DNA of 64,000 nucleotides from Schaalia dentiphila ATCC 17982 (GTDB taxonomy: Bacteria > Actinomycetota > Actinomycetes > Actinomycetales > Actinomycetaceae): contig NZ_DS264586.1 in assembly GCF_000154225.1 (NCBI RefSeq), positions 1,208,527-1,272,526 on the forward strand, in the 5' to 3' direction. Positions 1 to 64,000 of the stretch are shown here, one piece after another. Numbering within the stretch: the first letter of the stretch is position 1; each line of letters opens with the position of its first letter. Made by a program: the position numbers and the translations under genes. The notes beneath the pieces are model-generated. The model was not told where the DNA came from. It searched no databases and was given only the letters and a program-made list of their open reading frames with translations.

Positions 1-237
1 GGTGCGCAACCTAGCCAATCGGAACAAAGGCTACTTGCTTGTAACCGTATTATATGGCGTCTAGACACTTGGAGGTGTGTCCTGCGAGACGTGCCTGCTT
101 GCCACGTGTTCAACCGTTTCAAAGAGTCTGTCACTTTGTGGCACTTACTGCGCAATTGGTTACAAGTTGATGCGTGTAGGATTTGTCGATAGCGTGAGGT
201 TGCGCGACAATATTACCGGTAAGTAAGGAGGGTTCTT
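1..237. other. Noncoding region upstream of menC
   Basis: No convincing ORF is present. The stretch is less GC-rich than the genes that follow and presumably carries the menC promoter, but no clear -35/-10 pair could be fixed. A strong Shine-Dalgarno sequence AAGGAGGG lies at 225-232, five bases before the GTG start of menC. The window edge cuts the region, so the upstream gene is unknown. Confidence 0.6.
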
Positions 238-1296
238 GTGAACGCAGCGCAGCAACCGACGCTGATGCGCATCCCGATGCGCACGCTCAGCCGTCAAACG
301 CGTTATGCCCTCGAAGGCGTCGACGACATCCTTGTGTACAAGGTGGGGATGACGACGCGCTTCCGCGGCGTGACTCGCCGCGAGGGGCTCCTCCTGCACG
401 GACATGCCGGTTGGGGAGAGGCTGCGCCCTTCTGGAACTATGACGATCTGGAGTCCTCGCGCTGGCTGGCCGCAGCCCTCGAGTCGGCTCGCCGTTTCCC
501 GCCGGTGCCTCGACGCAAGTTCGTGCCCGTCAACGTCACGATCCCCGTCATATCGCCGGAGGAAGCCCATGAACGCGTGAAGGGCTCGGGCGGGTGTGCG
601 ACCGCGAAGATCAAGGTTGCGGAGCCGGGCGTCAGCGTTGGGCGGGACTGTGCGCGCATCGCCGCGGTCGCCGACGCCCTGCGTGAGACCGTGGGCGGGC
701 AGGCGATGATCCGCCTCGACGCCAACGGCGCGTGGGAGGTCGATCAGGCTCGCGAGGCAATCCCGGCAATGGCTGCGGCCGCCGGCGTCGTTCCCATCGA
801 GTACGTCGAGCAGCCCTGCCTGACGGTGGATGAGCTGGCCCAGGTGCGCCGATCTGTGGACGTGCCGATCGCTGCCGATGAGTCGATCCGCCGCGCTGAG
901 GATCCCCTGGAGGTGGCCCGTAAGGAGGCCGCCGACGTCGTCATCATCAAGGTCGCGCCACTCGGAGGCGTGCGCGCCGCACTCAAGGTTGCCCGCAAGA
1001 GCGGCCTCGGCGTCGTCGTGTCCTCCGCCCTCGAGACGTCCGTCGGCCTGTCGGTCGGCGTCGCCGCTGCTGCCGCCGTGCCCGGTGTGCCCCGGGCAGC
1101 CGGACTAGCCACTGCCTCGTTGCTGGTGGGCGACGTGACCCAGCCCCTGATTCCCGAGCGTGGCTGCCTGCCCGTGGGGCGCCTCGAGCCGGACCAGGAG
1201 CTCATCGACCGCACCCCGGTCGACGGCGATCTCGTCTCCCGCTGGGGTATGCGCCTCGAAGGCATGGCTGAGCACCTGAGGGTGGGCTCCCGGTAG
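238..1296 (+). CDS. menC: o-Succinylbenzoate synthase
   Basis: Dehydrates SHCHC to o-succinylbenzoate in menaquinone biosynthesis, in the cytosol. The 352-residue product shows the enolase-superfamily pattern: an AKIKV acid/base lysine strand, metal ligands in RLDANGAW, EYVEQPC and ADES, and the second catalytic lysine in IIKVAPLGG. The GTG start is fixed by AAGGAGGG five bases upstream. menD follows after nine bases, so the two are likely co-transcribed. Family assignment is firm. The broader mandelate racemase/muconate enzymes share these motifs, but the menD neighbour supports MenC. Confidence 0.92.
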   Translation: MNAAQQPTLMRIPMRTLSRQTRYALEGVDDILVYKVGMTTRFRGVTRREGLLLHGHAGWGEAAPFWNYDDLESSRWLAAALESARRFPPVPRRKFVPVNVTIPVISPEEAHERVKGSGGCATAKIKVAEPGVSVGRDCARIAAVADALRETVGGQAMIRLDANGAWEVDQAREAIPAMAAAAGVVPIEYVEQPCLTVDELAQVRRSVDVPIAADESIRRAEDPLEVARKEAADVVIIKVAPLGGVRAALKVARKSGLGVVVSSALETSVGLSVGVAAAAAVPGVPRAAGLATASLLVGDVTQPLIPERGCLPVGRLEPDQELIDRTPVDGDLVSRWGMRLEGMAEHLRVGSR

Positions 1297-1299
1297 GCT
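1294..1299 (+). promoter_or_regulatory. Possible -10 element for leaderless menD transcript
   Basis: TAGGCT fits TANNNT and sits six bases before the menD ATG, the spacing expected if transcription starts at the ATG. Its first three bases are the menC stop codon. Several other genes in the window share this arrangement. This is a sequence inference only. Confidence 0.35.
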
Positions 1300-1305
1300 G
1301 GGCGT

Positions 1306-2967
1306 ATGCCCTCCGTCGATACCGCCAGCGCTATCCTCTCGTCCCTGGATACCCTGGGCGTCACGCACGTCCTGTACTGCCCGGGTTCGCGCTCCGCGCC
1401 CTTCGCCTACGCCCTCGAGGCGGGGTCTTTCAGCGGGGATGCGCGCCCCATCCTGGATGAGCGCGGCGCCGGTTTCGCGGCTGTCGGTCTGGCGCGAACC
1501 GGCGCGCTGCCCGCCATCGTCGTCACCTCCGGCACCGCCGTCGCCGAGCTGGCCCCCGCCGTTCTCGAGGCCTCGCACGCGCGCCTGCCCCTGCTGGTCG
1601 TGAGCGCCGACCGCCCCGGCGAACTGCGTGGCGTTGGAGCCTCCCAGGCGACCCACCAGTCCGGCTTCTTCGGCATGCACGTGCGTGCGAGCATTGATCT
1701 GGAGCCTCAGGAGGCCTCGCCCTCCCTGGTCGGCCACCTCGCCCGCGCGGTCGCGGCCGCCTGCGGGGCGCTGAGCGGCACGCCCGGACCCGTGCAGATC
1801 AACGTCGCCTTCCGCGACCCGCTGACCCCCGTCCGTCCCGCCTCCGACTCAGGGGACGAGGTCAGGGCGTCGTTCGTCCCTCGGCCGACCCGGGTGATGG
1901 GCGCGCCTGCCGTGCCCGCGCGATGGGAGGACGTGGTTGGTCCTGCCGTCGCCGGTCTGATTGTCGCGGGTGAGGGGGCCTCGCCCCGTGCCCGCGAGTG
2001 GTCGGAGGCCTCTGGCTTCCCGCTGCTCGCCGAACCGGCGTCGGGCGCGTGGCGCGGCGGGGGAGTGACCCCCTTCGAGCAGTCCCTCGTCAGCTCGCCG
2101 CTCGGGCGTGAGGTCGACGCGGTCGTCGTGACCGGGCGCCCGACGTTGTCCCGCCCGATTCAGGCTCTACTCGCGTGCCCCGGCGTGCGTGTCGTCGTTG
2201 TCGATGCGCACGCCCCGTGGGTGGACATCTCGGGCAACGCCTCGGTTGTCGTCGCCGACCTCGAGCCAGCTCGCGAGCTGATCCGCGCCGCTCAGGCCGA
2301 GTGGGCCTCTCGCGTGCGCGAAGCCGCTCGCGACGCCGACGAGCGCATCGAATCCCTGCTCGCCTCTGGCTCCGGGCGCACGATGCTTGACCTCGCTCGA
2401 AGCGTTGCCGCCTCGACGAGCGGCCCCCTCGTGCTGGGCGCCTCCAACCCCGTGCGAGCCTTCGACCTCGCCGTCCCCACGCTGGAGGGGCGCATCGTCC
2501 ACTCCAACCGGGGACAGGCCGGCATCGACGGCACCGTCGCGACCGCCGTCGGTATCTGCATGGGCTCCGGATACGCGGGCGAGGCCTCGGCCCCCGCGGG
2601 CGAGAGCGTCACCGCCGTCATGGGCGATCTCACGGCCTGCCATGACGCCTCCTCCCTCGCCCTGGCGGCGAGTGTGGATGCTCACCTCGACATCATCGTC
2701 GCGGACGACCAGGGTGGCGGCATCTTCGCCACCCTCGAACACGGGCGCGCCGCCAGCGCCGAGGCCTACGACCGTTGGTTCGGCCTCGCTCAGTCGGTGG
2801 ACTACGAGGCGCTCGCGGCCGCGTACGGCGTGGCCTTCGCGCGAGCCGACGCGCCTCGGGAACTGGAGTCGTTGCTCGCCCACCCCGCCAACGGACCGCG
2901 GTTGATTCACGCGCCCGTCGAGCGCGCCGCGCACCTGTACCCGGCCGTCCGCGACGTACTCTCCTGA
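1306..2967 (+). CDS. menD: SEPHCHC synthase (menaquinone biosynthesis)
   Basis: Thiamine-diphosphate enzyme that condenses 2-oxoglutarate with isochorismate, the committed step of menaquinone synthesis. The 553 residues have the normal MenD length. An N-terminal TPP pyrimidine domain carries YCPGSRSAP and DERGAGF (E for TPP activation near residue 46) and VTSGTAVAEL. A C-terminal PP-binding segment carries GDLTACHD. The ATG lacks a Shine-Dalgarno but lies six bases after TAGGCT (1294-1299), a -10-like hexamer that overlaps the menC stop. It may therefore also be made from a leaderless transcript inside the operon. Confidence 0.93.
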   Translation: MPSVDTASAILSSLDTLGVTHVLYCPGSRSAPFAYALEAGSFSGDARPILDERGAGFAAVGLARTGALPAIVVTSGTAVAELAPAVLEASHARLPLLVVSADRPGELRGVGASQATHQSGFFGMHVRASIDLEPQEASPSLVGHLARAVAAACGALSGTPGPVQINVAFRDPLTPVRPASDSGDEVRASFVPRPTRVMGAPAVPARWEDVVGPAVAGLIVAGEGASPRAREWSEASGFPLLAEPASGAWRGGGVTPFEQSLVSSPLGREVDAVVVTGRPTLSRPIQALLACPGVRVVVVDAHAPWVDISGNASVVVADLEPARELIRAAQAEWASRVREAARDADERIESLLASGSGRTMLDLARSVAASTSGPLVLGASNPVRAFDLAVPTLEGRIVHSNRGQAGIDGTVATAVGICMGSGYAGEASAPAGESVTAVMGDLTACHDASSLALAASVDAHLDIIVADDQGGGIFATLEHGRAASAEAYDRWFGLAQSVDYEALAAAYGVAFARADAPRELESLLAHPANGPRLIHAPVERAAHLYPAVRDVLS

Positions 2968-3089
2968 CGGGACGCGTGTTCGCTGTGAGGTTGAACGGTT
3001 TACAGGAAACTTCCAGGGGGCTTTCAGTGGCCCTTTGAGGAAACGGCCCATACTGGTGGGCAGATAACGAACTGACACTAGAGGAAACC

Positions 3090-4586
3090 ATGACTCAGCC
3101 TCATATTCCGGCCCACGACGCCGACTCGGCGCGCGACGCTGAGACGGCCTTGGCCACCAGCTACCCGCAGCGCTCGACGGCTCAAGACCACTCGGCCACC
3201 CAGGAGCTTCCGTCCGCGCAGGACGCCACGCGCGAGATGCCCTCCGCCACGACGATCCCCGTGCCGCCCGCTGGCACGGTTCCGCCCGCCTCGGCACCGG
3301 CTGCACCCGCCACGCCGGGCGCCCCCGCCGTGCCGGCGGCCCCCGCCCCCTCCGCCCAGGAAGCCCCCGCGTCCGGCGGCACATACTCTGCCCCCTCTGG
3401 CGAGCCCTACGGTGGATACGCGGCCCCTGCCTCGCCGGACGCCTTCGCGTCGCCCACCGTTGTCGTGACGAAGAAGGGCCCGGGATGGGTCGCCCTCGTC
3501 GGCGCGATGCTCCTGACGATCGGCCTGACCCTCGGTGCCGTGTTCTACGCGCGCCCCGCGATGCTGCGCGCGTCCACGCCCACGAACCTCAACGGGGGAA
3601 CGGTGGCCACCGTGCCCGTCTCGAATAGCTCCGGGACGGACTGGACGGCCGTCGCCGCCGCCGTGTCGCCCGCCGTCGTGACCATTCAGGCGCAGGGCGC
3701 ATCCTCGGGCGGTACCGGCTCCGGTGTCATCTACGACGCGCAGGGCGACATTGTCACCAACTACCACGTCATCGCGTCCGCCCTCGGCGGCGGACAGATC
3801 CAGGTGACCCTCGCCGACGGGCGCCTGTACAGCGCCGTGGTCGTCGGCCACGACAAGACCACCGACCTGGCCGTCATCCGCCTGGAGAACCCGCCCTCGG
3901 ACCTCACCGTCGCGCGCTTCGCGACCTCGGCGAACCTCGAGGTCGGTGCCCCCGTCATGGCGATCGGCGCGCCCCTGGGCCTGTCGAACACGGTGACGAC
4001 CGGCATCGTCTCCGCGCTCAACCGCCCCGTCGAGGTCTCGATGGACGAATCCGCGACCTCGGAGGACGGCACGCAGGCTTCCTCGGATCTTGTGGTGACG
4101 AACGCAATCCAGATCGACGCGTCCATCAACCCCGGTAACTCGGGTGGCCCGCTCTTCGACGCGAGTGGCGCGGTCATCGGCATTAACTCCTCGATCAAGT
4201 CGCTCTCCTCGTCCTCCGACGGGCAGGCGGGCTCGATCGGCCTGGGCTTCGCAATCCCCTCCGACCTGGTCGTGTCCATCGCGGACCAGCTCATTGCCTC
4301 CGGCAGCGCCTCGCACGGCATGCTTGGCGTGACCGTCAAGGCCGCGACCACGACCGTCGGCTCCGACACCTACGTGGGTGCCGAGGTCCAGGACGTCTCC
4401 GCAGGTTCCGGCGCCTCCGCGGCGGGCATCCGCGCCGGCGACGTCATCGTCAAGGTCGAAGGCCAGGAAGTGACCAGCCCCAAGCAGCTGATCGGCTACG
4501 TGCGCCGCTACAAGGCCGGCGACACCGTCACCATGACGATCGTGCGTAACGGCGCCACGCAGGACGTGTCCGTGCGGATTCAGTGA
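3090..4586 (+). CDS. HtrA/DegP-like membrane-anchored serine protease with PDZ domain
   Basis: Trypsin-like S1C protease probably acting in quality control outside the membrane. The 498 residues divide into a Pro/Ala-rich cytoplasmic N-terminus (about 1-128), one transmembrane segment (about 130-152, WVALVGAMLLTIG onward), a protease domain, and a C-terminal PDZ domain (about 405-495). The catalytic triad is visible: H226 in TNYHVIA, D259 in KTTDLAVI and S351 in PGNSGGP. AGAGGAAACC precedes the ATG. It ends at a strong bidirectional terminator facing menF. Actinobacteria usually have several such paralogues, so no specific symbol is given. Confidence 0.93.
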   Translation: MTQPHIPAHDADSARDAETALATSYPQRSTAQDHSATQELPSAQDATREMPSATTIPVPPAGTVPPASAPAAPATPGAPAVPAAPAPSAQEAPASGGTYSAPSGEPYGGYAAPASPDAFASPTVVVTKKGPGWVALVGAMLLTIGLTLGAVFYARPAMLRASTPTNLNGGTVATVPVSNSSGTDWTAVAAAVSPAVVTIQAQGASSGGTGSGVIYDAQGDIVTNYHVIASALGGGQIQVTLADGRLYSAVVVGHDKTTDLAVIRLENPPSDLTVARFATSANLEVGAPVMAIGAPLGLSNTVTTGIVSALNRPVEVSMDESATSEDGTQASSDLVVTNAIQIDASINPGNSGGPLFDASGAVIGINSSIKSLSSSSDGQAGSIGLGFAIPSDLVVSIADQLIASGSASHGMLGVTVKAATTTVGSDTYVGAEVQDVSAGSGASAAGIRAGDVIVKVEGQEVTSPKQLIGYVRRYKAGDTVTMTIVRNGATQDVSVRIQ

Positions 4587-4602
4587 GCTGCGCGCGCTGA
4601 CG

Positions 4603-4638
4603 AGGCCCGTCGTCCCTGTGAAGGGGCGGCGGGCCTTT
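4603..4638. terminator. Bidirectional terminator between htrA-like gene and menF
   Basis: A 14-pair stem (4603-4616 with 4623-4636, including two G-U pairs) closes a six-base loop (4617-4622) and is followed by TTT. It lies between two convergent genes and can serve both. Confidence 0.75.
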
Positions 4639-4655
4639 GCGCGTCGACGAGTCGC

Positions 4656-5882
4656 TTAGACCCCGAGGGCGTCCAGGAGCGGGCGCATCTTCGCTTCGGT
4701 CTCGGCCAGCTCGGTGTCCGGGTCGGAGTCCGGCATGATGCCGGCACCGGCGAAAAGGCGCAGACGCGTGCCCGAGGTGAGTCCGCAGCGCAGCGCGATC
4801 GCAAACTCGCCGTCGCCCGCCGTGTCGACCCAGCCCACGGGCCCCGAGTAGCGGCCGCGCTCGGTGTCTTCCAGCTCTTCGATGAGTCGCATCGCCGCGG
4901 GGCGCGGGGTGCCGCACACGGCGGCTGTCGGATGCAGGGCGGCCACCAGATCCAGGAGGTGGGCCTCGCCCAGGCGTGCGTGCACGTCCGTCGCCAGGTG
5001 AACGACGTTGGGCAGCGACAGGAGGAACGGCCCCTGAGTCGTCACCGAGGAGCACAGCTGCATCAGGATCGAGGACACTGACTCGGAGGCCAGGTCGTGC
5101 TCGCGTAGATCCTTCGCGCTCGACGCGAGCATCTCTCCCTCGCCGGGCTTGCACGTGCCCGCCAGGACGCGAGAGCTCGCCGTACCGTGCGAAGCCGCGA
5201 TCAGCATCTCCGGGGACGCTCCCACCAGCGAATCCACGCAGAAACGCCACGTCGACGGATACAGATCGCTCAGGCGCTCAAGCAGGAAACGCTCGTCGAA
5301 TCCGTGTGGGCACCGCACCGTCATATCGCGCGCCATGACGGCCTTGTCGGCGGCCCCATCGCGCAGGCGCTGCGCCATCGCTCGCACCGAGTCGCGCCAC
5401 TGGCCGCGCGACATCGACCCGTGACCGAAGGTCAGAGACTCCGGCACGCGCGGTGCGGGCCTCGCCTCGGCCAGGGCCTCATCAACAGCCGCCAGCGGAT
5501 CCGGGGCGTCCCCGATGCCCGCCGTGATCGCCCAGCGGGCCCCGGCCTCGTCGATGAGAGTCAGCGCGGGCACGAAGGCAACCGAGCGGGCGGGGGAGCG
5601 GAACGCGAAGGACGCGAAAAGGACGGGGGAGGGGGCTCCCTCGACGCAGGACGAGGCGGGGGCGGCCTCCCACGCGCGGCGCACGTCGGCGATCGCGCTC
5701 GAGGTCGCGGGCTCGATAGTGAGCGCCCGTCCCAGGCCGATCATCTGGCGGCGCTCACCCAGCCAGGCGGTGCCCCCGGAGTCGCGAAGCAGAGACGTCA
5801 GTGAGCAAGTAGACCCCGGGTGCTGCGGGGGTAGGACCAACGCCCGAAAGACGAGGCGCGAGCATCCGAAGTCGTTGTGCAT
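4656..5882 (-). CDS. menF: Isochorismate synthase
   Basis: Converts chorismate to isochorismate, the entry step of menaquinone synthesis. The 408-residue product has the chorismate-binding C-terminal fold: DKAVMARD, LAGTCKPGEGEM, HPTAAVCGTP, ERGRYSGPVGW and a GAGIMPDSDP-type end. The frame is open far upstream, but that extension overlaps menG and is rejected. ATG at 5882 is chosen because TACCAT lies seven bases upstream on the minus strand, matching the leaderless pattern seen elsewhere; ATG at 5891 is the alternative. Neither has a Shine-Dalgarno. Divergent from menG. Confidence 0.88.
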   Translation of the reverse strand: MHNDFGCSRLVFRALVLPPQHPGSTCSLTSLLRDSGGTAWLGERRQMIGLGRALTIEPATSSAIADVRRAWEAAPASSCVEGAPSPVLFASFAFRSPARSVAFVPALTLIDEAGARWAITAGIGDAPDPLAAVDEALAEARPAPRVPESLTFGHGSMSRGQWRDSVRAMAQRLRDGAADKAVMARDMTVRCPHGFDERFLLERLSDLYPSTWRFCVDSLVGASPEMLIAASHGTASSRVLAGTCKPGEGEMLASSAKDLREHDLASESVSSILMQLCSSVTTQGPFLLSLPNVVHLATDVHARLGEAHLLDLVAALHPTAAVCGTPRPAAMRLIEELEDTERGRYSGPVGWVDTAGDGEFAIALRCGLTSGTRLRLFAGAGIMPDSDPDTELAETEAKMRPLLDALGV

Positions 5883-5940
5883 GGGTTCCATGGTAGGAGC
5901 AGGGGCGGCGGCGCGCTGGAAGACGTGCGAGTATTGACGC

Positions 5941-6648
5941 ATGACTGAATCCCCGCGCGCGGACCTGAACAAGGATCCCAAAGAGATCGCCTCGATGTTT
6001 GACTCCCTCGCCTCGCGATACGACGTGATGGATGCGCTGATGACGGGCGGTTTGGACAGGGTGTGGATGACCGCCCTGCGTAAGGCTGTCGCCCCCCACC
6101 CCGGCGAACGCATCCTCGACCTGGCGGCCGGCACCGGCGCGTCGTCGGCCGCGCTGGCTAAGGGGGGCGCCGAGGTCGTCGCCTGCGACCTGTCCGAAGG
6201 CATGATCGAGGTCGGCCGTGAGCGCCACCCCGAGATCGAGTTCGTGCATGGCAACGCCATGGACCTGGACTTCGAGGACGGCTCCTTCGACGCGGTCACC
6301 ATCTCGTGGGGCCTGCGCAACATCCCGGACCCGGAGCTCGCGCTGCGCGAGATGGCGCGCGTCGTGCGCCCGCGCGGCCGCCTCGTGGTCCTGGAGTTCT
6401 CCACCCCGCCTTCGCGCGTCTTCCGCTGCATGTACAACGCCTACCAGTCGACCGTCATGCCTGCGATTGCGCGCCTGGTCTCCACGAACGACGGCGCCTA
6501 CGACTACCTGGTTGAGTCGATTCGTGCGTGGCCGGCCCAGGAGGAACTCGGCCGCATGATCGCCGCCAACGGCTGGAGCGAAGTCGAGTACCGCAACCTC
6601 ACCGGCGGCATCGCCTGCATGCACCGCGCGGTCAAGCCGCTGCCGTAA
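5941..6648 (+). CDS. menG: Demethylmenaquinone methyltransferase
   Basis: SAM-dependent methylation of demethylmenaquinone, the last step of menaquinone synthesis (UbiE/MenG family). The 235 residues start with FDSLASRYDVMDALMTGG and contain SAM motif I LDLAAGTGASS, motif II around DAVTISWGLRNI, and the family signature NIPDPELALREMARVVRPRG. It is divergent from menF with about 58 bases between the starts, so the two probably share a control region. No good Shine-Dalgarno precedes the ATG. Confidence 0.93.
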   Translation: MTESPRADLNKDPKEIASMFDSLASRYDVMDALMTGGLDRVWMTALRKAVAPHPGERILDLAAGTGASSAALAKGGAEVVACDLSEGMIEVGRERHPEIEFVHGNAMDLDFEDGSFDAVTISWGLRNIPDPELALREMARVVRPRGRLVVLEFSTPPSRVFRCMYNAYQSTVMPAIARLVSTNDGAYDYLVESIRAWPAQEELGRMIAANGWSEVEYRNLTGGIACMHRAVKPLP

Positions 6649-6713
6649 TCGCTGACACGACGAGGCCGGGGCAAGACCTCGCGATTGCCTGTGTTCTCGG
6701 GTGTCTGGACTGA

Positions 6714-6743
6714 TTGTGAAGTTGTTGCGCGTGGGCCTAGACT
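6714..6743 (+). promoter_or_regulatory. Predicted sigma-A type promoter for the 6.8-10 kb locus
   Basis: TTGTGA (6714-6719) and TAGACT (6738-6743) are separated by 18 bases. A strong AGGAGG ribosome site at 6791-6796 follows, before the small WXG-like gene. Confidence 0.4.
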
Positions 6744-6802
6744 AGGTCAGGTAAGTGAATCCTGACCGGCGGTGTTGTTCGGTTGCTGACAGGAGGATGA
6801 GT

Positions 6803-7250
6803 ATGAGTGCTGATTACGGTTTCGATGAAGAGCAACACGCTCAAACGAACGGTGATATGGATGAGGGGGGGGCGCGGTCTCACCGAGTCGAATGATGCTG
6901 CCGGTTCGCTGAATCGCGCCCAAACCGCAACCCGTTGGACCGACGAGCAAGGCGCGCAGGATTTTCGCAATAGTGCAGTGCGGTTCTTTGACTCTGTTGA
7001 CGAGATGCTTGCCGATGAGCGCGCTATCTTCGATACCTTTCAGATGAACCTGGCGGATGCTGTTCGTGAAGCCGTCAACAGCGAGGAAGCAAACGCGTCG
7101 GTTCTCGAAGCAATCAATCGAGCGCTTCAGTCCGATCCTTCGGTCGCTGTTGCCTCCTCTACTGCTGGAACGACGAGTGCGCCTTCCGCAGCCCCGAGCA
7201 CGCAGCCCGATGATGCGCCTACCGCAGCCGGCGCAATGCCCGAGTTCTGA
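6803..7250 (+). CDS. Small WXG100-like protein, frameshifted at a G8 tract
   Basis: An ATG at 6803, behind AGGAGG (6791-6796), opens a frame that stops at 6892. Eight consecutive G (6865-6872) lie between it and a second open frame running to 7250. With seven G the two fuse into a 148-residue acidic protein. The body has a helical hairpin-like stretch with a W-x4-G-x3-F pattern (RWTDEQGAQDF) recalling WXG100 proteins, then a Ser/Pro/Ala/Thr-rich tail. The only alternative upstream start in the second frame lacks a good ribosome site. It could be a contingency switch, a recent mutation or a sequencing error. The large LXG-like gene follows after 17 bases. Confidence 0.6.
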
Positions 7251-7267
7251 GAATCAAAGGACAACAC

Positions 7268-8788
7268 ATGGTTTCTTCACCGATGTATGACCGGCTTATG
7301 ACTTTTGCTGCGCAAGCGGACTTCAATGCAGAATTGCATTCCTGGGATAGCGAACATAAGCGTGTCATTGACGGCTTCGATCAGGCGATCGAGCGGGTGC
7401 AGCATTTCCAACAGCACCAGGGCTTTACAGGAAAGACTGGAGAAGCCCTGAAGGCGTGGGCGGATCAGACTGTCGCGCGTCTGGAAGCGAAGCGCTCGTA
7501 CTATATGGGCGGGATTGCGCGCTATGTTGCTGCACGTCAGGCTATTGCGCAGGCCGCTGCGGACGCGCGTCGTCTTTCTCCGACACTCATCGACTCGAAA
7601 ACGGCTGCAATGCGCGATGCCGCGAAGATGGTACTGCCCTATACGCCCGCTATTGGCGTCGTGACGGGAGGACTGCCAGGACTGGTTGCAAACACTGTGT
7701 TGTCGACGGGATCGGCTTATGTTGACGCTGTGGAGGCACAGGCGAATGCCATGCGCGAGGTGGCCGCAACGGAAATCCTTGAGCGTCTGAACGGCGGGCT
7801 CAATGAGCTCAGCGCCGGCGTCAATACGCTGACGCAAACCGGCATTAGTGACAGTTCTAAAGGCTCTCGAAGAACGATTCCGTTTCTCAGTGAGGATACT
7901 GCTACGAATTTGGCTCGTGGTTATGTCAGTGTTTCTGCGTACGACCGAGGGGTTTATGGTCGTAGCGCTGAGGATGACTATGGGCGTGCCGCTCTGCGCT
8001 CCGATAAGTCACTCTACCCGGATGGGTATGCTGATCCGGAGACCGACGAGTTTGCCCGCCACCGCGCGCTGGCATCACAGCAAGTCTCCAAGCGGTACCT
8101 GCCGCCCGATGTCGACGGTTCCTACGATCGTCCTATTACAAACGCGCAGGATCTGATGGGTATGGATCTCATGCACACGAGGGTGGATGCACATCACCAC
8201 CGAAACGGAGTTGTGTGGGGTGGTCATGTACCTGCGAACCCCACTGATATCGATCACCCACTCTGGCGAATCAATGGAGGCCCCGCTGCTGATAGCGGTT
8301 CTGCCGGACGCCTTGCTGGGCTTGGATCGCTCGGAGCCGGTGCCCTTGGCTTGCGCGGAGCTGCGCGCATGGGAACGGGTTCTCTCGGGGGCTCTGGAGC
8401 TTCTGCTCTGACTGCTGGAACATACAGTGGGAAAGGACTTGGAACTTATTTGGCCCCTTCGCAGGCGGGAAGCGGAAGTGCAGCTGGAACTGGCGTGAGT
8501 GGAACGACTGCTTCTCCTGGAGCAGCACGCGCTTCCGCTGCTCAGAGTGGCGGTTCTGGTGCTGGCCGGGGTTCTTTCGTGGGCAGCGGCATGGGAGCGG
8601 GTGCGGGTGGCTCGAAGGAAGAGAAGAAAGCCAGGAGGCGCAAGTATCAGCCGTACAGGTACCTGGATGATGATCCAGATGCTCTGCCCGAAGGCTACGT
8701 GAATCCCCTGTCTCAGACCTACGGCTCGGACAAGGACCTGACCCCCGCGAAGCGCGAGGACGACGGATGGGATCCCCGCCAATGGTGA
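7268..8788 (+). CDS. LXG/WXG-like putative type VII secretion cargo protein
   Basis: Function not recognised with certainty. The 506-residue protein starts with long predicted helices (about 1-110) containing GFTGKTGEALKAW, similar in layout to WXG100/LXG/PPE helical hairpins. A hydrophobic Gly-rich stretch (about 120-160) follows, then a polar middle and a Gly/Ala/Ser-rich linker (about 340-450). A basic EEKKARRRKYQ patch precedes a YRYLD motif, which fits the YxxxD type VII signal, and the end is WDPRQW. Codon use is less GC-rich than the surroundings. The stop overlaps the subtilase start, so translation is probably coupled. No EccC/EccD genes are in the window. Confidence 0.55.
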   Translation: MVSSPMYDRLMTFAAQADFNAELHSWDSEHKRVIDGFDQAIERVQHFQQHQGFTGKTGEALKAWADQTVARLEAKRSYYMGGIARYVAARQAIAQAAADARRLSPTLIDSKTAAMRDAAKMVLPYTPAIGVVTGGLPGLVANTVLSTGSAYVDAVEAQANAMREVAATEILERLNGGLNELSAGVNTLTQTGISDSSKGSRRTIPFLSEDTATNLARGYVSVSAYDRGVYGRSAEDDYGRAALRSDKSLYPDGYADPETDEFARHRALASQQVSKRYLPPDVDGSYDRPITNAQDLMGMDLMHTRVDAHHHRNGVVWGGHVPANPTDIDHPLWRINGGPAADSGSAGRLAGLGSLGAGALGLRGAARMGTGSLGGSGASALTAGTYSGKGLGTYLAPSQAGSGSAAGTGVSGTTASPGAARASAAQSGGSGAGRGSFVGSGMGAGAGGSKEEKKARRRKYQPYRYLDDDPDALPEGYVNPLSQTYGSDKDLTPAKREDDGWDPRQW

Positions 8789-9966
8789 CCCCCACCCACA
8801 AGGTCTCGCGCGTCTCGCTCGCTGTTGCCTCTGCGTCAGCTTTCGTCCTGGGACTTGTCGCAGTTCCCGTTGCCCCGGCGCAGGCCGCGGATACCATTAC
8901 CGCAGCCGATCAGCCCTACTTTGCGTACTATCACCTCGAGCAAGCGAGAGCTAAAGGCTACACGGGTCAAGGTGTCACGATCGCGATGATTGATGGGCCA
9001 GTTGATGTGACTGCTCCGGAGCTGCGTGATGCACACATTACCGATAAGAGTCCATGCACTGTCGACGCAAGCATAGAAAGCAAGAATCACGGTACTGCGG
9101 TTGCGTCCGTATTAGTTGCCGGTGAATATGGCGTAGCGCCGAAGGCTTCTCTACTGTCGTACGTGAATGTGGATAAGACGAGCGCTGTGGGGAGTGACTG
9201 TGTAACCCCTGAGGGACTTGACCTCACCTCCGTCGCATCTCTCATCAATCATGCGATTAACGATGGTGCGTCAATCATTACTAATGCAACAGGCTCGAAA
9301 GACCACGGTAACGGGATAAAGTGGGCAGTCGCCCGAGCTATTAGCCAAGGGGTTATCATTACTGACGCCATTGGTAACGAAGCTCGAGATGAAACCGCAG
9401 ATGGACTGTCGTATTGGTCAGGTGTCGTGGGTGTGTCTGCGGTTGATACAAACGGTGCGCGGGCAACATATTCCTCCTGGGGACAGGGGGTCACAACTGC
9501 GGCGGTGGGCGGTCCGTTAACTGCTCGTGAGTATCCGAGCGGGTCGTTAGCTCAAAGTAATGGAACATCCATTTCCACCCCCATCGTTGCAGGATTCCTC
9601 GCAATGGCTCGCCAGAAGTGGCCCGATGCGACATCGAACCAGCTGCTGCAACTCCTGGTGCACACGACTGTGAACCCGGACGGCGGCTGGAATCAGTACA
9701 CCGGCTACGGCGTCGCGAGCCCCGCAACAATGTTGAACACCGATCCCAGTCAATACCCCGACGTCAACCCCCTCGCGGACAAGGGAGGCAGGTCCAGCCC
9801 GACCCCCGAAGAGATCGCGCAGTACGTCGACGGCCTCGTCCCGCCGGCGGAAATCGTCTTCGACAACTCATATACCTACCGTGGCCTGGACGAATCCGTC
9901 GTCGGAGCAACCACGAACCCGTACCCGACACACCTCGGTACGAGCCCGCGCTACCACGCGAAGTAG
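8767..9966 (+). CDS. Secreted subtilisin-family (S8) serine protease, mycosin-like
   Basis: Serine peptidase with a signal peptide (basic start, hydrophobic run to about residue 40, APAQA cleavage-like end). The triad is visible counting from the first ATG: D76 in AMIDGPVD, H108 in NHGTAVASV and S268 in NGTSISTP, with oxyanion N204 in IGNE. C97 and C145 could form a disulfide. Unlike membrane mycosins, there is no C-terminal transmembrane helix. ATG 8767 and ATG 8782 are both possible starts, and both overlap or abut the end of the previous gene. The middle (about 8.9-9.6 kb) is AT-richer than both ends, which suggests a mosaic gene. Probably processes the two upstream products. Confidence 0.85.
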   Translation: MGSPPMVTPTHKVSRVSLAVASASAFVLGLVAVPVAPAQAADTITAADQPYFAYYHLEQARAKGYTGQGVTIAMIDGPVDVTAPELRDAHITDKSPCTVDASIESKNHGTAVASVLVAGEYGVAPKASLLSYVNVDKTSAVGSDCVTPEGLDLTSVASLINHAINDGASIITNATGSKDHGNGIKWAVARAISQGVIITDAIGNEARDETADGLSYWSGVVGVSAVDTNGARATYSSWGQGVTTAAVGGPLTAREYPSGSLAQSNGTSISTPIVAGFLAMARQKWPDATSNQLLQLLVHTTVNPDGGWNQYTGYGVASPATMLNTDPSQYPDVNPLADKGGRSSPTPEEIAQYVDGLVPPAEIVFDNSYTYRGLDESVVGATTNPYPTHLGTSPRYHAK

Positions 9967-9990
9967 AAGAAACCTGCGAGACGCAGTGAT

Positions 9991-10022
9991 AGGCCGGGGC
10001 CCCTTGTGTGGGGTCCTGGCCT
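9991..10022. terminator. Hairpin after the subtilase gene
   Basis: A 13-pair stem (9991-10003 with 10010-10022, two G-U pairs) encloses a six-base loop. There is no U-run, so it may be an imperfect intrinsic terminator. Confidence 0.55.
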
Positions 10023-10117
10023 CTCGCGTTGGGTACGGAAGGCGCAGCCGCGCCGCTGGGCGGGGCAGGGGCGCACACCCTCGTACGCGTGACGTGCGCC
10101 TCGCCCCGGCCTCGTCG

Positions 10118-11161
10118 TTAGTTCTTCGGCGCGCGGCCCCGGGTGAGCTTCCCCAGTTCGAGGTAGTCGGGCAGCGGCAGGCGCGCGGTCACCTTCCCTG
10201 TCTGGTCCGGGAGGATCGAGGGCAGGGTGGACTCGATGGTCTGGCTGGTCACGATCTCATTGTTCTCATCGACGAGGATGACCTCGAGCGGCTACATCGC
10301 GTAGAACGGTGCGACGCCGGTGTTCTTGATCTCCACGACCACGGTGGCCTTCACCTGGTTGTACGTCACCGACGTGCGGGTAGCCTGCAGCGTGTAGCCC
10401 ATGGCTGCGCTCGCGACTTTGGTACGCGTCAGCTCGCCGCCGATGGGGGAGTGCTGCCAGGCATCCCCCTCGCCCTGCTTCTTCAGCTTGGGGATGAAGT
10501 GCCAGCTGGTCCCCTCCAGGGTCGCGTAGCCGAGGGAATCATCGTAGTAGCCCATGCCGTGAGTCTTCGTGGCAGCGGTGGGGTAGAGGTTCTGGACGAA
10601 GGTGTCGTCAAGGCCTCGTCCCAGGCCTCGACGAGGCGGGCGTGGACCTCGTTCGACGGCATCCAGTTGATGGCCTTCGGGTTTTGGTTGTTGACGTAGC
10701 TGCTGTACGGGTAGGTGTGCTCCTCCCCCCCCCCAGAAGCCGTACAGGCCCGCGGTGATGAAGCCGATGCGCGGATCCCCGTCGTACCTATCGCCCAGGG
10801 CCGCGACGAAGCGCAGGAGCTTCTCCTGGACCTTCGGGTCGTTGTAGTTGGGGGAGAAGGAGATCCTCTTGTTGTCGTAGAAGTCGTAGGTGTCGCGTCC
10901 GGTGACGACGGTGTTCACGGGGACGGGTGCCCATTCGAGCGTGTAGGGCAAGGCGTTTGCGACCGCGCCGGGTGCGCCTCCGTCCTTGGGTGCCCACGGC
11001 ATGAAGCCCTTCATCGGGTTCGAGACCGTGGCTGGCGCTTCCTTGAGCGTCGTCCGCTGGGTGGTGGCGGCCGACTAGGCCGTGGCCGGCAGGGTGGCAC
11101 CCACCAGTCCTGCGGCCGCCGCTAGAGCGATGGCGATGGCGATGCGAGTAAATGTTCTCAT
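10118..11161 (-). pseudogene. Decayed paralogue of the DUF4832-type surface protein
   Basis: Closely resembles the intact gene at 17613-19298 but is broken in several ways. It starts at 11161 with GAGAGGA upstream and a signal peptide. A TAG follows right after the LPATA cleavage region. About 49 codons are missing between TYDF and YDNKR. A G10 tract on the minus strand (near 10722-10731) shifts the frame after GFWG, and a compensating shift follows near 10607. A second TAG (near 10293) replaces the Trp of the parent's FYASWP. The frame then reads to TAA at 10118 and ends in RGRAPKN without the parent's sortase tail. It is divergent from the Gfo/Idh gene, mirroring the intact copy's position next to the ABC genes. 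Confidence 0.9.
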
Positions 11162-11410
11162 CGCGAGGGTCCTCTCAGTCATAAGTGCTGCGGCTGGGGA
11201 CAGGTGCGGCGTGGGCGCGTCGCGTGGGACCTGAGTGCGTAGCATCGTCGTTGCGCGTGGGCGATGCCTCCACAGCTGTCAAGTGAATCATGTTGTCATC
11301 AATGCGTGCAATATTACGGAAAAGTGTGTCGGTAAGTGATTTTATGACAAGTGTATGTGTGTGGGTGTGCGGGCTGTGTGTTGCGGCTGATGTGAGGGGG
11401 TTTGTCGAGG

Positions 11411-11437
11411 CTATTTGTTAAGGGTCTTGCATAAGTG
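11411..11437. promoter_or_regulatory. Putative ROK-repressor operator O1
   Basis: The sequence TTTGTTAA-GGGTC-TTGCATAAG closely matches the perfect palindrome at 19376-19402, with the same five-base spacer apart from its first base and similar arms. It overlaps the -35 hexamer of the Gfo/Idh operon promoter. Binding by the nearby ROK repressor is inferred, not shown. Confidence 0.6.
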
Positions 11438-11456
11438 GGGTGATTGAGCGCATAAT
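11427..11456 (+). promoter_or_regulatory. Promoter of the Gfo/Idh-SIS-ROK-PfkB-aldolase operon
   Basis: TTGCAT (11427-11432) and CATAAT (11451-11456) are 18 bases apart, and the -35 lies in the right arm of operator O1. Start codon at 11497 with AAAGGAGA before it. Confidence 0.55.
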
Positions 11457-11496
11457 GGTTGCGTCAAGGAAGACCTCCCGCCCAAAAGGAGAACCC

Positions 11497-12672
11497 ATGA
11501 ACGCGCCATTACGCGTCGGTGTTGTCGGACTTGGGGCCCGATCATCAATCGCTCACCACCTCGCGTCGGTCACCCACCCTGCAGTCCTCGTCGGAGGATG
11601 CGACCCCAACCCCGCAATGCGGGAGCGCGCGACGCGCACACTCGGGGAGGGGCAGTGGGTGGCCACGCTCGAAGAGCTCCTCGGTCTGTCGATCGACGCC
11701 GCCATTGTCACCAGCCCCGACGACACCCACGAGGATGTCACCTGCTCGCTGCTCGAGGCAGGGGTCGCGGTCTTCCTCGAAAAGCCGATCGCCATCACGA
11801 TCGAAGGAGCCGACCGAGTCCTGGAGACCGCGTACCGGACATGCACGCCCCTGTACGTCGGCCACAACATGCGCCACATGGACGTGGTGCGCACGCTGCG
11901 CCGCGTCATCCAGGAGGGGCGCATCGGCGAGGTGAAAGCGATCTGGTGCCGCCACTTCGTCGGCAACGGAGGCGACTACTACTTCAAAGACTGGCACGCG
12001 GATCGCAGCCGCACGACGGGCCTCCTTCTGCAAAAGGCAGCGCACGACATCGACGTCATGAACTGGCTGTCCGACTCGGTGCCCACCCGCGTCGTCGCAA
12101 TGGGAGACCTGATGGTCTACGGGGCGCTCGCGGACCGCAGCGGCCAGAGCGACGGAGCGGTCATGGAGGACTGGTTCTCCTTCGATAACTGGCCGCCCGA
12201 GACGCAGACCGGATTGAACCCCGTCATCGACGTCGAAGACCTCTCCATGCTGCTAGCGCGCCAGGAAAACGGCGTCATGATCTCCTACGAACAGTGCCAC
12301 TTCACCCCGGATTACTGGCGTAACTACACCGTCATCGGCACGCGCGGCCGAGCCGAAAACTTCGGCGACGGCGAAGGCGGGAGCGTTCGCGTGTGGGCGC
12401 ATCGCAGCGGCTACGAGCCCGTTCCCGACCTCGAGATCCCCCTGCGCGGGGACGCGGGTGGCCACGGCGACGCCGACGTGAACACCATGGACGAGTTCAT
12501 CCGTTTCGTCGTCAACGGTGACGTCACGGACACGACGCCTCTCGGCGCGCGCGAGGCAGTCGCCGCCGGAGTGGCCGCCACGACCTCGCTCAGGGGCGGA
12601 AACGTCCCCGTGGACGTGCCTCGAGTCCGCCCTGAGATCGCCGAGTATTTCAACCGAAACCAGCTGCGATAG
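11497..12672 (+). CDS. Gfo/Idh/MocA family oxidoreductase
   Basis: NAD(P)-dependent sugar or sugar-derivative dehydrogenase, cytosolic, 391 residues. The N-terminal Rossmann fold carries GVVGLGARSS, and the EKPIAIT motif has the catalytic-region lysine. The second half has GGDYYFKDWHADRSRTTG and KAAHDIDVMNWL, the usual substrate pocket segment. The ATG at 11497 has AAAGGAGA at 11485-11492; upstream in-frame codons are rejected. It is the first gene of a sugar operon. The substrate is unknown. It could act on an oxidised galactoside or amino-sugar derivative, given the pathway that follows. Confidence 0.85.
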   Translation: MNAPLRVGVVGLGARSSIAHHLASVTHPAVLVGGCDPNPAMRERATRTLGEGQWVATLEELLGLSIDAAIVTSPDDTHEDVTCSLLEAGVAVFLEKPIAITIEGADRVLETAYRTCTPLYVGHNMRHMDVVRTLRRVIQEGRIGEVKAIWCRHFVGNGGDYYFKDWHADRSRTTGLLLQKAAHDIDVMNWLSDSVPTRVVAMGDLMVYGALADRSGQSDGAVMEDWFSFDNWPPETQTGLNPVIDVEDLSMLLARQENGVMISYEQCHFTPDYWRNYTVIGTRGRAENFGDGEGGSVRVWAHRSGYEPVPDLEIPLRGDAGGHGDADVNTMDEFIRFVVNGDVTDTTPLGAREAVAAGVAATTSLRGGNVPVDVPRVRPEIAEYFNRNQLR

Positions 12673-12714
12673 TGCCCCCATTCCTCAGTTATTCCACACA
12701 CCAGGAGAACAACA

Positions 12715-13587
12715 ATGTCGTGTACTCACGATGAAATCGTCAGCCAGCCCGACCTGTGGCGCCGCGTCGCCGAGCTTTCCACGGACCCGCTGCCCGCCGA
12801 CGGCGAGCACATCGCCGTCGTTGGATGCGGCACCTCGTGGTTCATCGCGCAGGCCTACACCGTGTACCGCGAGCGGGCGGGCAAGGGTGCGGGAGACGCC
12901 TACACCGCCACCGAGTTCCCGTGGGGACGCACGTTCGATCGGGTCATCTGCCTGTCGCGCTCCGGCACGACGACGGAGATCATCCAGGTCATGAAGCGCC
13001 TGCACGAGGAGGGCCGTCCCGCGCTCCTCATCACTGCGGTGGCGGGCGGCCCTGCCGCCGAGTACGCCAGCGAGGAGGTCGTCCTCGACTTCGCCGACGA
13101 GACCTCCGTGGTCCAGACCCGATTCGCGACGAGTGCCCTGCAGTACTTCCTAGGCTCCCTCGGACACGACGTCGGGGCCTCGGCCGCCGACGCTGAGCGC
13201 GCGCTGGCGATGGAGATTCCTTCGCGCTGGGTCGACGCGGATCAGATTTCCTTCCTCGGCACGGGATGGACGATCGGACTGGCCGCGGAAGCCGGACTCA
13301 AGCTGCGTGAGGCCTCGCAGTCGTGGACCGAGGTCTACCCCGCGATGGAATACCGCCACGGCCCCATATCGATCGCCCAGCCCGGACGCCTCACCTGGGT
13401 CTTCGGCCCGGTCCCGGACGGCCTCGCCGAGCAGGTCCACGAGACGGGCGCGGAGCTCGTCACATTCGACGGGTGCCCGATCGCTCACCTGGTCCTCGCT
13501 CAGCGCCTAGCCGTCGAATGCGCACTCGCGCGCGGCCTCAACCCCGATACGCCCCGCAACCTCACCCGATCCGTCATCCTGCCGTGA
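12715..13587 (+). CDS. Tandem SIS-domain sugar phosphate isomerase (AgaS/GlmS-like)
   Basis: 290-residue protein with two SIS domains: VVGCGTSWFIAQAY and LSRSGTTTEI in the first, FLGTGWTIGLAAE and EYRHGPISI in the second. This architecture is shared by the GlmS isomerase half and by AgaS-type galactosamine-6-phosphate deaminase/isomerases. There is no glutamine amidotransferase domain. The next genes (PfkB kinase, class II aldolase) would consume tagatose-6-phosphate, so an AgaS-like role is favoured by inference. CAGGAGAAC precedes the ATG. Its TGA overlaps the GTG of the ROK kinase. Confidence 0.82.
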   Translation: MSCTHDEIVSQPDLWRRVAELSTDPLPADGEHIAVVGCGTSWFIAQAYTVYRERAGKGAGDAYTATEFPWGRTFDRVICLSRSGTTTEIIQVMKRLHEEGRPALLITAVAGGPAAEYASEEVVLDFADETSVVQTRFATSALQYFLGSLGHDVGASAADAERALAMEIPSRWVDADQISFLGTGWTIGLAAEAGLKLREASQSWTEVYPAMEYRHGPISIAQPGRLTWVFGPVPDGLAEQVHETGAELVTFDGCPIAHLVLAQRLAVECALARGLNPDTPRNLTRSVILP

Positions 13588-14477
13588 ACACGCTGGGAGT
13601 CGGAGTCGACGTCGGCGGAACCACCATCAAGGCGGTTCTCGCCGGCGATGACGGGGTTGTGCGCGAGCGCGTCGATCCGGCACCGACCCCGCACACCGGG
13701 GCCGAGGACGTTGCCCGGGTGGTCGCGTCCATGGCGAAGCCCCTCCTGGCACTCGCGGGTCCGGGGGCCGCCCTGGGAGTGTGCGTGCCGGGGATCGTCG
13801 ATGAGGAACGAGGCATGGGTGTCTTCTCCGCCAACCTCGGCTGGCGTCGCGCGCCCCTGCGTGACCTTATCGCCCACCTGTGCGGGTGCCCCGTCGCCTT
13901 CGGGCACGACGTGCGCTCGGGGGCCCTCGCCGAGGCCCGCTGGGGCGTGGGCGTCCCCGACTGCCTCTACGTGGCAGTGGGGACAGGGATCGCCTCGGGC
14001 CTGGTACTCGGCGGCCACCTGTCCCCGTCGCGCCCGTGGACGGGTGAGATTGGGCAGGTCGGTGTCGCGCACCCCGCCACCGGAGTGATCGTTCCCCTCG
14101 AGTCGGTGTCCTCGGCCTCGGCGATCGCCGGGAGGGCCGCGGACGCTGGTATCGTCCCCGAGGGGGCGGGAGCGTGCGACGTGGAAGACGCGGCCGTCAC
14201 GGGTAGCCAGGAGGCGGTGCGGATCCTCGACGAGGCGATGGGCGCCCTCGGGCACGTCCTCTCCGTCGTCGCCCACCAGGTCGGATCCATCCCCATCGTC
14301 CTGGGCGGTGGGCTGTCGCGCGGAGGAGAACTCATCTACGGGCCGCTGCGCCGGGCGCTCACGCTCGGCTCGATCGTCGCACCCCCGCCCGCGCTGCTGC
14401 GCGCCCGCCTCGGGGCCGACTCGCAGGCCCTCGGTGCGGTCGCGCTCTCCCTCGAACTCGAGGAGGTGTACGCATGA
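13584..14477 (+). CDS. ROK-family sugar kinase lacking the zinc motif
   Basis: Probably phosphorylates a hexose or N-acetylhexosamine. The GTG start at 13584 overlaps the preceding stop as GTGA and gives 297 residues; a longer upstream frame overlaps the SIS gene and is rejected. Visible are VDVGGTTIKAV (phosphate 1), GHDVRSGALAEARWG (catalytic Asp), AVGTGIASGLVLGG and TGEIGQVG. The usual CxCGxxGCxE zinc segment is absent, replaced by ATGVIVPLES, so the metal-stabilised loop is missing. Stop overlaps the next gene (ATGA). Confidence 0.82.
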   Translation: MNTLGVGVDVGGTTIKAVLAGDDGVVRERVDPAPTPHTGAEDVARVVASMAKPLLALAGPGAALGVCVPGIVDEERGMGVFSANLGWRRAPLRDLIAHLCGCPVAFGHDVRSGALAEARWGVGVPDCLYVAVGTGIASGLVLGGHLSPSRPWTGEIGQVGVAHPATGVIVPLESVSSASAIAGRAADAGIVPEGAGACDVEDAAVTGSQEAVRILDEAMGALGHVLSVVAHQVGSIPIVLGGGLSRGGELIYGPLRRALTLGSIVAPPPALLRARLGADSQALGAVALSLELEEVYA

Positions 14478-15415
14478 TCTACACCGTGACCCCCAACCCC
14501 GCGCTGGACATCACCTGGGGCGTGCCCGGGTGGGAACGCGGATCCACGACGCGCGTCACCGACATCATGGAGAGCCCCGGCGGGAAAGGCCTCAACGTTG
14601 CCCGAGTGGCGGACCAGCTGGGTGCCTCGGCGTGTGCCCTGGGTCCCCTCGGCGGTGCGACCGGAGAACGGGTTCGCGAGCTCTTCGCGAGCCTCGCACC
14701 TCGGGTGCAGACCCGCTGGGTAGCCTCCCCGGTCCCCACGCGCAGGTCCGTGGCCCTCGTCGATGAGCAGGTGTCGATCTTCAACGAGGCCGGGCAGGCC
14801 CCTCCGCGTGAAGTGTGGTCCCGCTGCGCCGAGTTCCTCGCCTCCGTGCTCACGCCCGGCGATGTCTGCGCGATCTGCGGGTCACTCCCGGGAGACAGTT
14901 GTGCCAGCGATATCACCCCCATTTTCGAGGCAGCGAAAGCCTCGGGTGCACGCATCATCCTGGACACCTCCGGGACCGCCCTCGTCGACGCCGCCTCGTA
15001 TGCGGATGTCCTCAAGCCCAACGAGCACGAGCTACGGGCCGTCACCGGATGCTCAACCATCGACGAAGGAGCGCGCATGCTCCTGGGACTCGGGGCCTCC
15101 TGGGTGTTCGTCTCCCGAGGTGCCGACGGCATGGACCTGTACTCGCACGGCGGATCATGGTACGCCTCGAGTGACCCGACAATCACCGGAAACCCGACCG
15201 GGGCAGGCGACGCTGCGGTGGCAGCAATCGCGACGCACCTCGAAGGGCGGTTGCTCATGACCGAAAATGACGGCGTCATGGCGCTCACCGACGCGGTCGC
15301 CACCTCGACGGCCGCAGTTGTGCGCCCAACGGCGGGAGAGATCGACATGAGCGTGCGCGCCAGCGTTCTTCAATCCACGGCGCCCGTCCGCCTCTCGCCC
15401 TTGCCCATCCACTAA
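14474..15415 (+). CDS. PfkB-family 1-phosphofructokinase / tagatose-6-phosphate kinase
   Basis: 313 residues of the FruK/LacC branch. MIYTVTPNPALDITWG at the N-terminus, SPGGKGLNVARV in the sugar-binding region and NPTGAGDAAVAA with the catalytic Asp near the C-terminus are typical. It likely phosphorylates tagatose-6-phosphate or fructose-1-phosphate. The downstream aldolase and upstream isomerase favour tagatose-6-phosphate. Coupled to the previous gene by ATGA. Confidence 0.87.
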   Translation: MIYTVTPNPALDITWGVPGWERGSTTRVTDIMESPGGKGLNVARVADQLGASACALGPLGGATGERVRELFASLAPRVQTRWVASPVPTRRSVALVDEQVSIFNEAGQAPPREVWSRCAEFLASVLTPGDVCAICGSLPGDSCASDITPIFEAAKASGARIILDTSGTALVDAASYADVLKPNEHELRAVTGCSTIDEGARMLLGLGASWVFVSRGADGMDLYSHGGSWYASSDPTITGNPTGAGDAAVAAIATHLEGRLLMTENDGVMALTDAVATSTAAVVRPTAGEIDMSVRASVLQSTAPVRLSPLPIH

Positions 15416-15451
15416 CCTCCACCATTTTCAGACCAACGAAAGGAGCGAATA

Positions 15452-16300
15452 ATGCTCGCAGATACCGCAGAACTCGCCCGCGACGCAGCGCAGCGAGGGC
15501 AGGGTCTGGCAGCCTTCAACGTCGTTCTGCTGGACCACGCCGAGGCGTTCATCGACGCGGCACAGGAGGCGCAGCTGCCCCTGGTCCTCCAGCTCTCGCA
15601 AAACGCTGTGGCGTACCACGGAGGCCGACTCGCACCGATCGGACGGGCGCTCATCGAACTCGCCTCCGAGGCCACCGTCCCCGTCTCCGTCCACCTGGAC
15701 CACGCCGAATCGACCGACCTGTGCCGCGCAGCCGTCGACCTGGGCTTCACCTCAATCATGTACGACGGCTCCGTCCTGCCCGATGACGTCAACCGGGCGA
15801 CGACCGCGGCGATGGTCGAGATGGCTCACGCCTCGGGGGTAAGCGTTGAGGCTGAGCTCGGGGAAGTCGGAGGAAAGAACGGCGTCCACGATCCCAAGGC
15901 GCGCACGAAGCCCGAGGATGCCGCCCAGTTCGTCGCCGACACGGGTGTCGACCTCCTGGCCGTTGCCGTCGGCTCCTCCCACGCCATGGCCACGCGAGAC
16001 GCGGTCCTGGACACCGAGCTTATCGCCGCCATCAAGCGTGCCGTCCCCGTCCCCCTCGTCCTGCACGGCTCCTCCGGCGTGCCCGACGACGGAATGGTCG
16101 CCGCGATCAACGCGGGAATGACAAAAATCAACGTCTCCACCCACCTCAACGTCGTGTTCACCAGCCGCATCCGCGACATCTTGCTGCACGATCCAGGCCT
16201 GGTCGACCCGCGCAAGTACGTCGGCCCCGCAACCGGAATCGTCCGCGACGAGGTGCGCCGCCTCATGGAGCTCTACGCCCCATGGTGCGCAGTCGCCTGA
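15452..16300 (+). CDS. Class II (zinc) ketose-bisphosphate aldolase, GatY/KbaY type
   Basis: Splits a ketose 1,6-bisphosphate into dihydroxyacetone phosphate and glyceraldehyde 3-phosphate. 282 residues with zinc ligands in VHLDHAE, an EAELGEVGG loop, VGSSHAMA, LHGSSGVPDD and KINVSTHLN. The length fits tagatose-bisphosphate aldolases better than the longer Fba enzymes. GAAAGGAGCG precedes the ATG. Last gene of the operon, ending at a strong terminator. Confidence 0.9.
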   Translation: MLADTAELARDAAQRGQGLAAFNVVLLDHAEAFIDAAQEAQLPLVLQLSQNAVAYHGGRLAPIGRALIELASEATVPVSVHLDHAESTDLCRAAVDLGFTSIMYDGSVLPDDVNRATTAAMVEMAHASGVSVEAELGEVGGKNGVHDPKARTKPEDAAQFVADTGVDLLAVAVGSSHAMATRDAVLDTELIAAIKRAVPVPLVLHGSSGVPDDGMVAAINAGMTKINVSTHLNVVFTSRIRDILLHDPGLVDPRKYVGPATGIVRDEVRRLMELYAPWCAVA

Positions 16301-16315
16301 CGCAATGCATCAGAA

Positions 16316-16347
16316 AGGCGGGTGGCCCGGTGGCCACCCGCCTTTCG
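16316..16347. terminator. Bidirectional terminator, aldolase / ROK repressor
   Basis: A perfect 14-pair stem (16316-16329 with 16334-16347) with a four-base loop, A-rich on the left and T-rich on the right, between convergent genes. Confidence 0.85.
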
Positions 16348-16355
16348 CGTCGATG

Positions 16356-17516
16356 TCAGTGCTGCTCGTCGAAGAGTACCTGAGGTCCTCTCAGCGTATC
16401 CCCGAGCGTGAGAGCCTCGATGTGGTTGAGGCCTCGGCGCACGGCTCCGAGGACGACGGCCTGGGACCCCAGGTTGGACGTGCGCACATCCGGGACTCGC
16501 AGGACCAGCTCCGTGAGGCGCTGCGTGAAAGCATCCATCCACACATCGGCGGAGGCCGAAATGCCGCCGCCTACGATGAGGGCCTCCGGGTCGACCGTGA
16601 GGACCAGAGCGGAGGCGCCGACGGCCAGGTTGCGACCAAAGGAGCGCGCGATCTTGATAGCCTCGCGGTCCCCCTCGCGCGCCTGATCGCACACCCACTG
16701 GGCGGCCCGGTGCGTCGCGATGTCGGCTGGCAGGCGCGAGTGCGTGAGGAACACTGCCGGAGTGGAACTCCACTTCAGCGCCTTCAGGGCGCCGACCTCG
16801 CCGGCAGCCCCTCCCGCGCCCCGGCACACCGTCCCATCGATCATGAAAGACGCGCCGATACGCGCGCCCGCCACGATGTACGCGGCGGATGACAGGTCCT
16901 GCGCCTGGCCGGTCCAGGCCTCGGCCGCGAGGGCGCACTTACAGTCGTTCTCGACGAAGACCGCGCAGCCATAACGGTCGCGCAGCTCCCGGGAAATATC
17001 GACCGAATCCCACCCGGGCAGGGGAGTGCCGTAGGGGGAACGTCCCTCGGCATCGACGGGACCTGTGAGCGCAACGGAGATGACGGTCAGGCGCTCGCGC
17101 ACGACGCCCTGGCCCTCCAGGATGGAGTCGAGGAGGGCGAGCGCCGCGCCTAAGCGCTGAGGTGCCGGCTCGTCCGGAGACACGTCAGCTCGCGCCGAAG
17201 CGAGCGAGGCGCCGATAAGGTTCGTTGCCATCACGTCAATGTGGTTCGCGCCGATGTCCAGACCGACGACCACCCCGGCCTCGGACTGGAAACGATAGCG
17301 CTTCGCCGGACGCCCGGTGATCGAGGGAGCCGGGGGCAGCGATGCTACCCAGCCGAGTTCCTCGCAGTCGGCGATCGTTGCGCCCACCGACGTGCGCGAC
17401 AGTCCGGTCTCCTGAGCAATCTGGCTCACCGTGGCCTCGTCGACGCTGCGTAGATAGTCGAGAATCGCGAGGGAATTGAGCTCACGAATGCGGTCGGGGC
17501 CGTGCGTGGCGCTCAT
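16356..17516 (-). CDS. ROK-family transcriptional repressor
   Basis: 386 residues. An N-terminal winged helix (ILDYLRS, SQIAQETGLSRTSVGATI, about 17-60) is fused to a ROK sugar-sensing domain with GLDIGANHIDV, ENDCKCALAAEAW and GGAAGEVGALK. It likely represses the surrounding sugar genes until its ligand is present. The two related operators at 11411-11437 and 19376-19402 are its best candidate sites. It is downstream of the DUF4832-type gene on the same strand (96-base gap). AGGAGGACCC precedes the ATG. Confidence 0.88.
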   Translation of the reverse strand: MSATHGPDRIRELNSLAILDYLRSVDEATVSQIAQETGLSRTSVGATIADCEELGWVASLPPAPSITGRPAKRYRFQSEAGVVVGLDIGANHIDVMATNLIGASLASARADVSPDEPAPQRLGAALALLDSILEGQGVVRERLTVISVALTGPVDAEGRSPYGTPLPGWDSVDISRELRDRYGCAVFVENDCKCALAAEAWTGQAQDLSSAAYIVAGARIGASFMIDGTVCRGAGGAAGEVGALKALKWSSTPAVFLTHSRLPADIATHRAAQWVCDQAREGDREAIKIARSFGRNLAVGASALVLTVDPEALIVGGGISASADVWMDAFTQRLTELVLRVPDVRTSNLGSQAVVLGAVRRGLNHIEALTLGDTLRGPQVLFDEQH

Positions 17517-17560
17517 GGGTCCTCCTAACCTCGTAGATGTCGACGGGATAACACCCCCAG

Positions 17561-17595
17561 GGTAGGCCCTTTTGTGCCCGTTTGGAACCTACCCC
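17561..17595 (-). terminator. Weak hairpin between surface-protein gene and ROK repressor
   Basis: GGGTAGG (17561-17567) pairs with CCTACCC (17589-17595) around a 21-base loop. It may attenuate read-through into the repressor gene. Confidence 0.3.
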
Positions 17596-17612
17596 GGGGG
17601 CATGTGCGCGGG

Positions 17613-19298
17613 TCAGCGCCTGTGAGCGCGCCTGTAGAGGAACGTTCCGGCTCCGGCCATCGCCGCGATGCAGACGAGAGAAGCCAACGCGTTCGTGCCG
17701 GTGCGAGCCAGCGAGGTGGTGGGCTGCGTCGCCTGCGGTGCGCTCGCGGCCGCGGGGGCGCTGCTCGGCGCGGGTGACGAGGCCGGATCACTCGGTGCGG
17801 CCGTTTCCTGCGGCGTCGGGCTGGGAGCGTTGGTCGCATCCATGCGCTGGACGGCCGTCAGTGTGAGGGCTCCGGGCAGCATCGTGTTCATGTCGCGGTT
17901 GGCGAAGAGGACGGGAGCGCCGTTCGGCAGCGGGTTGACGACGCGGATCGTCGCGGTCAGTTCATCGGCCACCGCGCGAGCTCCGCCCCGGGCTGCGGGG
18001 ACGGTGACGTGCGCCGTGACCGTGCCGGTGGTCCCGGGAGTGATCGACGGCAGCGGGGATTCGACGATCTGGCTGGCGACCGTGGAGCCGACGCCGTCAA
18101 CCAGGGACACCTCGATCGGCCAGGACGCGTAGAAGGGTGCGACGCCGGTATTCGCGATCTCGACGGAGACGGTGGCGTCATTGCCGGTGATGGAGGCCGC
18201 GGCCTTCGTCGCCTGGAGGGTGTAGCCCATTGCGGCGTTCGCCTCCTCGGCGCGCTTCATGTCATCGCCCTGGTATCCAACCGTGAATGCCTTCTCGTTG
18301 ATGAGCCAGGTGGCGTGCGTGGCCTTGATCGAACCCATCATGTCAAAGTTGCGGCCCTGGGCGCGCTCGGCCTCGGCTCCCGCGCAGTTGAGGGGCTGGG
18401 AGAAAATGCATGTCTGCAGCGGCGGGTAGACCTCGCCGCCGATCGGGGCGCTTTGCCACGCGTCCGTCTCGTTCTGGTTCTTCATGTGGGACATGAAGTG
18501 CCAGTCGACGTTATCCAGCGTGGAATACGCGAAGGAGTCGTCGTGGTAACCCATGTGGTGTTCCTTCGTCGCAGACGTGGGCAGTCGATACTGCACGAAG
18601 GTCTTATCGAAGGCCTTGTCCCACGCGGCGACCAGGCTGGCCCGGAACTCGTCCGAAGGCATCCAGTTCTCGCCCTTGGGGTTATCGGCGCTCTTCTCGC
18701 CGTTCATCGGCCACGTGTGGTCCTCTCCCCAGAATCCGATGAGCCCCGCGGTGATGTAGCCGATGCGGGGGTCGCCGTCGTACTTCTTGCCCAGGGCGTC
18801 CACGAAGTGCAGGAGCATCTCCTGGACCGCCGGGTCGTTGTAGTCGGGGGAGAAGGAGATGTTGTTGTTGTCGAAAACCGTGTAGCTGCGCGACGTGTCG
18901 ATGCCCGCGTCGATGAGGTACTGGGGGACGCCGGTGGGGCGCGTGGGGTAGTCGAGATAGAAGCGGATTGCCGACTGATCGCCTCGAGCGGCGATGGCGT
19001 CGAGGAGCGCGTCGACCTTCGTGAAGTCGTAGGTGTCGCGCCCGGTCACGACCGCGTTGACGGGGAAGTATGCCCACTCCATCGTGTAGGAGAGTGCGCC
19101 GTCGACGGCCTTGGGGGCGGAGCCGTCCTCCGGTGCGAATGGGAAGAAGCCCTTGAGGGGGTTGGCGATCGGCGCGTCGGCCGCTTCGAGCGCCGTCCAT
19201 TTGACGGTGTCATTCTCTGTCGCCGAGGCCGGCAGGGCCGCGCATGTCAGGCCTGCCGTGGCCGCCAATGCCACGGCGAAACGGGGGAAACGTCTCAT
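17613..19298 (-). CDS. Cell-wall-anchored DUF4874/DUF4832-type protein
   Basis: Function unknown. The 561-residue protein begins with a signal peptide ending in LPASA, then ANPLKGFFPFAP, VTGRDTYDF, FYLDYPTRP, SFSPDYNDP, GDPRIGYITAGLIGFWGE and WMPSDEFRA, the pattern of this TIM-barrel-like family. A C-terminal beta-rich part and a Pro/Ala/Ser linker follow. The end is a sorting signal: LARTG near residue 530, a hydrophobic helix and YRRAHRR. LAxTG fits class E sortases of high-GC actinobacteria. The ATG at 19298 is chosen for AAAGGAG eight bases upstream. It is divergent from the ABC importer and may capture or trim its substrate. Confidence 0.8.
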   Translation of the reverse strand: MRRFPRFAVALAATAGLTCAALPASATENDTVKWTALEAADAPIANPLKGFFPFAPEDGSAPKAVDGALSYTMEWAYFPVNAVVTGRDTYDFTKVDALLDAIAARGDQSAIRFYLDYPTRPTGVPQYLIDAGIDTSRSYTVFDNNNISFSPDYNDPAVQEMLLHFVDALGKKYDGDPRIGYITAGLIGFWGEDHTWPMNGEKSADNPKGENWMPSDEFRASLVAAWDKAFDKTFVQYRLPTSATKEHHMGYHDDSFAYSTLDNVDWHFMSHMKNQNETDAWQSAPIGGEVYPPLQTCIFSQPLNCAGAEAERAQGRNFDMMGSIKATHATWLINEKAFTVGYQGDDMKRAEEANAAMGYTLQATKAAASITGNDATVSVEIANTGVAPFYASWPIEVSLVDGVGSTVASQIVESPLPSITPGTTGTVTAHVTVPAARGGARAVADELTATIRVVNPLPNGAPVLFANRDMNTMLPGALTLTAVQRMDATNAPSPTPQETAAPSDPASSPAPSSAPAAASAPQATQPTTSLARTGTNALASLVCIAAMAGAGTFLYRRAHRR

Positions 19299-19375
19299 CG
19301 TTGAGACTCCTTTCGGTGCTGGGACACGCGACACACTAAAGTGTCGCAGTGCACACAGTGAAGCACGTGAGCAGC

Positions 19376-19402
19376 AACTTTGTCAACGGTCTTGACAAAG
19401 TT
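19376..19402. promoter_or_regulatory. Perfect 27-bp palindromic operator O2
   Basis: AACTTTGTCAA (19376-19386) and TTGACAAAGTT (19392-19402) are exact reverse complements around the spacer CGGTC. The right arm contains the -35 TTGACA of the transporter promoter, so a bound repressor would block RNA polymerase. It also lies 78 bases upstream of the divergent surface-protein start. Confidence 0.85.
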
Positions 19403-19422
19403 TGTTAGAGCTGTTTTATAAT
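19392..19422 (+). promoter_or_regulatory. Consensus promoter of the sugar ABC operon
   Basis: TTGACA (19392-19397) and TATAAT (19417-19422) match both consensus hexamers with 19-base spacing. The GGAGG at 19439-19443 then serves the ATG at 19452. Confidence 0.8.
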
Positions 19423-19451
19423 TACGTGTCGCATCACTGGAGGTGTTCTCG

Positions 19452-20459
19452 ATGACGAGTACAACACTTACAAAAGGGGGCGGAGTTGCTCCCGACCTAG
19501 CAGGAACTACAAGCGGTTCCAAGGCCTCGGCCCGCAAGCGTGCGGGTGTCGCCAGCTCGCGTTTCGGCGAGAAGTCTGGCGAGGGGAAAAAGCGTGTGCG
19601 CGACGACCGAGTCGCCGCCGCTATCTTCCTCATTCCCACCTTCGTCGGCTTCTTCGTCTTCTACGTCTACCCTGCCCTGCGAGGCCTGTGGTATTCCTTC
19701 ACCGACTTCAACCTGATCGGGGACGCCCACTACGTCGGCCTCGACAACTACGCGAAAGCAATCGGGGATAAGGAAGTCTGGAACGCCTTCGCGGTGACCA
19801 TCGCCTACGCCCTCTACAACATCATCGGGCAGACGTTCCTGGGACTCCTGCTCGCCGCTCTCATGCAGCGCTTCGCCCGATCGACCTGGGTGCGCTCGTT
19901 GCTGCTGCTCCCTTGGCTGGTGCCCAACGTCGCGATCGCCCTGATCTGGGGCTGGCTCCTCGACTCCAACATCGGATACGTGACGCACCTGCTGAGCTAC
20001 GTCGGCATCGACGGGGTGACCTTCTACAACGCCCACGCCGCCATGCCGATCGTCGCCGGTATCAACATCTGGGCCTACACCGGGTACACCGCGCTGCTCC
20101 TGTATGCGGGCATGCTCCAAATCCCCGGCGAGCTCTACGAAAGTGCAGCGCTGGACGGCGCGGGAGAAACGCGCATGTTCTTCAGCATCACGCTGCCCCT
20201 GCTGCGCCCCGTCCTCGTCCTCGTGTTGGTCATGGGACTCATCGGAAGCTTCCAGATCTTCGACACCGTCCAAATCGGATACGCCGGGCACCCCATCCCC
20301 GCCGTCCGAGTCATCTACTACTACATCTACCAGCAGGGCTTCACATTCCTGAAGATGGGCTACGCGTCAGCCGTCGCCATGCTGCTGGTGCTCGTTCTGG
20401 CCATCTTCACCGCGATCCAGCTGCGCCTCATGCGTGCCGGTTCCTCTGATCTGGCATAA
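19452..20459 (+). CDS. Carbohydrate ABC transporter permease (MalF type)
   Basis: 335 residues with a long basic cytoplasmic N-terminus (to about 55) and six or more transmembrane helices starting at AAIFLIPTFVGFFVFYVYPA. The EAA loop is ELYESAALDGAGETRMF, which docks the ATPase. GGAGG eight bases before ATG 19452 fixes the start; the GTG at 19443 lies inside the ribosome site. First gene of a permease-permease-binding protein operon under operator O2. Confidence 0.9.
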   Translation: MTSTTLTKGGGVAPDLAGTTSGSKASARKRAGVASSRFGEKSGEGKKRVRDDRVAAAIFLIPTFVGFFVFYVYPALRGLWYSFTDFNLIGDAHYVGLDNYAKAIGDKEVWNAFAVTIAYALYNIIGQTFLGLLLAALMQRFARSTWVRSLLLLPWLVPNVAIALIWGWLLDSNIGYVTHLLSYVGIDGVTFYNAHAAMPIVAGINIWAYTGYTALLLYAGMLQIPGELYESAALDGAGETRMFFSITLPLLRPVLVLVLVMGLIGSFQIFDTVQIGYAGHPIPAVRVIYYYIYQQGFTFLKMGYASAVAMLLVLVLAIFTAIQLRLMRAGSSDLA

Positions 20460-20469
20460 GGAGCTCATC

Positions 20470-21348
20470 ATGAATCGCACAGCCCTCCCTCAGCGCATCG
20501 TTGCCTGGGTGATCCTCGGGGTCGCCATCCTGTGCACCGTCTTCCCGTTCTACTGGATGATCCGCACGGCCATGACTCCCCAAGCCGACCTCATCGCCGA
20601 ATCGACGCAGCTGTGGCCCTCGCACCCCACGCTCATCAACTTCAAGCGCATCCTCGGCCTCGTCTCCGTCGAAGAAGCTCAGGCGGCCGGCGGCAGCGGG
20701 GCGACGATCAACTTTGCGATCGCGACGACCAACTCCCTCATCTACGCGGGAGGCATCGCGATCATCCAGACCTTCTTCGCCGCGTGTGCGGCCTACGCCT
20801 TCGCGCGTCTGCGCTTCCCCGGTAAGAACCTGCTCTTCGGGTGCGTCATTGGCGCGCTTATGGTGCCCGGCATCTTCTCCCTGCTGCCCAACTACGTGCT
20901 CATCAAGCAGCTCGGCTGGCTCAACACCATGCAGGGCATGATGCTCCCCGCTCTCTTCATGGCCCCCTTCTCCATCTTCTTCCTGCGCCAGTTCTTCCTC
21001 TCCCTGCCGCGTGAAGTCGAAGAGGCCGCCATGATCGACGGTCTGGGACCCGTCTCCCGCTTCTTCAAGATCACCATCCCAATGTCGGCAGGCCCCGTCA
21101 TGACGATGACCCTCATCACCATCATCGGCATGTGGAAAGACTTCCTCTGGCCGCTGCTCACGGGGCGCGAGGGGGCCCAGCTGCTCACCGTCGCACTCGG
21201 GATCTTCCAGCAGCAGTCTCCCAACCGTGCTCCCGACTGGACGGGCCTGATGGCGGGGTCCACCCTCTCCGTCATTCCCGTCCTCATCCTCCTCATCCTC
21301 ATGGGACGCAAGCTCGTTGAGTCCCTGAACTTCTCCGGAATCAAGTAA
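20470..21348 (+). CDS. Carbohydrate ABC transporter permease (MalG type)
   Basis: 292 residues, second membrane subunit. Helices begin at VAWVILGVAILCTVFPFYW, and the EAA loop is EVEEAAMIDGLGPVSRFF. TAAGGAGC overlaps the previous stop region and lies just before ATG 20470, so the two permeases are tightly coupled. An upstream in-frame extension is rejected for lack of a ribosome site. Confidence 0.9.
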   Translation: MNRTALPQRIVAWVILGVAILCTVFPFYWMIRTAMTPQADLIAESTQLWPSHPTLINFKRILGLVSVEEAQAAGGSGATINFAIATTNSLIYAGGIAIIQTFFAACAAYAFARLRFPGKNLLFGCVIGALMVPGIFSLLPNYVLIKQLGWLNTMQGMMLPALFMAPFSIFFLRQFFLSLPREVEEAAMIDGLGPVSRFFKITIPMSAGPVMTMTLITIIGMWKDFLWPLLTGREGAQLLTVALGIFQQQSPNRAPDWTGLMAGSTLSVIPVLILLILMGRKLVESLNFSGIK

Positions 21349-21381
21349 TGCACCTTCGGGTGCCCAACCGAAAGAACAACC

Positions 21382-22740
21382 ATGAAGACACGAGTCGCCC
21401 TTGGCGTTTTCCTCTCCGCAGCGATGGCGCTGCCCCTGGCCGCCTGCAACGCGAACACCGCTGCAACCGGTGGTGGTGAATCCTCCGCAGACAGCGGCGT
21501 CACCATCAACTACTGGCTGTGGGATGACCGCCAGGCTCCGCTCTACCAGCAGTGTGCCGACGACTTCCATGCCGCCAACCCCAACATTACGGTGAAGATC
21601 ACCCAGACTGCGTGGGGCCAGTACTGGGATACCCTCACCACCCAGCTCGCCGCCTCGAACGCGCCCGACACCTTCGTCGATCACTCCACCCGCATGCTGC
21701 AGTTCATCGACTCGGGCCAGATCATGGACATCACCGAAGCGGCCAACAAGGCTGGAATCGATGACTCGATCTACCAGCCCGGACTGGCTGACCTGTCCAA
21801 GTACGAGGGCAAGCGCTACGGCCTGCCCAAGGACTGGGACACGATGGGCCTGCTCTACGACACGGAGGTCGCAGCCGAGGCCGGCTACACCAAGGAGGAC
21901 ATGGCGGCCCTGACGTGGAACCCCACGGACGGTGGCACCTTCGAGCAGTTCATCGCGAAGACGACCCTGGACGCCAACGGCCACAACGGCCTCGACCCCG
22001 AGTTCGATAAGAACAACGTCGTGCGCTACGGCTACCACCCCGAGTGGTCCGACGGAGCAATCGGCCAGAACGGCTGGGGTGAGCTCGCGGCCGCGAACGG
22101 CTTCACCTACGGCGACCGTTCCGTCAACCCCACGAAGTTCAACTTCGGCGACAAGTCCCTCGTGGACACGGTCGCGTGGATCAAGGGCCTGATTGACAAG
22201 GGCTACGCGCCCAAGTTCGACAAGACCTCGTCCCTGGGTACCGACGCCGTGATGAACAACGGTAACGCCGCCTCGACGATCGTCGGTTCCTTCACGACCT
22301 CCGTCTACCTCGGCCCCGACGCCAAGAAGAAGTTCGCCTACGCGCCGCTTCCCACCGGCCCCGCCGGTCGCCGCTCCGCGATGAACGGCCTGCACGACGT
22401 CGTGTGGAGCGGAACTAAGCACCCCGAGGAGTCCTTCCAGTGGATCGCTTACATGGCCTCCGAGCAGTGCCAGATGAAGGTCGGCGAGTCCGGTGTCATC
22501 TTCCCGGCCGTCACCAAGGCCACCGAAGCGGCCCTCAAGGCTCGCGAGGCTCAGGGCCAGGACAACAGCGCATTCACGACCGTCGTGGACAACAAGGAAA
22601 CCTTCCCGGTGCCCGTCTTCGCGCACGGTGACGAGGTGAACGCCCTCATCCAGGACGCGATCCAGGCGATCGCCACCGGAGCAGACCCCGCCTCGACCCT
22701 GCAGGAAGCCAACGACAAGGCCAACGCCCTGCTCAAGTAA
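21382..22740 (+). CDS. Sugar ABC transporter substrate-binding lipoprotein
   Basis: 452-residue family-1 solute-binding protein. The lipobox LAAC places the lipidated cysteine at C22. INYWLWDDRQAPLYQQCADDF begins the binding fold, and GVIFPAV appears near the C-terminus. It likely binds an oligosaccharide such as an alpha-galactoside, judged only from the following glycosidase. No ATPase gene is in the operon, so a shared MsmK/MsiK-type ATPase elsewhere is expected. Confidence 0.9.
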   Translation: MKTRVALGVFLSAAMALPLAACNANTAATGGGESSADSGVTINYWLWDDRQAPLYQQCADDFHAANPNITVKITQTAWGQYWDTLTTQLAASNAPDTFVDHSTRMLQFIDSGQIMDITEAANKAGIDDSIYQPGLADLSKYEGKRYGLPKDWDTMGLLYDTEVAAEAGYTKEDMAALTWNPTDGGTFEQFIAKTTLDANGHNGLDPEFDKNNVVRYGYHPEWSDGAIGQNGWGELAAANGFTYGDRSVNPTKFNFGDKSLVDTVAWIKGLIDKGYAPKFDKTSSLGTDAVMNNGNAASTIVGSFTTSVYLGPDAKKKFAYAPLPTGPAGRRSAMNGLHDVVWSGTKHPEESFQWIAYMASEQCQMKVGESGVIFPAVTKATEAALKAREAQGQDNSAFTTVVDNKETFPVPVFAHGDEVNALIQDAIQAIATGADPASTLQEANDKANALLK

Positions 22741-22748
22741 TCGCGAGC

Positions 22749-22789
22749 GGCCCGGCGTGCGAGCGACGCGCGCCGGGCCCGAGCATTTT
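22749..22789 (+). terminator. Hairpin after the binding-protein gene
   Basis: GGCCCGGCG (22749-22757) pairs with CGCCGGGCC (22771-22779), followed by CGAGCATTTT. It probably reduces read-through into the glycosidase gene. Confidence 0.6.
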
Positions 22790-22849
22790 CCCTCCCACCC
22801 CCTCACCACTGCCCGCATCGGCGAATCGCCGTGTTCCCAGGAGCCTCCC

Positions 22850-24346
22850 ATGGATCGACTCACCATTCCTCTGCCCACCGGAGTTGCGTGCGCATCCCCC
22901 GATGCGACGCTCGTCGAGAGAGGGGAGGGGTACGCTCTCATCCGCTCCTCGCGCCTAGCGGTCCTCCACGGCTGCGCGGATGGCCAGTTCTACCGCAGCG
23001 GGCACAACTCCTGGTCGCCCTCCGGATGGAACGACCTAGCGGGTCCCCCGCTGCGCATCCCCACCGACGAGCGTCGGGCGACCGCAGACGATCCGGCGGC
23101 CGACGATACGGTCCGCCACCACGGGTCCTGGATGGGCGCCGTCGTCGACGAGGTGGACGGCAGCGGCGTCCTCGTCGGAGCCCTCGAGGGTGGCCACCCC
23201 CGCGTGCGCGCCGACGAGGATCATCTGGCCGCGTTCGATGAGACTCGCCCCGCCCTCTGGCTCCTCGCGTGGGGGAGCGAAGCCTCGATCTTCGACGCCT
23301 ACGTGCGTTTCCTGAGCGATCGTGCTCGCACTCCCGGGCGCGCTCCCCGGGTGTGGTGCTCGTGGTACTCCTACTACGAAAAGGTCTCATGGGACGTCCT
23401 GTTGGGCCAGCTGCCTGGGCTCGCGCAGCTGGGCTTCGACACGCTGCAGATCGACGACGGCTGGCAGAAGGGCGTGGGCGACTGGCGCGCCAACGAGAAG
23501 TTCGGCGAGGACCTGGGTGCGCGCGCCTCGGACATCGCCGCGCTCGGGGTGACCCCGGGCGTGTGGGTGGCCCCCTTCATCGCGCGGCCGGGCACGCCCT
23601 TCCTCACCGAGCATCCCGAAGCCTTCGTGCACGCCCCCTCGGGGGAGCTCGCCATCGCCGGCTACAACTGGGGAGGCCCCTACTACGCACTTGACACGAC
23701 TCACCCGCTCGCTCAGGAATACCTGCGTGACCTCGCGCGATCCCTCGTCGACGCGGGCATCGGCTACGTGAAGGCCGATTTTGTTAACGCCGCCGCCATC
23801 GACGGCGTGCGCTACGAGGCCGATGTGACGGGAGATGACGCCTACGTCATCGGTTCGCGACTGTTGCGAGAGGCTCTGGGGGATGACGTCTACCTGCTCG
23901 GTTCGGGCGCACTCATCATCCCCTCGATCGGCATCTATGACGGCATCCGCGTCGGCTGCGACGTGGCGCCGATCTGGAAAAACTACGCGACGGAGGACCG
24001 CTCCGATGCTGAAGCGCGCAACGCCTTCATGACGTCCGTCGCTCGCCTGTGGCTGCGTCCCCTCATCGACTGCGATCCCGACGTTGTCTTCTTCCGGCAC
24101 ATGAAGAACCTGCTGGGAGATCGGGAAATCTCCTGGCTGCAGGATGTCGCCGCGGTCGCCGGCTTCAAGTCCTCCTCCGACCCGCTCGAGTGGCTGACAG
24201 AGCAGGAGCGCTCCGAGGTGGCCCAGTGGCTCGCTCGACGCGAGACCGTCGAGGTCGTTGGGCGCACGCGTTTCCGCCTCGATGGGCGGGATGTGGACTT
24301 CGCCCCCGGCCTCGAAGAACCCGAACACTGCTACCCGGTGTCGTAG
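22850..24346 (+). CDS. GH36-type alpha-galactosidase (possibly alpha-N-acetylgalactosaminidase)
   Basis: 498 residues, cytoplasmic (no signal peptide). Clan GH-D motifs are clear: WCSWYSYYEKVSWD, LQIDDGWQKGVGDW, GVWVAPFIA, YVKADFVNAAA with the likely nucleophile Asp, and RVGCDVAPIW for the acid/base region. It is shorter than the roughly 700-residue classical GH36 enzymes, so the N-terminal beta-supersandwich is reduced. ATG 22850 follows CAGGAG; the upstream extension is rejected. It likely hydrolyses the imported glycoside. The AgaS-like enzyme nearby makes a GalNAc-containing substrate possible. Confidence 0.82.
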   Translation: MDRLTIPLPTGVACASPDATLVERGEGYALIRSSRLAVLHGCADGQFYRSGHNSWSPSGWNDLAGPPLRIPTDERRATADDPAADDTVRHHGSWMGAVVDEVDGSGVLVGALEGGHPRVRADEDHLAAFDETRPALWLLAWGSEASIFDAYVRFLSDRARTPGRAPRVWCSWYSYYEKVSWDVLLGQLPGLAQLGFDTLQIDDGWQKGVGDWRANEKFGEDLGARASDIAALGVTPGVWVAPFIARPGTPFLTEHPEAFVHAPSGELAIAGYNWGGPYYALDTTHPLAQEYLRDLARSLVDAGIGYVKADFVNAAAIDGVRYEADVTGDDAYVIGSRLLREALGDDVYLLGSGALIIPSIGIYDGIRVGCDVAPIWKNYATEDRSDAEARNAFMTSVARLWLRPLIDCDPDVVFFRHMKNLLGDREISWLQDVAAVAGFKSSSDPLEWLTEQERSEVAQWLARRETVEVVGRTRFRLDGRDVDFAPGLEEPEHCYPVS

Positions 24347-24372
24347 TCGGGCAGTAGGAGTCTTATGCGTGT

Positions 24373-24403
24373 GGCGCCAGGGCTGGTCGGTCCTGGCGCC
24401 TTT
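24373..24403 (+). terminator. Terminator after alpha-galactosidase
   Basis: GGCGCCAGG (24373-24381) pairs with CCTGGCGCC (24392-24400), then TTT. Confidence 0.75.
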
Positions 24404-24652
24404 CGCTGTGTGGTGTCGCCTCATCGACGAGGCCGGAGCCACCATTTACGACAGAGATTCGTTGCGCAAATGGGTGCTGTGGGCGAGCCTGGTCCCGGCC
24501 TCGTTCGTTGAAACGGTGGGAGAAAGTGCGCTCGCTCGCCGAGGTGAGGGGCACCTAGCTAGGGTTGCGTGCGGAATGAAGTGATGTGCACGCTTCATCC
24601 ACCTTGCACACTCGCGCGGATGCACCCGCGCACCACATGACGGAGGAATGCC
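24404..24652. other. Noncoding region upstream of the reductase-nuo block
   Basis: No credible gene. It contains a variant of the recurring intergenic element (CGACGAGGCCGGAGC at 24425-24439) and an inverted partner near 24493-24508. The nuo operon promoter should lie here, but I could not assign hexamers with confidence. GACGGAGGA just before 24653 is the ribosome site for the first gene. Confidence 0.5.
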
Positions 24653-25933
24653 GTGGCATCCACCATGCCTAGCGACATGAGCGCTGACGTTGTCGTCGTC
24701 GGCGCAGGCCCTGGCGGGTCCTCCACCGCCTACCACCTGGCCAGAGTAGGCCTCGATGTCGTCCTCCTGGAGAAAAGCCCCTTCCCGCGCGACAAAATCT
24801 GCGGCGACGGGCTCACCCCGGCCGCCGTCCACGAGCTCATCGCGATGGGCGTGGACACCACCGGCTGGATGCGAAACCGCGGCCTGACCGTCATCGGCGG
24901 CGGCCACACCGTCCACATGGACTGGCCCGATCAGAAGTCCCTGCCCGGCTACGGCATGACCCGCGCCCGCATGGACCTCGACCACACGCTCGCCCGGCGC
25001 GCCGTCGAAGCCGGGGCCCGCCTCTACGAGGGCGTCACCGTCATCGGAGCCATTCAGGACGGCTCCGGCCGCGTCGTCGGCGTGCAAGTCAAGAGCGGGC
25101 GCGGCAAGAACGCCGCCACCTTCGAGGTACGCGCCTCCATCGTCGTCGACGCCGGGGGAGTGGCCGCCCGACTGGCCACCAGCCTCGGCCTCGAAAAGAA
25201 GATGAACCGCCCCATGGGCGTGGCCGCACGCGCCTACTTCCACAGCCCCCGCGGCGACGAGGAATGGATGGAATCCCACCTCGAACTGTGGAGCGGCACC
25301 CCCGGCGCCTCCGACCTGCTGCCCGGCTACGGCTGGATTTTCCCCATGGGCGACGGCATCGTCAACGTCGGCCTCGGCTCCGTCGCCTCGCGCGCCGGCG
25401 CCACCAACCTGCCCTACCGCGAGGTCTTCAAGACCTGGACCGCGAACCTGCCCGAAGAATGGGGCTTCACCCCTGAGAACCAGATTGGTCAGCTTCGCTC
25501 CGCCGCCCTGCCCATGAGCTTCAACCGCAAGCCTCACTACACCCAGGGCCTCGTCCTCGTGGGCGACGCCGGCGGCATGGTCTCCCCCTACAACGGCGAA
25601 GGCATCGCCCCGGCCATGAAGGCCGGACGCTACGCGGCCTCGTGCATCGCGCAGGCCCTCTCCCGCTCCCACCGCGCCGGCATCGACCGAGCCATGAGCG
25701 AATACCCCCACATGCTTCGCGACGAATACGGCGGCTACTACCAGCTGGGCCGCATCTTCGTCGCGCTCATCGAAAACCCGGCAATCATGCGCACCTGCAC
25801 GAACGTCGGGCTGCCCATTCCGCGCCTCATGACGCTCGTCCACAAACTCCTGTCGGACGGGTACGAGAGGACCGGGGGCGACTTCGACGACCAACTCATC
25901 ACAATGCTGACCAAGGTGGTGCGCCCCGCATGA
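24653..25933 (+). CDS. Geranylgeranyl reductase-family flavoprotein
   Basis: 426-residue FAD protein. VVVVGAGPGGSSTAYHLAR is the dinucleotide-binding motif. KSPFPRDKICGDGLTP is the family signature, and VGDAGGMVSPYNGEGI binds the FAD ribityl/phosphate. Actinobacterial members next to nuo probably saturate isoprene units of menaquinone (MenJ-like), inferred from location and family. GTG start behind GGAGG. It lies 28 bases before nuoA and is likely the first gene of the nuo transcript. Confidence 0.85.
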   Translation: MASTMPSDMSADVVVVGAGPGGSSTAYHLARVGLDVVLLEKSPFPRDKICGDGLTPAAVHELIAMGVDTTGWMRNRGLTVIGGGHTVHMDWPDQKSLPGYGMTRARMDLDHTLARRAVEAGARLYEGVTVIGAIQDGSGRVVGVQVKSGRGKNAATFEVRASIVVDAGGVAARLATSLGLEKKMNRPMGVAARAYFHSPRGDEEWMESHLELWSGTPGASDLLPGYGWIFPMGDGIVNVGLGSVASRAGATNLPYREVFKTWTANLPEEWGFTPENQIGQLRSAALPMSFNRKPHYTQGLVLVGDAGGMVSPYNGEGIAPAMKAGRYAASCIAQALSRSHRAGIDRAMSEYPHMLRDEYGGYYQLGRIFVALIENPAIMRTCTNVGLPIPRLMTLVHKLLSDGYERTGGDFDDQLITMLTKVVRPA

Positions 25934-25961
25934 CCACCACCACCGATAACCGGGAGGAACG

Positions 25962-26321
25962 ATGACGAATCCCTACGTGCCGCTGCTCATCATGTCGGCA
26001 GCTGCCCTCGTACTAGCCTTCGGAGGCCTGGTCGCCTCCGCGATCCTGGGCCCCACCAAGAAGTCCAAGACCAAGGCCGACAACTACGAGTGCGGTATCC
26101 AGCCGACCAGCGCTCACCTCACCGAGGGTCGCTTCCCGGTGCGCTACTACCTGGTTGCCATGACGTTCATCATCTTCGACATCGAAGTTGTGTTCATGTA
26201 CCCGTGGGCCGTCAGCTTCAACCAGCTGGGCCTGTTCGGACTGGTCGTCATGATGAGCTTCCTGGTCACCCTCTGCGTCCCCTACGCCTACGAATGGCGA
26301 CGCGGCGGCCTGGACTACTGA
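25962..26321 (+). CDS. nuoA: NADH-quinone oxidoreductase subunit A
   Basis: 119-residue membrane subunit of Complex I with three transmembrane helices. Conserved NYECGIQPT and RYYLVAMTFIIFDIEVVFMYPW loops are present. GGGAGGAACG precedes the ATG. Confidence 0.96.
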   Translation: MTNPYVPLLIMSAAALVLAFGGLVASAILGPTKKSKTKADNYECGIQPTSAHLTEGRFPVRYYLVAMTFIIFDIEVVFMYPWAVSFNQLGLFGLVVMMSFLVTLCVPYAYEWRRGGLDY

Positions 26322-26343
26322 GATATAAGTAAGGAAAAGACAA

Positions 26344-26898
26344 GTGGGACTTGAAGAATCCTTGCCCGCGGGTATCGCGCTCACCAGCGTCGAAAAAGTC
26401 CTCGGGCTCGCACGCAAGTACAGCCAGTGGCCCGTCACCATGGGTCTGGCGTGCTGCGCCATCGAGATGATGGCCGCCGGTACCCCCCGTTTCGACATGG
26501 CGCGCTTCGGCCTCGAGGTCTTCCGTGCCTCGCCGCGTCACGCCGACATGATGATCGTGTCGGGCCGTGTCTCGCACAAGATGGCGCCCATCATCCGCCG
26601 CGTCTACGACTCGATGCCCGAACCTAAGTGGGTCATCTCCATGGGTGCGTGCGCGTCCTCCGGCGGCGTCTTCAACAACTACGCCGTCGTCCAGGGCTGC
26701 GACCACATCGTCCCCGTCGACGTCTACCTGCCCGGCTGCCCGCCCCGCCCCGAGGCCCTCATCCACGCGGTCCTCGTCCTGCGTGAGCAGATCGGCAAGG
26801 AACCCCTCGGCGTCCACCGCCGCGAGATCGCGCGCCGCGCCGAGCAGGCCGCCCTCGAGGCGACCCCCACCCACCAGATGAAGGGACTCCTCGCATGA
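26344..26898 (+). CDS. nuoB: NADH-quinone oxidoreductase subunit B
   Basis: 184 residues. Carries the terminal 4Fe-4S cluster N2 next to the quinone site, with ligands C37, C38, C103 and C132 ([27 protein letters not shown]). GTG start 22 bases after nuoA with AAGGAAAAG upstream. ATGA overlap with nuoC. Confidence 0.96.
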
Positions 26899-27632
26899 GC
26901 GACCTTTCCATCCCCGAGGACAACACGCCCGCCGAGGTCACCCAGGCCTCGTCGCAGCGCGGTTTCGCCCTCCCCGAGCCCATCGCCCACCGCGAGGGCC
27001 TCTTCGGCGCGGGCACCGACTCCTCCACCTCCGGCTTCTCCGGACTGGTCTCCGACTCCTTCCTGCCCGGCGAGGCCTCCCGCCCCTACGGCGGATGGTT
27101 CGACCAGGTCGTTGACGTCCTCGAAGAGCTCATCGTCGCCGATGGCCTTGAGGTCGCCGACGTCATCGAGAAGGTGACCGTCGACCGCGGACAGCTCGGC
27201 ATCTTCATCGCCCGCGAGTACATCGCGCGCGTCGCCAAGTACCTGCGCGACGACGCGGACCTGCGCTTCGAAATGTGCCTGGGGACCAACGGCGCGCACT
27301 ACCCCCTCGACAAGGGGCGCGAGCTGCACGCCATCTACCCCCTGTACTCGATCACGCACAACCGCATGATCCGCCTCGAGGTCACGTGCCCCGACGAGGA
27401 CCCCCGCATCCCCTCCATCGTCTCCGTCTACCCCGGAAACGACTGGCAGGAGCGCGAGACCTGGGATCTCATCGGCATCGTCTTCACCGGGCACCCCTCG
27501 CTCACGCGCACCGCGATGCCCGACGACTGGGTCGGACACCCCCAGCGCAAGGACTACCCGCTGGGCGGCATCCCCGTCGAATTCAAGGGAGCCGTCACTG
27601 CCTCCGCCGACGTTCGTAGGAGTGTGAACTGA
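26895..27632 (+). CDS. nuoC: NADH-quinone oxidoreductase subunit C
   Basis: 245 residues, peripheral-arm subunit. The core has [28 protein letters not shown] and the closing [18 protein letters not shown] and RKDYPLGG signature. The first 60 residues are an actinobacterial-type extension. Overlaps both neighbours. Confidence 0.95.
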
Positions 27633-28978
27633 TGACCACCGCCTTCCACGCGCCCGCCGGCGCGACCGACCTGCCCATCGAGGACATCCCCGAGGTCCTC
27701 GCCCAGGGCGGCGACTGGGACGACGTCCTGCACGAGATCGAGGCCATCACCTCCGAGCGCATCGTCGTCAACCTGGGTCCGGTTCACCCCGCGACCCACG
27801 GCGTTCTGCGTCTGATCCTCGAGCTCGACGGCGAGAAGGTCCGCGAGACCCGCGTCGACACCGGCTACCTGCACACCGGCATCGAGAAGAACATGGAGTA
27901 CCGCACGTGGGCCCAGGGCGTCGCATACTGCACGCGCATGGACTACGTCGCTCCCTTCTTCCAGGAGGCCGCGTACTGCCTCGGCGTCGAGAAGCTCCTC
28001 GGCATCGAAGAGGACATTCCCGAGCGCGCCTCCCTGATCCGCATCCTCATGATGGAGCTGTGCCGCATCGCCTCGCACCTGGTCGCCATCGGTTCGACCG
28101 GTAACGAAATGGGCGCCACGACGATCATGACGATCGGCTTCCGCGCCCGCGAGGAAATCCTGCGCATCTTCGAGCGCATCACCGGCCTGCGCATGAACCA
28201 CGAGTACATCCGCCCCGGCGGCGTCGTGCAGGACATCGGCGAGGGCACCTCGGACTACATCCGCGACCGCCTGCGCCGCGCCCGCAAGGACATCGGCGAG
28301 CTCCAGGACATCCTCGTGGAGAACCCGATCTTCAAGAAGCGTCTGTGCGACGTGGCCGTCATGCCGCTGAGCGGTCTCATGGCCCTCGGCACCACCGGCC
28401 CCGGCGTGCGCGCCGCCGGCCTGCCCCTGGACCTGCGCAAGAGCCAGCCCTACTGCGGCTACGAAAACTTCGAGTTCGACGTTCCCACCCGCGACAAGTC
28501 GGACGTCTACAACCGCACGATGATTCGCTTCGACGAGTGCTACGAGTCGATGCGCATCATCTGGCAGGTTCTCGCCAAGCTGGACCAGTGCGAGGGCGCG
28601 CCCACCATGGTCGCCGACCCCGAAATCGCCTGGCCCGCGCGCCTGGCGGTCGGCACCGACGGCCAGGGCAACTCGGCCGAGCACGTCCGCGAAATCATGG
28701 GGGAGTCCATGGAGTCCCTCATCCACCACTTCAAGCTCGTCACGGAGGGCTTCCACGTGCCCGCCGGCCAGGTCTACCAGACCGTCGAGCACGCGAAGGG
28801 CATCCTGGGCGTTCACCTCGTCTCCGACGGTGGCACGCGCCCGTTCCGTGCGCACTTCCGCGACCCCTCCTACGCCAACCTGCAAGCGCTGGCCATGATG
28901 ACCGAGGGCGGCCAGCTGGCTGACGTGGTCGTCGCACTGGCAGCTATCGACCCCGTTCTCGGAGGCGTTGACCGATGA
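27632..28978 (+). CDS. nuoD: NADH-quinone oxidoreductase subunit D
   Basis: 448 residues, quinone-site subunit related to the hydrogenase large subunit. [28 protein letters not shown] and the C-terminal DPVLGGVDR are diagnostic. The ATG overlaps the nuoC stop by one base, and its own stop overlaps nuoE. Confidence 0.96.
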
Positions 28979-29685
28979 GCTACACACCCGACACCCTGGC
29001 ACGCCTGCAGGCGGATGCCACGCAGATTATCGCCCGCTACCCGGACGGTCACTCGCGCTCCGCGCTGCTGCCGATGCTGCACCTGATCCAGTCCGTCGAC
29101 GGCTACGTCAGCCCGGACGGCATCGACTTCATCTCGGCCACGCTGGACCTGCCCCGCGCAGAGATCAGCGCCGTCGCGACCTTCTACACGCAGTACAAGC
29201 GTCACCCCACCGGTGAGTACCTGGTGGGCGTGTGCACGAACGCGCTGTGCGCCGTCATGGGCGGCGACGAGATCTGGGAAAAGGTCTCCGAGAAGGTCGG
29301 CGTCGGAAGCGACGAGACCAGCGAAGACGGCAAGATCACGCTCGAGCGCATCGAGTGCAACGCGGCGTGCGATTACGCGCCCGTCGTCATGGTCAACTGG
29401 GAATTCTTCGACAACCAGAGCCCCGAGTCGGCGCTGGCGATGATCGATGACATCCAGGCCGGCCGCGACATCCACCCGACGCGCGGCCCCATCGTGGCCC
29501 CCACGTTCAAGGAGAACGAGCGCGTCCTGGCCGGCTTCCTGGACGGCCACGAGAATGAAGGCCCCTCCGCGGGTCGCGCCACCCTGCTGGGCCGCGAGAT
29601 CGCCGCAGCGAACGGCTGGACCGAGCCGGTTGCCGTCGAGGTCGCCGACGAGGCCACTGACACGAAGGGAGAAGAGGCGAAGTGA
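28975..29685 (+). CDS. nuoE: NADH-quinone oxidoreductase subunit E
   Basis: 236 residues with a thioredoxin-like fold holding a 2Fe-2S cluster: CTNALC and [10 protein letters not shown] supply the cysteines. The C-terminal roughly 70 residues are longer than in E. coli, as in other actinobacteria. ATGA overlap with nuoD and GTGA overlap with nuoF. Confidence 0.95.
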
Positions 29686-30986
29686 GCACCGCATACGTTG
29701 CGCCCGGACCGCTGACCCCGATCCTCACCAACGGGTGGGGAGAGGAGCGTTCCTGGACGCTGGACTCCTACCGGAGCCGCGGAGGCTACCAGGGCCTCGA
29801 AAAGGCCCGCACCATGGAGCCCGCCGACATCGTGCAGGCTGTCAAGGACTCCGGTCTGCGAGGCCGTGGTGGCGCAGGCTTCCCGTCCGGCCTCAAGTGG
29901 TCCTTCCTGCCCCCGGCCGACGGTGGCCCCCGCTACCTCGTGGTGAACGCCGACGAGTCCGAGCCGGGCACCTGCAAGGACATTCCGCTCATCATGGGCA
30001 ACCCGCACGTCCTCATTGAGGGCATTGCGATCACGTCGCGCGCCATCGGCTGCGACCACGCGTTCGTCTACCTGCGCGGCGAGGTCACCCACGTGTACCG
30101 CCGCCTGCTGGAGGCCGTGCGCGAGGCGACCGAGGCCGGCGTGCTCGGCGACCTGCGCATCACCGCTCACGCGGGCGCCGGCGCCTACATCTGCGGTGAG
30201 GAGACGGCTCTGCTGGACTCCCTCGAGGGACGCCGAGGCCACCCGCGCCTCAAGCCCCCGTTCCCCGCGGTCGCCGGACTGTACGCCCGTCCCACGGTCG
30301 TCAACAACGTCGAGACCATCGCTCAGGTGGCGGGTATCTTCCGCAACTCGCCCGAGTGGTTCGCCTCGATGGGCACCGAAAAATCCAAGGGCCACGGCAT
30401 CTTCTCCGTGTCGGGTCACGTGAACAACCCCGGCCAGTTCGAGGCTCCCTTCGGTATCACGATGCGCGAGCTCATCGAGATGGCGGGCGGCATCCGCGAC
30501 GGCCACAAGCTGAAGTTCTGGACCCCCGGCGGCTCCTCCACCCCGATCTTCACCGAAGACGAGCTGGACACGCCCCTCGACTACGAGTCCGTGGGTGCGG
30601 CCGGTTCGATGCTGGGTACGCGTGCCCTTCAGGTGTTCGACGAGACCGTCTCGGTGGTCCGCGTCATCACCCGCTGGTCCGAGTTCTACCAGCACGAGTC
30701 CTGCGGTAAGTGCACGCCCTGTCGCGAAGGCACCTACTGGATGAAGCAAATCATGCTGCGTCTCGAGCGAGGCGAGGGCCGCCCCGGCGACGTCGACCTG
30801 CTCGACGAGATCGCACACAACATCGCGGGCCGTAGCTTCTGCCCGCTCGGCGACGCCGCAGCAACCCCGATCATGTCGGGCATCAAGCGCTTCCGCGACG
30901 AGTTCGAGGCCGGCCTCACCACGCCCGCCCGCGAGCTTTTCCCCTACGAGGCGTCCGCTAACTACGCGCGAGGAGGTGGCCGATGA
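29682..30986 (+). CDS. nuoF: NADH-quinone oxidoreductase subunit F
   Basis: 434 residues. Binds NADH and FMN and cluster N3. GLRGRGGAGFPSGLKW is the nucleotide loop, VVNADESEPGTCKD the FMN site, and SCGKCTPCREGT the 4Fe-4S ligands. GTG start overlapping nuoE. Confidence 0.96.
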   Translation: MSTAYVAPGPLTPILTNGWGEERSWTLDSYRSRGGYQGLEKARTMEPADIVQAVKDSGLRGRGGAGFPSGLKWSFLPPADGGPRYLVVNADESEPGTCKDIPLIMGNPHVLIEGIAITSRAIGCDHAFVYLRGEVTHVYRRLLEAVREATEAGVLGDLRITAHAGAGAYICGEETALLDSLEGRRGHPRLKPPFPAVAGLYARPTVVNNVETIAQVAGIFRNSPEWFASMGTEKSKGHGIFSVSGHVNNPGQFEAPFGITMRELIEMAGGIRDGHKLKFWTPGGSSTPIFTEDELDTPLDYESVGAAGSMLGTRALQVFDETVSVVRVITRWSEFYQHESCGKCTPCREGTYWMKQIMLRLERGEGRPGDVDLLDEIAHNIAGRSFCPLGDAAATPIMSGIKRFRDEFEAGLTTPARELFPYEASANYARGGGR

Positions 30987-33544
30987 GCGACGCACCCAAC
31001 ATGATCGACGTCACCATCGACGACGTTCAGGTTTCTGTCCCCCAGGGCACGCTCGTGATCCGCGCGGCCGAGCAGGCCGGCATCCGGATCCCGCGTTTCT
31101 GTGACCACCCGCTGCTGGCCCCGGTGGCCGCATGCCGCCAGTGCCTCGTGGAGGTCGGCATGCCCGACCGCAACACGGGCGAGCTGCGCTTCATGCCCAA
31201 GCCCCAGCCCTCGTGTGCGCAGACCGTCACCCCGGGCATGGTCGTCAAGACCCAGCACACCTCCGAGGTGATCGACCGCGCTCAGCGCGGCGTCATGGAG
31301 TTCCTGCTCATCAACCACCCGCTGGACTGCCCGGTCTGTGACAAGGGCGGCGAGTGCCCCCTGCAGAACCAGGCACTGACGGAGGGTCGCGGCAAGTCCC
31401 GCTTCACCGACGCCAAGCGCACGTTCAAGAAGCCGCTGCGCCTGACCTCTCAGATCCTGCTGGATCGCGAGCGCTGCATCCTGTGCCAGCGCTGCGTGCG
31501 CTTCGGCAAGGAGATCTCGGGCGATGTGTTCATGGACCTGCAGGGTCGTGGCGGCGGCACCGCCCCCACGGAGCACCACTACTTCATGGGCGAGCAGGTC
31601 GGCGGCTTCGACTCGACCACGCTCGACTTCTTTGATCCGAAGGCCAAGGAGGCCTCGACCTCGTCCCTGTCGTCCCCGTACGGCACGGATGCGATTGTCG
31701 GTTCCATCAACGAGGGTGAGCTTTCCGTCGCCGAGCGCGACGTGTCGGGCCGAGCCTTCGCGTCCTACTTCTCGGGCAACATCATCCAGATCTGCCCGGT
31801 CGGTGCCCTGACCGCAGCGTCCTACCGCTTCCGTGCGCGTCCCTTCGACCTCGTGTCGACGGCGTCCGTGACCGAGCACGACGCGTCGGGCAGCGCGATC
31901 CGCCAGGACGTGCGCCGCGGTGAGGTCGTGCGTCGCATGAGCGGCAACGACCCCGAGGTCAACGAAGAGTGGATCACCGACAAGGACCGCTTCGCCTTCG
32001 AATGGGACAAGGTCGATCGCCTGACCACCCCGCTCGTGCGCGAGGACGGCAAGCTGGTTCCCACCTCCTGGTCCGACGCGCTTGACCGCGTCCGTGTGGG
32101 CCTCGAGCAGGCGGGTTCGTCCGTGGGCTTCCTGCCCGGCGGCCACCTCACCTTCGAGGATGCCTGGGCTTGGTCGAAGTTCGCGCGCACCGTCGTGGGC
32201 TCCGACTCGATCGACTTCCGTTCGCGTCGCTCCAGCGAAGAAGAGCGTTCCTTCCTGGCCTCCTACGTGGCGGGCTCCGGCCTCGAGACCACGTACGCGG
32301 ACCTGGAGAGCGCCGGCCAGGTGCTGCTGGTCGCCCTCGAGCCCGAGGACGAGTGTGGCGCCATGTTCCTGCGCCTGCGTAAGGCCACGCGTAAGTCGGG
32401 CCTGAAGGTCGCGACCGTCGCCCCCTTCACCTCCGCGGGTTCGCGCAAGATGAAGGCTCGCCTCCTGCACGCCGCCCCCGGCTCCGAGCCGGGCGTCGTG
32501 GACGCGATCGCGGCAGGCGGTGCCTACGCCGACGTGGCTGAGGCGCTGTCGGGCGGCATCATCCTCGTGGGCGAGCGCGCCGCGCAGACCCCCGGCCTGC
32601 TCTCCTCCGTCGTCGCTCTTGCCGAGCGCACGGGCGCCCGCCTCGCGTGGGTCCCGCGCCGCGCGGGTGACCGCGCCGCCATCGAGGCGGGCCTCCTTCC
32701 GGGTCTGCTTCCCTTCGGCCGTGGCCTTGACGAGGCCGGCGCACAGTCCCTGGGTTGGGGCGAGCTTCCCGGCCGTGGCCTCGACGCCGAGCAGATGATC
32801 GAGGCCGCTGCCTCCGGTGAGCTCCAGGCTCTGGTCGTCGGCGGCGTTGACGTCCGCGACTTCGACGAACCCGCCGCCGTGCGCGAAGCCCTCGAAGAGG
32901 TTCCCTTCCTCGTGTCGCTTGAGGTTCGCGCCTCGGAGATCACCGACCGCGCGGACGTCGTCCTGCCGGTCGCTCCCGCGGTCGAGAAGAACGGCACCTA
33001 CATTAACTGGGAGGGCCGCCTGCGCCCCTTCGGCCAGGCCCGCTCGGCGACGTCCCTCACGGACCGCGACGTGCTCGTGCGCCTCACCGAGGAGTTCGAC
33101 CTCGACCTGGGCATCACCGCCCTGGCCGACCTCTACGAGGAAGTCAACCCCCTCATGGAGTGGGACGGCGCCCCGCAGGAGTTCACGCCGGTGTCGGCGC
33201 AGGCTCCCGCTGCAGCCGGTAAGGGTCAGGTTGTTCTGGCCTCCCACAAGCCCATGATCGACGCGGGTCGTCTCCAGGATGGCGCCCCGTGGCTGGCCGG
33301 TTCGGCCCGCCGCCCCGTCCTTCTGGCCTCGGCCGCGACGCTGGCCGCCGCTGGCATTGCCCCCGGCGCCGACGCGACGCTCGAAACCGAGCGCGGAACG
33401 ATCACCCTCCCGGCCGCCATCGCGGACCTGCCCGACTCCGTCGCGTGGGTGCCCGAGTGTTCGACCGGCTCCGTTATTCACGAAAACCTCGGCGGTGCCG
33501 GCACCGTCGCAACCCTGCGCGCCACGCAGGAGGTGGCACGATGA
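30983..33544 (+). CDS. nuoG: NADH-quinone oxidoreductase subunit G
   Basis: 853 residues, the large iron-sulfur subunit. An N-terminal 2Fe-2S ferredoxin domain (RFCDHPLLAPVAACRQC) and a His/Cys cluster (HPLDCPVCDKGGECPLQ) come first. ERCILCQRCVRFGKEI and a molybdopterin oxidoreductase-like remainder follow. ATGA overlaps at both ends. Confidence 0.95.
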   Translation: MSDAPNMIDVTIDDVQVSVPQGTLVIRAAEQAGIRIPRFCDHPLLAPVAACRQCLVEVGMPDRNTGELRFMPKPQPSCAQTVTPGMVVKTQHTSEVIDRAQRGVMEFLLINHPLDCPVCDKGGECPLQNQALTEGRGKSRFTDAKRTFKKPLRLTSQILLDRERCILCQRCVRFGKEISGDVFMDLQGRGGGTAPTEHHYFMGEQVGGFDSTTLDFFDPKAKEASTSSLSSPYGTDAIVGSINEGELSVAERDVSGRAFASYFSGNIIQICPVGALTAASYRFRARPFDLVSTASVTEHDASGSAIRQDVRRGEVVRRMSGNDPEVNEEWITDKDRFAFEWDKVDRLTTPLVREDGKLVPTSWSDALDRVRVGLEQAGSSVGFLPGGHLTFEDAWAWSKFARTVVGSDSIDFRSRRSSEEERSFLASYVAGSGLETTYADLESAGQVLLVALEPEDECGAMFLRLRKATRKSGLKVATVAPFTSAGSRKMKARLLHAAPGSEPGVVDAIAAGGAYADVAEALSGGIILVGERAAQTPGLLSSVVALAERTGARLAWVPRRAGDRAAIEAGLLPGLLPFGRGLDEAGAQSLGWGELPGRGLDAEQMIEAAASGELQALVVGGVDVRDFDEPAAVREALEEVPFLVSLEVRASEITDRADVVLPVAPAVEKNGTYINWEGRLRPFGQARSATSLTDRDVLVRLTEEFDLDLGITALADLYEEVNPLMEWDGAPQEFTPVSAQAPAAAGKGQVVLASHKPMIDAGRLQDGAPWLAGSARRPVLLASAATLAAAGIAPGADATLETERGTITLPAAIADLPDSVAWVPECSTGSVIHENLGGAGTVATLRATQEVAR

Positions 33545-34869
33545 CACTCGTACCCTTCGCAGTCCCGGAGTACACCGCCGCGGACTTTAGCCAGGAAACC
33601 TGGTGGCTCAGCCTCATCAAGGCTGTGTTCACCATCGTGTTCCTGATCGCCAACGTGCTGCTCGCCCTGTGGGTCGAGCGCCGAGGCCTGGGCCGCATGC
33701 AGACGCGTCCCGGCCCGAACGTCGCGGGCCCCCTCGGCCTGTTCCAGGCGTTCGCCGACGCAGGCAAGCTCCTTTTCAAGGAGGACATGTGGACCCGTCG
33801 GGCTGAGAGGTTCCTATACTTCCTGGCCCCCGCGATCGCGGCGTTCGCTGCGTTCAGCGTCTACGCGGTTATCCCGATGGGCCCGAACGTGAAGATCTTC
33901 GGCCACTCCACGCCGCTGCAGCTGGCCGACATGCCCGTCGCCTCCCTGTACATCCTGGCGATCGCATCGCTGGGCCTGTACGGCATCGTCCTGGGTGGCT
34001 GGTCGACTCGCTCGACCCTGCCGCTGTACGGCGCCGTGCGTTCCTCCGCGCAGGTCATCTCCTACGAACTGGCCATGGGCCTGTCCCTCGTGAGTGTGTT
34101 CCTCATGTCGGGCTCCATGTCCACCTCGCAGATCGTCGCAGCCCAGGGGCAGTTCTGGTGGGCATTCACCCTGTTCCCTGCGTTCGTCATCTACTGCATC
34201 AGCGCCGTCGGTGAAGTCAACCGTCTTCCCTTCGACCTTCCCGAGGCCGAAGGCGAGATCGTCGCCGGTCACATGACCGAGTACTCGTCGATGAAGTTCG
34301 GCTGGTACTACCTGTCCGAGTACGTCAATATGCTCAACGTCTCGGCCGTGGCCACCACGATGTTCTTCGGCGGATGGCACGCCCCGTGGCCGCTGTCCCA
34401 CGTTGAGTTCCTCAACTCCGGCTGGTGGGGCATGCTCTGGTTCTTCCTCAAGATCTGGTTCTTCATGGTCCTGATGATCTGGACGCGCGCCACGCTGTTG
34501 CGCTTCCGCTACGACCAGTTCATGAATCTCGGCTGGAAGCGCCTTATGCCCATCGCCCTGGGTTGGCTCGTGCTCGTCGCCCTGGTGCGTGGCATCACCC
34601 AGTTCGTGCAGCTGCCCAACCACGTCCTCTTCGGTGCCGTCGGCGTCCTCTTCCTGATTGCCCTCGCGATCATCTGGCTCACCGACAAGTCCGAGCCCGA
34701 GGAGATCCCCGCCTCCGAGCGCGAATACACCGGCTTCGAGGACGGATTCCCCGTTCCGCCGCTGCCCGGACAGACCCCCGTTGCCTCGCCGCGAGGCCTC
34801 GCCACCATTGAGGGCGAGCTGGCCCCGGCCGCGGCAATCGACAGCCCGAAGGAGTCCACCGATGAGTGA
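33541..34869 (+). CDS. nuoH: NADH-quinone oxidoreductase subunit H
   Basis: 442-residue membrane subunit connecting both arms at the quinone channel. [19 protein letters not shown] and [20 protein letters not shown] are family hallmarks. The start at 33541 overlaps the nuoG stop as ATGA; a long upstream open frame is rejected. A hydrophilic C-terminal tail of about 70 residues is an extension beyond the E. coli protein. Its stop overlaps nuoI by eight bases. Confidence 0.95.
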
Positions 34870-35512
34870 GAAGACCACCGACGAGGAAATGCTCTTCGAG
34901 CATGACCCCAAGGGTGCGTTCGCCCAGTTCGTCGCGCCCATGGCCGGCTATGGAGTCACCATGGCTTCCTTCTTCCGGCCCACCGTGACCGAGCAGTACC
35001 CGCGCGAACCCGCGCGCGTCATGCCCCGCTTCCACGGTCGTCACCAGCTCAACCGCTACGACGACGGCCTGGAAAAGTGCGTCGGCTGCGAGCTGTGCGC
35101 CTGGGCGTGCCCCGCTGACGCGATCTTCGTCGAGGCCGCCTCGAACACGCCCGAGGAGCAGTATTCTGCGGGCGAGCGTTACGGCCGCGTCTACCAGATC
35201 AACTACCTGCGCTGCATCTTCTGCGGCATGTGCATTGAGGCGTGCCCCACGCGCGCCCTGACGATGACGAATGACTTCGAAATCGCCAAGTACACCCGCG
35301 AGGACGACATCTACTAGAAGGAAGACCTCCTGGTCCCGCTCTCCGATGGCATGCTCGCAGCGCCCCACCCCATGGTCGAGGGTAAGAACGACATCGACTA
35401 CTACCGCGGGGAAGTCACCGGCCCCACCGCCGCCCAGGTTGACTGGGTCGCGAGCCGCCGCCCCGACGACCCCTCCCTCAAGACGGTACGAGTCGCCGAG
35501 GAGGCACACTGA
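34862..35512 (+). CDS. nuoI: NADH-quinone oxidoreductase subunit I, interrupted by an in-frame TAG
   Basis: Ferredoxin-like subunit with clusters N6a and N6b: [13 protein letters not shown] and [13 protein letters not shown]. Translation from ATG 34862 meets TAG at 35315-35317, giving 151 residues. Beyond it the same frame stays open for 64 codons (KEDLLVPL onward, ending TVRVAEEAH) to TGA at 35510-35512, which overlaps the nuoJ start as ATGA. Related actinobacterial NuoI proteins continue past this point, and the tail keeps G/C-ending codons. The full gene is therefore 216 codons with a nonsense codon. A GAG-to-TAG change would explain it. The cluster ligands lie before the stop, so a truncated subunit might still work. 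Confidence 0.9.
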
Positions 35513-36489
35513 TGAACCTGTCCAACGGTTGGCCCATGATGGGGTCAACGGGGGAGATCATCCTCTTCGCATGCACGGCCATCCTCATGGTCGCCTGCGC
35601 TCTGGGTGTCCTCTTCTTCAAGAAGGCCGCGCACTCGGTCATCTGCATGGTCGGCGTCATGCTCGGCCTGGCAGTCCTGTACATCGCGAATAGCGCCCCC
35701 TTCCTGGGCGTCGCGCAGATCGTCGTGTACACCGGCGCGATCATGATGCTGTTCCTCTTCGTCATCATGCTGATCGGCATCGGCACCTCCGACGACTACG
35801 CCCGCCAGAGCCGCGGTGCGATCGTTGCGGCGGTGCTCGGTGGTCTTGGCCTGATCGTCATCGTCACGACCGCGATCCTCAAGGCCGTGCCCGCCCCGCA
35901 CAAGCCCGTTGAGGTTGACCCCTACTCCAACCAGCCGATCACCGACCTGGCGATCACGCTGTTCCAGGAGCACTGGCTGAGCATGGAGCTCGCCGGCGGC
36001 CTGCTGATCACGGCCGCCGTCGGCGCGATGCTGCTGACCCACTCTGATCGCCTCACCCCGAAGGCCGACCAGTTCGAGACAGCCCGCAACAAGATGCGCG
36101 CGTTCGCCGAGAAGGGCGCTCGCATCGGCCAGCTGCCCGCCCCCGGTGTCTACGCCCAGTCGAACGCGGCCGACGTGCCCGCCGTCTCCGGCGAGACCCT
36201 CGGCCCGGTCGAGGAGTCGGTGCCCCGAGTCCTGCGCGTGCGCGGCCTCACCCGCACGATCGGCGAGGTCACCCCGGAGGTCTCCGAGCAGCTCGCCCTC
36301 GCGCGCACCGATACCGCGGCGACCGACGCGATCGACGAGTCGCCCTACACCATCGGGCGCACGCCCGACGTCCCCCGCTCCGGCGCCTTCGGCATGCCCG
36401 GCGCGGACGCGCCCACCGGTCTGGCCCAGCCCCGGGCCCGCAAGGCGCGCACCACCACCCCCATTGAGAAGAAGGAGGAGAGCAAGTGA
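35512..36489 (+). CDS. nuoJ: NADH-quinone oxidoreductase subunit J
   Basis: 325-residue membrane subunit with five transmembrane helices in the first half. The conserved [19 protein letters not shown] helix is present. A hydrophilic C-terminal extension of about 140 residues makes it longer than the roughly 180-residue E. coli subunit. Its start depends on the nuoI end (ATGA), so the nuoI amber codon may lower its translation. Confidence 0.94.
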
Positions 36490-36785
36490 GCCTCGCCTGG
36501 TACCTCATCCTTGCGGGTGTGCTGTTCGCCATCGGTGCGACCACGGTCCTCGTGCGCCGCAGCGCGGTCATCGCGCTCATGGGCGTCGAAATGATGCTCA
36601 ACGCCGCGAACCTCGTCCTCGTGACGTTTGCGCGCATTAACTCCAACGTTGACGGCGAGATCATGGCGTTCTTTGTCATGGTCGTCGCGGCCGCCGAAGT
36701 TGTCGTTGGCCTGTCGATCATCGTGTCCATCTATCGTTCGCGCTCGACCACGAGCATGGACGATCTCAATCTGCTGAAGAACTGA
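36486..36785 (+). CDS. nuoK: NADH-quinone oxidoreductase subunit K
   Basis: 99 residues, three transmembrane helices, with the conserved [16 protein letters not shown] glutamate helix and a second glutamate in [14 protein letters not shown] start overlapping the nuoJ stop. Confidence 0.95.
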
Positions 36786-36800
36786 GGGAGGACGTAACTC

Positions 36801-38777
36801 ATGACCACCTTCATTTCCCCGCAGACTCTCACCGTCTACGATACGGTCGCGCCCACCGGAGCCGCTGCCTACGCGTGGCTGCTCATTCTCATCCCGCTGG
36901 CCAGCGCAGGCCTGCTCCTGCTGCTGGGCCGCGCCTCGGACAAGTGGGGCCACCTGCTGGCAACCCTCGCCTCCTGGTCCACCTTCGTGGTCGGCGCGCT
37001 GATCGCCGCCCAGATGTGGAACGCCCCCGTGGAGGCGCGCCGCTTCGGCCAGACGCTGTTCACCTGGATCCCCGCCGGTGACTTCACCGTCGACTTCGGT
37101 CTCCTCGTGGACCCGCTGTCGATCACGTTCGTCATCCTGGTGACCTTCGTCGGTTCGCTCATCCACGTGTACGCGATCGCCTACATGGAGCACGACGCGG
37201 CCCGCCGCCGTTTCTTCGCCTACCTGAACTTCTTCATCGCGGCGATGCTGACCCTGGTGCTCGCGGACTCCTACGCCGGCCTCTTCGCCGGTTGGGAAGG
37301 CGTGGGCCTGGCGTCCTACCTGCTGATCGGCTTCTGGAACCACGTGCCCGCATACGCGGTCGCAGCCAAGAAGGCGTTCGTCATGAACCGTGTCGGTGAC
37401 ATGGGCATGCTGATCGCCATGATGGCGATGGTTGCGTCCTTCCACTCGGTGTCCTTCTCCGAGGTTTCCGCCAAGGTTGGCTCGATCCCCACGGCGTCTG
37501 CGACCGTCATCGGCATCTTCCTGCTGGTCGCCGCCTGTGGTAAGTCCGCTCAGTTCCCGCTGCAGGCGTGGCTGGGCGACGCCATGGCTGGACCGACCCC
37601 CGTCTCCGCGCTCATTCACGCGGCCACGATGGTCACCGCCGGCGTCTACCTGATCGTCCGTTCCGGCGATGTCTTCATGGCCGCCCCCATCGCGGCGACC
37701 GCCGTCGCCATCATCGGCGCGATCACGCTCCTCTTCGGCGCGATCGTCGGTTGCGCGAAGGACGACATGAAGAAGGTCCTCGCCGCCTCCACCATGAGCC
37801 AGATCGGCTACATGATGCTGGGTGCGGGCCTGGGCCCCATCGGCTGGGCGTTCTCGATCTTCCACCTCTTCACCCACGGCTTCTTCAAGGCCCTCATGTT
37901 CCTCGGCGCCGGTTCCGTCATGCACGGCATGGGCGACCAGGTGAACATGCGTCGCTTCGGTGCCCTGCGCGGCGCCATGAAGGTCACGTGGCTGACGTTC
38001 ATGATGGGTTGGCTCGCCATCCTCGGCGTTCCTCCGTTCTCCGGCTACTGGTCGAAGGACAAGATCATCGAGGCCGCCTTCAGCGCCGACAGCTTCGGCG
38101 GTAACACTGCTCTGTGGGCTGGCTGGGTCTACGGTCCCATCGCGATGATCGGTGCGGGCATCACCGCGTTCTACATGTCGCGCCTCTTCTTCATGACGTT
38201 CCACGGCAAGGCCCGCTGGACCACCGAGGCCGAGGGCGCGCCCGTGCACCCGCACGAGTCCGGCCCCCTCATGACGATCCCGATGATCATCCTCGCCATC
38301 GGCGCGGTCGCCCTCGGTGGCGCCCTCTCCGTGGGGAACATCTTCACCGAGTGGCTGGTCCCCTCGATCGGTCACGTCACGCACGGCGACCCCGTCCTTA
38401 ACGAGTACGTCATTCAGGGAGCCACCCTCGCCCTCGTCATCCTCGGCGCGGCTGTCGCGTGGATGAAGTACGGACGCGACGAGGTTCCCACCTCCGTCCC
38501 CGCAGGCAACGCCCTGACCGAGGCCGCACGCCGCGACCTCTACCAGGACACCGTCAACGAGACCCTGTTCATGATGCCCGCCAAGGGCCTCGTCACCGTC
38601 GCGACCGTTGGCGATGCGAGCGCCATCGACGGTGCACTGAACGGCCTCGGCTCCGGCTCGCAGCTGCTCGGACGCATCGTCGGCATCACCCAGAACGGCC
38701 TCGTGCGCACGTACGCCGCCTACATCCTGGGTGGCGTCATCCTCGCCCTGGCCATCGTCCTCGGATTCAGGCTGTAA
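36801..38777 (+). CDS. nuoL: NADH-quinone oxidoreductase subunit L
   Basis: 658-residue proton-pumping antiporter-like subunit. FAGWEGVGLASYLLIGFW, CGKSAQFPLQAWLGDAM and GPTPVSALIHAATMVTAG are diagnostic. AGGGAGGACG precedes the ATG, 15 bases after nuoK. Confidence 0.96.
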   Translation: MTTFISPQTLTVYDTVAPTGAAAYAWLLILIPLASAGLLLLLGRASDKWGHLLATLASWSTFVVGALIAAQMWNAPVEARRFGQTLFTWIPAGDFTVDFGLLVDPLSITFVILVTFVGSLIHVYAIAYMEHDAARRRFFAYLNFFIAAMLTLVLADSYAGLFAGWEGVGLASYLLIGFWNHVPAYAVAAKKAFVMNRVGDMGMLIAMMAMVASFHSVSFSEVSAKVGSIPTASATVIGIFLLVAACGKSAQFPLQAWLGDAMAGPTPVSALIHAATMVTAGVYLIVRSGDVFMAAPIAATAVAIIGAITLLFGAIVGCAKDDMKKVLAASTMSQIGYMMLGAGLGPIGWAFSIFHLFTHGFFKALMFLGAGSVMHGMGDQVNMRRFGALRGAMKVTWLTFMMGWLAILGVPPFSGYWSKDKIIEAAFSADSFGGNTALWAGWVYGPIAMIGAGITAFYMSRLFFMTFHGKARWTTEAEGAPVHPHESGPLMTIPMIILAIGAVALGGALSVGNIFTEWLVPSIGHVTHGDPVLNEYVIQGATLALVILGAAVAWMKYGRDEVPTSVPAGNALTEAARRDLYQDTVNETLFMMPAKGLVTVATVGDASAIDGALNGLGSGSQLLGRIVGITQNGLVRTYAAYILGGVILALAIVLGFRL

Positions 38778-38790
38778 GGGGTACACGACA

Positions 38791-40350
38791 ATGGAAAGTG
38801 CAATGATTGCTGCTAACTTCCCGTGGCTGTCCGTCCTCGTGGCCATTCCGGCTGCGGGCGCGGCCCTCCTCGGCTTCGTCCCGCCCCTGAGGCGCGCCGC
38901 CGGGCGCGTCGTCGCCCTGGTGGTCTCCCTCGTCGAGCTCGCGCTCGGCGTGTACGTGGCCGCCTCCGTGTTCGACTGGTCCGCCCCGGCCTCGTACCAG
39001 GTGTACGAGTCCCACCTGTGGATCCCCCAGATCGGCATCACCTGGTCCCTCGGCGTCACCGCGCTGGGCCTCGTCATGATCCTCCTGGCGATCGGCCTCG
39101 TGCCGCTCGTGCTGATTGCGGGTTGGGACGAGGACGATGCCGCGGACTGCGGCGCCTACCCGGCGCTCGTCCTGGCCCTCCAGGCGTTCATGGTCGTCAT
39201 CTTCGCGGCCTACGATCTGACGGTCTTCTACTTCGCCTTTGAGGCGATGCTCGTGCCGCTCTACCTCATGATCGGACGCTACGGCGTCGGTGACGAGGCC
39301 GCGCGTCACAAGGCCGCCATGAAGTTCCTGCTGTACTCGCTGTTCGGTGGGCTGGTGATGCTCGGTGGCATCCTCTACCTGTGGGCGAAGGGTTCGCAGG
39401 CGTTGCAGGACGTGTCGACGTTCTTCCGCATTGACACGCTCGCCCAGATCCTGCCGAGCGCCCCGCTCGCCATTCAGATGGTCGTCTTCGTGACCTTCAT
39501 GGTTGCCTTCGCGATCAAGGCTCCCATGGTCCCGGTGCACACGTGGCTGCCCGACACGGCCGCCGTCGCCCGCCCCGGCACCTCGGTGCTGCTCGTCGGC
39601 GTCCTGGACAAGATCGGCACCTTCGGCATGATCGCCCTGTGCCTGCAGCTGACCCCCGGCGCGGCCGTTTCCGCGAAGTGGGTCATGTGCGTGCTCGCCG
39701 TCATCTCCATCCTGTGGGGCGGCCTGGCGGCGAACGGTCAGAACGACATCATGCGCCTCGTGTCCTACACCTCGGTGTCGCACTTTGGCTTTATGGTCCT
39801 GGGCATTTTCATCGGCTCGCAGATCGCCCTCGTTGGAGCCATGTTCTACATGGTCGCCCACGGCGTCTCGATCGCCGCGATGTTCCTGCTCTCCGGATGG
39901 CTGTCGCGCCGCGGTGGCACGCAGGACATGCGCGAGTACGTGGGCATGCAGCGCGTGACGCCGGTCCTCGCGGGCCTGTGGCTCGTGTCCGGCCTCGCGT
40001 CCATCGCGCTGCCCGGCCTGTCCGGCTTCGTCCCCGAGTACCTCGTGCTCATGGGCACATGGTCGGTCAGCGGTCCGCTGGCGATCTTCGCGGTTCTCGG
40101 TGTCGTCATCGCCGCCCTCTACGTGCTCATGCCCTACCAGCGTGTCTTCACCGGTGCGCCGGGCAAGGGCAAGGAGGAGCTGGCTGACCTGGCGACGCGT
40201 GAACGCGGCGTCATGGTGCCGCTCGTGGCCGCGATGCTCATCCTTGGTATCTGGTCGGCGCCTCTCGTGAGCGCCCTGACCCCGGTTGCTTCAGACCTCG
40301 ACCTGACCAACTCGCAGGTCCCGGCCGCCGCTGAAGGGAGCGCACAGTGA
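38791..40350 (+). CDS. nuoM: NADH-quinone oxidoreductase subunit M
   Basis: 519-residue antiporter-like subunit. FYFAFEAMLVPLYLMIGRYG and KAPMVPVHTWLPD are typical. ATG 38791 follows AAGGGG by nine bases; ATG 38803 is an alternative. Upstream in-frame codons overlap nuoL and are rejected. Confidence 0.94.
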   Translation: MESAMIAANFPWLSVLVAIPAAGAALLGFVPPLRRAAGRVVALVVSLVELALGVYVAASVFDWSAPASYQVYESHLWIPQIGITWSLGVTALGLVMILLAIGLVPLVLIAGWDEDDAADCGAYPALVLALQAFMVVIFAAYDLTVFYFAFEAMLVPLYLMIGRYGVGDEAARHKAAMKFLLYSLFGGLVMLGGILYLWAKGSQALQDVSTFFRIDTLAQILPSAPLAIQMVVFVTFMVAFAIKAPMVPVHTWLPDTAAVARPGTSVLLVGVLDKIGTFGMIALCLQLTPGAAVSAKWVMCVLAVISILWGGLAANGQNDIMRLVSYTSVSHFGFMVLGIFIGSQIALVGAMFYMVAHGVSIAAMFLLSGWLSRRGGTQDMREYVGMQRVTPVLAGLWLVSGLASIALPGLSGFVPEYLVLMGTWSVSGPLAIFAVLGVVIAALYVLMPYQRVFTGAPGKGKEELADLATRERGVMVPLVAAMLILGIWSAPLVSALTPVASDLDLTNSQVPAAAEGSAQ

Positions 40351-41915
40351 ACGTTCTACCCATGGCTAACTTCCAGGCCCCCGAGGTTCACTGGGTGAGC
40401 CTCGCGCCCATCCTCATCGTGCTGGGCGGCGCGGTCCTCGGCGTCCTCGTCGAGGCCTTCGCCCCCGCGAAGGCTCGTCGCCCCCTCGTGATCGCCCTGT
40501 CGATCCTGGCGACCGCCGGCGCGTGCGTCATGCTCGCCCTGCGCTGGGTCCCCGTCCTGGAGACCCCGGTGACGCTGGGGGAGTACATGGAGGATCCGCT
40601 GACGATTGCCGCTCAGTTGGCACTCGCCGTCATCGGCTTCTTCGCCGTCCTCGTGATGGCCGACCGCACCTCCGTCGGTGACGGCGCGTTCGCCGGCCAG
40701 CCGTCGGATCGTCCGGACTCGGCCGCCGAGGAGCTGTCGGAGCGCAAGGGCTACCAGCGCTCCGAGATCTTCCCGCTGACCCTGTTCTCGCTGGGCGGCA
40801 TGATGATCTTCCCCGCCGCGGATAACTTCGTGACGCTGTTCGTGGCCCTCGAGGTGATGTCGCTGCCCCTGTACATCATGGCTGCTACGGCCCGCCGTCG
40901 TCGCCAGCTGTCCTACGAGTCGGCTCTCAAGTACTTCGTGCTCGGCGCCTTCTCTTCGGGCTTCCTGCTGATGGGCTCCGCCTTCCTCTTCGGCTTCTCC
41001 AACTCGCTGCGCATCTCTGCGCTGGCCGAGGCCATCTCCACTCACACGAACATGGAGTGGATGGTCCTCGTGGGCGTGTTCTGCGTGATGGTGGGCCTGC
41101 TGTTCAAGGTGGGCGCTGCCCCCTTCCACGCGTGGACCCCCGACGTCTACACGGGCGCCCCGACCCCGGTGACGGGCTTCATGGCCGCCGCCGTGAAGAT
41201 CGCGGCCTTCGCTGCGATGATCCGCTTCTACACGGTCGCCGCCGCCTACCTGCAGTGGGACTTCCTGTACATCTTCACGGCCGTGGTGGTCCTGACGATC
41301 CTCGTCGGTACCTTCGCCGGCCTCGTGCAGGATGACGTCAAGCGCATGCTGGCCTACTCCTCGATCGCCCACGCGGGCTTCATCCTGATGGGTATCCTCG
41401 CGATCCAGAAGGGCGGCACGGGCCATGTGTTGTTCTACACGCTCGGTTACGGCCTGGCGACGGTCGGTGCCTTCGGCGTGGTCACGCTGGTGCGCGGCCG
41501 CGACGCGGACGGCAACGTCCTGGGCGAGGCGACGAGCCTGCGCAAATGGGCGGGTATCGGCCGCACCAACCCGTGGATCGCGGGCGCGATGCTGATCTTC
41601 CTGCTGTCGTTCGCGGGCATCCCGCTGACGGGCGGTTTCATTGGTAAGTTCGTGATTTTCTCGGACGCGATCAAGGCCGGCATCGGCTGGCTCGCGATCG
41701 TCGGCCTCGTGGCCTCGGCGATCACCGCGTTCTACTACTTCCGCCTCGTGCGCCTGATGTTCTTCACCGAGCCCGGTGAGGAGTCCGTTGTCGTGAAGTC
41801 GGAGGGCCTGTCCGCTCTGGCGATCGCCGTGTGCGCGATTGGGACGCTCGCCCTGGGCGTCTTCCCCGGTCCCGTGTTGAGTCTGCTCGAAAAGATCGTC
41901 ATACTGATCCCGTGA
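40347..41915 (+). CDS. nuoN: NADH-quinone oxidoreductase subunit N
   Basis: 522-residue antiporter-like subunit. FVALEVMSLPLYIMAA, GAAPFHAWTPDVYTGAPTPV and MLAYSSIAHAGFILMG are conserved. GTG start overlapping nuoM (GTGA); ATG 40362 is a less coupled option. A polar loop near residues 110-135 looks lineage-specific. The stop overlaps the polyprenyl synthase start. Confidence 0.95.
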   Translation: MNVLPMANFQAPEVHWVSLAPILIVLGGAVLGVLVEAFAPAKARRPLVIALSILATAGACVMLALRWVPVLETPVTLGEYMEDPLTIAAQLALAVIGFFAVLVMADRTSVGDGAFAGQPSDRPDSAAEELSERKGYQRSEIFPLTLFSLGGMMIFPAADNFVTLFVALEVMSLPLYIMAATARRRRQLSYESALKYFVLGAFSSGFLLMGSAFLFGFSNSLRISALAEAISTHTNMEWMVLVGVFCVMVGLLFKVGAAPFHAWTPDVYTGAPTPVTGFMAAAVKIAAFAAMIRFYTVAAAYLQWDFLYIFTAVVVLTILVGTFAGLVQDDVKRMLAYSSIAHAGFILMGILAIQKGGTGHVLFYTLGYGLATVGAFGVVTLVRGRDADGNVLGEATSLRKWAGIGRTNPWIAGAMLIFLLSFAGIPLTGGFIGKFVIFSDAIKAGIGWLAIVGLVASAITAFYYFRLVRLMFFTEPGEESVVVKSEGLSALAIAVCAIGTLALGVFPGPVLSLLEKIVILIP

Positions 41916-42925
41916 GCGCTCAAACACCCGATCTTCATGTTCCCGACCTCGAGTCCCGTATTACCCCGGGGCTCGAGGTCGTCGAGCGTCGTCTCCTCGA
42001 CGCTGTCTCCTCGTCTCGTGACCTGACGGACGAGCTGACTCGTCACCTCGCGGTTGCGGGCGGCAAGCGGATGCGTCCGCTGCTCACCCTTGTGTGCGCG
42101 CAGCTGGGCGAGCCCGAGCGTGCGCTCGACGAGCAGGTCATCACGGCCGCGACGGCGGTTGAGCTCACGCACCTGGCGTCCCTGTACCACGACGACGTCA
42201 TGGATTCGGCTCCCACGCGTCGCGGTGTTCCCTCGGCTCAGCACCTGTGGGGCAACAACCGCGCGATTCTGGCCGGTGACATCCTGTTCGCTCGCGCGTC
42301 GCTGCTGGTGGCCTCGCTGGGGCCCGAGATGGTCGCGCACCACGCGCGCACGTTCGAACGCCTGTGCGAGGGCCAGCTCAACGAGACCTTCGGTCCGACG
42401 GATGGCGCCGATCGCGTCGACTTCTACCTGCAAGTCCTGGCGGATAAGACGGGCTCGCTCGTGTCCACTGCCGCGTCCTTCGGCGCGCTCCTGTCGGGCG
42501 CCGGCAAGCTGATGGCGGACGTGGTGAGCGACTTCGGTGAGAAGGTAGGCGTCGCCTTCCAGATCGCCGACGACGTGCTTGACCTGGCGTCCTCGGGCGA
42601 GCAGTCGGGTAAGACGCCCGGCACCGATCTGCGCGAGGGCGTGGACACCCTGCCCGTCCTTCTCCTGCGTCGCCGTGAGGCGGCTGGCACGATCGACGAG
42701 GTTGGCGCGCGCATCCTGCGCGAGCTGACGGGTGACCTGTCCTCGGATGAAGCCCTGGCCTCAGTCGTCGAGCAGTTGCGCAGCCACGACGTGCTCGAAG
42801 AGACCCGCGAGCTCGCTCGCACCTGGGCGAACGACGCGGTCGCCACGCTGGCGCCGCTGCCCAAGGGTGAGGCGAAGACCGCGCTCGAGGCGTTCGCGAA
42901 CCTGATGGTGGATCGCCTGGTCTGA
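41912..42925 (+). CDS. Polyprenyl diphosphate synthase
   Basis: 337-residue trans-prenyltransferase that elongates the isoprenoid chain. GGKRMRPLL precedes the first aspartate-rich motif DDVMD (94-98), and the second is DDVLD (220-224). It most likely makes the menaquinone side chain, given co-transcription with nuo and the reductase at 24653. GTG at 41912 overlaps the nuoN stop; a longer frame is rejected. Ends at a terminator. Confidence 0.92.
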   Translation: MSAQTPDLHVPDLESRITPGLEVVERRLLDAVSSSRDLTDELTRHLAVAGGKRMRPLLTLVCAQLGEPERALDEQVITAATAVELTHLASLYHDDVMDSAPTRRGVPSAQHLWGNNRAILAGDILFARASLLVASLGPEMVAHHARTFERLCEGQLNETFGPTDGADRVDFYLQVLADKTGSLVSTAASFGALLSGAGKLMADVVSDFGEKVGVAFQIADDVLDLASSGEQSGKTPGTDLREGVDTLPVLLLRRREAAGTIDEVGARILRELTGDLSSDEALASVVEQLRSHDVLEETRELARTWANDAVATLAPLPKGEAKTALEAFANLMVDRLV

Positions 42926-42934
42926 TTGTCGATA

Positions 42935-42985
42935 ACGAGGCCGGGGCTCGGCTGCGCGTGATTACGTGGCTGGCCCCGGCCTCGT
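42935..42985 (+). terminator. Terminator of the nuo block
   Basis: ACGAGGCCGGGGC (42935-42947) and GCCCCGGCCTCGT (42973-42985) form a 13-pair stem around 25 bases. The arms belong to a recurring intergenic element of this genome. Confidence 0.7.
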
Positions 42986-43056
42986 CGTATGTGAGCCCCG
43001 CGCCCGGGCTTGTTGTGTGTGAACCCCGCGCTGGGGTTCGGCGCCGCGCAAGCGAC

Positions 43057-43104
43057 GCGCCGCGAGCCGCCCGCTCGCTGCCAGCGCCGCGAGCCGCCCG
43101 CTCG
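43057..43104. repeat. Two 21-bp GC-rich direct repeats
   Basis: GCGCCGCGAGCCGCCCGCTC plus G occurs at 43057-43077 and again exactly at 43084-43104, a 27-bp period. A small hairpin (GAACCCC/GGGGTTC, 43021-43039) lies just before. Confidence 0.8.
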
Positions 43105-43246
43105 GCGCGTCGTCTCGAAGCCCCGCCTGGCCCTGCCGTCCCTGTGCCCGGCACCTGTCGGGTCCGTCGACGTCCATTCGGGCAGGTCCGCGGGCTTGTT
43201 ACGGGGGTGGTGCACCCGATCCGTAGGCATTGCACCCTTTCTGATC

Positions 43247-43330
43247 GGGTGCACTGCCCCTTAACGGGTGCACTGCCCCTTAACGGGTGCACTGCCCCTT
43301 AAGGGGTGCACTGCCCCGTAACGGGTGCAT
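43247..43330. repeat. 19-bp tandem repeat, about 4.4 copies
   Basis: Unit GGGTGCACTGCCCCTTAAC at 43247-43265 and 43266-43284 (identical), 43285-43303 (last base changed) and 43304-43322 (one change), then a partial copy. Each unit contains the GTGCAC palindrome. Confidence 0.9.
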
Positions 43331-43396
43331 AGGCTCACGACCTGTATCGGTCTTGGCCGGATCGTGTATGGAGCATCGTCATGGTTCCCCAACAAT

Positions 43397-43503
43397 GTCG
43401 CATGCAATTTCCCTATCAACCTTTTGGGTATTGAAATAGTCTCGTTGCGATTCCAACGTTTCTGGGTGATGAGAAAAATTTGGTCAGCCGAATTGCATGC
43501 GAC
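43397..43503. repeat. AT-rich segment with 13-bp terminal inverted repeats
   Basis: GTCGCATGCAATT (43397-43409) and AATTGCATGCGAC (43491-43503) are exact reverse complements enclosing 81 AT-rich bases. The composition contrasts sharply with the genome. Could be a miniature mobile element remnant or a structured RNA. Confidence 0.75.
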
Positions 43504-43711
43504 TTTTGGGTGGACAGCGCAGAGGTTGCCTCTGGACCGAACATGCCAAGGCCACGTACGTGGGGGAGAGACCGCGCCCCGGCCTCGTCGTATGCCCGGG
43601 ATCCTTGAGGTGTGTGAGGGGTCTCAGCTAAGGTTGCCCTTGGCAACGGCGCGCTAGACTTAGTGCCCAGGTGCGCGCACACGCGCGCGGTCACGAAGAA
43701 GGAGAAATTGG

Positions 43712-45223
43712 TTGGCACCGCTCAACGTCGCCGTCATCGGCGCTGGTCCCGCTGGCATTTATGCGTCGGATATTCTGTCCAAGTCGGGGCTCGAGGTGAA
43801 TATCGACCTGTTTGAGCGTCTTCCCGCGCCCTACGGTCTCGTGCGCTACGGCGTCGCTCCGGATCACCCGCGTATCAAGCAGATCATTGTGGCGCTGTAC
43901 AAGATCCTGCAGCGTGGCGACATCCGTCTGCTCGGCAACGTTGAGGTCGGCCGTGACGTAACGATCGACGACCTGCGTGACCACTACGACGCGATCATCA
44001 TTGCCACGGGTGCGGACCGCGATCACCCGCTCGATATTCCGGGCGTGGACCTGCCCGAGTCTTACGGCGCCGCCGACTTCGTGTCCTGGTATGACGGCAA
44101 CCCGGACTACCCGCGCACGTGGCCGCTGAAGGCCCGCGAGGTTGCCGTCCTGGGCGTCGGCAACGTGGCGCTGGACGTGGCTCGCGTCCTGGCCAAGCAC
44201 GCCGAGGATATGCTCAAGACGGAGGTTCCGGCCAACGTGGCCGAGGCCCTTGCTGAGAATCCGATCACCGACGTGCACGTGTTCGGTCGCCGTGGCCCGG
44301 CCCAGGTGAAGTTCACGCCGCTGGAGCTGCGCGAGCTGGGCAAGGTGCCGGACGTGGACGTCATCGTCTCGGAAGAGGACTTCGACTTCGACGAGGGCTC
44401 GGAGGAGGCGCTGCGCGCGTCGAACCAGCAGCGTCAGGTCGTAAAGACCCTGACGAGCTACGCGATGGCGGATCCGGAGGAACACACAGCCTCGCGTCGC
44501 ATCCACATTCACCTGTTCCAGGCCCCGGTTGAGATCGTCGCGGACGAGAACGGCCACGTGAAGGCGCTGCGCACCGAGCGTACTGCCCTGAACGGCGACG
44601 GAAGCGTGTCGGGTACGGGCGTCATCACGACGTGGCCCGTGCAGGCCGTGTACCGCGCGGTGGGCTACTACTCCTCGCCGATCCCGGGCCTGCCCTTCGA
44701 CGAGCGCGCCGGCGTCGTGCCGAACGTTGAGGGCCGCGTCATCGAGGGTGACACCACGAAGGACGAGTCCGCCCCTGTCATCCCGGGCGTGTACGCGACG
44801 GGCTGGATCAAGCGTGGCCCCGTTGGCCTCATCGGATCGACGAAGTCGGACGCCCAGCAGACGATCTCCCACCTCGTCGAGGATGCCTCGGAGGGCCGTC
44901 TGCACGCGAACACCGCCGAGGTGGGCCACGAGGCCATGGTGGCGCTCCTGGAGTCCCGTGGCGTCGAGTTCACGACGTGGGAGGGCTGGGAGCTCCTGGA
45001 TGCCTACGAGCAGGCTCTGGGCGAGGCCTACGGCGAGCTTCCGGGCGGCCGCGGCACGCGTGAGCGCATCAAGGTCGTGTCGCGTCGCGCGATGACGGAC
45101 ATTTCGCGCGGCGCACAGGTGGATCCGCAGGCGACGGATCTTATCGGCGAGATGGGCGAAATGGGCGTGCCGAGCGCCCCTGAGCGCTTCGATGACTACA
45201 CGGGTCCGGGTCGCCGTCACTGA
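43712..45223 (+). CDS. Ferredoxin/flavodoxin-NADP+ reductase, FprA type
   Basis: 503-residue FAD and NADPH flavoprotein of the adrenodoxin-reductase family. VAVIGAGPAGIYASDIL binds FAD, and FERLPAPYGLVRYGVAPDHP is the signature. VLGVGNVALDVARVL binds NADPH, and GWIKRGPVGLIGSTKSDA lies near the C-terminus. It transfers electrons between NADPH and ferredoxin. TTG start at 43712 with GAAGGAG eight bases before it. Confidence 0.92.
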   Translation: MAPLNVAVIGAGPAGIYASDILSKSGLEVNIDLFERLPAPYGLVRYGVAPDHPRIKQIIVALYKILQRGDIRLLGNVEVGRDVTIDDLRDHYDAIIIATGADRDHPLDIPGVDLPESYGAADFVSWYDGNPDYPRTWPLKAREVAVLGVGNVALDVARVLAKHAEDMLKTEVPANVAEALAENPITDVHVFGRRGPAQVKFTPLELRELGKVPDVDVIVSEEDFDFDEGSEEALRASNQQRQVVKTLTSYAMADPEEHTASRRIHIHLFQAPVEIVADENGHVKALRTERTALNGDGSVSGTGVITTWPVQAVYRAVGYYSSPIPGLPFDERAGVVPNVEGRVIEGDTTKDESAPVIPGVYATGWIKRGPVGLIGSTKSDAQQTISHLVEDASEGRLHANTAEVGHEAMVALLESRGVEFTTWEGWELLDAYEQALGEAYGELPGGRGTRERIKVVSRRAMTDISRGAQVDPQATDLIGEMGEMGVPSAPERFDDYTGPGRRH

Positions 45224-45390
45224 GCGTCCCTGATCGTTGCGAGGCCGTGGCCGGGTTGTCCGGTCGCGGCGTCGTTGTGTGGGGGAGCGGGGCTGTGGCG
45301 GATCTTGGTGCGCCTGGTGGCGTGGAGCGCAGATGGTTGTTTCCCATTGGAGCTTCGGCTGGTTCTCAGCAGCTTCTCAGGTAATCCCCA

Positions 45391-45396
45391 TAGGAT
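45391..45396 (+). promoter_or_regulatory. -10 element for leaderless htpX transcript
   Basis: TAGGAT lies seven bases before the ATG at 45404, where no Shine-Dalgarno is visible. Confidence 0.4.
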
Positions 45397-45403
45397 CGCC
45401 TGT

Positions 45404-46279
45404 ATGGTGCACCGCAACTATCACAACGGTCTGAAGACGACGCTCCTGCTGGGAGGCATGTGGGCGCTGTTGCTCGCTATTGGTGCGATGATCGCCGCAG
45501 GTACGGGGCGTGCCGTGTGGTTGTTTGTGTTCGCGGGCATTGGGCTCGTCCAGACGGCTTATTCGTATTGGAATTCTGCGACGATCGCGCTCCGTTCTAT
45601 GGGTGCATACCGGGTGAGCGAGGTGCAGTACCCGCAGCTGTACGCGATCGTTCGTGAGCTGGCGGCGCGCGCACAGCAGCCGATGCCGTCGATCTGGGTG
45701 GCGCCGTCGCTGACGCCGAATGCCTTTGCGACGGGGCGTAACCCGAACAATGCGGCGGTGTGCTGCACGGAGGGCATCCTGGCTATTCTCAATGAGCGTG
45801 AGCTGCGCGGAGTGCTGGGGCACGAGCTGATGCATGTCTATAACCGCGACATTCTGACGACGTCCGTTGCTGCGGCGATGGGCGGTCTGATCACGTCGAT
45901 CGCGCAGGGACTGCTCTTCTTCGGAGGGGGGAACCGTCGAGAGGGCGGGGGAGTGGGCTTCCTTGGCCTCCTTGCGATGAGCATCATGGCACCTTTTGTG
46001 TCGATGCTTATCCAGTTCTCGCTGTCGCGTACGCGTGAGTTCGATGCTGACGAGGATGGCGCGATGTTGACGCAGGATCCGCTGGCTCTGGCGTCGGCGC
46101 TGCGCAAGCTGGAGATGGCAACGGACCGGCGTCCGATGGAAGACACCCCGCGCACGCGCAACGTGGCCGCGATGATGATCGCGAACCCCTTCCGCGGGCA
46201 GTCTGTTATGCGCCTGTTTTCAACGCACCCGCCGATGGAGCAGCGCATTGCGCGACTGGAGAAGATTGCGGGCTATTAA
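45404..46279 (+). CDS. htpX: HtpX-like membrane zinc metalloprotease
   Basis: 291 residues, M48B family, degrading damaged membrane proteins. Two N-terminal transmembrane helices (about 12-50) come first. The zinc motif HELMH is at 140-144, further hydrophobic helices span about 152-200, and the third ligand lies in FDADEDGA. STHPPMEQRIARLE is the typical C-terminal end. The start is set at ATG 45404, preceded by a -10-like hexamer rather than a ribosome site. Confidence 0.92.
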   Translation: MVHRNYHNGLKTTLLLGGMWALLLAIGAMIAAGTGRAVWLFVFAGIGLVQTAYSYWNSATIALRSMGAYRVSEVQYPQLYAIVRELAARAQQPMPSIWVAPSLTPNAFATGRNPNNAAVCCTEGILAILNERELRGVLGHELMHVYNRDILTTSVAAAMGGLITSIAQGLLFFGGGNRREGGGVGFLGLLAMSIMAPFVSMLIQFSLSRTREFDADEDGAMLTQDPLALASALRKLEMATDRRPMEDTPRTRNVAAMMIANPFRGQSVMRLFSTHPPMEQRIARLEKIAGY

Positions 46280-46291
46280 GCCTTGTTAACG

Positions 46292-46331
46292 CGGTGGCGG
46301 GCGGCCGGAATCAACCGGCCGCCCGCCACCG
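46292..46331. terminator. Bidirectional terminator htpX / yajQ
   Basis: A perfect 17-pair GC-rich stem (46292-46308 with 46315-46331) and a six-base loop lie between convergent genes. Confidence 0.85.
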
Positions 46332-46344
46332 TATGACGCTTTGC

Positions 46345-46848
46345 TCAGCGGTAGTTCACGAACTGGAGGGCGACGTCCAGCTCCTCGCCCTTGGGGCCCT
46401 TCAGGAGAGCGATGACGGCCTGCAGGTCGTCGCGTGACTTCGAAGAAACGCGAAGTTCGTCACCCTGGATCTGTGCCTTGACGCCTTTGGGGCCTTCCTC
46501 ACGGATGAGCTTGGAGATCTTCTTGGCGGTGTCCTGGGGAATGCCTTCCTTGAGGGGACAGGCGAGCTTGAAGAGCTTGCCGGAGGCCTTGGGTTCGCGG
46601 TCCTTGTAGTCCAGGACCTTGAGGGACAGGCCGCGACGGATCAGCTTGGACTGGAGGACATCGAGGATTGCCATGACGCGGGAGGCGGAGTTCGCCTCCA
46701 TTGCAATCGTGTCGCCGCTGAGGGTGATGGCAGCGTCGACGCCACGGAAGTCGTAGCGGTTGGCGATCTCCTTGGCGGTCTGGTTGACGGCGTTGTCGAC
46801 CTCCTGACGGTCGAGCTTGGAGACAACGTCGAAGGAGGAGTCTGCCAT
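46345..46848 (-). CDS. YajQ-family nucleotide-binding protein
   Basis: 167 residues. Starts [20 protein letters not shown], with the family segments [23 protein letters not shown] and [20 protein letters not shown]. Two ferredoxin-like repeats are expected. Members bind cyclic-di-GMP or RNA in other bacteria; the role here is unknown. AAAGGTG precedes the ATG. Confidence 0.92.
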
Positions 46849-46946
46849 GGGTGCACCTTTCGTTGGAATTTAGCCAATCGTTGTTCCGATTGGCGCTCGG
46901 GATCATTTTAATGCTATTCTTTCACGGCACCGCGAGAGCGGCGCAC

Positions 46947-47031
46947 GGCAGGTTACCAAAGCGGCCAAATGGATCTGACTGTAAATCAGACGCTTCGTGC
47001 TTCGGGGGTTCGAATCCCTCACCTGCCACCA
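46947..47031 (+). tRNA. tRNA-Tyr (GTA)
   Basis: Acceptor GGCAGGT pairs with ACCTGCC (47021-47027). The anticodon GTA is at 46981-46983, a long variable arm marks a class II tRNA, and CCA is encoded (47029-47031). An 8-bp hairpin (GCCAATCG/CGATTGGC, about 46873-46894) and an AT-rich TGnTATTCT-like -10 lie upstream. Confidence 0.95.
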
Positions 47032-47122
47032 CTCGCTGGTCCCAGTGAGTAACGCCTGTGATGTCATTCTCAGGCTCCGGGATTGCTTCGGCGGTCGGAG
47101 ATGAGATAGGCTTTCCGGCGTT

Positions 47123-47195
47123 GCCCCGATAGCTCAGTAGGCAGAGCGTCTCCATGGTAAGGAGAAGGTCAAGGGTTCGATTCCCTTTCGGGGCT
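47123..47195 (+). tRNA. tRNA-Thr (GGT)
   Basis: Acceptor GCCCCGA pairs with TCGGGGC (47188-47194). The anticodon stem TCTCC/GGAGA holds loop ATGGTAA with GGT. CCA is not encoded. Confidence 0.95.
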
Positions 47196-47222
47196 CCGGT
47201 CGCGGATTCGTCCGCTTCCGGC

Positions 47223-47299
47223 GGCGGGGTAGCTCAGCTGGTCAGAGCGCACGACTCATAATCGTGAGGTCGCGGGTTCGAGCCCCGCCCCCGCTACCA
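47223..47299 (+). tRNA. tRNA-Met (CAT)
   Basis: Acceptor GGCGGGG pairs with CCCCGCT (one G-U). Anticodon CAT is at 47257-47259 in stem CACGA/TCGTG, and CCA is encoded. The paired acceptor end fits an elongator Met tRNA. Confidence 0.93.
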
Positions 47300-47353
47300 A
47301 TTCTTTGATCCGACAGGTCGCGTGAGCGACGAAACTAAGCGAGGGAAACAACC

Positions 47354-47524
47354 GTGGCAAGCAAGTCCCAGGACGTTCGCCCCAAGATCACTCTGGCCTG
47401 CTCGGAGTGCAAGGAGCGCAACTACATCACCAAGAAGAACCGTCGTAACACGCCGGATCGTCTCGAGCTGGCGAAGTACTGCCCGCGCTGCCACAAGTCG
47501 ACGGCGCACCGCGAGACCCGCTGA
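47354..47524 (+). CDS. rpmG: 50S ribosomal protein L33
   Basis: 56-residue ribosomal protein starting at GTG behind [25 protein letters not shown] and [15 protein letters not shown] show the zinc-ribbon (two CxxC) form of L33. A tRNA-Met just upstream is a common actinobacterial neighbour. Confidence 0.95.
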
Positions 47525-47538
47525 CGGCTTCCGTCTCA

Positions 47539-47574
47539 AAGCCCCGAGGAACACTGGTTCCCCGGGGTTCTTTG
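47539..47574 (+). terminator. Terminator after rpmG
   Basis: AGCCCCGAGGAAC pairs, with two mismatched or wobble positions, with GTTCCCCGGGGTT around ACTG. It is followed by CTTTG. Confidence 0.7.
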
Positions 47575-47595
47575 TATCAGGGCGGGCGTCTCGAT

Positions 47596-47601
47596 TATCC
47601 T
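47596..47601 (+). promoter_or_regulatory. -10 element for leaderless sialidase transcript
   Basis: TATCCT, six bases before the ATG at 47608. Confidence 0.4.
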
Positions 47602-47607
47602 GCATAT

Positions 47608-48624
47608 ATGACTGACTCTGTCGACTTCTGTTGCATCGTCGCTCCGAAGGGCGCGGGCGAGGCGCGCATCCCCGGCCTCGTGACGCTCGCGGATGAGCGC
47701 ACCGTCCTGTTCTTTGACGAGCGGCCGGCCCCGACCTCGGGCACGGGATCTGACTTCAACGGGCTGACGATGGCCTCGGATCTACCGAATCCGAACCGTA
47801 TCCTGTGGATGGAACGCGAGGGCTCGGGACGGTGGAGTGAGTCGCACCCGCTTCCCGCCGGCGGCCCGCCCGTCTCTTCGGATGCGTGTGTCGGCGTGGA
47901 CGGCGACGGGCTCATGCATCTGGCGTTCGCGTCGACGGATGGGCGCGTGGGCTACATGGACTCGCGTGCGGATGGCGAGCGACTGCGCGCCTGGTGGGCG
48001 TGGGGGAGTGGCCCAGGAGACTTCGCCTATGTGGACATGACGGACGAGCTCTATGAGCTCACGGGCGCCGACGCGCTGTTTGCGACGTCTGGCGGCACGG
48101 TCGCGCTTGACGGGGCTGTGGCTCTCCCCTACGTCGTGCGCGTGGGGGATGAGACGCACGTGCGCGTCGCGTACGCCCGCGCGGGTCGCCTCGTCGGTGC
48201 GGCGGACCCGCTTGTTGGCGACGGGGGAGTGCTCCTCGACGAGACGACGCTCGGCGTGTGGGACGGTCGCCTCGTCGCGAACTGCCGTATCCAAGGTTTT
48301 GAAGGCAGGGGCTCGGGTGCCCGCTGCCTCGCGTGGGGCGATGGGCGCACCTGGGAGGGCGCGTGCCTCTGGGAGCTGGAGGACCCCGGCTGCAACGCCC
48401 GCATGATCGGGGATCTGTTCGTGCATCCCGGACGCCGCGACGCCCGTGCGGGTGGCGAGATCCTGCGCCTCACCCCGCCGTGGGAGGGTGAAGTGCGCGC
48501 CGAGGTGGTCTCCTCCTTGGGCGATGGCACGTTCGGATACAGCGACGTGACCTTCGTCGGGGACGAGGCCGTGGTGGTCTTCGAGCGCGACCGCGGCCTG
48601 TGGGAGGCTACCGTTCGTCGCTAA
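47608..48624 (+). CDS. Cytoplasmic exo-alpha-sialidase (GH33-like)
   Basis: Predicted to remove terminal sialic acid. 338 residues, no signal peptide or anchor. Sialidase features in order: ARIPGLVTL with the first triad Arg, FFDERP with the catalytic Asp, SDLPNPNRIL, RIQGFEGRGSGARCLAW with a further Arg, a degenerate Asp-box DGRTW, and FGYSDVTF with the likely nucleophile Tyr. The ATG has no ribosome site but lies six bases after TATCCT (47596-47601), so it is probably leaderless. It is convergent with the GntR regulator and next to the sialic acid importer. Cleavage of imported sialosides inside the cell is inferred. Confidence 0.8.
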   Translation: MTDSVDFCCIVAPKGAGEARIPGLVTLADERTVLFFDERPAPTSGTGSDFNGLTMASDLPNPNRILWMEREGSGRWSESHPLPAGGPPVSSDACVGVDGDGLMHLAFASTDGRVGYMDSRADGERLRAWWAWGSGPGDFAYVDMTDELYELTGADALFATSGGTVALDGAVALPYVVRVGDETHVRVAYARAGRLVGAADPLVGDGGVLLDETTLGVWDGRLVANCRIQGFEGRGSGARCLAWGDGRTWEGACLWELEDPGCNARMIGDLFVHPGRRDARAGGEILRLTPPWEGEVRAEVVSSLGDGTFGYSDVTFVGDEAVVVFERDRGLWEATVRR

Positions 48625-48630
48625 GTGGAT

Positions 48631-48677
48631 ACAGAAAACCCGGTGCGCGTGCCCCCACAACGCTCCGGGTTTTCTGT
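48631..48677. terminator. Bidirectional terminator sialidase / gntR
   Basis: ACAGAAAACCCGG (48631-48643) and CCGGGTTTTCTGT (48665-48677) are exact complements, giving A/T-rich ends on both sides of convergent genes. Confidence 0.8.
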
Positions 48678-48682
48678 GCGCT

Positions 48683-49447
48683 CTAGCGACCTTCGATGAT
48701 CGCGAGGAGCGGGGCGTAGTGCGCCTCGACGGCGGCGGTGTATGCCTCGAGGTCGCCGGCCTCGCAGGCTCGCAGGATAGCTGCGTGGGCCTCGGCGGTG
48801 TCTTCCATTTCCTGGCGCGACGCTGCGGCCAGCTGAGGAGTCACGCTCTGATGGACGAGCCACATGGCGGCCACCAGCTGGTGCATGAGTTCGTTCTCGA
48901 CGTAGGCGAGGAGGCCGGAATGGAACGCGATGTCCTGCTCCAGGTAGGTCGAACCCGAGTGTGCGTACTCGGTCATCGCCTCGACGAGTTCCCACAGGTG
49001 CGGGTTCGTCGTGCCCTTCATGGCCCGGGTGAGTGGGACCGCGATCCCGAGGTCGAGGGCCTGGCGCGTGTCGATGATCGCGTGCAGGGACTGCGCGCCG
49101 TTGATCTCGTCGAGGGCGGCGCGCAGGACGAGGGTTTCGACGAGCGGCTGCATCGACATCTCGCCGACGTAAGACCCCGAACCCTGACGGACCGTCACGA
49201 TATCGAGGGCCTGGAGACGTCGGAGAGCTTCTCGCACGGACGAGCGCGAAACGCCAAGGTCGGCGCATAGTGCCGATTCTGTCGGGAGGCGATCGCCCGG
49301 ATGTAATCCATGTCGCAGAATATAGGACTTGATCGCATCCATTGTTACCGAGGATCTTGAGTCAATCTGTGTCGGTACGGGTCGTTTATTGCTGGTTCCT
49401 GGGGGCGATTGTGGTGATATCGCTTGCGCTAATTTGTCAGACAACAT
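48683..49447 (-). CDS. GntR-family (FadR/FCD) regulator of the sialic acid genes
   Basis: 254 residues. The winged helix (DAIKSYILRHGLHPGDRLPTE, LGVSRSSVREALRRLQ) is followed by an all-helical FCD ligand domain with IDTRQALDLG, DIAFHSGLL and AHAAILRACEAGD. Probably senses sialic acid or a breakdown product and controls the divergent importer-nan operon. ATG 49447 has no ribosome site but follows TATACT by six bases, so it is likely leaderless; longer frames overlap the binding-protein gene. An operator-like palindrome covers its first codons, suggesting autoregulation. Confidence 0.88.
   Translation of the reverse strand: MLSDKLAQAISPQSPPGTSNKRPVPTQIDSRSSVTMDAIKSYILRHGLHPGDRLPTESALCADLGVSRSSVREALRRLQALDIVTVRQGSGSYVGEMSMQPLVETLVLRAALDEINGAQSLHAIIDTRQALDLGIAVPLTRAMKGTTNPHLWELVEAMTEYAHSGSTYLEQDIAFHSGLLAYVENELMHQLVAAMWLVHQSVTPQLAAASRQEMEDTAEAHAAILRACEAGDLEAYTAAVEAHYAPLLAIIEGR
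49434..49444. promoter_or_regulatory. FadR-type GntR operator
   Basis: TTGTCAGACAA is a perfect palindrome fitting TnGTnnnACnA, the FadR-subfamily consensus. It overlaps codons 2-5 of gntR, and its TTGTCA can serve as a -35 for TATAGC (49456-49461) in front of the binding-protein gene. One site could thus control both directions. Confidence 0.6.
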
Positions 49448-49514
49448 AGAGTTAGTATAGCGAGCGGAACAACAGAACCGCACGTCCCAATTCTCGAAGA
49501 TGAGGAGCGAGAAC

Positions 49515-51089
49515 ATGCGAATGCGCAAACACTTCGCAACCGGCGCTGCACTGACCGCAGCTGCCGCCATGATCCTGACCGCGTGCGGCGGCGGATCGTC
49601 CACCAGCACCACGTCGACCGACGGCGGCTCGAAGGCTTCCGACGGACCGAAGGGTACGATCACCGCCGGTGTCGCCTACGAGACCACCGATTACGGCCCG
49701 ATCACCACCTCGGCTCTCGGCATGGGTGCGAACTGGCAGGTCCTCGAGGGCCTGTACCGTTTCAACATGGCCGACTACTCCGTCAGTCCCGCGCTGGCCG
49801 CCGGTGACCCGGAGAAGATCTCCGACACCGAGTACGAGGTGAAGCTGCGCGACGGCGCGAAGTTCTCCGACGGCACCCCCGTGACCGCCGCCGACTTCGT
49901 GGCCTCCTACGAGCGCGCGACCTCCGAGAAGTCGATCTACCGTCAGTTCTTCACCTTCGTCGACTCCGTCGAAGCCAAGGACGACAACACCATCACGATC
50001 AAGCTCAAGCACCCCTTCGCCAACCTGAAGGAGCGTTTCGTTAACGTCCGCGTTGTCCCCGCGTCGATGGACGAAGACTCGCTCAAGGCGAAGCCGATCG
50101 GCACCGGCCCCTACAAGTACGAGAACATCACGGCGACCGAGATCACCGCTGTTCCGAACGAGAACTACACCGGCAACGAGCCCGCGAAGGTCGCCACCCT
50201 CAAGTGGCAGTCCCTCAAGGATGACTCCGCCCGCCTCGCCGCCGCCATCGGTGGCACCGTCGACATCATGGAAGCCGTTCCCGCCTCCGCGCAGGATCAG
50301 CTCAAGGGCGCTGGCTGGAACGTTGAGTCCAAGCCCGGCTACGGCAACCCCTTCCTGATGTTCAACACGCAGAAGGCTCCCTTCGACAAGCCCGAGGTTC
50401 GCCGCGCGATCGTCAAGGCCGTCGATAAGCAGAAGCTGATCAGCTCCTCGCTCGAGGGCCAGGCCGTTGAAGCTACCTCCTTCCTGCCCGAGGCGAACCC
50501 TGCCTACAAGAAGCCCTCGACCGATCTGTCCTACGACAAGGACGCCGCCGCCAAGCTCCTGAGCGACGCTGGCGTCTCCGGCCTCGAGGTGAACCTGGTG
50601 TCGACGGACCACCCGTGGGTCCTCTCGCTGGTTCCCCAGATCAAGTCCGACCTGGAGGCCCTGGGTCTGAAGGTCAACCACACTCAGATGGCTTCGTCTG
50701 ACCTCTACGCCAACGTCACCGACGTTGACAACCCCACCTACGACATCGTCCTGGCCCCCGGCGACCCCTCGGTCTTCGGCACCGACCCCGGCATCATCAT
50801 CTCGTGGTGGAACGGCGACAACGTCTGGACCAAGAAGCGCGACGGCTGGCAGGCCTCGGACCCCGAGTCCTTCAACAAGCTGCAGTCCATCATGGACGAG
50901 GCCGTTCAGCTCGACGGTGACGCCGCCAAGGCCAAGTGGGGCGAGGCTCAGGATCTGCTCGCTGAGAAGACCGTGATCTTCCCGCTCGTGTTCCGCAACA
51001 TGATCACCGGATCCAACCCCCAGAAGGTGGAAGGATTCCAGCCGATCTCCTCCACCGGCCTGCAGCTGCTCGGTGTGAGCGCTAAGTAA
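49515..51089 (+). CDS. Family-5 substrate-binding lipoprotein of the sialic acid importer
   Basis: 524 residues, oligopeptide-binding (SBP_bac_5) fold. The lipobox ILTAC places the lipidated Cys at C24, and LRDGAKFSDGTPVTAADFV is the family signature. Its operon ends in nanA, nanK and nanE, so sialic acid or a sialoside is the likely ligand, as for the Sat-type transporters. ATG 49515 is chosen for GAGGAG upstream; ATG 49500 lies before that site. Confidence 0.88.
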   Translation: MRMRKHFATGAALTAAAAMILTACGGGSSTSTTSTDGGSKASDGPKGTITAGVAYETTDYGPITTSALGMGANWQVLEGLYRFNMADYSVSPALAAGDPEKISDTEYEVKLRDGAKFSDGTPVTAADFVASYERATSEKSIYRQFFTFVDSVEAKDDNTITIKLKHPFANLKERFVNVRVVPASMDEDSLKAKPIGTGPYKYENITATEITAVPNENYTGNEPAKVATLKWQSLKDDSARLAAAIGGTVDIMEAVPASAQDQLKGAGWNVESKPGYGNPFLMFNTQKAPFDKPEVRRAIVKAVDKQKLISSSLEGQAVEATSFLPEANPAYKKPSTDLSYDKDAAAKLLSDAGVSGLEVNLVSTDHPWVLSLVPQIKSDLEALGLKVNHTQMASSDLYANVTDVDNPTYDIVLAPGDPSVFGTDPGIIISWWNGDNVWTKKRDGWQASDPESFNKLQSIMDEAVQLDGDAAKAKWGEAQDLLAEKTVIFPLVFRNMITGSNPQKVEGFQPISSTGLQLLGVSAK

Positions 51090-51112
51090 GTCCCCTCGAG
51101 GGACCACAAGAG

Positions 51113-51170
51113 AGGAGGGGTGGAGCCCCGCCCTGAGGCAGACGCCACAGTCGGGCGCCACCCCTCCTTT
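51113..51170 (+). terminator. Attenuator-like hairpin between binding protein and permease
   Basis: AGGAGGGGTGG (51113-51123) pairs exactly with CCACCCCTCCT (51158-51168), ending in TTT. It probably keeps binding-protein expression above the membrane subunits. Confidence 0.7.
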
Positions 51171-51206
51171 CCTATTGCCAAAATCCGTTGAAATGGAGGT
51201 CTAGCA

Positions 51207-52160
51207 GTGAATAACCTTCTGCGACTCATCGGACGACGTTTGGTAGCCCTGCCGATCATGGTGGTCGGCGTGTCCTTCCTCGTCTTCTTCATTATGTCGC
51301 TGTCTCCCATTGACCCGGCCTACTCGGCACTGGGTGAGACCGCGACCCCCGAAGCTCTCGAAGAGTACCGTGTGCAGCATGGTCTCAACGACCCCTTCTT
51401 CGTTCAGTACGGTCACTACCTGTGGAACATGCTCCACGGTGACCTCGGCACCTACGGCGTTGGCACGTCCAACCACGTGACCGATCTGGTTGCTCAGGCT
51501 CTTCCGATCACCCTGCAGCTCACCTTCCTCGGCCTGTTCTTCGCCGTCATCATCGCTTTCCCCCTCGGTGTTCTCGCCGCTCTGTACCGCGACCGCTGGC
51601 CCGACCAGGTCATCCGCGTGTTCTCGGTCATCGGCATTGGCACCCCGTCTTTCTGGCTGGCAGCGCTGCTGGTCCTGGGATTTGTTCAGAAGCTTCCGGT
51701 CTCCGGCCCGCTGCCCGCGTTCAGCGAGGATCCGAGCGGCTGGTTCCTGCGAATGCTCCTTCCAGCTATCGCCCTGGCGGTTCCCGTCATCGGTCAGATG
51801 ACGCGAGTCGTGCGTACCTCAATGGTTGAGGAACTGGATCGCGATTACGTCCGCACCGCGGTTGGCGCCGGTATCCCCAAGCGCATCGTCGTGGCCCGCA
51901 ACGTGCTGCGTAACGCGCTCATCACGCCCGTGACCGTCCTCGGTCTGCGCATCGGCTACCTGATGGGTGGTGCGGTCGTCATCGAAATTATCTTCTCCAT
52001 CGATGGAATGGGTAAGGCGGTCCTGCTCAAGGGCATCCAGGAAAACTGGGTCACCCTGGTGCAGGGTGGCGCGCTCGTCGTCGCGATCGCGTTCATCGTC
52101 GTCAACATCATCGTTGACATGCTCTACCTGCTCATCAATCCGCGTATTAGGTCGGTGTGA
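51207..52160 (+). CDS. ABC transporter permease, DppB type
   Basis: 317 residues with about six transmembrane helices starting at LVALPIMVVGVSFLVFFIM. The inner-membrane signature is VVRTSMVEELDRDYVRTAVGAG. GTG start with TGGAGGT upstream. First membrane subunit of the presumed sialic acid importer. Confidence 0.9.
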   Translation: MNNLLRLIGRRLVALPIMVVGVSFLVFFIMSLSPIDPAYSALGETATPEALEEYRVQHGLNDPFFVQYGHYLWNMLHGDLGTYGVGTSNHVTDLVAQALPITLQLTFLGLFFAVIIAFPLGVLAALYRDRWPDQVIRVFSVIGIGTPSFWLAALLVLGFVQKLPVSGPLPAFSEDPSGWFLRMLLPAIALAVPVIGQMTRVVRTSMVEELDRDYVRTAVGAGIPKRIVVARNVLRNALITPVTVLGLRIGYLMGGAVVIEIIFSIDGMGKAVLLKGIQENWVTLVQGGALVVAIAFIVVNIIVDMLYLLINPRIRSV

Positions 52161-52163
52161 GGC

Positions 52164-54212
52164 ATGAATCAGAAAGAAAAGCTCGGCAAGGTCACCGCGA
52201 AGGGCGCACGTTTCTCGCGCATCAGTGCGATGTCCACCGGATCGAAGATTGCGATGGGCCTCCTTGCCCTCATCGTCCTCGTCTCGATCCTGGCGCCCTA
52301 CGTTTCTCCCTACGGTCCCGATGACATCTTCGACAAGTGGAGCGCCCCTTCCGGTGAGCACCTGTTCGGAACCGACCACGTCGGCCGTGACATCTTCGCT
52401 CGCGTCCTGTTCGGCGGACGTTTCTCGCTGATGATCGGTCTGTGCTCGACCCTGATCGCCCTCTTCTTCGGCGCGATCATCGGCTCGATCGCAGCGGTCG
52501 TGCGCAAGTCCTTCTCCGAAGCGATCATGCGCGTCATGGACATCGTGATGGCGGTGCCCGGTATCGCCATGGCGGCTGTCTCCGTCCTGGTCTTCGGGCG
52601 CACGCTGTCCAAGTCCGGCAACACCTTCGGCCTGGTCATCGTTATCATCTGCTCGATTGCCTTCGTCTACATCCCGCAGCTGTCGCGCATCGTTCGCGCG
52701 AACGTCATGGCCGCCTACGGTGAGGACTACGTCCGCGCGGTGATCGTCTCCGGCGCCCGCGCTCCGTGGATCCTCACCAAGCACGTCATGCGCAACACGG
52801 CCGCCCCGGTGCTCGTGTTCGCGACCGTCCTCGTCGCCGACGCGATCATCCTCGAGGCCTCCCTGACCTTCATCGGTTCGGGCCTCCAGGCGACCACCGT
52901 AGCCACGTGGGGCAACGTCCTGTCCGAGGCCTCGTCGAACCTGTCGGTTCTGCTGGGCAAGTGGTGGACCGCGTTCTTCCCGGGCCTGTTCATCATGATC
53001 ACGGTCCTGTGCCTCAACATTCTGTCTGAGGGCATCACCGACGCCATGGTGGCGGCTCCCGCGTCTGCGGCGGTCGCTCAGGTCGACAAGGATACCGACC
53101 GCGAGGCCGACAAGCTCCTCCTCGACCCGCGCCGCGCCTACGCCGAGCAGGCCGAGTCCCTGCAGGCCCGCCTCGACGACCTTGAGTCCGTCGAAGGCAA
53201 GCGCACCGACCGCTTCGAGGCGCACCTGGAGAAGACCCCGCTGCTCGAGGTCAACGACCTGTGCATCAAGTTCGAGCGTCACGGCGACGTCAACGTCGTC
53301 GACCACGTGTCCTTCAAGGTCCGCCCCGGCGAGACTATGGGCCTCGTGGGCGAGTCCGGCTGCGGCAAGTCGATCACGGCCCTGACCATCATGGGCCTCA
53401 TCGACCCCAAGGCGCAGATCACGGGCGAAATCCTCTACCAGGGTGAGAACCTGCTCGAGAAGTCGGCCGAGGAGCGCCGCGCGCTGCTCGGTCACGAGAT
53501 GGCCATGATCTACCAGGACGCCCTCTCGTCCCTGAACCCCGCCATGCTGATCAAGGCTCAGATGAAGCAGCTGACCAGCCGCGGTGGTACCCGCAGCGCC
53601 GAGGAGCTCCTCGAGCTCGTGGGCCTGGATCCCAAGCGCGCCCTCGAGTCCTACCCGCACGAGCTCTCGGGCGGCCAGCGTCAGCGTGTTCTCATCGCCA
53701 TGGCCCTGACCCGCGACCCGAAGCTCATCATTGCGGACGAGCCGACCACCGCTCTGGACGTGACCGTCCAGAAGCAGGTCATCGCACTGCTCAACGAGCT
53801 GCGCGAGAAGCTCGGCTTCGCCATGATCTTCGTGTCCCACGACCTGGCGCTCGTCGCCGAGGTGGCACACCACATCACCGTCATGTACGCCGGCCAGGTC
53901 ATTGAGCAGGCCCCCACCAAGGAACTGCTCACGCACCCGACCCACGAGTACACGCGCGGCCTGCTGGGCGCCGTCCTCTCGATCGAGTCCGGCTCCGGCC
54001 GACTCCACCAGGTGCCCGGCACCGTGCCCTCGCCTCGCGACTTCCCGAAGGGCGATCGTTTCGCCCCCAGGTCCTCGCACCCCGATTACGGACTGGACAT
54101 CCGCCCGGTCCTCACCGAGGTCGGCCCCGAGCACGTGTACGCGGCTCTCCCGCCCCGCGACGAGGCTGATGGCTTCGCGCAGGAAATGAACGGTCAGGAG
54201 GAAACGCGATGA
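52164..54212 (+). CDS. Fused ABC permease (DppC) and ATPase (DppD)
   Basis: 682 residues. Residues about 1-300 form a DppC-like permease (helices from IAMGLLALIVLVSILAPYV, coupling loop AAYGEDYVRAVIVSGA). A charged helical linker (about 305-355) follows. The rest is an ATPase with Walker A GESGCGKS, signature LSGGQRQR, Walker B LIIADEPT and an oligopeptide-type C-terminal cap. No frameshift or internal start is needed, so the fusion looks real. Three bases after the DppB gene. Confidence 0.92.
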   Translation: MNQKEKLGKVTAKGARFSRISAMSTGSKIAMGLLALIVLVSILAPYVSPYGPDDIFDKWSAPSGEHLFGTDHVGRDIFARVLFGGRFSLMIGLCSTLIALFFGAIIGSIAAVVRKSFSEAIMRVMDIVMAVPGIAMAAVSVLVFGRTLSKSGNTFGLVIVIICSIAFVYIPQLSRIVRANVMAAYGEDYVRAVIVSGARAPWILTKHVMRNTAAPVLVFATVLVADAIILEASLTFIGSGLQATTVATWGNVLSEASSNLSVLLGKWWTAFFPGLFIMITVLCLNILSEGITDAMVAAPASAAVAQVDKDTDREADKLLLDPRRAYAEQAESLQARLDDLESVEGKRTDRFEAHLEKTPLLEVNDLCIKFERHGDVNVVDHVSFKVRPGETMGLVGESGCGKSITALTIMGLIDPKAQITGEILYQGENLLEKSAEERRALLGHEMAMIYQDALSSLNPAMLIKAQMKQLTSRGGTRSAEELLELVGLDPKRALESYPHELSGGQRQRVLIAMALTRDPKLIIADEPTTALDVTVQKQVIALLNELREKLGFAMIFVSHDLALVAEVAHHITVMYAGQVIEQAPTKELLTHPTHEYTRGLLGAVLSIESGSGRLHQVPGTVPSPRDFPKGDRFAPRSSHPDYGLDIRPVLTEVGPEHVYAALPPRDEADGFAQEMNGQEETR

Positions 54213-55027
54213 GCGACAACACCCCGATCATCGAACTGAAGGACGTCGAGGTGACCTTCACCTCGCGTACCGGCTCCCTGTTCAAGCCCAACAAGGTCTA
54301 CGCGGTGCGTGGCGTCAACATGCGCATCGAGCGCGGACAGATGCTGGGCATCGTCGGCGAGTCCGGCTGTGGCAAGTCCACGACCGCGAACGTCATGTGT
54401 GGCCTGCAGATGCCGACCGCCGGCCAGGTGTTCTTCAACGGTAAGGAGGTCACGAAGCGTAGCGCCGCCGCCCGCCGGGAGATCGGTCGCGTCGTCTCCG
54501 TGGTCTTCCAGGACCCCGCGACTGCCCTGAACCCCCGTATGCACGTCCAGGATCAGCTCGCTGACCCGCTGCGCGTGCACGGCATCGGCGACGAGGCCTC
54601 GCGAGCCAAGCGCGTGCGCGAACTGATCTCGCTCGTTGGCCTTCCCTCGAGCGCGCTCGACGCGCTTCCTGGACAGCTCTCGGGTGGCCAGCGCCAGCGC
54701 GTGGCCATTGCCCGAGCCCTGTCCATCGGCCCGGATGCGATCATCGCAGACGAGCCCACCTCCGCACTTGACGTGTCGGTGCGAGCACAGATCCTGAACC
54801 TGCTCACGGACCTCAAGAAGGAACTGGGTCTGGCGATGGTCTTCATCTCGCACGACATCCAGACCGTGCGTTACGTGTCTGACCGGATCGCCGTGATGAA
54901 CGGCGGCAAGGTCGTCGAAGAAGGGCCGGCCGCACAGCTGTTGTCCGACCCGGAGGACCCCTACACCCGCAAGCTCCTGGGCGCCGCGCCCTCGCTCTTG
55001 CATCCCAACCTCGAAGGAGAGAAGTAA
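54209..55027 (+). CDS. ABC transporter ATPase, DppF type
   Basis: 272 residues, second ATPase. Walker A GESGCGKST, Q-loop VFQDP, signature LSGGQRQR and Walker B AIIADEPTSALD are all intact. Coupled to the fusion gene by ATGA; nanA follows after two bases. Confidence 0.93.
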   Translation: MSDNTPIIELKDVEVTFTSRTGSLFKPNKVYAVRGVNMRIERGQMLGIVGESGCGKSTTANVMCGLQMPTAGQVFFNGKEVTKRSAAARREIGRVVSVVFQDPATALNPRMHVQDQLADPLRVHGIGDEASRAKRVRELISLVGLPSSALDALPGQLSGGQRQRVAIARALSIGPDAIIADEPTSALDVSVRAQILNLLTDLKKELGLAMVFISHDIQTVRYVSDRIAVMNGGKVVEEGPAAQLLSDPEDPYTRKLLGAAPSLLHPNLEGEK

Positions 55028-55029
55028 TT

Positions 55030-55947
55030 ATGTCTTCGAACATCCGCGGCGTCGTGCCGCCCCTGGCCATTCCGCTCAAGGACGGCGAGCTCGACGTCCC
55101 TTCGCTCGAGCGTCACATCAACCGCCTGATCGAGGCCGGCCTCGACGGCCTGTTCGTGTCAGGCTCCACCGGTGAGGTCGCCTTCTCGACCGCCGAGCGC
55201 CGCGCCCAGATCCAGCGCGAAGCCGTGCGCATCGTCGACGGCCGCATCCCGCTCCTGGTCGGCGTCATCGACACCGAGACCGAGCGCGTCATCGAGAACA
55301 TCAAGGCCGTGGAAGAGATCGGTGGCGCCACCGGCGTCGTCGCGACCGCCCCGTTCTACGCCCTCGGCGGCGAGACCGAGGTTGAGCGCCACTTCCGCCT
55401 CCTCAAGGAGAACACCAGCCTCGAGCTGTGGGCCTACGACATCCCCGTGTGCGTGCACACGAAGCTGTCGCCCGACCTGCTCATGCGCCTGGGCCGCGAC
55501 GGTATCATCGACGGCGTCAAGGACTCCTCCGGCGACGACGTCGCGTTCCGCTGGCTGTGCCTGGCGAACGAGGCCGCCGGCCACCCGATGCAGCTGCTCA
55601 CCGGCCACGAGGTCGTTGTTGACGGCGCCTACATGTCCGGCGCGGACGGCTCCGTGCCCGGCCTGGCCAACGTGGACCCCGAGGGCTACGTGCGCCAGTG
55701 GCAGGCCTATGAGCGTCGCGACTGGGAGGCCGTGCGCACCGAGCAGGACCGCCTCGCGGAGCTCATGCGCATCGTCCAGGTGAAGGGCGTGCAGGGCTTC
55801 GGTGCGGGCGTCGGCGCCTTCAAGGCCGCCCTGCACCTGCTCGGCGTCTTCGATTCGCCTGAGATGCCACGCCCGGTTGCCGCTATCGAGGGCGACAACA
55901 TGGAGCATGTCGCGTCCGTGCTGCGCGCGGTTGACCTGCTCTCCTGA
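55030..55947 (+). CDS. nanA: N-acetylneuraminate lyase (DapA/NanA family)
   Basis: 305-residue class I aldolase. SGSTGE (44-49) binds the carboxylate of the keto acid, Y136 (AYDIP) is the acid/base, and K164 (GVKDSSG) forms the Schiff base. It would split N-acetylneuraminate into ManNAc and pyruvate. By motifs alone it could be another DapA-type aldolase. The nanK and nanE neighbours and the transporter make NanA most likely. Confidence 0.82.
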   Translation: MSSNIRGVVPPLAIPLKDGELDVPSLERHINRLIEAGLDGLFVSGSTGEVAFSTAERRAQIQREAVRIVDGRIPLLVGVIDTETERVIENIKAVEEIGGATGVVATAPFYALGGETEVERHFRLLKENTSLELWAYDIPVCVHTKLSPDLLMRLGRDGIIDGVKDSSGDDVAFRWLCLANEAAGHPMQLLTGHEVVVDGAYMSGADGSVPGLANVDPEGYVRQWQAYERRDWEAVRTEQDRLAELMRIVQVKGVQGFGAGVGAFKAALHLLGVFDSPEMPRPVAAIEGDNMEHVASVLRAVDLLS

Positions 55948-55951
55948 TACG

Positions 55952-56019
55952 TCGACGAGGCCGGGGCAGTTCCGTTCCGCATATTGCGCGCCTTCGGGCG
56001 CGCGCCCCGGCCTCGTCGA
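55952..56019 (+). terminator. Terminator-like hairpin between nanA and nanK
   Basis: TCGACGAGGCCGGGGC (55952-55967) and GCCCCGGCCTCGTCGA (56004-56019) form a perfect 16-pair stem followed by TTTTCTT. A second small hairpin sits in the loop. It may partly separate nanA from nanK-nanE. Confidence 0.8.
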
Positions 56020-56054
56020 TTTTCTTATACCCCTGACTTTTCGTAAGGATCCTC

Positions 56055-56975
56055 ATGACTACGCTCCTTGCCCTCGACATCGGTGGCACCAAGGTCGGGT
56101 GGGGCATCGTCGAGGCCGGTGACACCTACGAGGTCACCGAGCGTGGATCGATCCCCACCGACGCGATGCGCGGCGGAGTGGACGTGGCTGCTCGCATCTG
56201 CGACCTCGCTTCGTCCCTGGTCGCTTCTCACCCGCAGGTCGCGGGTGTCGCGGTCGCCAGCGCCGGCGTCGTCGACCCGTCGACCGGCGATATCATCTCC
56301 GCCACGGGCACGATGCCCGGTTGGGGAGGCACACCCCTGGGCGCTCTGCTTCAGGAGGCAACCGGCCTGAAGGTGTGCGTCCTCAACGACGTGCACGCGC
56401 ACGGCCTGGGCGAGGCCACGCTCGGCGCCGGCCAGCCCTACCGCACCGTCCTGTCGATCGCCGTCGGCACCGGCATCGGTGGTGCCCTCGTCGAAGACCA
56501 CCAGGTCTCCTTCGGGTCGCGCGGCATCGCCGGACACGTGGGCCACATCCACCACCACTTCGCCCCCGACATGACGTGCTCGTGCGGACGCAAGGGCCAC
56601 ATCGAGTCCTTCTGCTCCGGCTCGGGCATCACGGCCTGGTACGACTCGCTGCGCAGCGACTCCGACCCCGAGGTCGACGGTGGGCGCGCCCTGCAGGAGC
56701 TTGCCGAATCCGGCAACGCCCTGGCTGCCGCTTGCTTCTCCCGCTCCGCGTTCGCGCTCGGTGAGGCCACGGCCTCGTTGGTCAACTGCGTGGACCCGGC
56801 CGTCGTCATCCTGTCCGGGTCCATGACCCGCTCCGGGGACATCTGGTGGGACGCCCTGCGCGAAGGCTTCGCGGCCTCCGCGATGACGCCCGTCGCCGAC
56901 ACCCCCATCCTCGTTGGTTCCCTCGGTGGCGACGCGCCGCTGCTCGGAGCCGTTTCCTTCTTCCTGCACGCATAG
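56055..56975 (+). CDS. nanK: N-acetylmannosamine kinase (ROK family)
   Basis: 306 residues. ALDIGGTKVGWG is the phosphate loop, LNDVHAHGLGEA has the catalytic Asp, and AVGTGIGGALVED follows. The zinc motif GHVGHIHH...CSCGRKGHIES is complete, unlike in the ROK kinase at 13584. Phosphorylates ManNAc to ManNAc-6-P. AAGGATCCTC precedes the ATG. Confidence 0.88.
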   Translation: MTTLLALDIGGTKVGWGIVEAGDTYEVTERGSIPTDAMRGGVDVAARICDLASSLVASHPQVAGVAVASAGVVDPSTGDIISATGTMPGWGGTPLGALLQEATGLKVCVLNDVHAHGLGEATLGAGQPYRTVLSIAVGTGIGGALVEDHQVSFGSRGIAGHVGHIHHHFAPDMTCSCGRKGHIESFCSGSGITAWYDSLRSDSDPEVDGGRALQELAESGNALAAACFSRSAFALGEATASLVNCVDPAVVILSGSMTRSGDIWWDALREGFAASAMTPVADTPILVGSLGGDAPLLGAVSFFLHA

Positions 56976-56984
56976 GAGTTCACC

Positions 56985-57659
56985 ATGCACCCGCTCATTG
57001 CAAACCTGAAGGGCAAGCTCATCGTCTCCGTCCAGGCGTACCCGGGCGAGCCCATGCGCCACCCCGAGACGATGGCGCAGATCGCCCGCGCCGCCGAGAT
57101 CGGTGGCGCCGCTGCCATCCGCTGCCAGGGCCTGTCCGATATTTCCGCGATCAAGGGCCGCGTGGACGTGCCCGTGATCGGCCTGTGGAAGGAAGGCCAC
57201 GAGGGCGTGTACATCACCCCCTCGCTGCGCCACGCCCGCGCCTGCGTCATGGCCGGCTCCGACATCGTCGCCCTGGACGCGACGGGTCGCCCGCGCCTCG
57301 ACGGCCTGAGCTTTGCCGAGACCGTTGCGGCCCTGCGCGAGGACGGCACCCTCGTCATGGCTGACTGCGGTTCCTTCGAGGACGCCCAGCGCGCCGTCGA
57401 CGCCGGCGTGGACATCGTGTCCACGACCCTGGCGGGCTACACGGGCGACCGCGTGAAGACCGACGGCCCCGACCTGGAGCTGCTGCGCGAGGTCGTCGCC
57501 GCGTTCCCGGACGTCCCCGTGATCTGCGAGGGCCGCGTCCACACGCCCGAGCAGGCCGCCGCCGCCATGGAGGCGGGCGCCTTCGCCGTCATCGTCGGCA
57601 CCGCCATCACGCACCCCACGTCGATCACGACGTGGTTCAAGGCAGCCGTGGAAGGCTGA
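56985..57659 (+). CDS. nanE: N-acetylmannosamine-6-phosphate 2-epimerase
   Basis: 224-residue TIM-barrel enzyme turning ManNAc-6-P into GlcNAc-6-P. Family motifs: LIVSVQAYPGEPM, AAAIRCQG, GLWKEG, DIVALDAT, MADCGS, TLAGYT and CEGRVHTPEQA. Nine bases after nanK; last gene of the operon. Confidence 0.92.
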   Translation: MHPLIANLKGKLIVSVQAYPGEPMRHPETMAQIARAAEIGGAAAIRCQGLSDISAIKGRVDVPVIGLWKEGHEGVYITPSLRHARACVMAGSDIVALDATGRPRLDGLSFAETVAALREDGTLVMADCGSFEDAQRAVDAGVDIVSTTLAGYTGDRVKTDGPDLELLREVVAAFPDVPVICEGRVHTPEQAAAAMEAGAFAVIVGTAITHPTSITTWFKAAVEG

Positions 57660-57677
57660 TCCTGTCGCTGTTGCGAC

Positions 57678-57721
57678 AGTGCGCGGGCGGGTGACCAACA
57701 CCCGCCCGCGCACTTCGTTTT
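57678..57721 (+). terminator. Terminator of the nan operon
   Basis: A perfect 16-pair stem (57678-57693 with 57699-57714), five-base loop, then TCGTTTTT. A textbook intrinsic terminator. Confidence 0.92.
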
Positions 57722-57738
57722 TCTCCCGGGAATGCGCG

Positions 57739-57744
57739 TATATT
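57739..57744 (+). promoter_or_regulatory. -10 element for leaderless MFS transcript
   Basis: TATATT, seven bases before the ATG at 57752. No ribosome site is present. Confidence 0.45.
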
Positions 57745-57751
57745 ACCCAGC

Positions 57752-58993
57752 ATGTCTGTCCCGTACTCTCGCGCTCACGCCGCCCTTCGCGCTACCGGCA
57801 TCGTCTACGTGTGCCTCGGTTTTGGCACATCCGCGTGGCTCTCGCGCCTGCCCGACGTGCGCGATGACCTCGGGCTGACTCCTGCGACGATCGGCACGAT
57901 GCTGCTCATCGCCTCCCTCGGCTCTCTGCTCACCCTGCCGACCTCCGGCCCGATCGTCACCAAGATCGGCGCGCGGGCCTCGGGCCGCATCGGCGTGCTC
58001 ATCTGGGCTCTCGGCATTGTCTGCGCGGGGGTGGGGGCGCTCAACGTGTCGATCCCGCTGGCTACTCTTGGCCTCGTGCTCCTGGCCGCGGGTAACGGCC
58101 TGTGGGGCGCGACCATGAACATCGAGGCCGGCCTCGTGCAAGCCGCCGTGCGCCGCACCGTCGTTCCTATCATCCAGGCGATGTACGCGGTCGGCATGCT
58201 CGGTGGCGCCCTCCTCGGCGCGCTCGCCTCCCAGATGGGCCTGCCCCTCGGCGCCCACCTCTTCGGCCTGGCCGCGCTCGAGCTTCTCGCCTGCGGCACT
58301 GCCGTCGGCTTCTACCTGACGAAGGAAGAGGTCGCGGCCCTCGCGCCCGCTCAGGACAAGGGCGACGGGGGAGAGGCCTCGTCGAACAAGGCGAAGGGCC
58401 TCACGCGCGTCGCCTGGCGCGAGAAGCAGACCGTGCTCATCGCCCTCATGGTCATGAGCGCGGGCCTCATGGAGGGCGCGGCGAACGACTGGCTCAACCT
58501 GTCCATGGTCGACGGCTACGGATACTCGACGGCAGCGGCCTCCGCTGCTTTCGCGTTCTTCCTGCTCATGATGACGGTCGTGCGTTTCGCGTCCCCGCGT
58601 CTCGAGGCCTGCCTGGGATCGCCCATGCTGCTGCGGATCACCTTCTCCGGCGCGGTCGTCGGCCTGCTGCTCGTGGCCTTCGCGCCGCACCACCTGTTCG
58701 CGGTCGCGGGCATCGCGCTGTGGGGCATCGGGTCGGCCCTTGGCTTCCCGCTGGGCATTTCGGCGCTGTCCGTCGACCCCGTGATGACGCCCGCGCGCGT
58801 CTCGGTGCTGTCGACCGTGAACTACGGCGCGGCCCTCATCGGCCCGCCGCTCCTCGGCCTTATCGCCGACCACATCGGCTACCACCGTGCGCTGGCCTTC
58901 GTGGCCCTGCCGGTCCTCCTCGCGATTGTGCTCGCCGGGCAGGTGCCCGACCGCCGCGGGACGAAGCGCACGGACCTCGCCTTCGGCGACTAG
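57752..58993 (+). CDS. Major facilitator superfamily transporter
   Basis: 413 residues with about twelve transmembrane helices and a polar central loop (about 192-222). Motifs include LSRLPDVRDDLGLTPATIG after helix 1 and SGPIVTKIGARASGR in the 2-3 loop. It resembles YbjJ/fucose-permease-like MFS proteins. The substrate is not evident. The position after nan could suggest sugar or nucleoside export or import, but it has its own promoter-like element. Confidence 0.8.
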   Translation: MSVPYSRAHAALRATGIVYVCLGFGTSAWLSRLPDVRDDLGLTPATIGTMLLIASLGSLLTLPTSGPIVTKIGARASGRIGVLIWALGIVCAGVGALNVSIPLATLGLVLLAAGNGLWGATMNIEAGLVQAAVRRTVVPIIQAMYAVGMLGGALLGALASQMGLPLGAHLFGLAALELLACGTAVGFYLTKEEVAALAPAQDKGDGGEASSNKAKGLTRVAWREKQTVLIALMVMSAGLMEGAANDWLNLSMVDGYGYSTAAASAAFAFFLLMMTVVRFASPRLEACLGSPMLLRITFSGAVVGLLLVAFAPHHLFAVAGIALWGIGSALGFPLGISALSVDPVMTPARVSVLSTVNYGAALIGPPLLGLIADHIGYHRALAFVALPVLLAIVLAGQVPDRRGTKRTDLAFGD

Positions 58994-59113
58994 GCAATCG
59001 GTGCCTCTGGCCTGTCTTTGAGCCTTCCGTCCGCGGCTGCGCGGGCGTATCCTGGTGTACGAGCGCGCTTGTGACGCGGCGCTCAGTCTCGCTGCGACGG
59101 AAGAAGGGGAATC

Positions 59114-60103
59114 ATGGCGCGAATTATTGGATACCGTCGTTTCGGAGGCGTTGAGGTGCTCGAGGAAGGCTCGGTGTCACTCCCCGCGCCCGGAGAGGGG
59201 CAGGTGCTCGTCACAGTGCGGGCCGCCGGCATCAACCCTGTTGACTACAAGCTCTTCGGTGGATTGACGAGGCCCCTCGAGGTCCTCCGCACCATCGTTC
59301 ACCCTGCCCGTTGGTTCGCTCGCGGGGCGGACCGGCCGCTGCGCGGCGTCGGGCAGGATTTCGCGGGCGTCGTGGCGGCCGTGGGCCCGGGCGTGAGCAA
59401 CGTGGGGGTGGGCGACGAAGTCATCGGTCTCCTGCGCGCCGCCCCCTGGCAGGTGCGCGAATACGGTTCGCTCGCGACCCAACTCGTTATTTCGGCCGAC
59501 AACGTCGTCCCCAAGCCCGCCTCCATGAACTTCGACGTCGCCGGAGGGCTGGGCGTTGCCGCGCAGACCGCGATGGGTGCGCTCCGCCGTGTGAGGGCGG
59601 AGGCGGGTGACGTTATCGTTGTCGCGGCAGCTGCCGGGGGTGTGGGAGGCCTCGTCACGCAGCTCGCTCGTGCCCGCGGGGCGAGCGTTATCGGTATCGC
59701 CGGTCCCTCTAACGCCGACTACCTGCGGTCCCTTGGCGCGATCCCCGTGGCCTATGGCGAGGGCCTGGAGCAACAAATCAAGGACGCGGCGCCCTCGCCC
59801 GTCACTGCCTTCATCGACTGCTTCGGCGGATACTCGTCGCTGGCCCATAGTCTCGGTGTGCCGGGAGAGCGCGTGGGGAGCCTCGTGCCGACGCCTGCGA
59901 TCGCCCTGCGGCGCGCGCGCTTCACGGGCGGGCGCGACGGAAAGATCTCCGACATCGCGATGGTTGCGGGTCTCGTGGAACGCGGCACGGTGACCCTGAC
60001 CATTGCGCGTACCTACCCGTTCGAAGTGGGGCAGGTACGCGCCGCGTACACGGAGCTCATGGGCGGTCACGTGCGAGGCAAGATCGTCATCACGATGGAC
60101 TGA
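59114..60103 (+). CDS. Zinc-independent MDR family NADPH:quinone reductase-like protein
   Basis: 329 residues. The GroES-like N-terminus (AAGINPVDYKLF, GQDFAGVVAAVG) lacks catalytic zinc cysteines. The Rossmann part has VVAAAAGGVGGLVTQLAR. Typical of zeta-crystallin-type quinone or enone reductases using NADPH. GAAGGGG precedes the ATG. Substrate unknown. Confidence 0.83.
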   Translation: MARIIGYRRFGGVEVLEEGSVSLPAPGEGQVLVTVRAAGINPVDYKLFGGLTRPLEVLRTIVHPARWFARGADRPLRGVGQDFAGVVAAVGPGVSNVGVGDEVIGLLRAAPWQVREYGSLATQLVISADNVVPKPASMNFDVAGGLGVAAQTAMGALRRVRAEAGDVIVVAAAAGGVGGLVTQLARARGASVIGIAGPSNADYLRSLGAIPVAYGEGLEQQIKDAAPSPVTAFIDCFGGYSSLAHSLGVPGERVGSLVPTPAIALRRARFTGGRDGKISDIAMVAGLVERGTVTLTIARTYPFEVGQVRAAYTELMGGHVRGKIVITMD

Positions 60104-60147
60104 GCCCGTCGCGCTGCCGGGGTTAGGCCGAACGCGCGCTGTGCGAC

Positions 60148-60153
60148 TAGGCT
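60148..60153 (+). promoter_or_regulatory. -10 element for leaderless murB transcript
   Basis: TAGGCT, seven bases before the ATG at 60161; no Shine-Dalgarno. Confidence 0.4.
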
Positions 60154-60160
60154 TAGGGGC

Positions 60161-61249
60161 ATGACGACCCTTGCTGATCTGACGACCCTGCGCGTGGGCG
60201 GGCCCATCGCCGAGCACGTGCGTGTTTCTACGACCGACGCCCTGGTGGATGCCGTCGCCGCGGCCGACGCCGCCGGCAGCCCGCTCCTCGTCGTCGGCGG
60301 AGGGTCGAACCTCCTGGCGTCAGACGCCCCCTTTGAGGGTACGGTCGTCGATGTGCAGCCTTTCGATGAGGTTGCCTCCATCATCCACGAGGACCCTGCC
60401 GGCTCGGTCGTCGTGCGCACCGGCGCGGGCACGGTCTGGGACGCTTTCGTCTCCTGGACGTTGTCTGAGGGGCTCTGCGGCCTCGAGGCGCTCTCCGGCA
60501 TCCCCGGGACCGTCGGTGCCTCCCCGGTGCAGAACGTGGGCGCCTACGGCCACGAGGTCTCCGAGACCATCGAGAGCGTCGAGGCCTACGACCGCCTGAC
60601 GGGCATCGTCGTGCGCCTGCTGCCCACCGACCTCGGTTTCGCCTACCGCTCCTCGGCGATCAAGCGCAGCGTCGGCGAGCCCGGCCTGGGCGACCGCCCC
60701 TGGGGGCCGACTGGCCGCTGGGTGGTCCTGTCCGTGGACTTCCGCCTCGAGCGCTCGCCCCTGAGCGCCCCCGTCATGTACGCCGAGCTGGCGCGCCGCC
60801 TCGGCGTCGAGGCCGGGGAGCGCGCCGACGCGTCCCTGGTCCGCTCCACCGTCCTGGATCTGCGCAGCGGCAAGGGCATGGTCCTGGATGCGGAGGATCA
60901 CGACACGTGGAGCGCCGGTTCCTTCTTCACGAACCCGATCCTGCCCGAGGCCGTGGCCGCCTCCCTGCCCGAGGACGCGCCTCGCTTTAGCGCGGGGGAG
61001 GGCCTCGTCAAGACGAGCGCCGCCTGGCTCATCGATCACGCGGGCTGTGGCAAGGGCTTCCACCTGCCCGAGGCCGGGGACCCGCCGCGCGCGTCCCTGT
61101 CCACCAAGCACGTGCTGGCCCTGACGAACCGCGGCGGTGCGACGGGCGCCGACATCGAGGCCCTGGCCCGCGCCGTGCGCGAGCGGGTCTTTGAGGCATT
61201 CGGCGTGACCCTGGTGCCCGAGCCGGTCACGGTCGGCATCAACTGGTAG
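60161..61249 (+). CDS. murB: UDP-N-acetylenolpyruvoylglucosamine reductase
   Basis: 362-residue FAD enzyme making UDP-MurNAc for peptidoglycan. TTLRVGGPI, VVGGGSNLLASD, GIPGTVGASPVQNVGAYG and AYRSSAIK are type I MurB motifs. The C-terminal GSFFTNPIL and the last roughly 60 codons are also found, diverged, at 62360-62540. No ribosome site; a -10-like hexamer lies just before the ATG. Confidence 0.93.
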   Translation: MTTLADLTTLRVGGPIAEHVRVSTTDALVDAVAAADAAGSPLLVVGGGSNLLASDAPFEGTVVDVQPFDEVASIIHEDPAGSVVVRTGAGTVWDAFVSWTLSEGLCGLEALSGIPGTVGASPVQNVGAYGHEVSETIESVEAYDRLTGIVVRLLPTDLGFAYRSSAIKRSVGEPGLGDRPWGPTGRWVVLSVDFRLERSPLSAPVMYAELARRLGVEAGERADASLVRSTVLDLRSGKGMVLDAEDHDTWSAGSFFTNPILPEAVAASLPEDAPRFSAGEGLVKTSAAWLIDHAGCGKGFHLPEAGDPPRASLSTKHVLALTNRGGATGADIEALARAVRERVFEAFGVTLVPEPVTVGINW

Positions 61250-61342
61250 CGGGTGCGCCTGAGGGACGCTTTGCCCGTAGGTAGTTGGGGAACGGTCGGT
61301 TCCGGCATCAGCCGTATCTGCGCTTTTCGAGTCGCCGCTACA

Positions 61343-61441
61343 CGGATAGGTTGTCACGATGCGGATAGGTTATGCGCATCCGGATAGGTTAATAACCTAT
61401 CCGCATCTTTATAACCTATCCGCGTGCTCATAACCTATCCG
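61343..61441. repeat. Symmetric GGATAGGTT array, first copy
   Basis: Six 10-bp units: CGGATAGGTT at 61343, 61362 and 61381, and its reverse complement at 61394, 61413 and 61432. Spacing is 19 bp within each arm and 13 across the centre. The centre is the palindrome CGGATAGGTTA-A-TAACCTATCCG. The right end supplies the hepT stop codon. Confidence 0.92.
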
Positions 61442-61830
61442 CGTGAGGCTGCGGCGCGCAGGCGCTCGATCATGTCGGGTACGTTGCGGGTGACGGCCGT
61501 CCACAGGAGCTGGTCGTCCATGCTCTGGTACCCCGAGTGTGCCGCGATGTTGCGGGTCGTGCGCAGGGCGCGCTTCTCGGGTGAGGTCAGGGCGTCCATG
61601 TAGGGTGCGTACTCTTCGCGTTCCAGGAACGCGGCCAGCCGGATGATCACCATGCAGGCGGAGTCGTACTCCGGGCAATCGGCACTGAAGGTCTCGACGG
61701 GGACAGTGGCAACTCTCTTGACGCGGTGGGCGATGACGTCGAGTTCGCGCAGGAAGTTCTCAGCGTCGAAACTGGGCGCATGTCTGCGTGCCACTCGCGG
61801 TCGAGGGGTGAAGGGAGCAGGGTCACTCAT
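61435..61830 (-). CDS. HepT-like HEPN toxin
   Basis: 131 residues, all-helical DUF86/HEPN family ribonuclease-type toxin. The active-site motif is RNIAAHSGY (R93, H98, Y101), an RX4H with the Tyr one residue later than the usual HXY spacing. The start at 61830 overlaps the antitoxin stop as ATGA. The stop codon falls within the GGATAGG repeat. Toxicity is inferred from the pair. Confidence 0.78.
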   Translation of the reverse strand: MSDPAPFTPRPRVARRHAPSFDAENFLRELDVIAHRVKRVATVPVETFSADCPEYDSACMVIIRLAAFLEREEYAPYMDALTSPEKRALRTTRNIAAHSGYQSMDDQLLWTAVTRNVPDMIERLRAAASRG

Positions 61831-62297
61831 AGTGCCACGGCCTCGTCAACGGCAGCTCGCAGTGCATCGGGCACGTGTGTATCCGCGTGAACCTCCGTCG
61901 GGAAGCCTGTGAGCTCGCTTGCGAACGAGGCAATGTCCGCCAACTCGAACAGTGATAGCTCGCGGGTGGGCGTGCCGATTAGGTCAATGTCTGACTCGAA
62001 TCCGTCCGTGCCCCGGGCGACCGAGCCGAAGACGCGGAGGGTGCCGAGGCCTCGTTCCTGGGCGTAGGTGGTGATCGAGGACGCGTAGCGGGCGAGCGGT
62101 ACGGAGGGGCGGTAGTCGGCGGTGCGGAGGATGCGTTCGAGCAGCTCGGAGGAAACTGCGCGCTTGCCGGACTCGATCTGCGCGAGGGTCGACTGGCTCA
62201 TCCCGGTCATCCCCGCCAGCTCGGCCTGTGTGAGGGATGCGTCCTGACGTGCAGCACGCACGAGGGACGGCGCGTCGTGACGATGAAACCGGCTCAT
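61827..62297 (-). CDS. MntA-like antitoxin: HTH fused to minimal nucleotidyltransferase
   Basis: 156 residues. An Xre-type helix-turn-helix ([21 protein letters not shown], about 22-42) comes before a minimal nucleotidyltransferase with GS-x10-DxD (G91, S92, D103, D105). MntA enzymes neutralise HepT by AMPylating its Tyr. The added HTH suggests direct autoregulation through the palindrome just upstream. ATG 62297 is chosen because longer frames would cross that palindrome. Confidence 0.8.
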
Positions 62298-62306
62298 GTC
62301 TCCATG

Positions 62307-62326
62307 ATAGTGCACGCGTGCACTAT
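62307..62326. promoter_or_regulatory. Palindromic operator upstream of the antitoxin
   Basis: ATAGTGCACGCGTGCACTAT is a perfect 20-bp palindrome ten bases before the antitoxin ATG (minus strand). It is the natural target for the antitoxin HTH. Confidence 0.75.
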
Positions 62327-62359
62327 TGGTGAAGTGGTCGTCGTGTGTAGGCCCAGGTG

Positions 62360-62540
62360 CGAGGCCGGGGACCCGCCGCGCGCGTTCCTGTTCACCAAGC
62401 ACGTGCTGGCCCTGACGAACCGCGGCGGCGCGACGAGCGTCGACAAAGAGGCCCTGGCCCGCACCGTGCGCGAGTGTGTCTTTGAGGCCTTCGGCGTGAC
62501 CCTGGTGCCCGAGCCGGTCACGGTTGGCATCGCCTGGTAG
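62360..62540 (+). pseudogene. Duplicated 3' end of murB
   Basis: About 180 bases match the murB end at 61071-61249 with roughly 14 differences by eye (about 92% identity). The frame still reads to a TAG corresponding to the murB stop. No start or N-terminal part is present. It lies just beyond the toxin-antitoxin pair. Confidence 0.9.
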
Positions 62541-62650
62541 CGGGTCACCTGGTCGTTGTTTGCGGCGTCTGTCGCTGGCCGGGTAGCGGCGTTCACGTGG
62601 GTACTGTCAGCTACCGACTGTGTTCGCTGCTTTCTAAGTTGCCGCTAAGT

Positions 62651-62748
62651 GGATAGGTTGTCACGATGCGGATAGGTTATGCGCATCCGGATAGGTTAAT
62701 AACCTATCCACATCTTCATAACCTATCCGAGTGTTCATAACCTATCCG
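62651..62748. repeat. Symmetric GGATAGGTT array, second copy
   Basis: Same six-unit arrangement as at 61343-61441 (three direct, three inverted, 19-bp period) with a few substitutions in the right half. It follows the murB fragment at about the same distance as the first array follows murB. Confidence 0.9.
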
Positions 62749-63013
62749 TATGTGAGCCGCCATTCGCCATTAGCTTGCGCCTCCATACATTCTGCACGTA
62801 ATTCCCCGGAGTATGTTGTGAAGCGCACTCTCAAAACCGCAGAATATCAACGTTCTGGTTTCAATGTTTGAAAGAGGCGTGGGGGAACTGTGTGCGAGAT
62901 TGAGGGGCGTATGGAATCTCGCGAGTGTTGAGGAGAATCTGGCCAGCGCTCGCGGTCGGCCGAGCGCCCAGCCAGCAGTGTTCCTAGACCGCAGTCGGTT
63001 TCGCGGCAGGTAC
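62749..63013. other. Noncoding region between repeat array and adenosine deaminase gene
   Basis: About 265 bases without a credible gene. No clear terminator or promoter was identified; the short open frames here are antisense shadows. Confidence 0.5.
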
Positions 63014-64000
63014 CTACGCCGCAGGCGTCGCCAGCCACGCGTCTATGTCGGCCTTCCAGGCCTCCTTGCGCGTCGGCGAGGCCAACGACGCGTCGATGGA
63101 AGACCGCGCCAGGTCGGCCAGAGCCTGGTCGGACAGACCGAAAACGTCGCGGGCGACCTCGTACTGGGCGACCAGGCGCGAGCGGAACAGCAGCGGGTCG
63201 TCGGCCGCCAGCGCGACGGTAGCCCCCGCCGAGATCAGCGTCGGCAACGGCACCTGCGAAAAGTCCGTGTAGACGCCCAGGTGCACGTTCGACGTGGGAC
63301 ACACCTCCAGGGCGATGCCCTCGTCGATGACGGCGCGCAGGAGCGCCGGATCTTCGCTGGTACGCACCCCGTGCCCGAGGCGGGCGGGGGCCAAAGCGGA
63401 GACTACCTCGCGCACGGAGGACGGGCCCAGGAGCTCGCCGCCGTGCGGAACACCTACGAGCCCGGCGCGGCGCGCGATGCGGAACGCAGGGGCAAACGAC
63501 GCCGTGGAGCCGACGCGCTCGTCGTTGGACAGGCCGAAACCCACGACGTCGCCGGGGCCATCCCCAGCAAACGACGCGGCCAGGCGCGCGAGCGTGCGCG
63601 CGTCCAACGGGTGCTTCATGCGCGACGCCGCGACGATCACCCCGATGTCGACGCCGGTATCGCGCGAGGCCAGGCGGGCCTCGTCGATGATGATCTCCAG
63701 GGCCGGGGTGATGCCCCCGACGTAGGGCGCGTAGGACGTGGGGTCGGCCTGGATCTCCATGCGCACGGAGCCCTCGGCGGCGTCGTCCTCGGCGGCCTCG
63801 CGGATGAGGCGGCGCATCGCGGCCTCGGAACGTACGAGGTGGCGCGCGGAGTCGTAGGCGCGCTGGAAACGGAACCAGCCGCGCCCGTCGGCCGGCATGG
63901 AGGCCGCGTCGATGTGCAGCAGATGAGGAGGTAGTCGCACGCCCTGTGCGCGCGCCATCTCGACCATGGTCGTGGGCCGCATGGCCCCCGTGAAGTGCAG
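63014..64000 (-). CDS. Adenosine deaminase-like protein (5' end outside window)
   Basis: 329 codons are visible, cut by the window edge. Metal-dependent amidohydrolase fold: LHFTGAMRP (remnant of the HxH metal motif region), VGFGLSNDE, PHGGE with the catalytic Glu nearby, LGHGVR, LEVCPTSNVHLG and ALAADDPLLF with the Asp pair. It deaminates adenosine or a related aminopurine in salvage. ADDP instead of the commoner TDDP is a small variation. Confidence 0.85.
   Translation of the reverse strand: MHFTGAMRPTTMVEMARAQGVRLPPHLLHIDAASMPADGRGWFRFQRAYDSARHLVRSEAAMRRLIREAAEDDAAEGSVRMEIQADPTSYAPYVGGITPALEIIIDEARLASRDTGVDIGVIVAASRMKHPLDARTLARLAASFAGDGPGDVVGFGLSNDERVGSTASFAPAFRIARRAGLVGVPHGGELLGPSSVREVVSALAPARLGHGVRTSEDPALLRAVIDEGIALEVCPTSNVHLGVYTDFSQVPLPTLISAGATVALAADDPLLFRSRLVAQYEVARDVFGLSDQALADLARSSIDASLASPTRKEAWKADIDAWLATPAA

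Follow-up and report, generated by a model that had tools for sequence, protein, structure and literature searches.

The protein studied here belongs to the same family as NuoI, Nqo9 and TYKY (NDUFS8), as judged by the models NF004537 and TIGR01971, and carries both of the four-cysteine motifs of that family. It differs from these proteins in that, in this strain, it stops at residue 151. Single-strain nonsense alleles, or young pseudogenes, offer the nearest genetic parallel: like the allele described below, they are private to one of the genomes compared and leave the rest of the gene intact. Programmed readthrough and stop-codon reassignment resemble it as well, in that an open frame runs on past a stop codon. 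Laboratory evolution of E. coli yields nuo mutations, making the complex I genes a target of mutation in culture (PMC8795404); the main text of that study does not mention nuoI, and the cases it describes differ from the present one, being point mutations in membrane subunits that did not abolish the complex. We found no literature linking the odontolytic species with nuoI, and neither nuo nor NADH occurs in the main text of a study that applied Tn-seq to S. odontolytica XH001 (PMC12369343).

The window, by which we mean the whole stretch of 64,000 nucleotides analysed here from Schaalia dentiphila ATCC 17982, contains a nuo operon in which the nuoI frame, opening with the ATG at 34862, meets an in-frame TAG at codon 152. 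The 151 residues upstream of this codon include two CxxCxxCxxxCP motifs, and on their own they score 232.9 bits against NCBIfam NF004537 (cut-off 163) and 138.2 bits against TIGR01971 (cut-off 113.05). A sequence-only reading of this DNA had claimed both a truncation of nuoI at 151 residues and a preserved frame beyond it, and both claims hold. The TAG is followed by 64 sense codons and then a TGA; the 64 residues that these codons encode are those of the NuoI tail in the same-species sister genome G005, and there is no nucleotide difference between the two genomes 3′ of the stop. Third-position GC is 0.86 after the TAG and 0.88 before it. The openness of the 64 codons is unremarkable by itself, because its chance at this GC is about 0.24 (from base composition alone); it is homology that identifies them as the old nuoI frame. 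An in-frame CTG at 35330, with AAGGAA upstream, is a possible restart, and the in-frame ATGs at 35351 and 35372, both 3′ of the TAG, have no evident Shine-Dalgarno sequence. The features of the locus are collected in Table 1. The names of the nuo genes other than nuoI are those that we presume from the standard order of the operon, and the family-model scan within the operon covered nuoI only.

Table 1 Features of the nuo operon around the in-frame TAG (positions in the window).
Feature	Position	Strand	Remarks
nuoA to nuoH	25962..34869	+	all open
nuoI, predicted translated part	34862..35317	+	151 codons, then TAG; includes the two [4Fe-4S] four-cysteine motifs; NCBIfam NF004537
In-frame TAG, nuoI codon 152	35315..35317	+	sense codon in 109/109 homologous loci compared
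nuoI remainder past the TAG	35318..35512	+	64 codons and TGA; DNA identical to sister genome G005
AGGAGG, Shine-Dalgarno of nuoJ	35499..35504	+	seven bases 5′ of the ATG; same block in closest congeners
nuoJ	35512..36489	+	open; overlaps the old nuoI stop as TGATG
nuoK to nuoN	36486..41915	+	all open

We compared codon 152 across 109 homologous loci, comprising 29 from congeners and 80 from a named genome collection that gave more than 80 matches; at least five genomes are common to the two sets, and five congeners that encode NuoI, and for which no locus was fetched, stand outside this comparison. All 109 alignments span the column and each extends to residue 183 or further. None has a stop there: the residue is glutamate in 71 loci, threonine in 31, glutamine, valine and aspartate in two each, and glycine in one. 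The sequence-only reading had expected GAG in close relatives, and glutamate is indeed what most of them encode, but glutamine stands in one congener and valine in two. The idea that relatives naturally end NuoI at this position is refuted for the loci compared, and we therefore rejected residue 151 as a natural end of the protein. NuoI is encoded in 35 of 35 genomes searched in the genus, this one included, and a search of 396 genomes across the order found a match in 203. Among the 150 matches listed from that search, 148 contain no stop, one is the TAG described here, and one (G150) has a late TGA, which we rejected as a comparable early stop since its alignment is free of stops up to query residue 197. 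Because no equivalent stop occurs in the 109 loci or in the listed matches from the order, the TAG is, on these alignments, found in this genome alone of those compared.

The C-terminal tail is common to all of the compared loci and would be missing here if the TAG terminates translation. The mean share of the commonest residue is 0.83 over columns 30–151, 0.69 over columns 152–189 and 0.42 over columns 190–216, and K153, L157, P168, H169, G174, Y180, Y181 and G183 are present in at least 97% of the 109 loci. From column 152 onward NuoI has at least 41 residues in the 101 of these loci that were measured. Solved bacterial chains of NuoI, among them 8e9g, 2fug and 7awt, likewise extend past residue 151; the solved chain closest to the full-length NuoI of G005 is 8e9g_I (E 6.8e-76). 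Since the tail is conserved and the solved chains are longer, a truncated NuoI is predicted to be unstable or to fail to assemble.

This genome and G005 share 98.9% identity over a 32-kb block that includes the nuo region, and within nuoI the two genomes differ by four synonymous changes and the stop. When codon differences across the 14 nuo genes were polarised by three congeners (50 were ambiguous), the branch leading to this strain carried 40 synonymous changes, 12 nonsynonymous changes and one stop, against 50, 15 and none on the G005 branch. Among four genomes, synonymous and nonsynonymous singletons numbered 18 and 4 here, 18 and 2 in G005, 37 and 4 in G026, and 52 and 12 in G020. Of the 1128 nonsense changes that a single step could produce in 13 of the sister nuo genes, nuoH being left out, 761 give TAG. 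The description of an otherwise intact Complex I operon stands, as all nuo genes other than nuoI are open. Given this and the similar branch counts, we found no support for decay of the whole operon, and the sequence gives no clear sign of it. Purifying selection acts on the nuo genes; because of this, and because NuoI is encoded in every genome searched in the genus, loss of complex I is not a genus trend, a point that speaks against a genuine loss here.

Across ten genomes, five of 136 complete copies of nuo genes were flagged, one of them the nuoI described here (four G019 copies that run past a contig end were left out of the 136). The nuoG of G017 was flagged for a stop one codon ahead of its own end, and the nuoL of G020 was flagged, yet it aligns over its full length. 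The other two are nuoM copies of congeners, each apparently broken. In G020 the gene (L218:13116-14682) lies in two pieces, with a one-base shift near codon 203 that is either a true frameshift or an error of the assembly; in G001 the apparent break lies beside a single assembly N (L224:13223).

At the junction with nuoJ the sequence reads TGATG, a one-base overlap between the TGA at 35510–35512 and the ATG at 35512–35514, and not the ATGA overlap that had been proposed; ATGA does occur in some more distant congeners, among the 18 of 30 loci whose junctions were listed. The suggestion that the TAG uncouples nuoJ translation is weakened by the full Shine-Dalgarno block listed in Table 1. Because nuoJ has this block at its own start, its translation need not depend on that of nuoI and should be uncoupled in part at most.

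The quality of the assembly, which comprises 2,393,958 bases in two contigs, bears directly on whether the stop is real. In the window, 50 of 57 picked G005 ORFs match at more than 80%, and 49 of these 50 are without an internal stop, nuoI being the sole interruption. We extended this check by comparing 384 kb from this genome with 388 kb from G005. There, 190 of 299 G005 ORFs matched at more than 85%, 109 had no match, and 12 were interrupted by a stop within the match. Among these 12, nuoI alone has its stop inside or after a recognised domain. When the eleven others were compared with Pfam, six had the stop 5′ of the domain, likely because the start codon had been chosen too far upstream, and five had no Pfam domain; in four of these five, other ORFs occupy the same place or the GC by codon position is unusual. 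Neither of the two partial matches listed, after five at the ends of stretches were dropped, has a frameshift inside a recognised domain: one has no domain, and the domain of the other lies inside the matched part. In the reverse direction, 182 ORFs of this genome matched G005, and three of them have a stop there; one of the three contains a Pfam domain, and of its two stops the first lies ahead of that domain. Over the 384 kb compared, the assembly looks sound. The fifth of the domain-less ORFs, the 275-residue G005 ORF at L202:19039-19866, also lacks a competing ORF; its counterpart in this genome (L172:10243-11067) has a stop at position 213 and may be another privately interrupted gene.

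With moderate confidence, we favour the explanation that a single base change, very recent and confined to this strain, created a nonsense codon in nuoI. Its main competitor is a base-call or assembly error, in which case the living strain would encode an amino acid at this codon and make a normal NuoI; we consider this the lesser possibility, albeit one to be taken seriously. The stop is present in one assembly only, the rest of nuoI is undamaged so that one wrong base would be enough, and the nuoM genes of G001 and G020 are examples of apparent breaks in further assemblies from the genus. The four-genome singletons given above, with four nonsynonymous here and two in G005, also lean slightly this way. 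Set against them are the lack of any sign of poor assembly in the comparison with the sister genome and the nonsynonymous share on this strain's own branch, which is not raised (12 of 52 changes, against 15 of 65 in G005). It is thus more likely that the nonsense change is real than that it is an error. Of the options that the sequence-only reading had listed, a recent mutation and a sequence error are accordingly the ones favoured, and stop-codon readthrough is left unsupported. Readthrough by a near-cognate tRNA, yielding useful amounts of full-length NuoI, would account for the intact downstream frame and for a tail conserved in relatives, and the base after the TAG is A and not U, +4U being reported to reduce readthrough (PMC5289835). 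We nevertheless judge it highly unlikely. A family-model search found 48 tRNAs and, among them, none with a CTA anticodon; the gene for RF1 (prfA) is open, with no internal stop (443.2 bits against a cut-off of 423.25); and TAG is an ordinary stop in the window, where it terminates nine of 48 genes conserved in G005 (52 ORFs picked, less four without a full match) and interrupts none besides nuoI. Apart from nuoI, none of the 12 ORFs flagged in the 384 kb has its stop inside a recognised domain, although the domain-less ORF at L202:19039-19866 may be a gene.

Nor does a stimulatory hairpin stand out: the 90 nt past the TAG fold worse than the mean of shuffled sequences (z +1.38, at one length). 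Basal leakiness of stop codons gives only traces of extended protein, so leakiness of this order would yield traces of NuoI. That the amber codon, leaking through a near-cognate tRNA, sets the level of full-length NuoI and of complex I is scarcely credible to us. With the stop unconserved, no suppressor tRNA found, RF1 present and no structure, we rejected readthrough or recoding as the leading idea, and on the same points, together with the use of TAG as a stop elsewhere, the locus differs from programmed readthrough and stop-codon reassignment. An extremely improbable alternative is that 151 residues of NuoI are enough, complex I being functional even when the tail is missing. The shortened protein does keep both cysteine motifs and scores above the NF004537 cut-off; the conservation of residues 152–189, the length of the solved chains and the fact that every one of the 109 alignments continues to residue 183 or beyond all speak against it. 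The nonsense mutation that we favour is a recent, private change of an ordinary kind, and we see no difference between it and other young pseudogenes beyond the gene affected.

If the nonsense mutation is real, it probably disables complex I. Translation would terminate at residue 151, so that NuoI would keep its iron-sulphur motifs and lose the conserved 65-residue tail. Assembly of the shortened NuoI would be poor or would fail altogether, leaving this isolate with little or no complex I activity. Synthesis of NuoJ to NuoN could still start from nuoJ's own Shine-Dalgarno sequence. The genome encodes an open type II NADH dehydrogenase (NDH-2; best PDB match 9mqy, E 2.5e-169) and an open CydA, subunit I of cytochrome bd, and therefore NADH could be oxidised without complex I. 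In such a scheme electrons would pass from NADH through the type II enzyme to quinone and on to cytochrome bd, with fermentation in addition. Loss of complex I may be tolerated in culture because the genome also encodes the type II enzyme. A search of the genome for COX1 gave no match, in a search that matched only eight of 14 control genomes.

Either outcome, a real mutation or an error, leaves ideas on decoding or respiration unchanged. If the stop is a base-call error, the genome record needs correcting. If it is real, this strain would be an oral actinomycete with a naturally occurring complex I mutation, which would matter for its use as a reference strain and for metabolic models.
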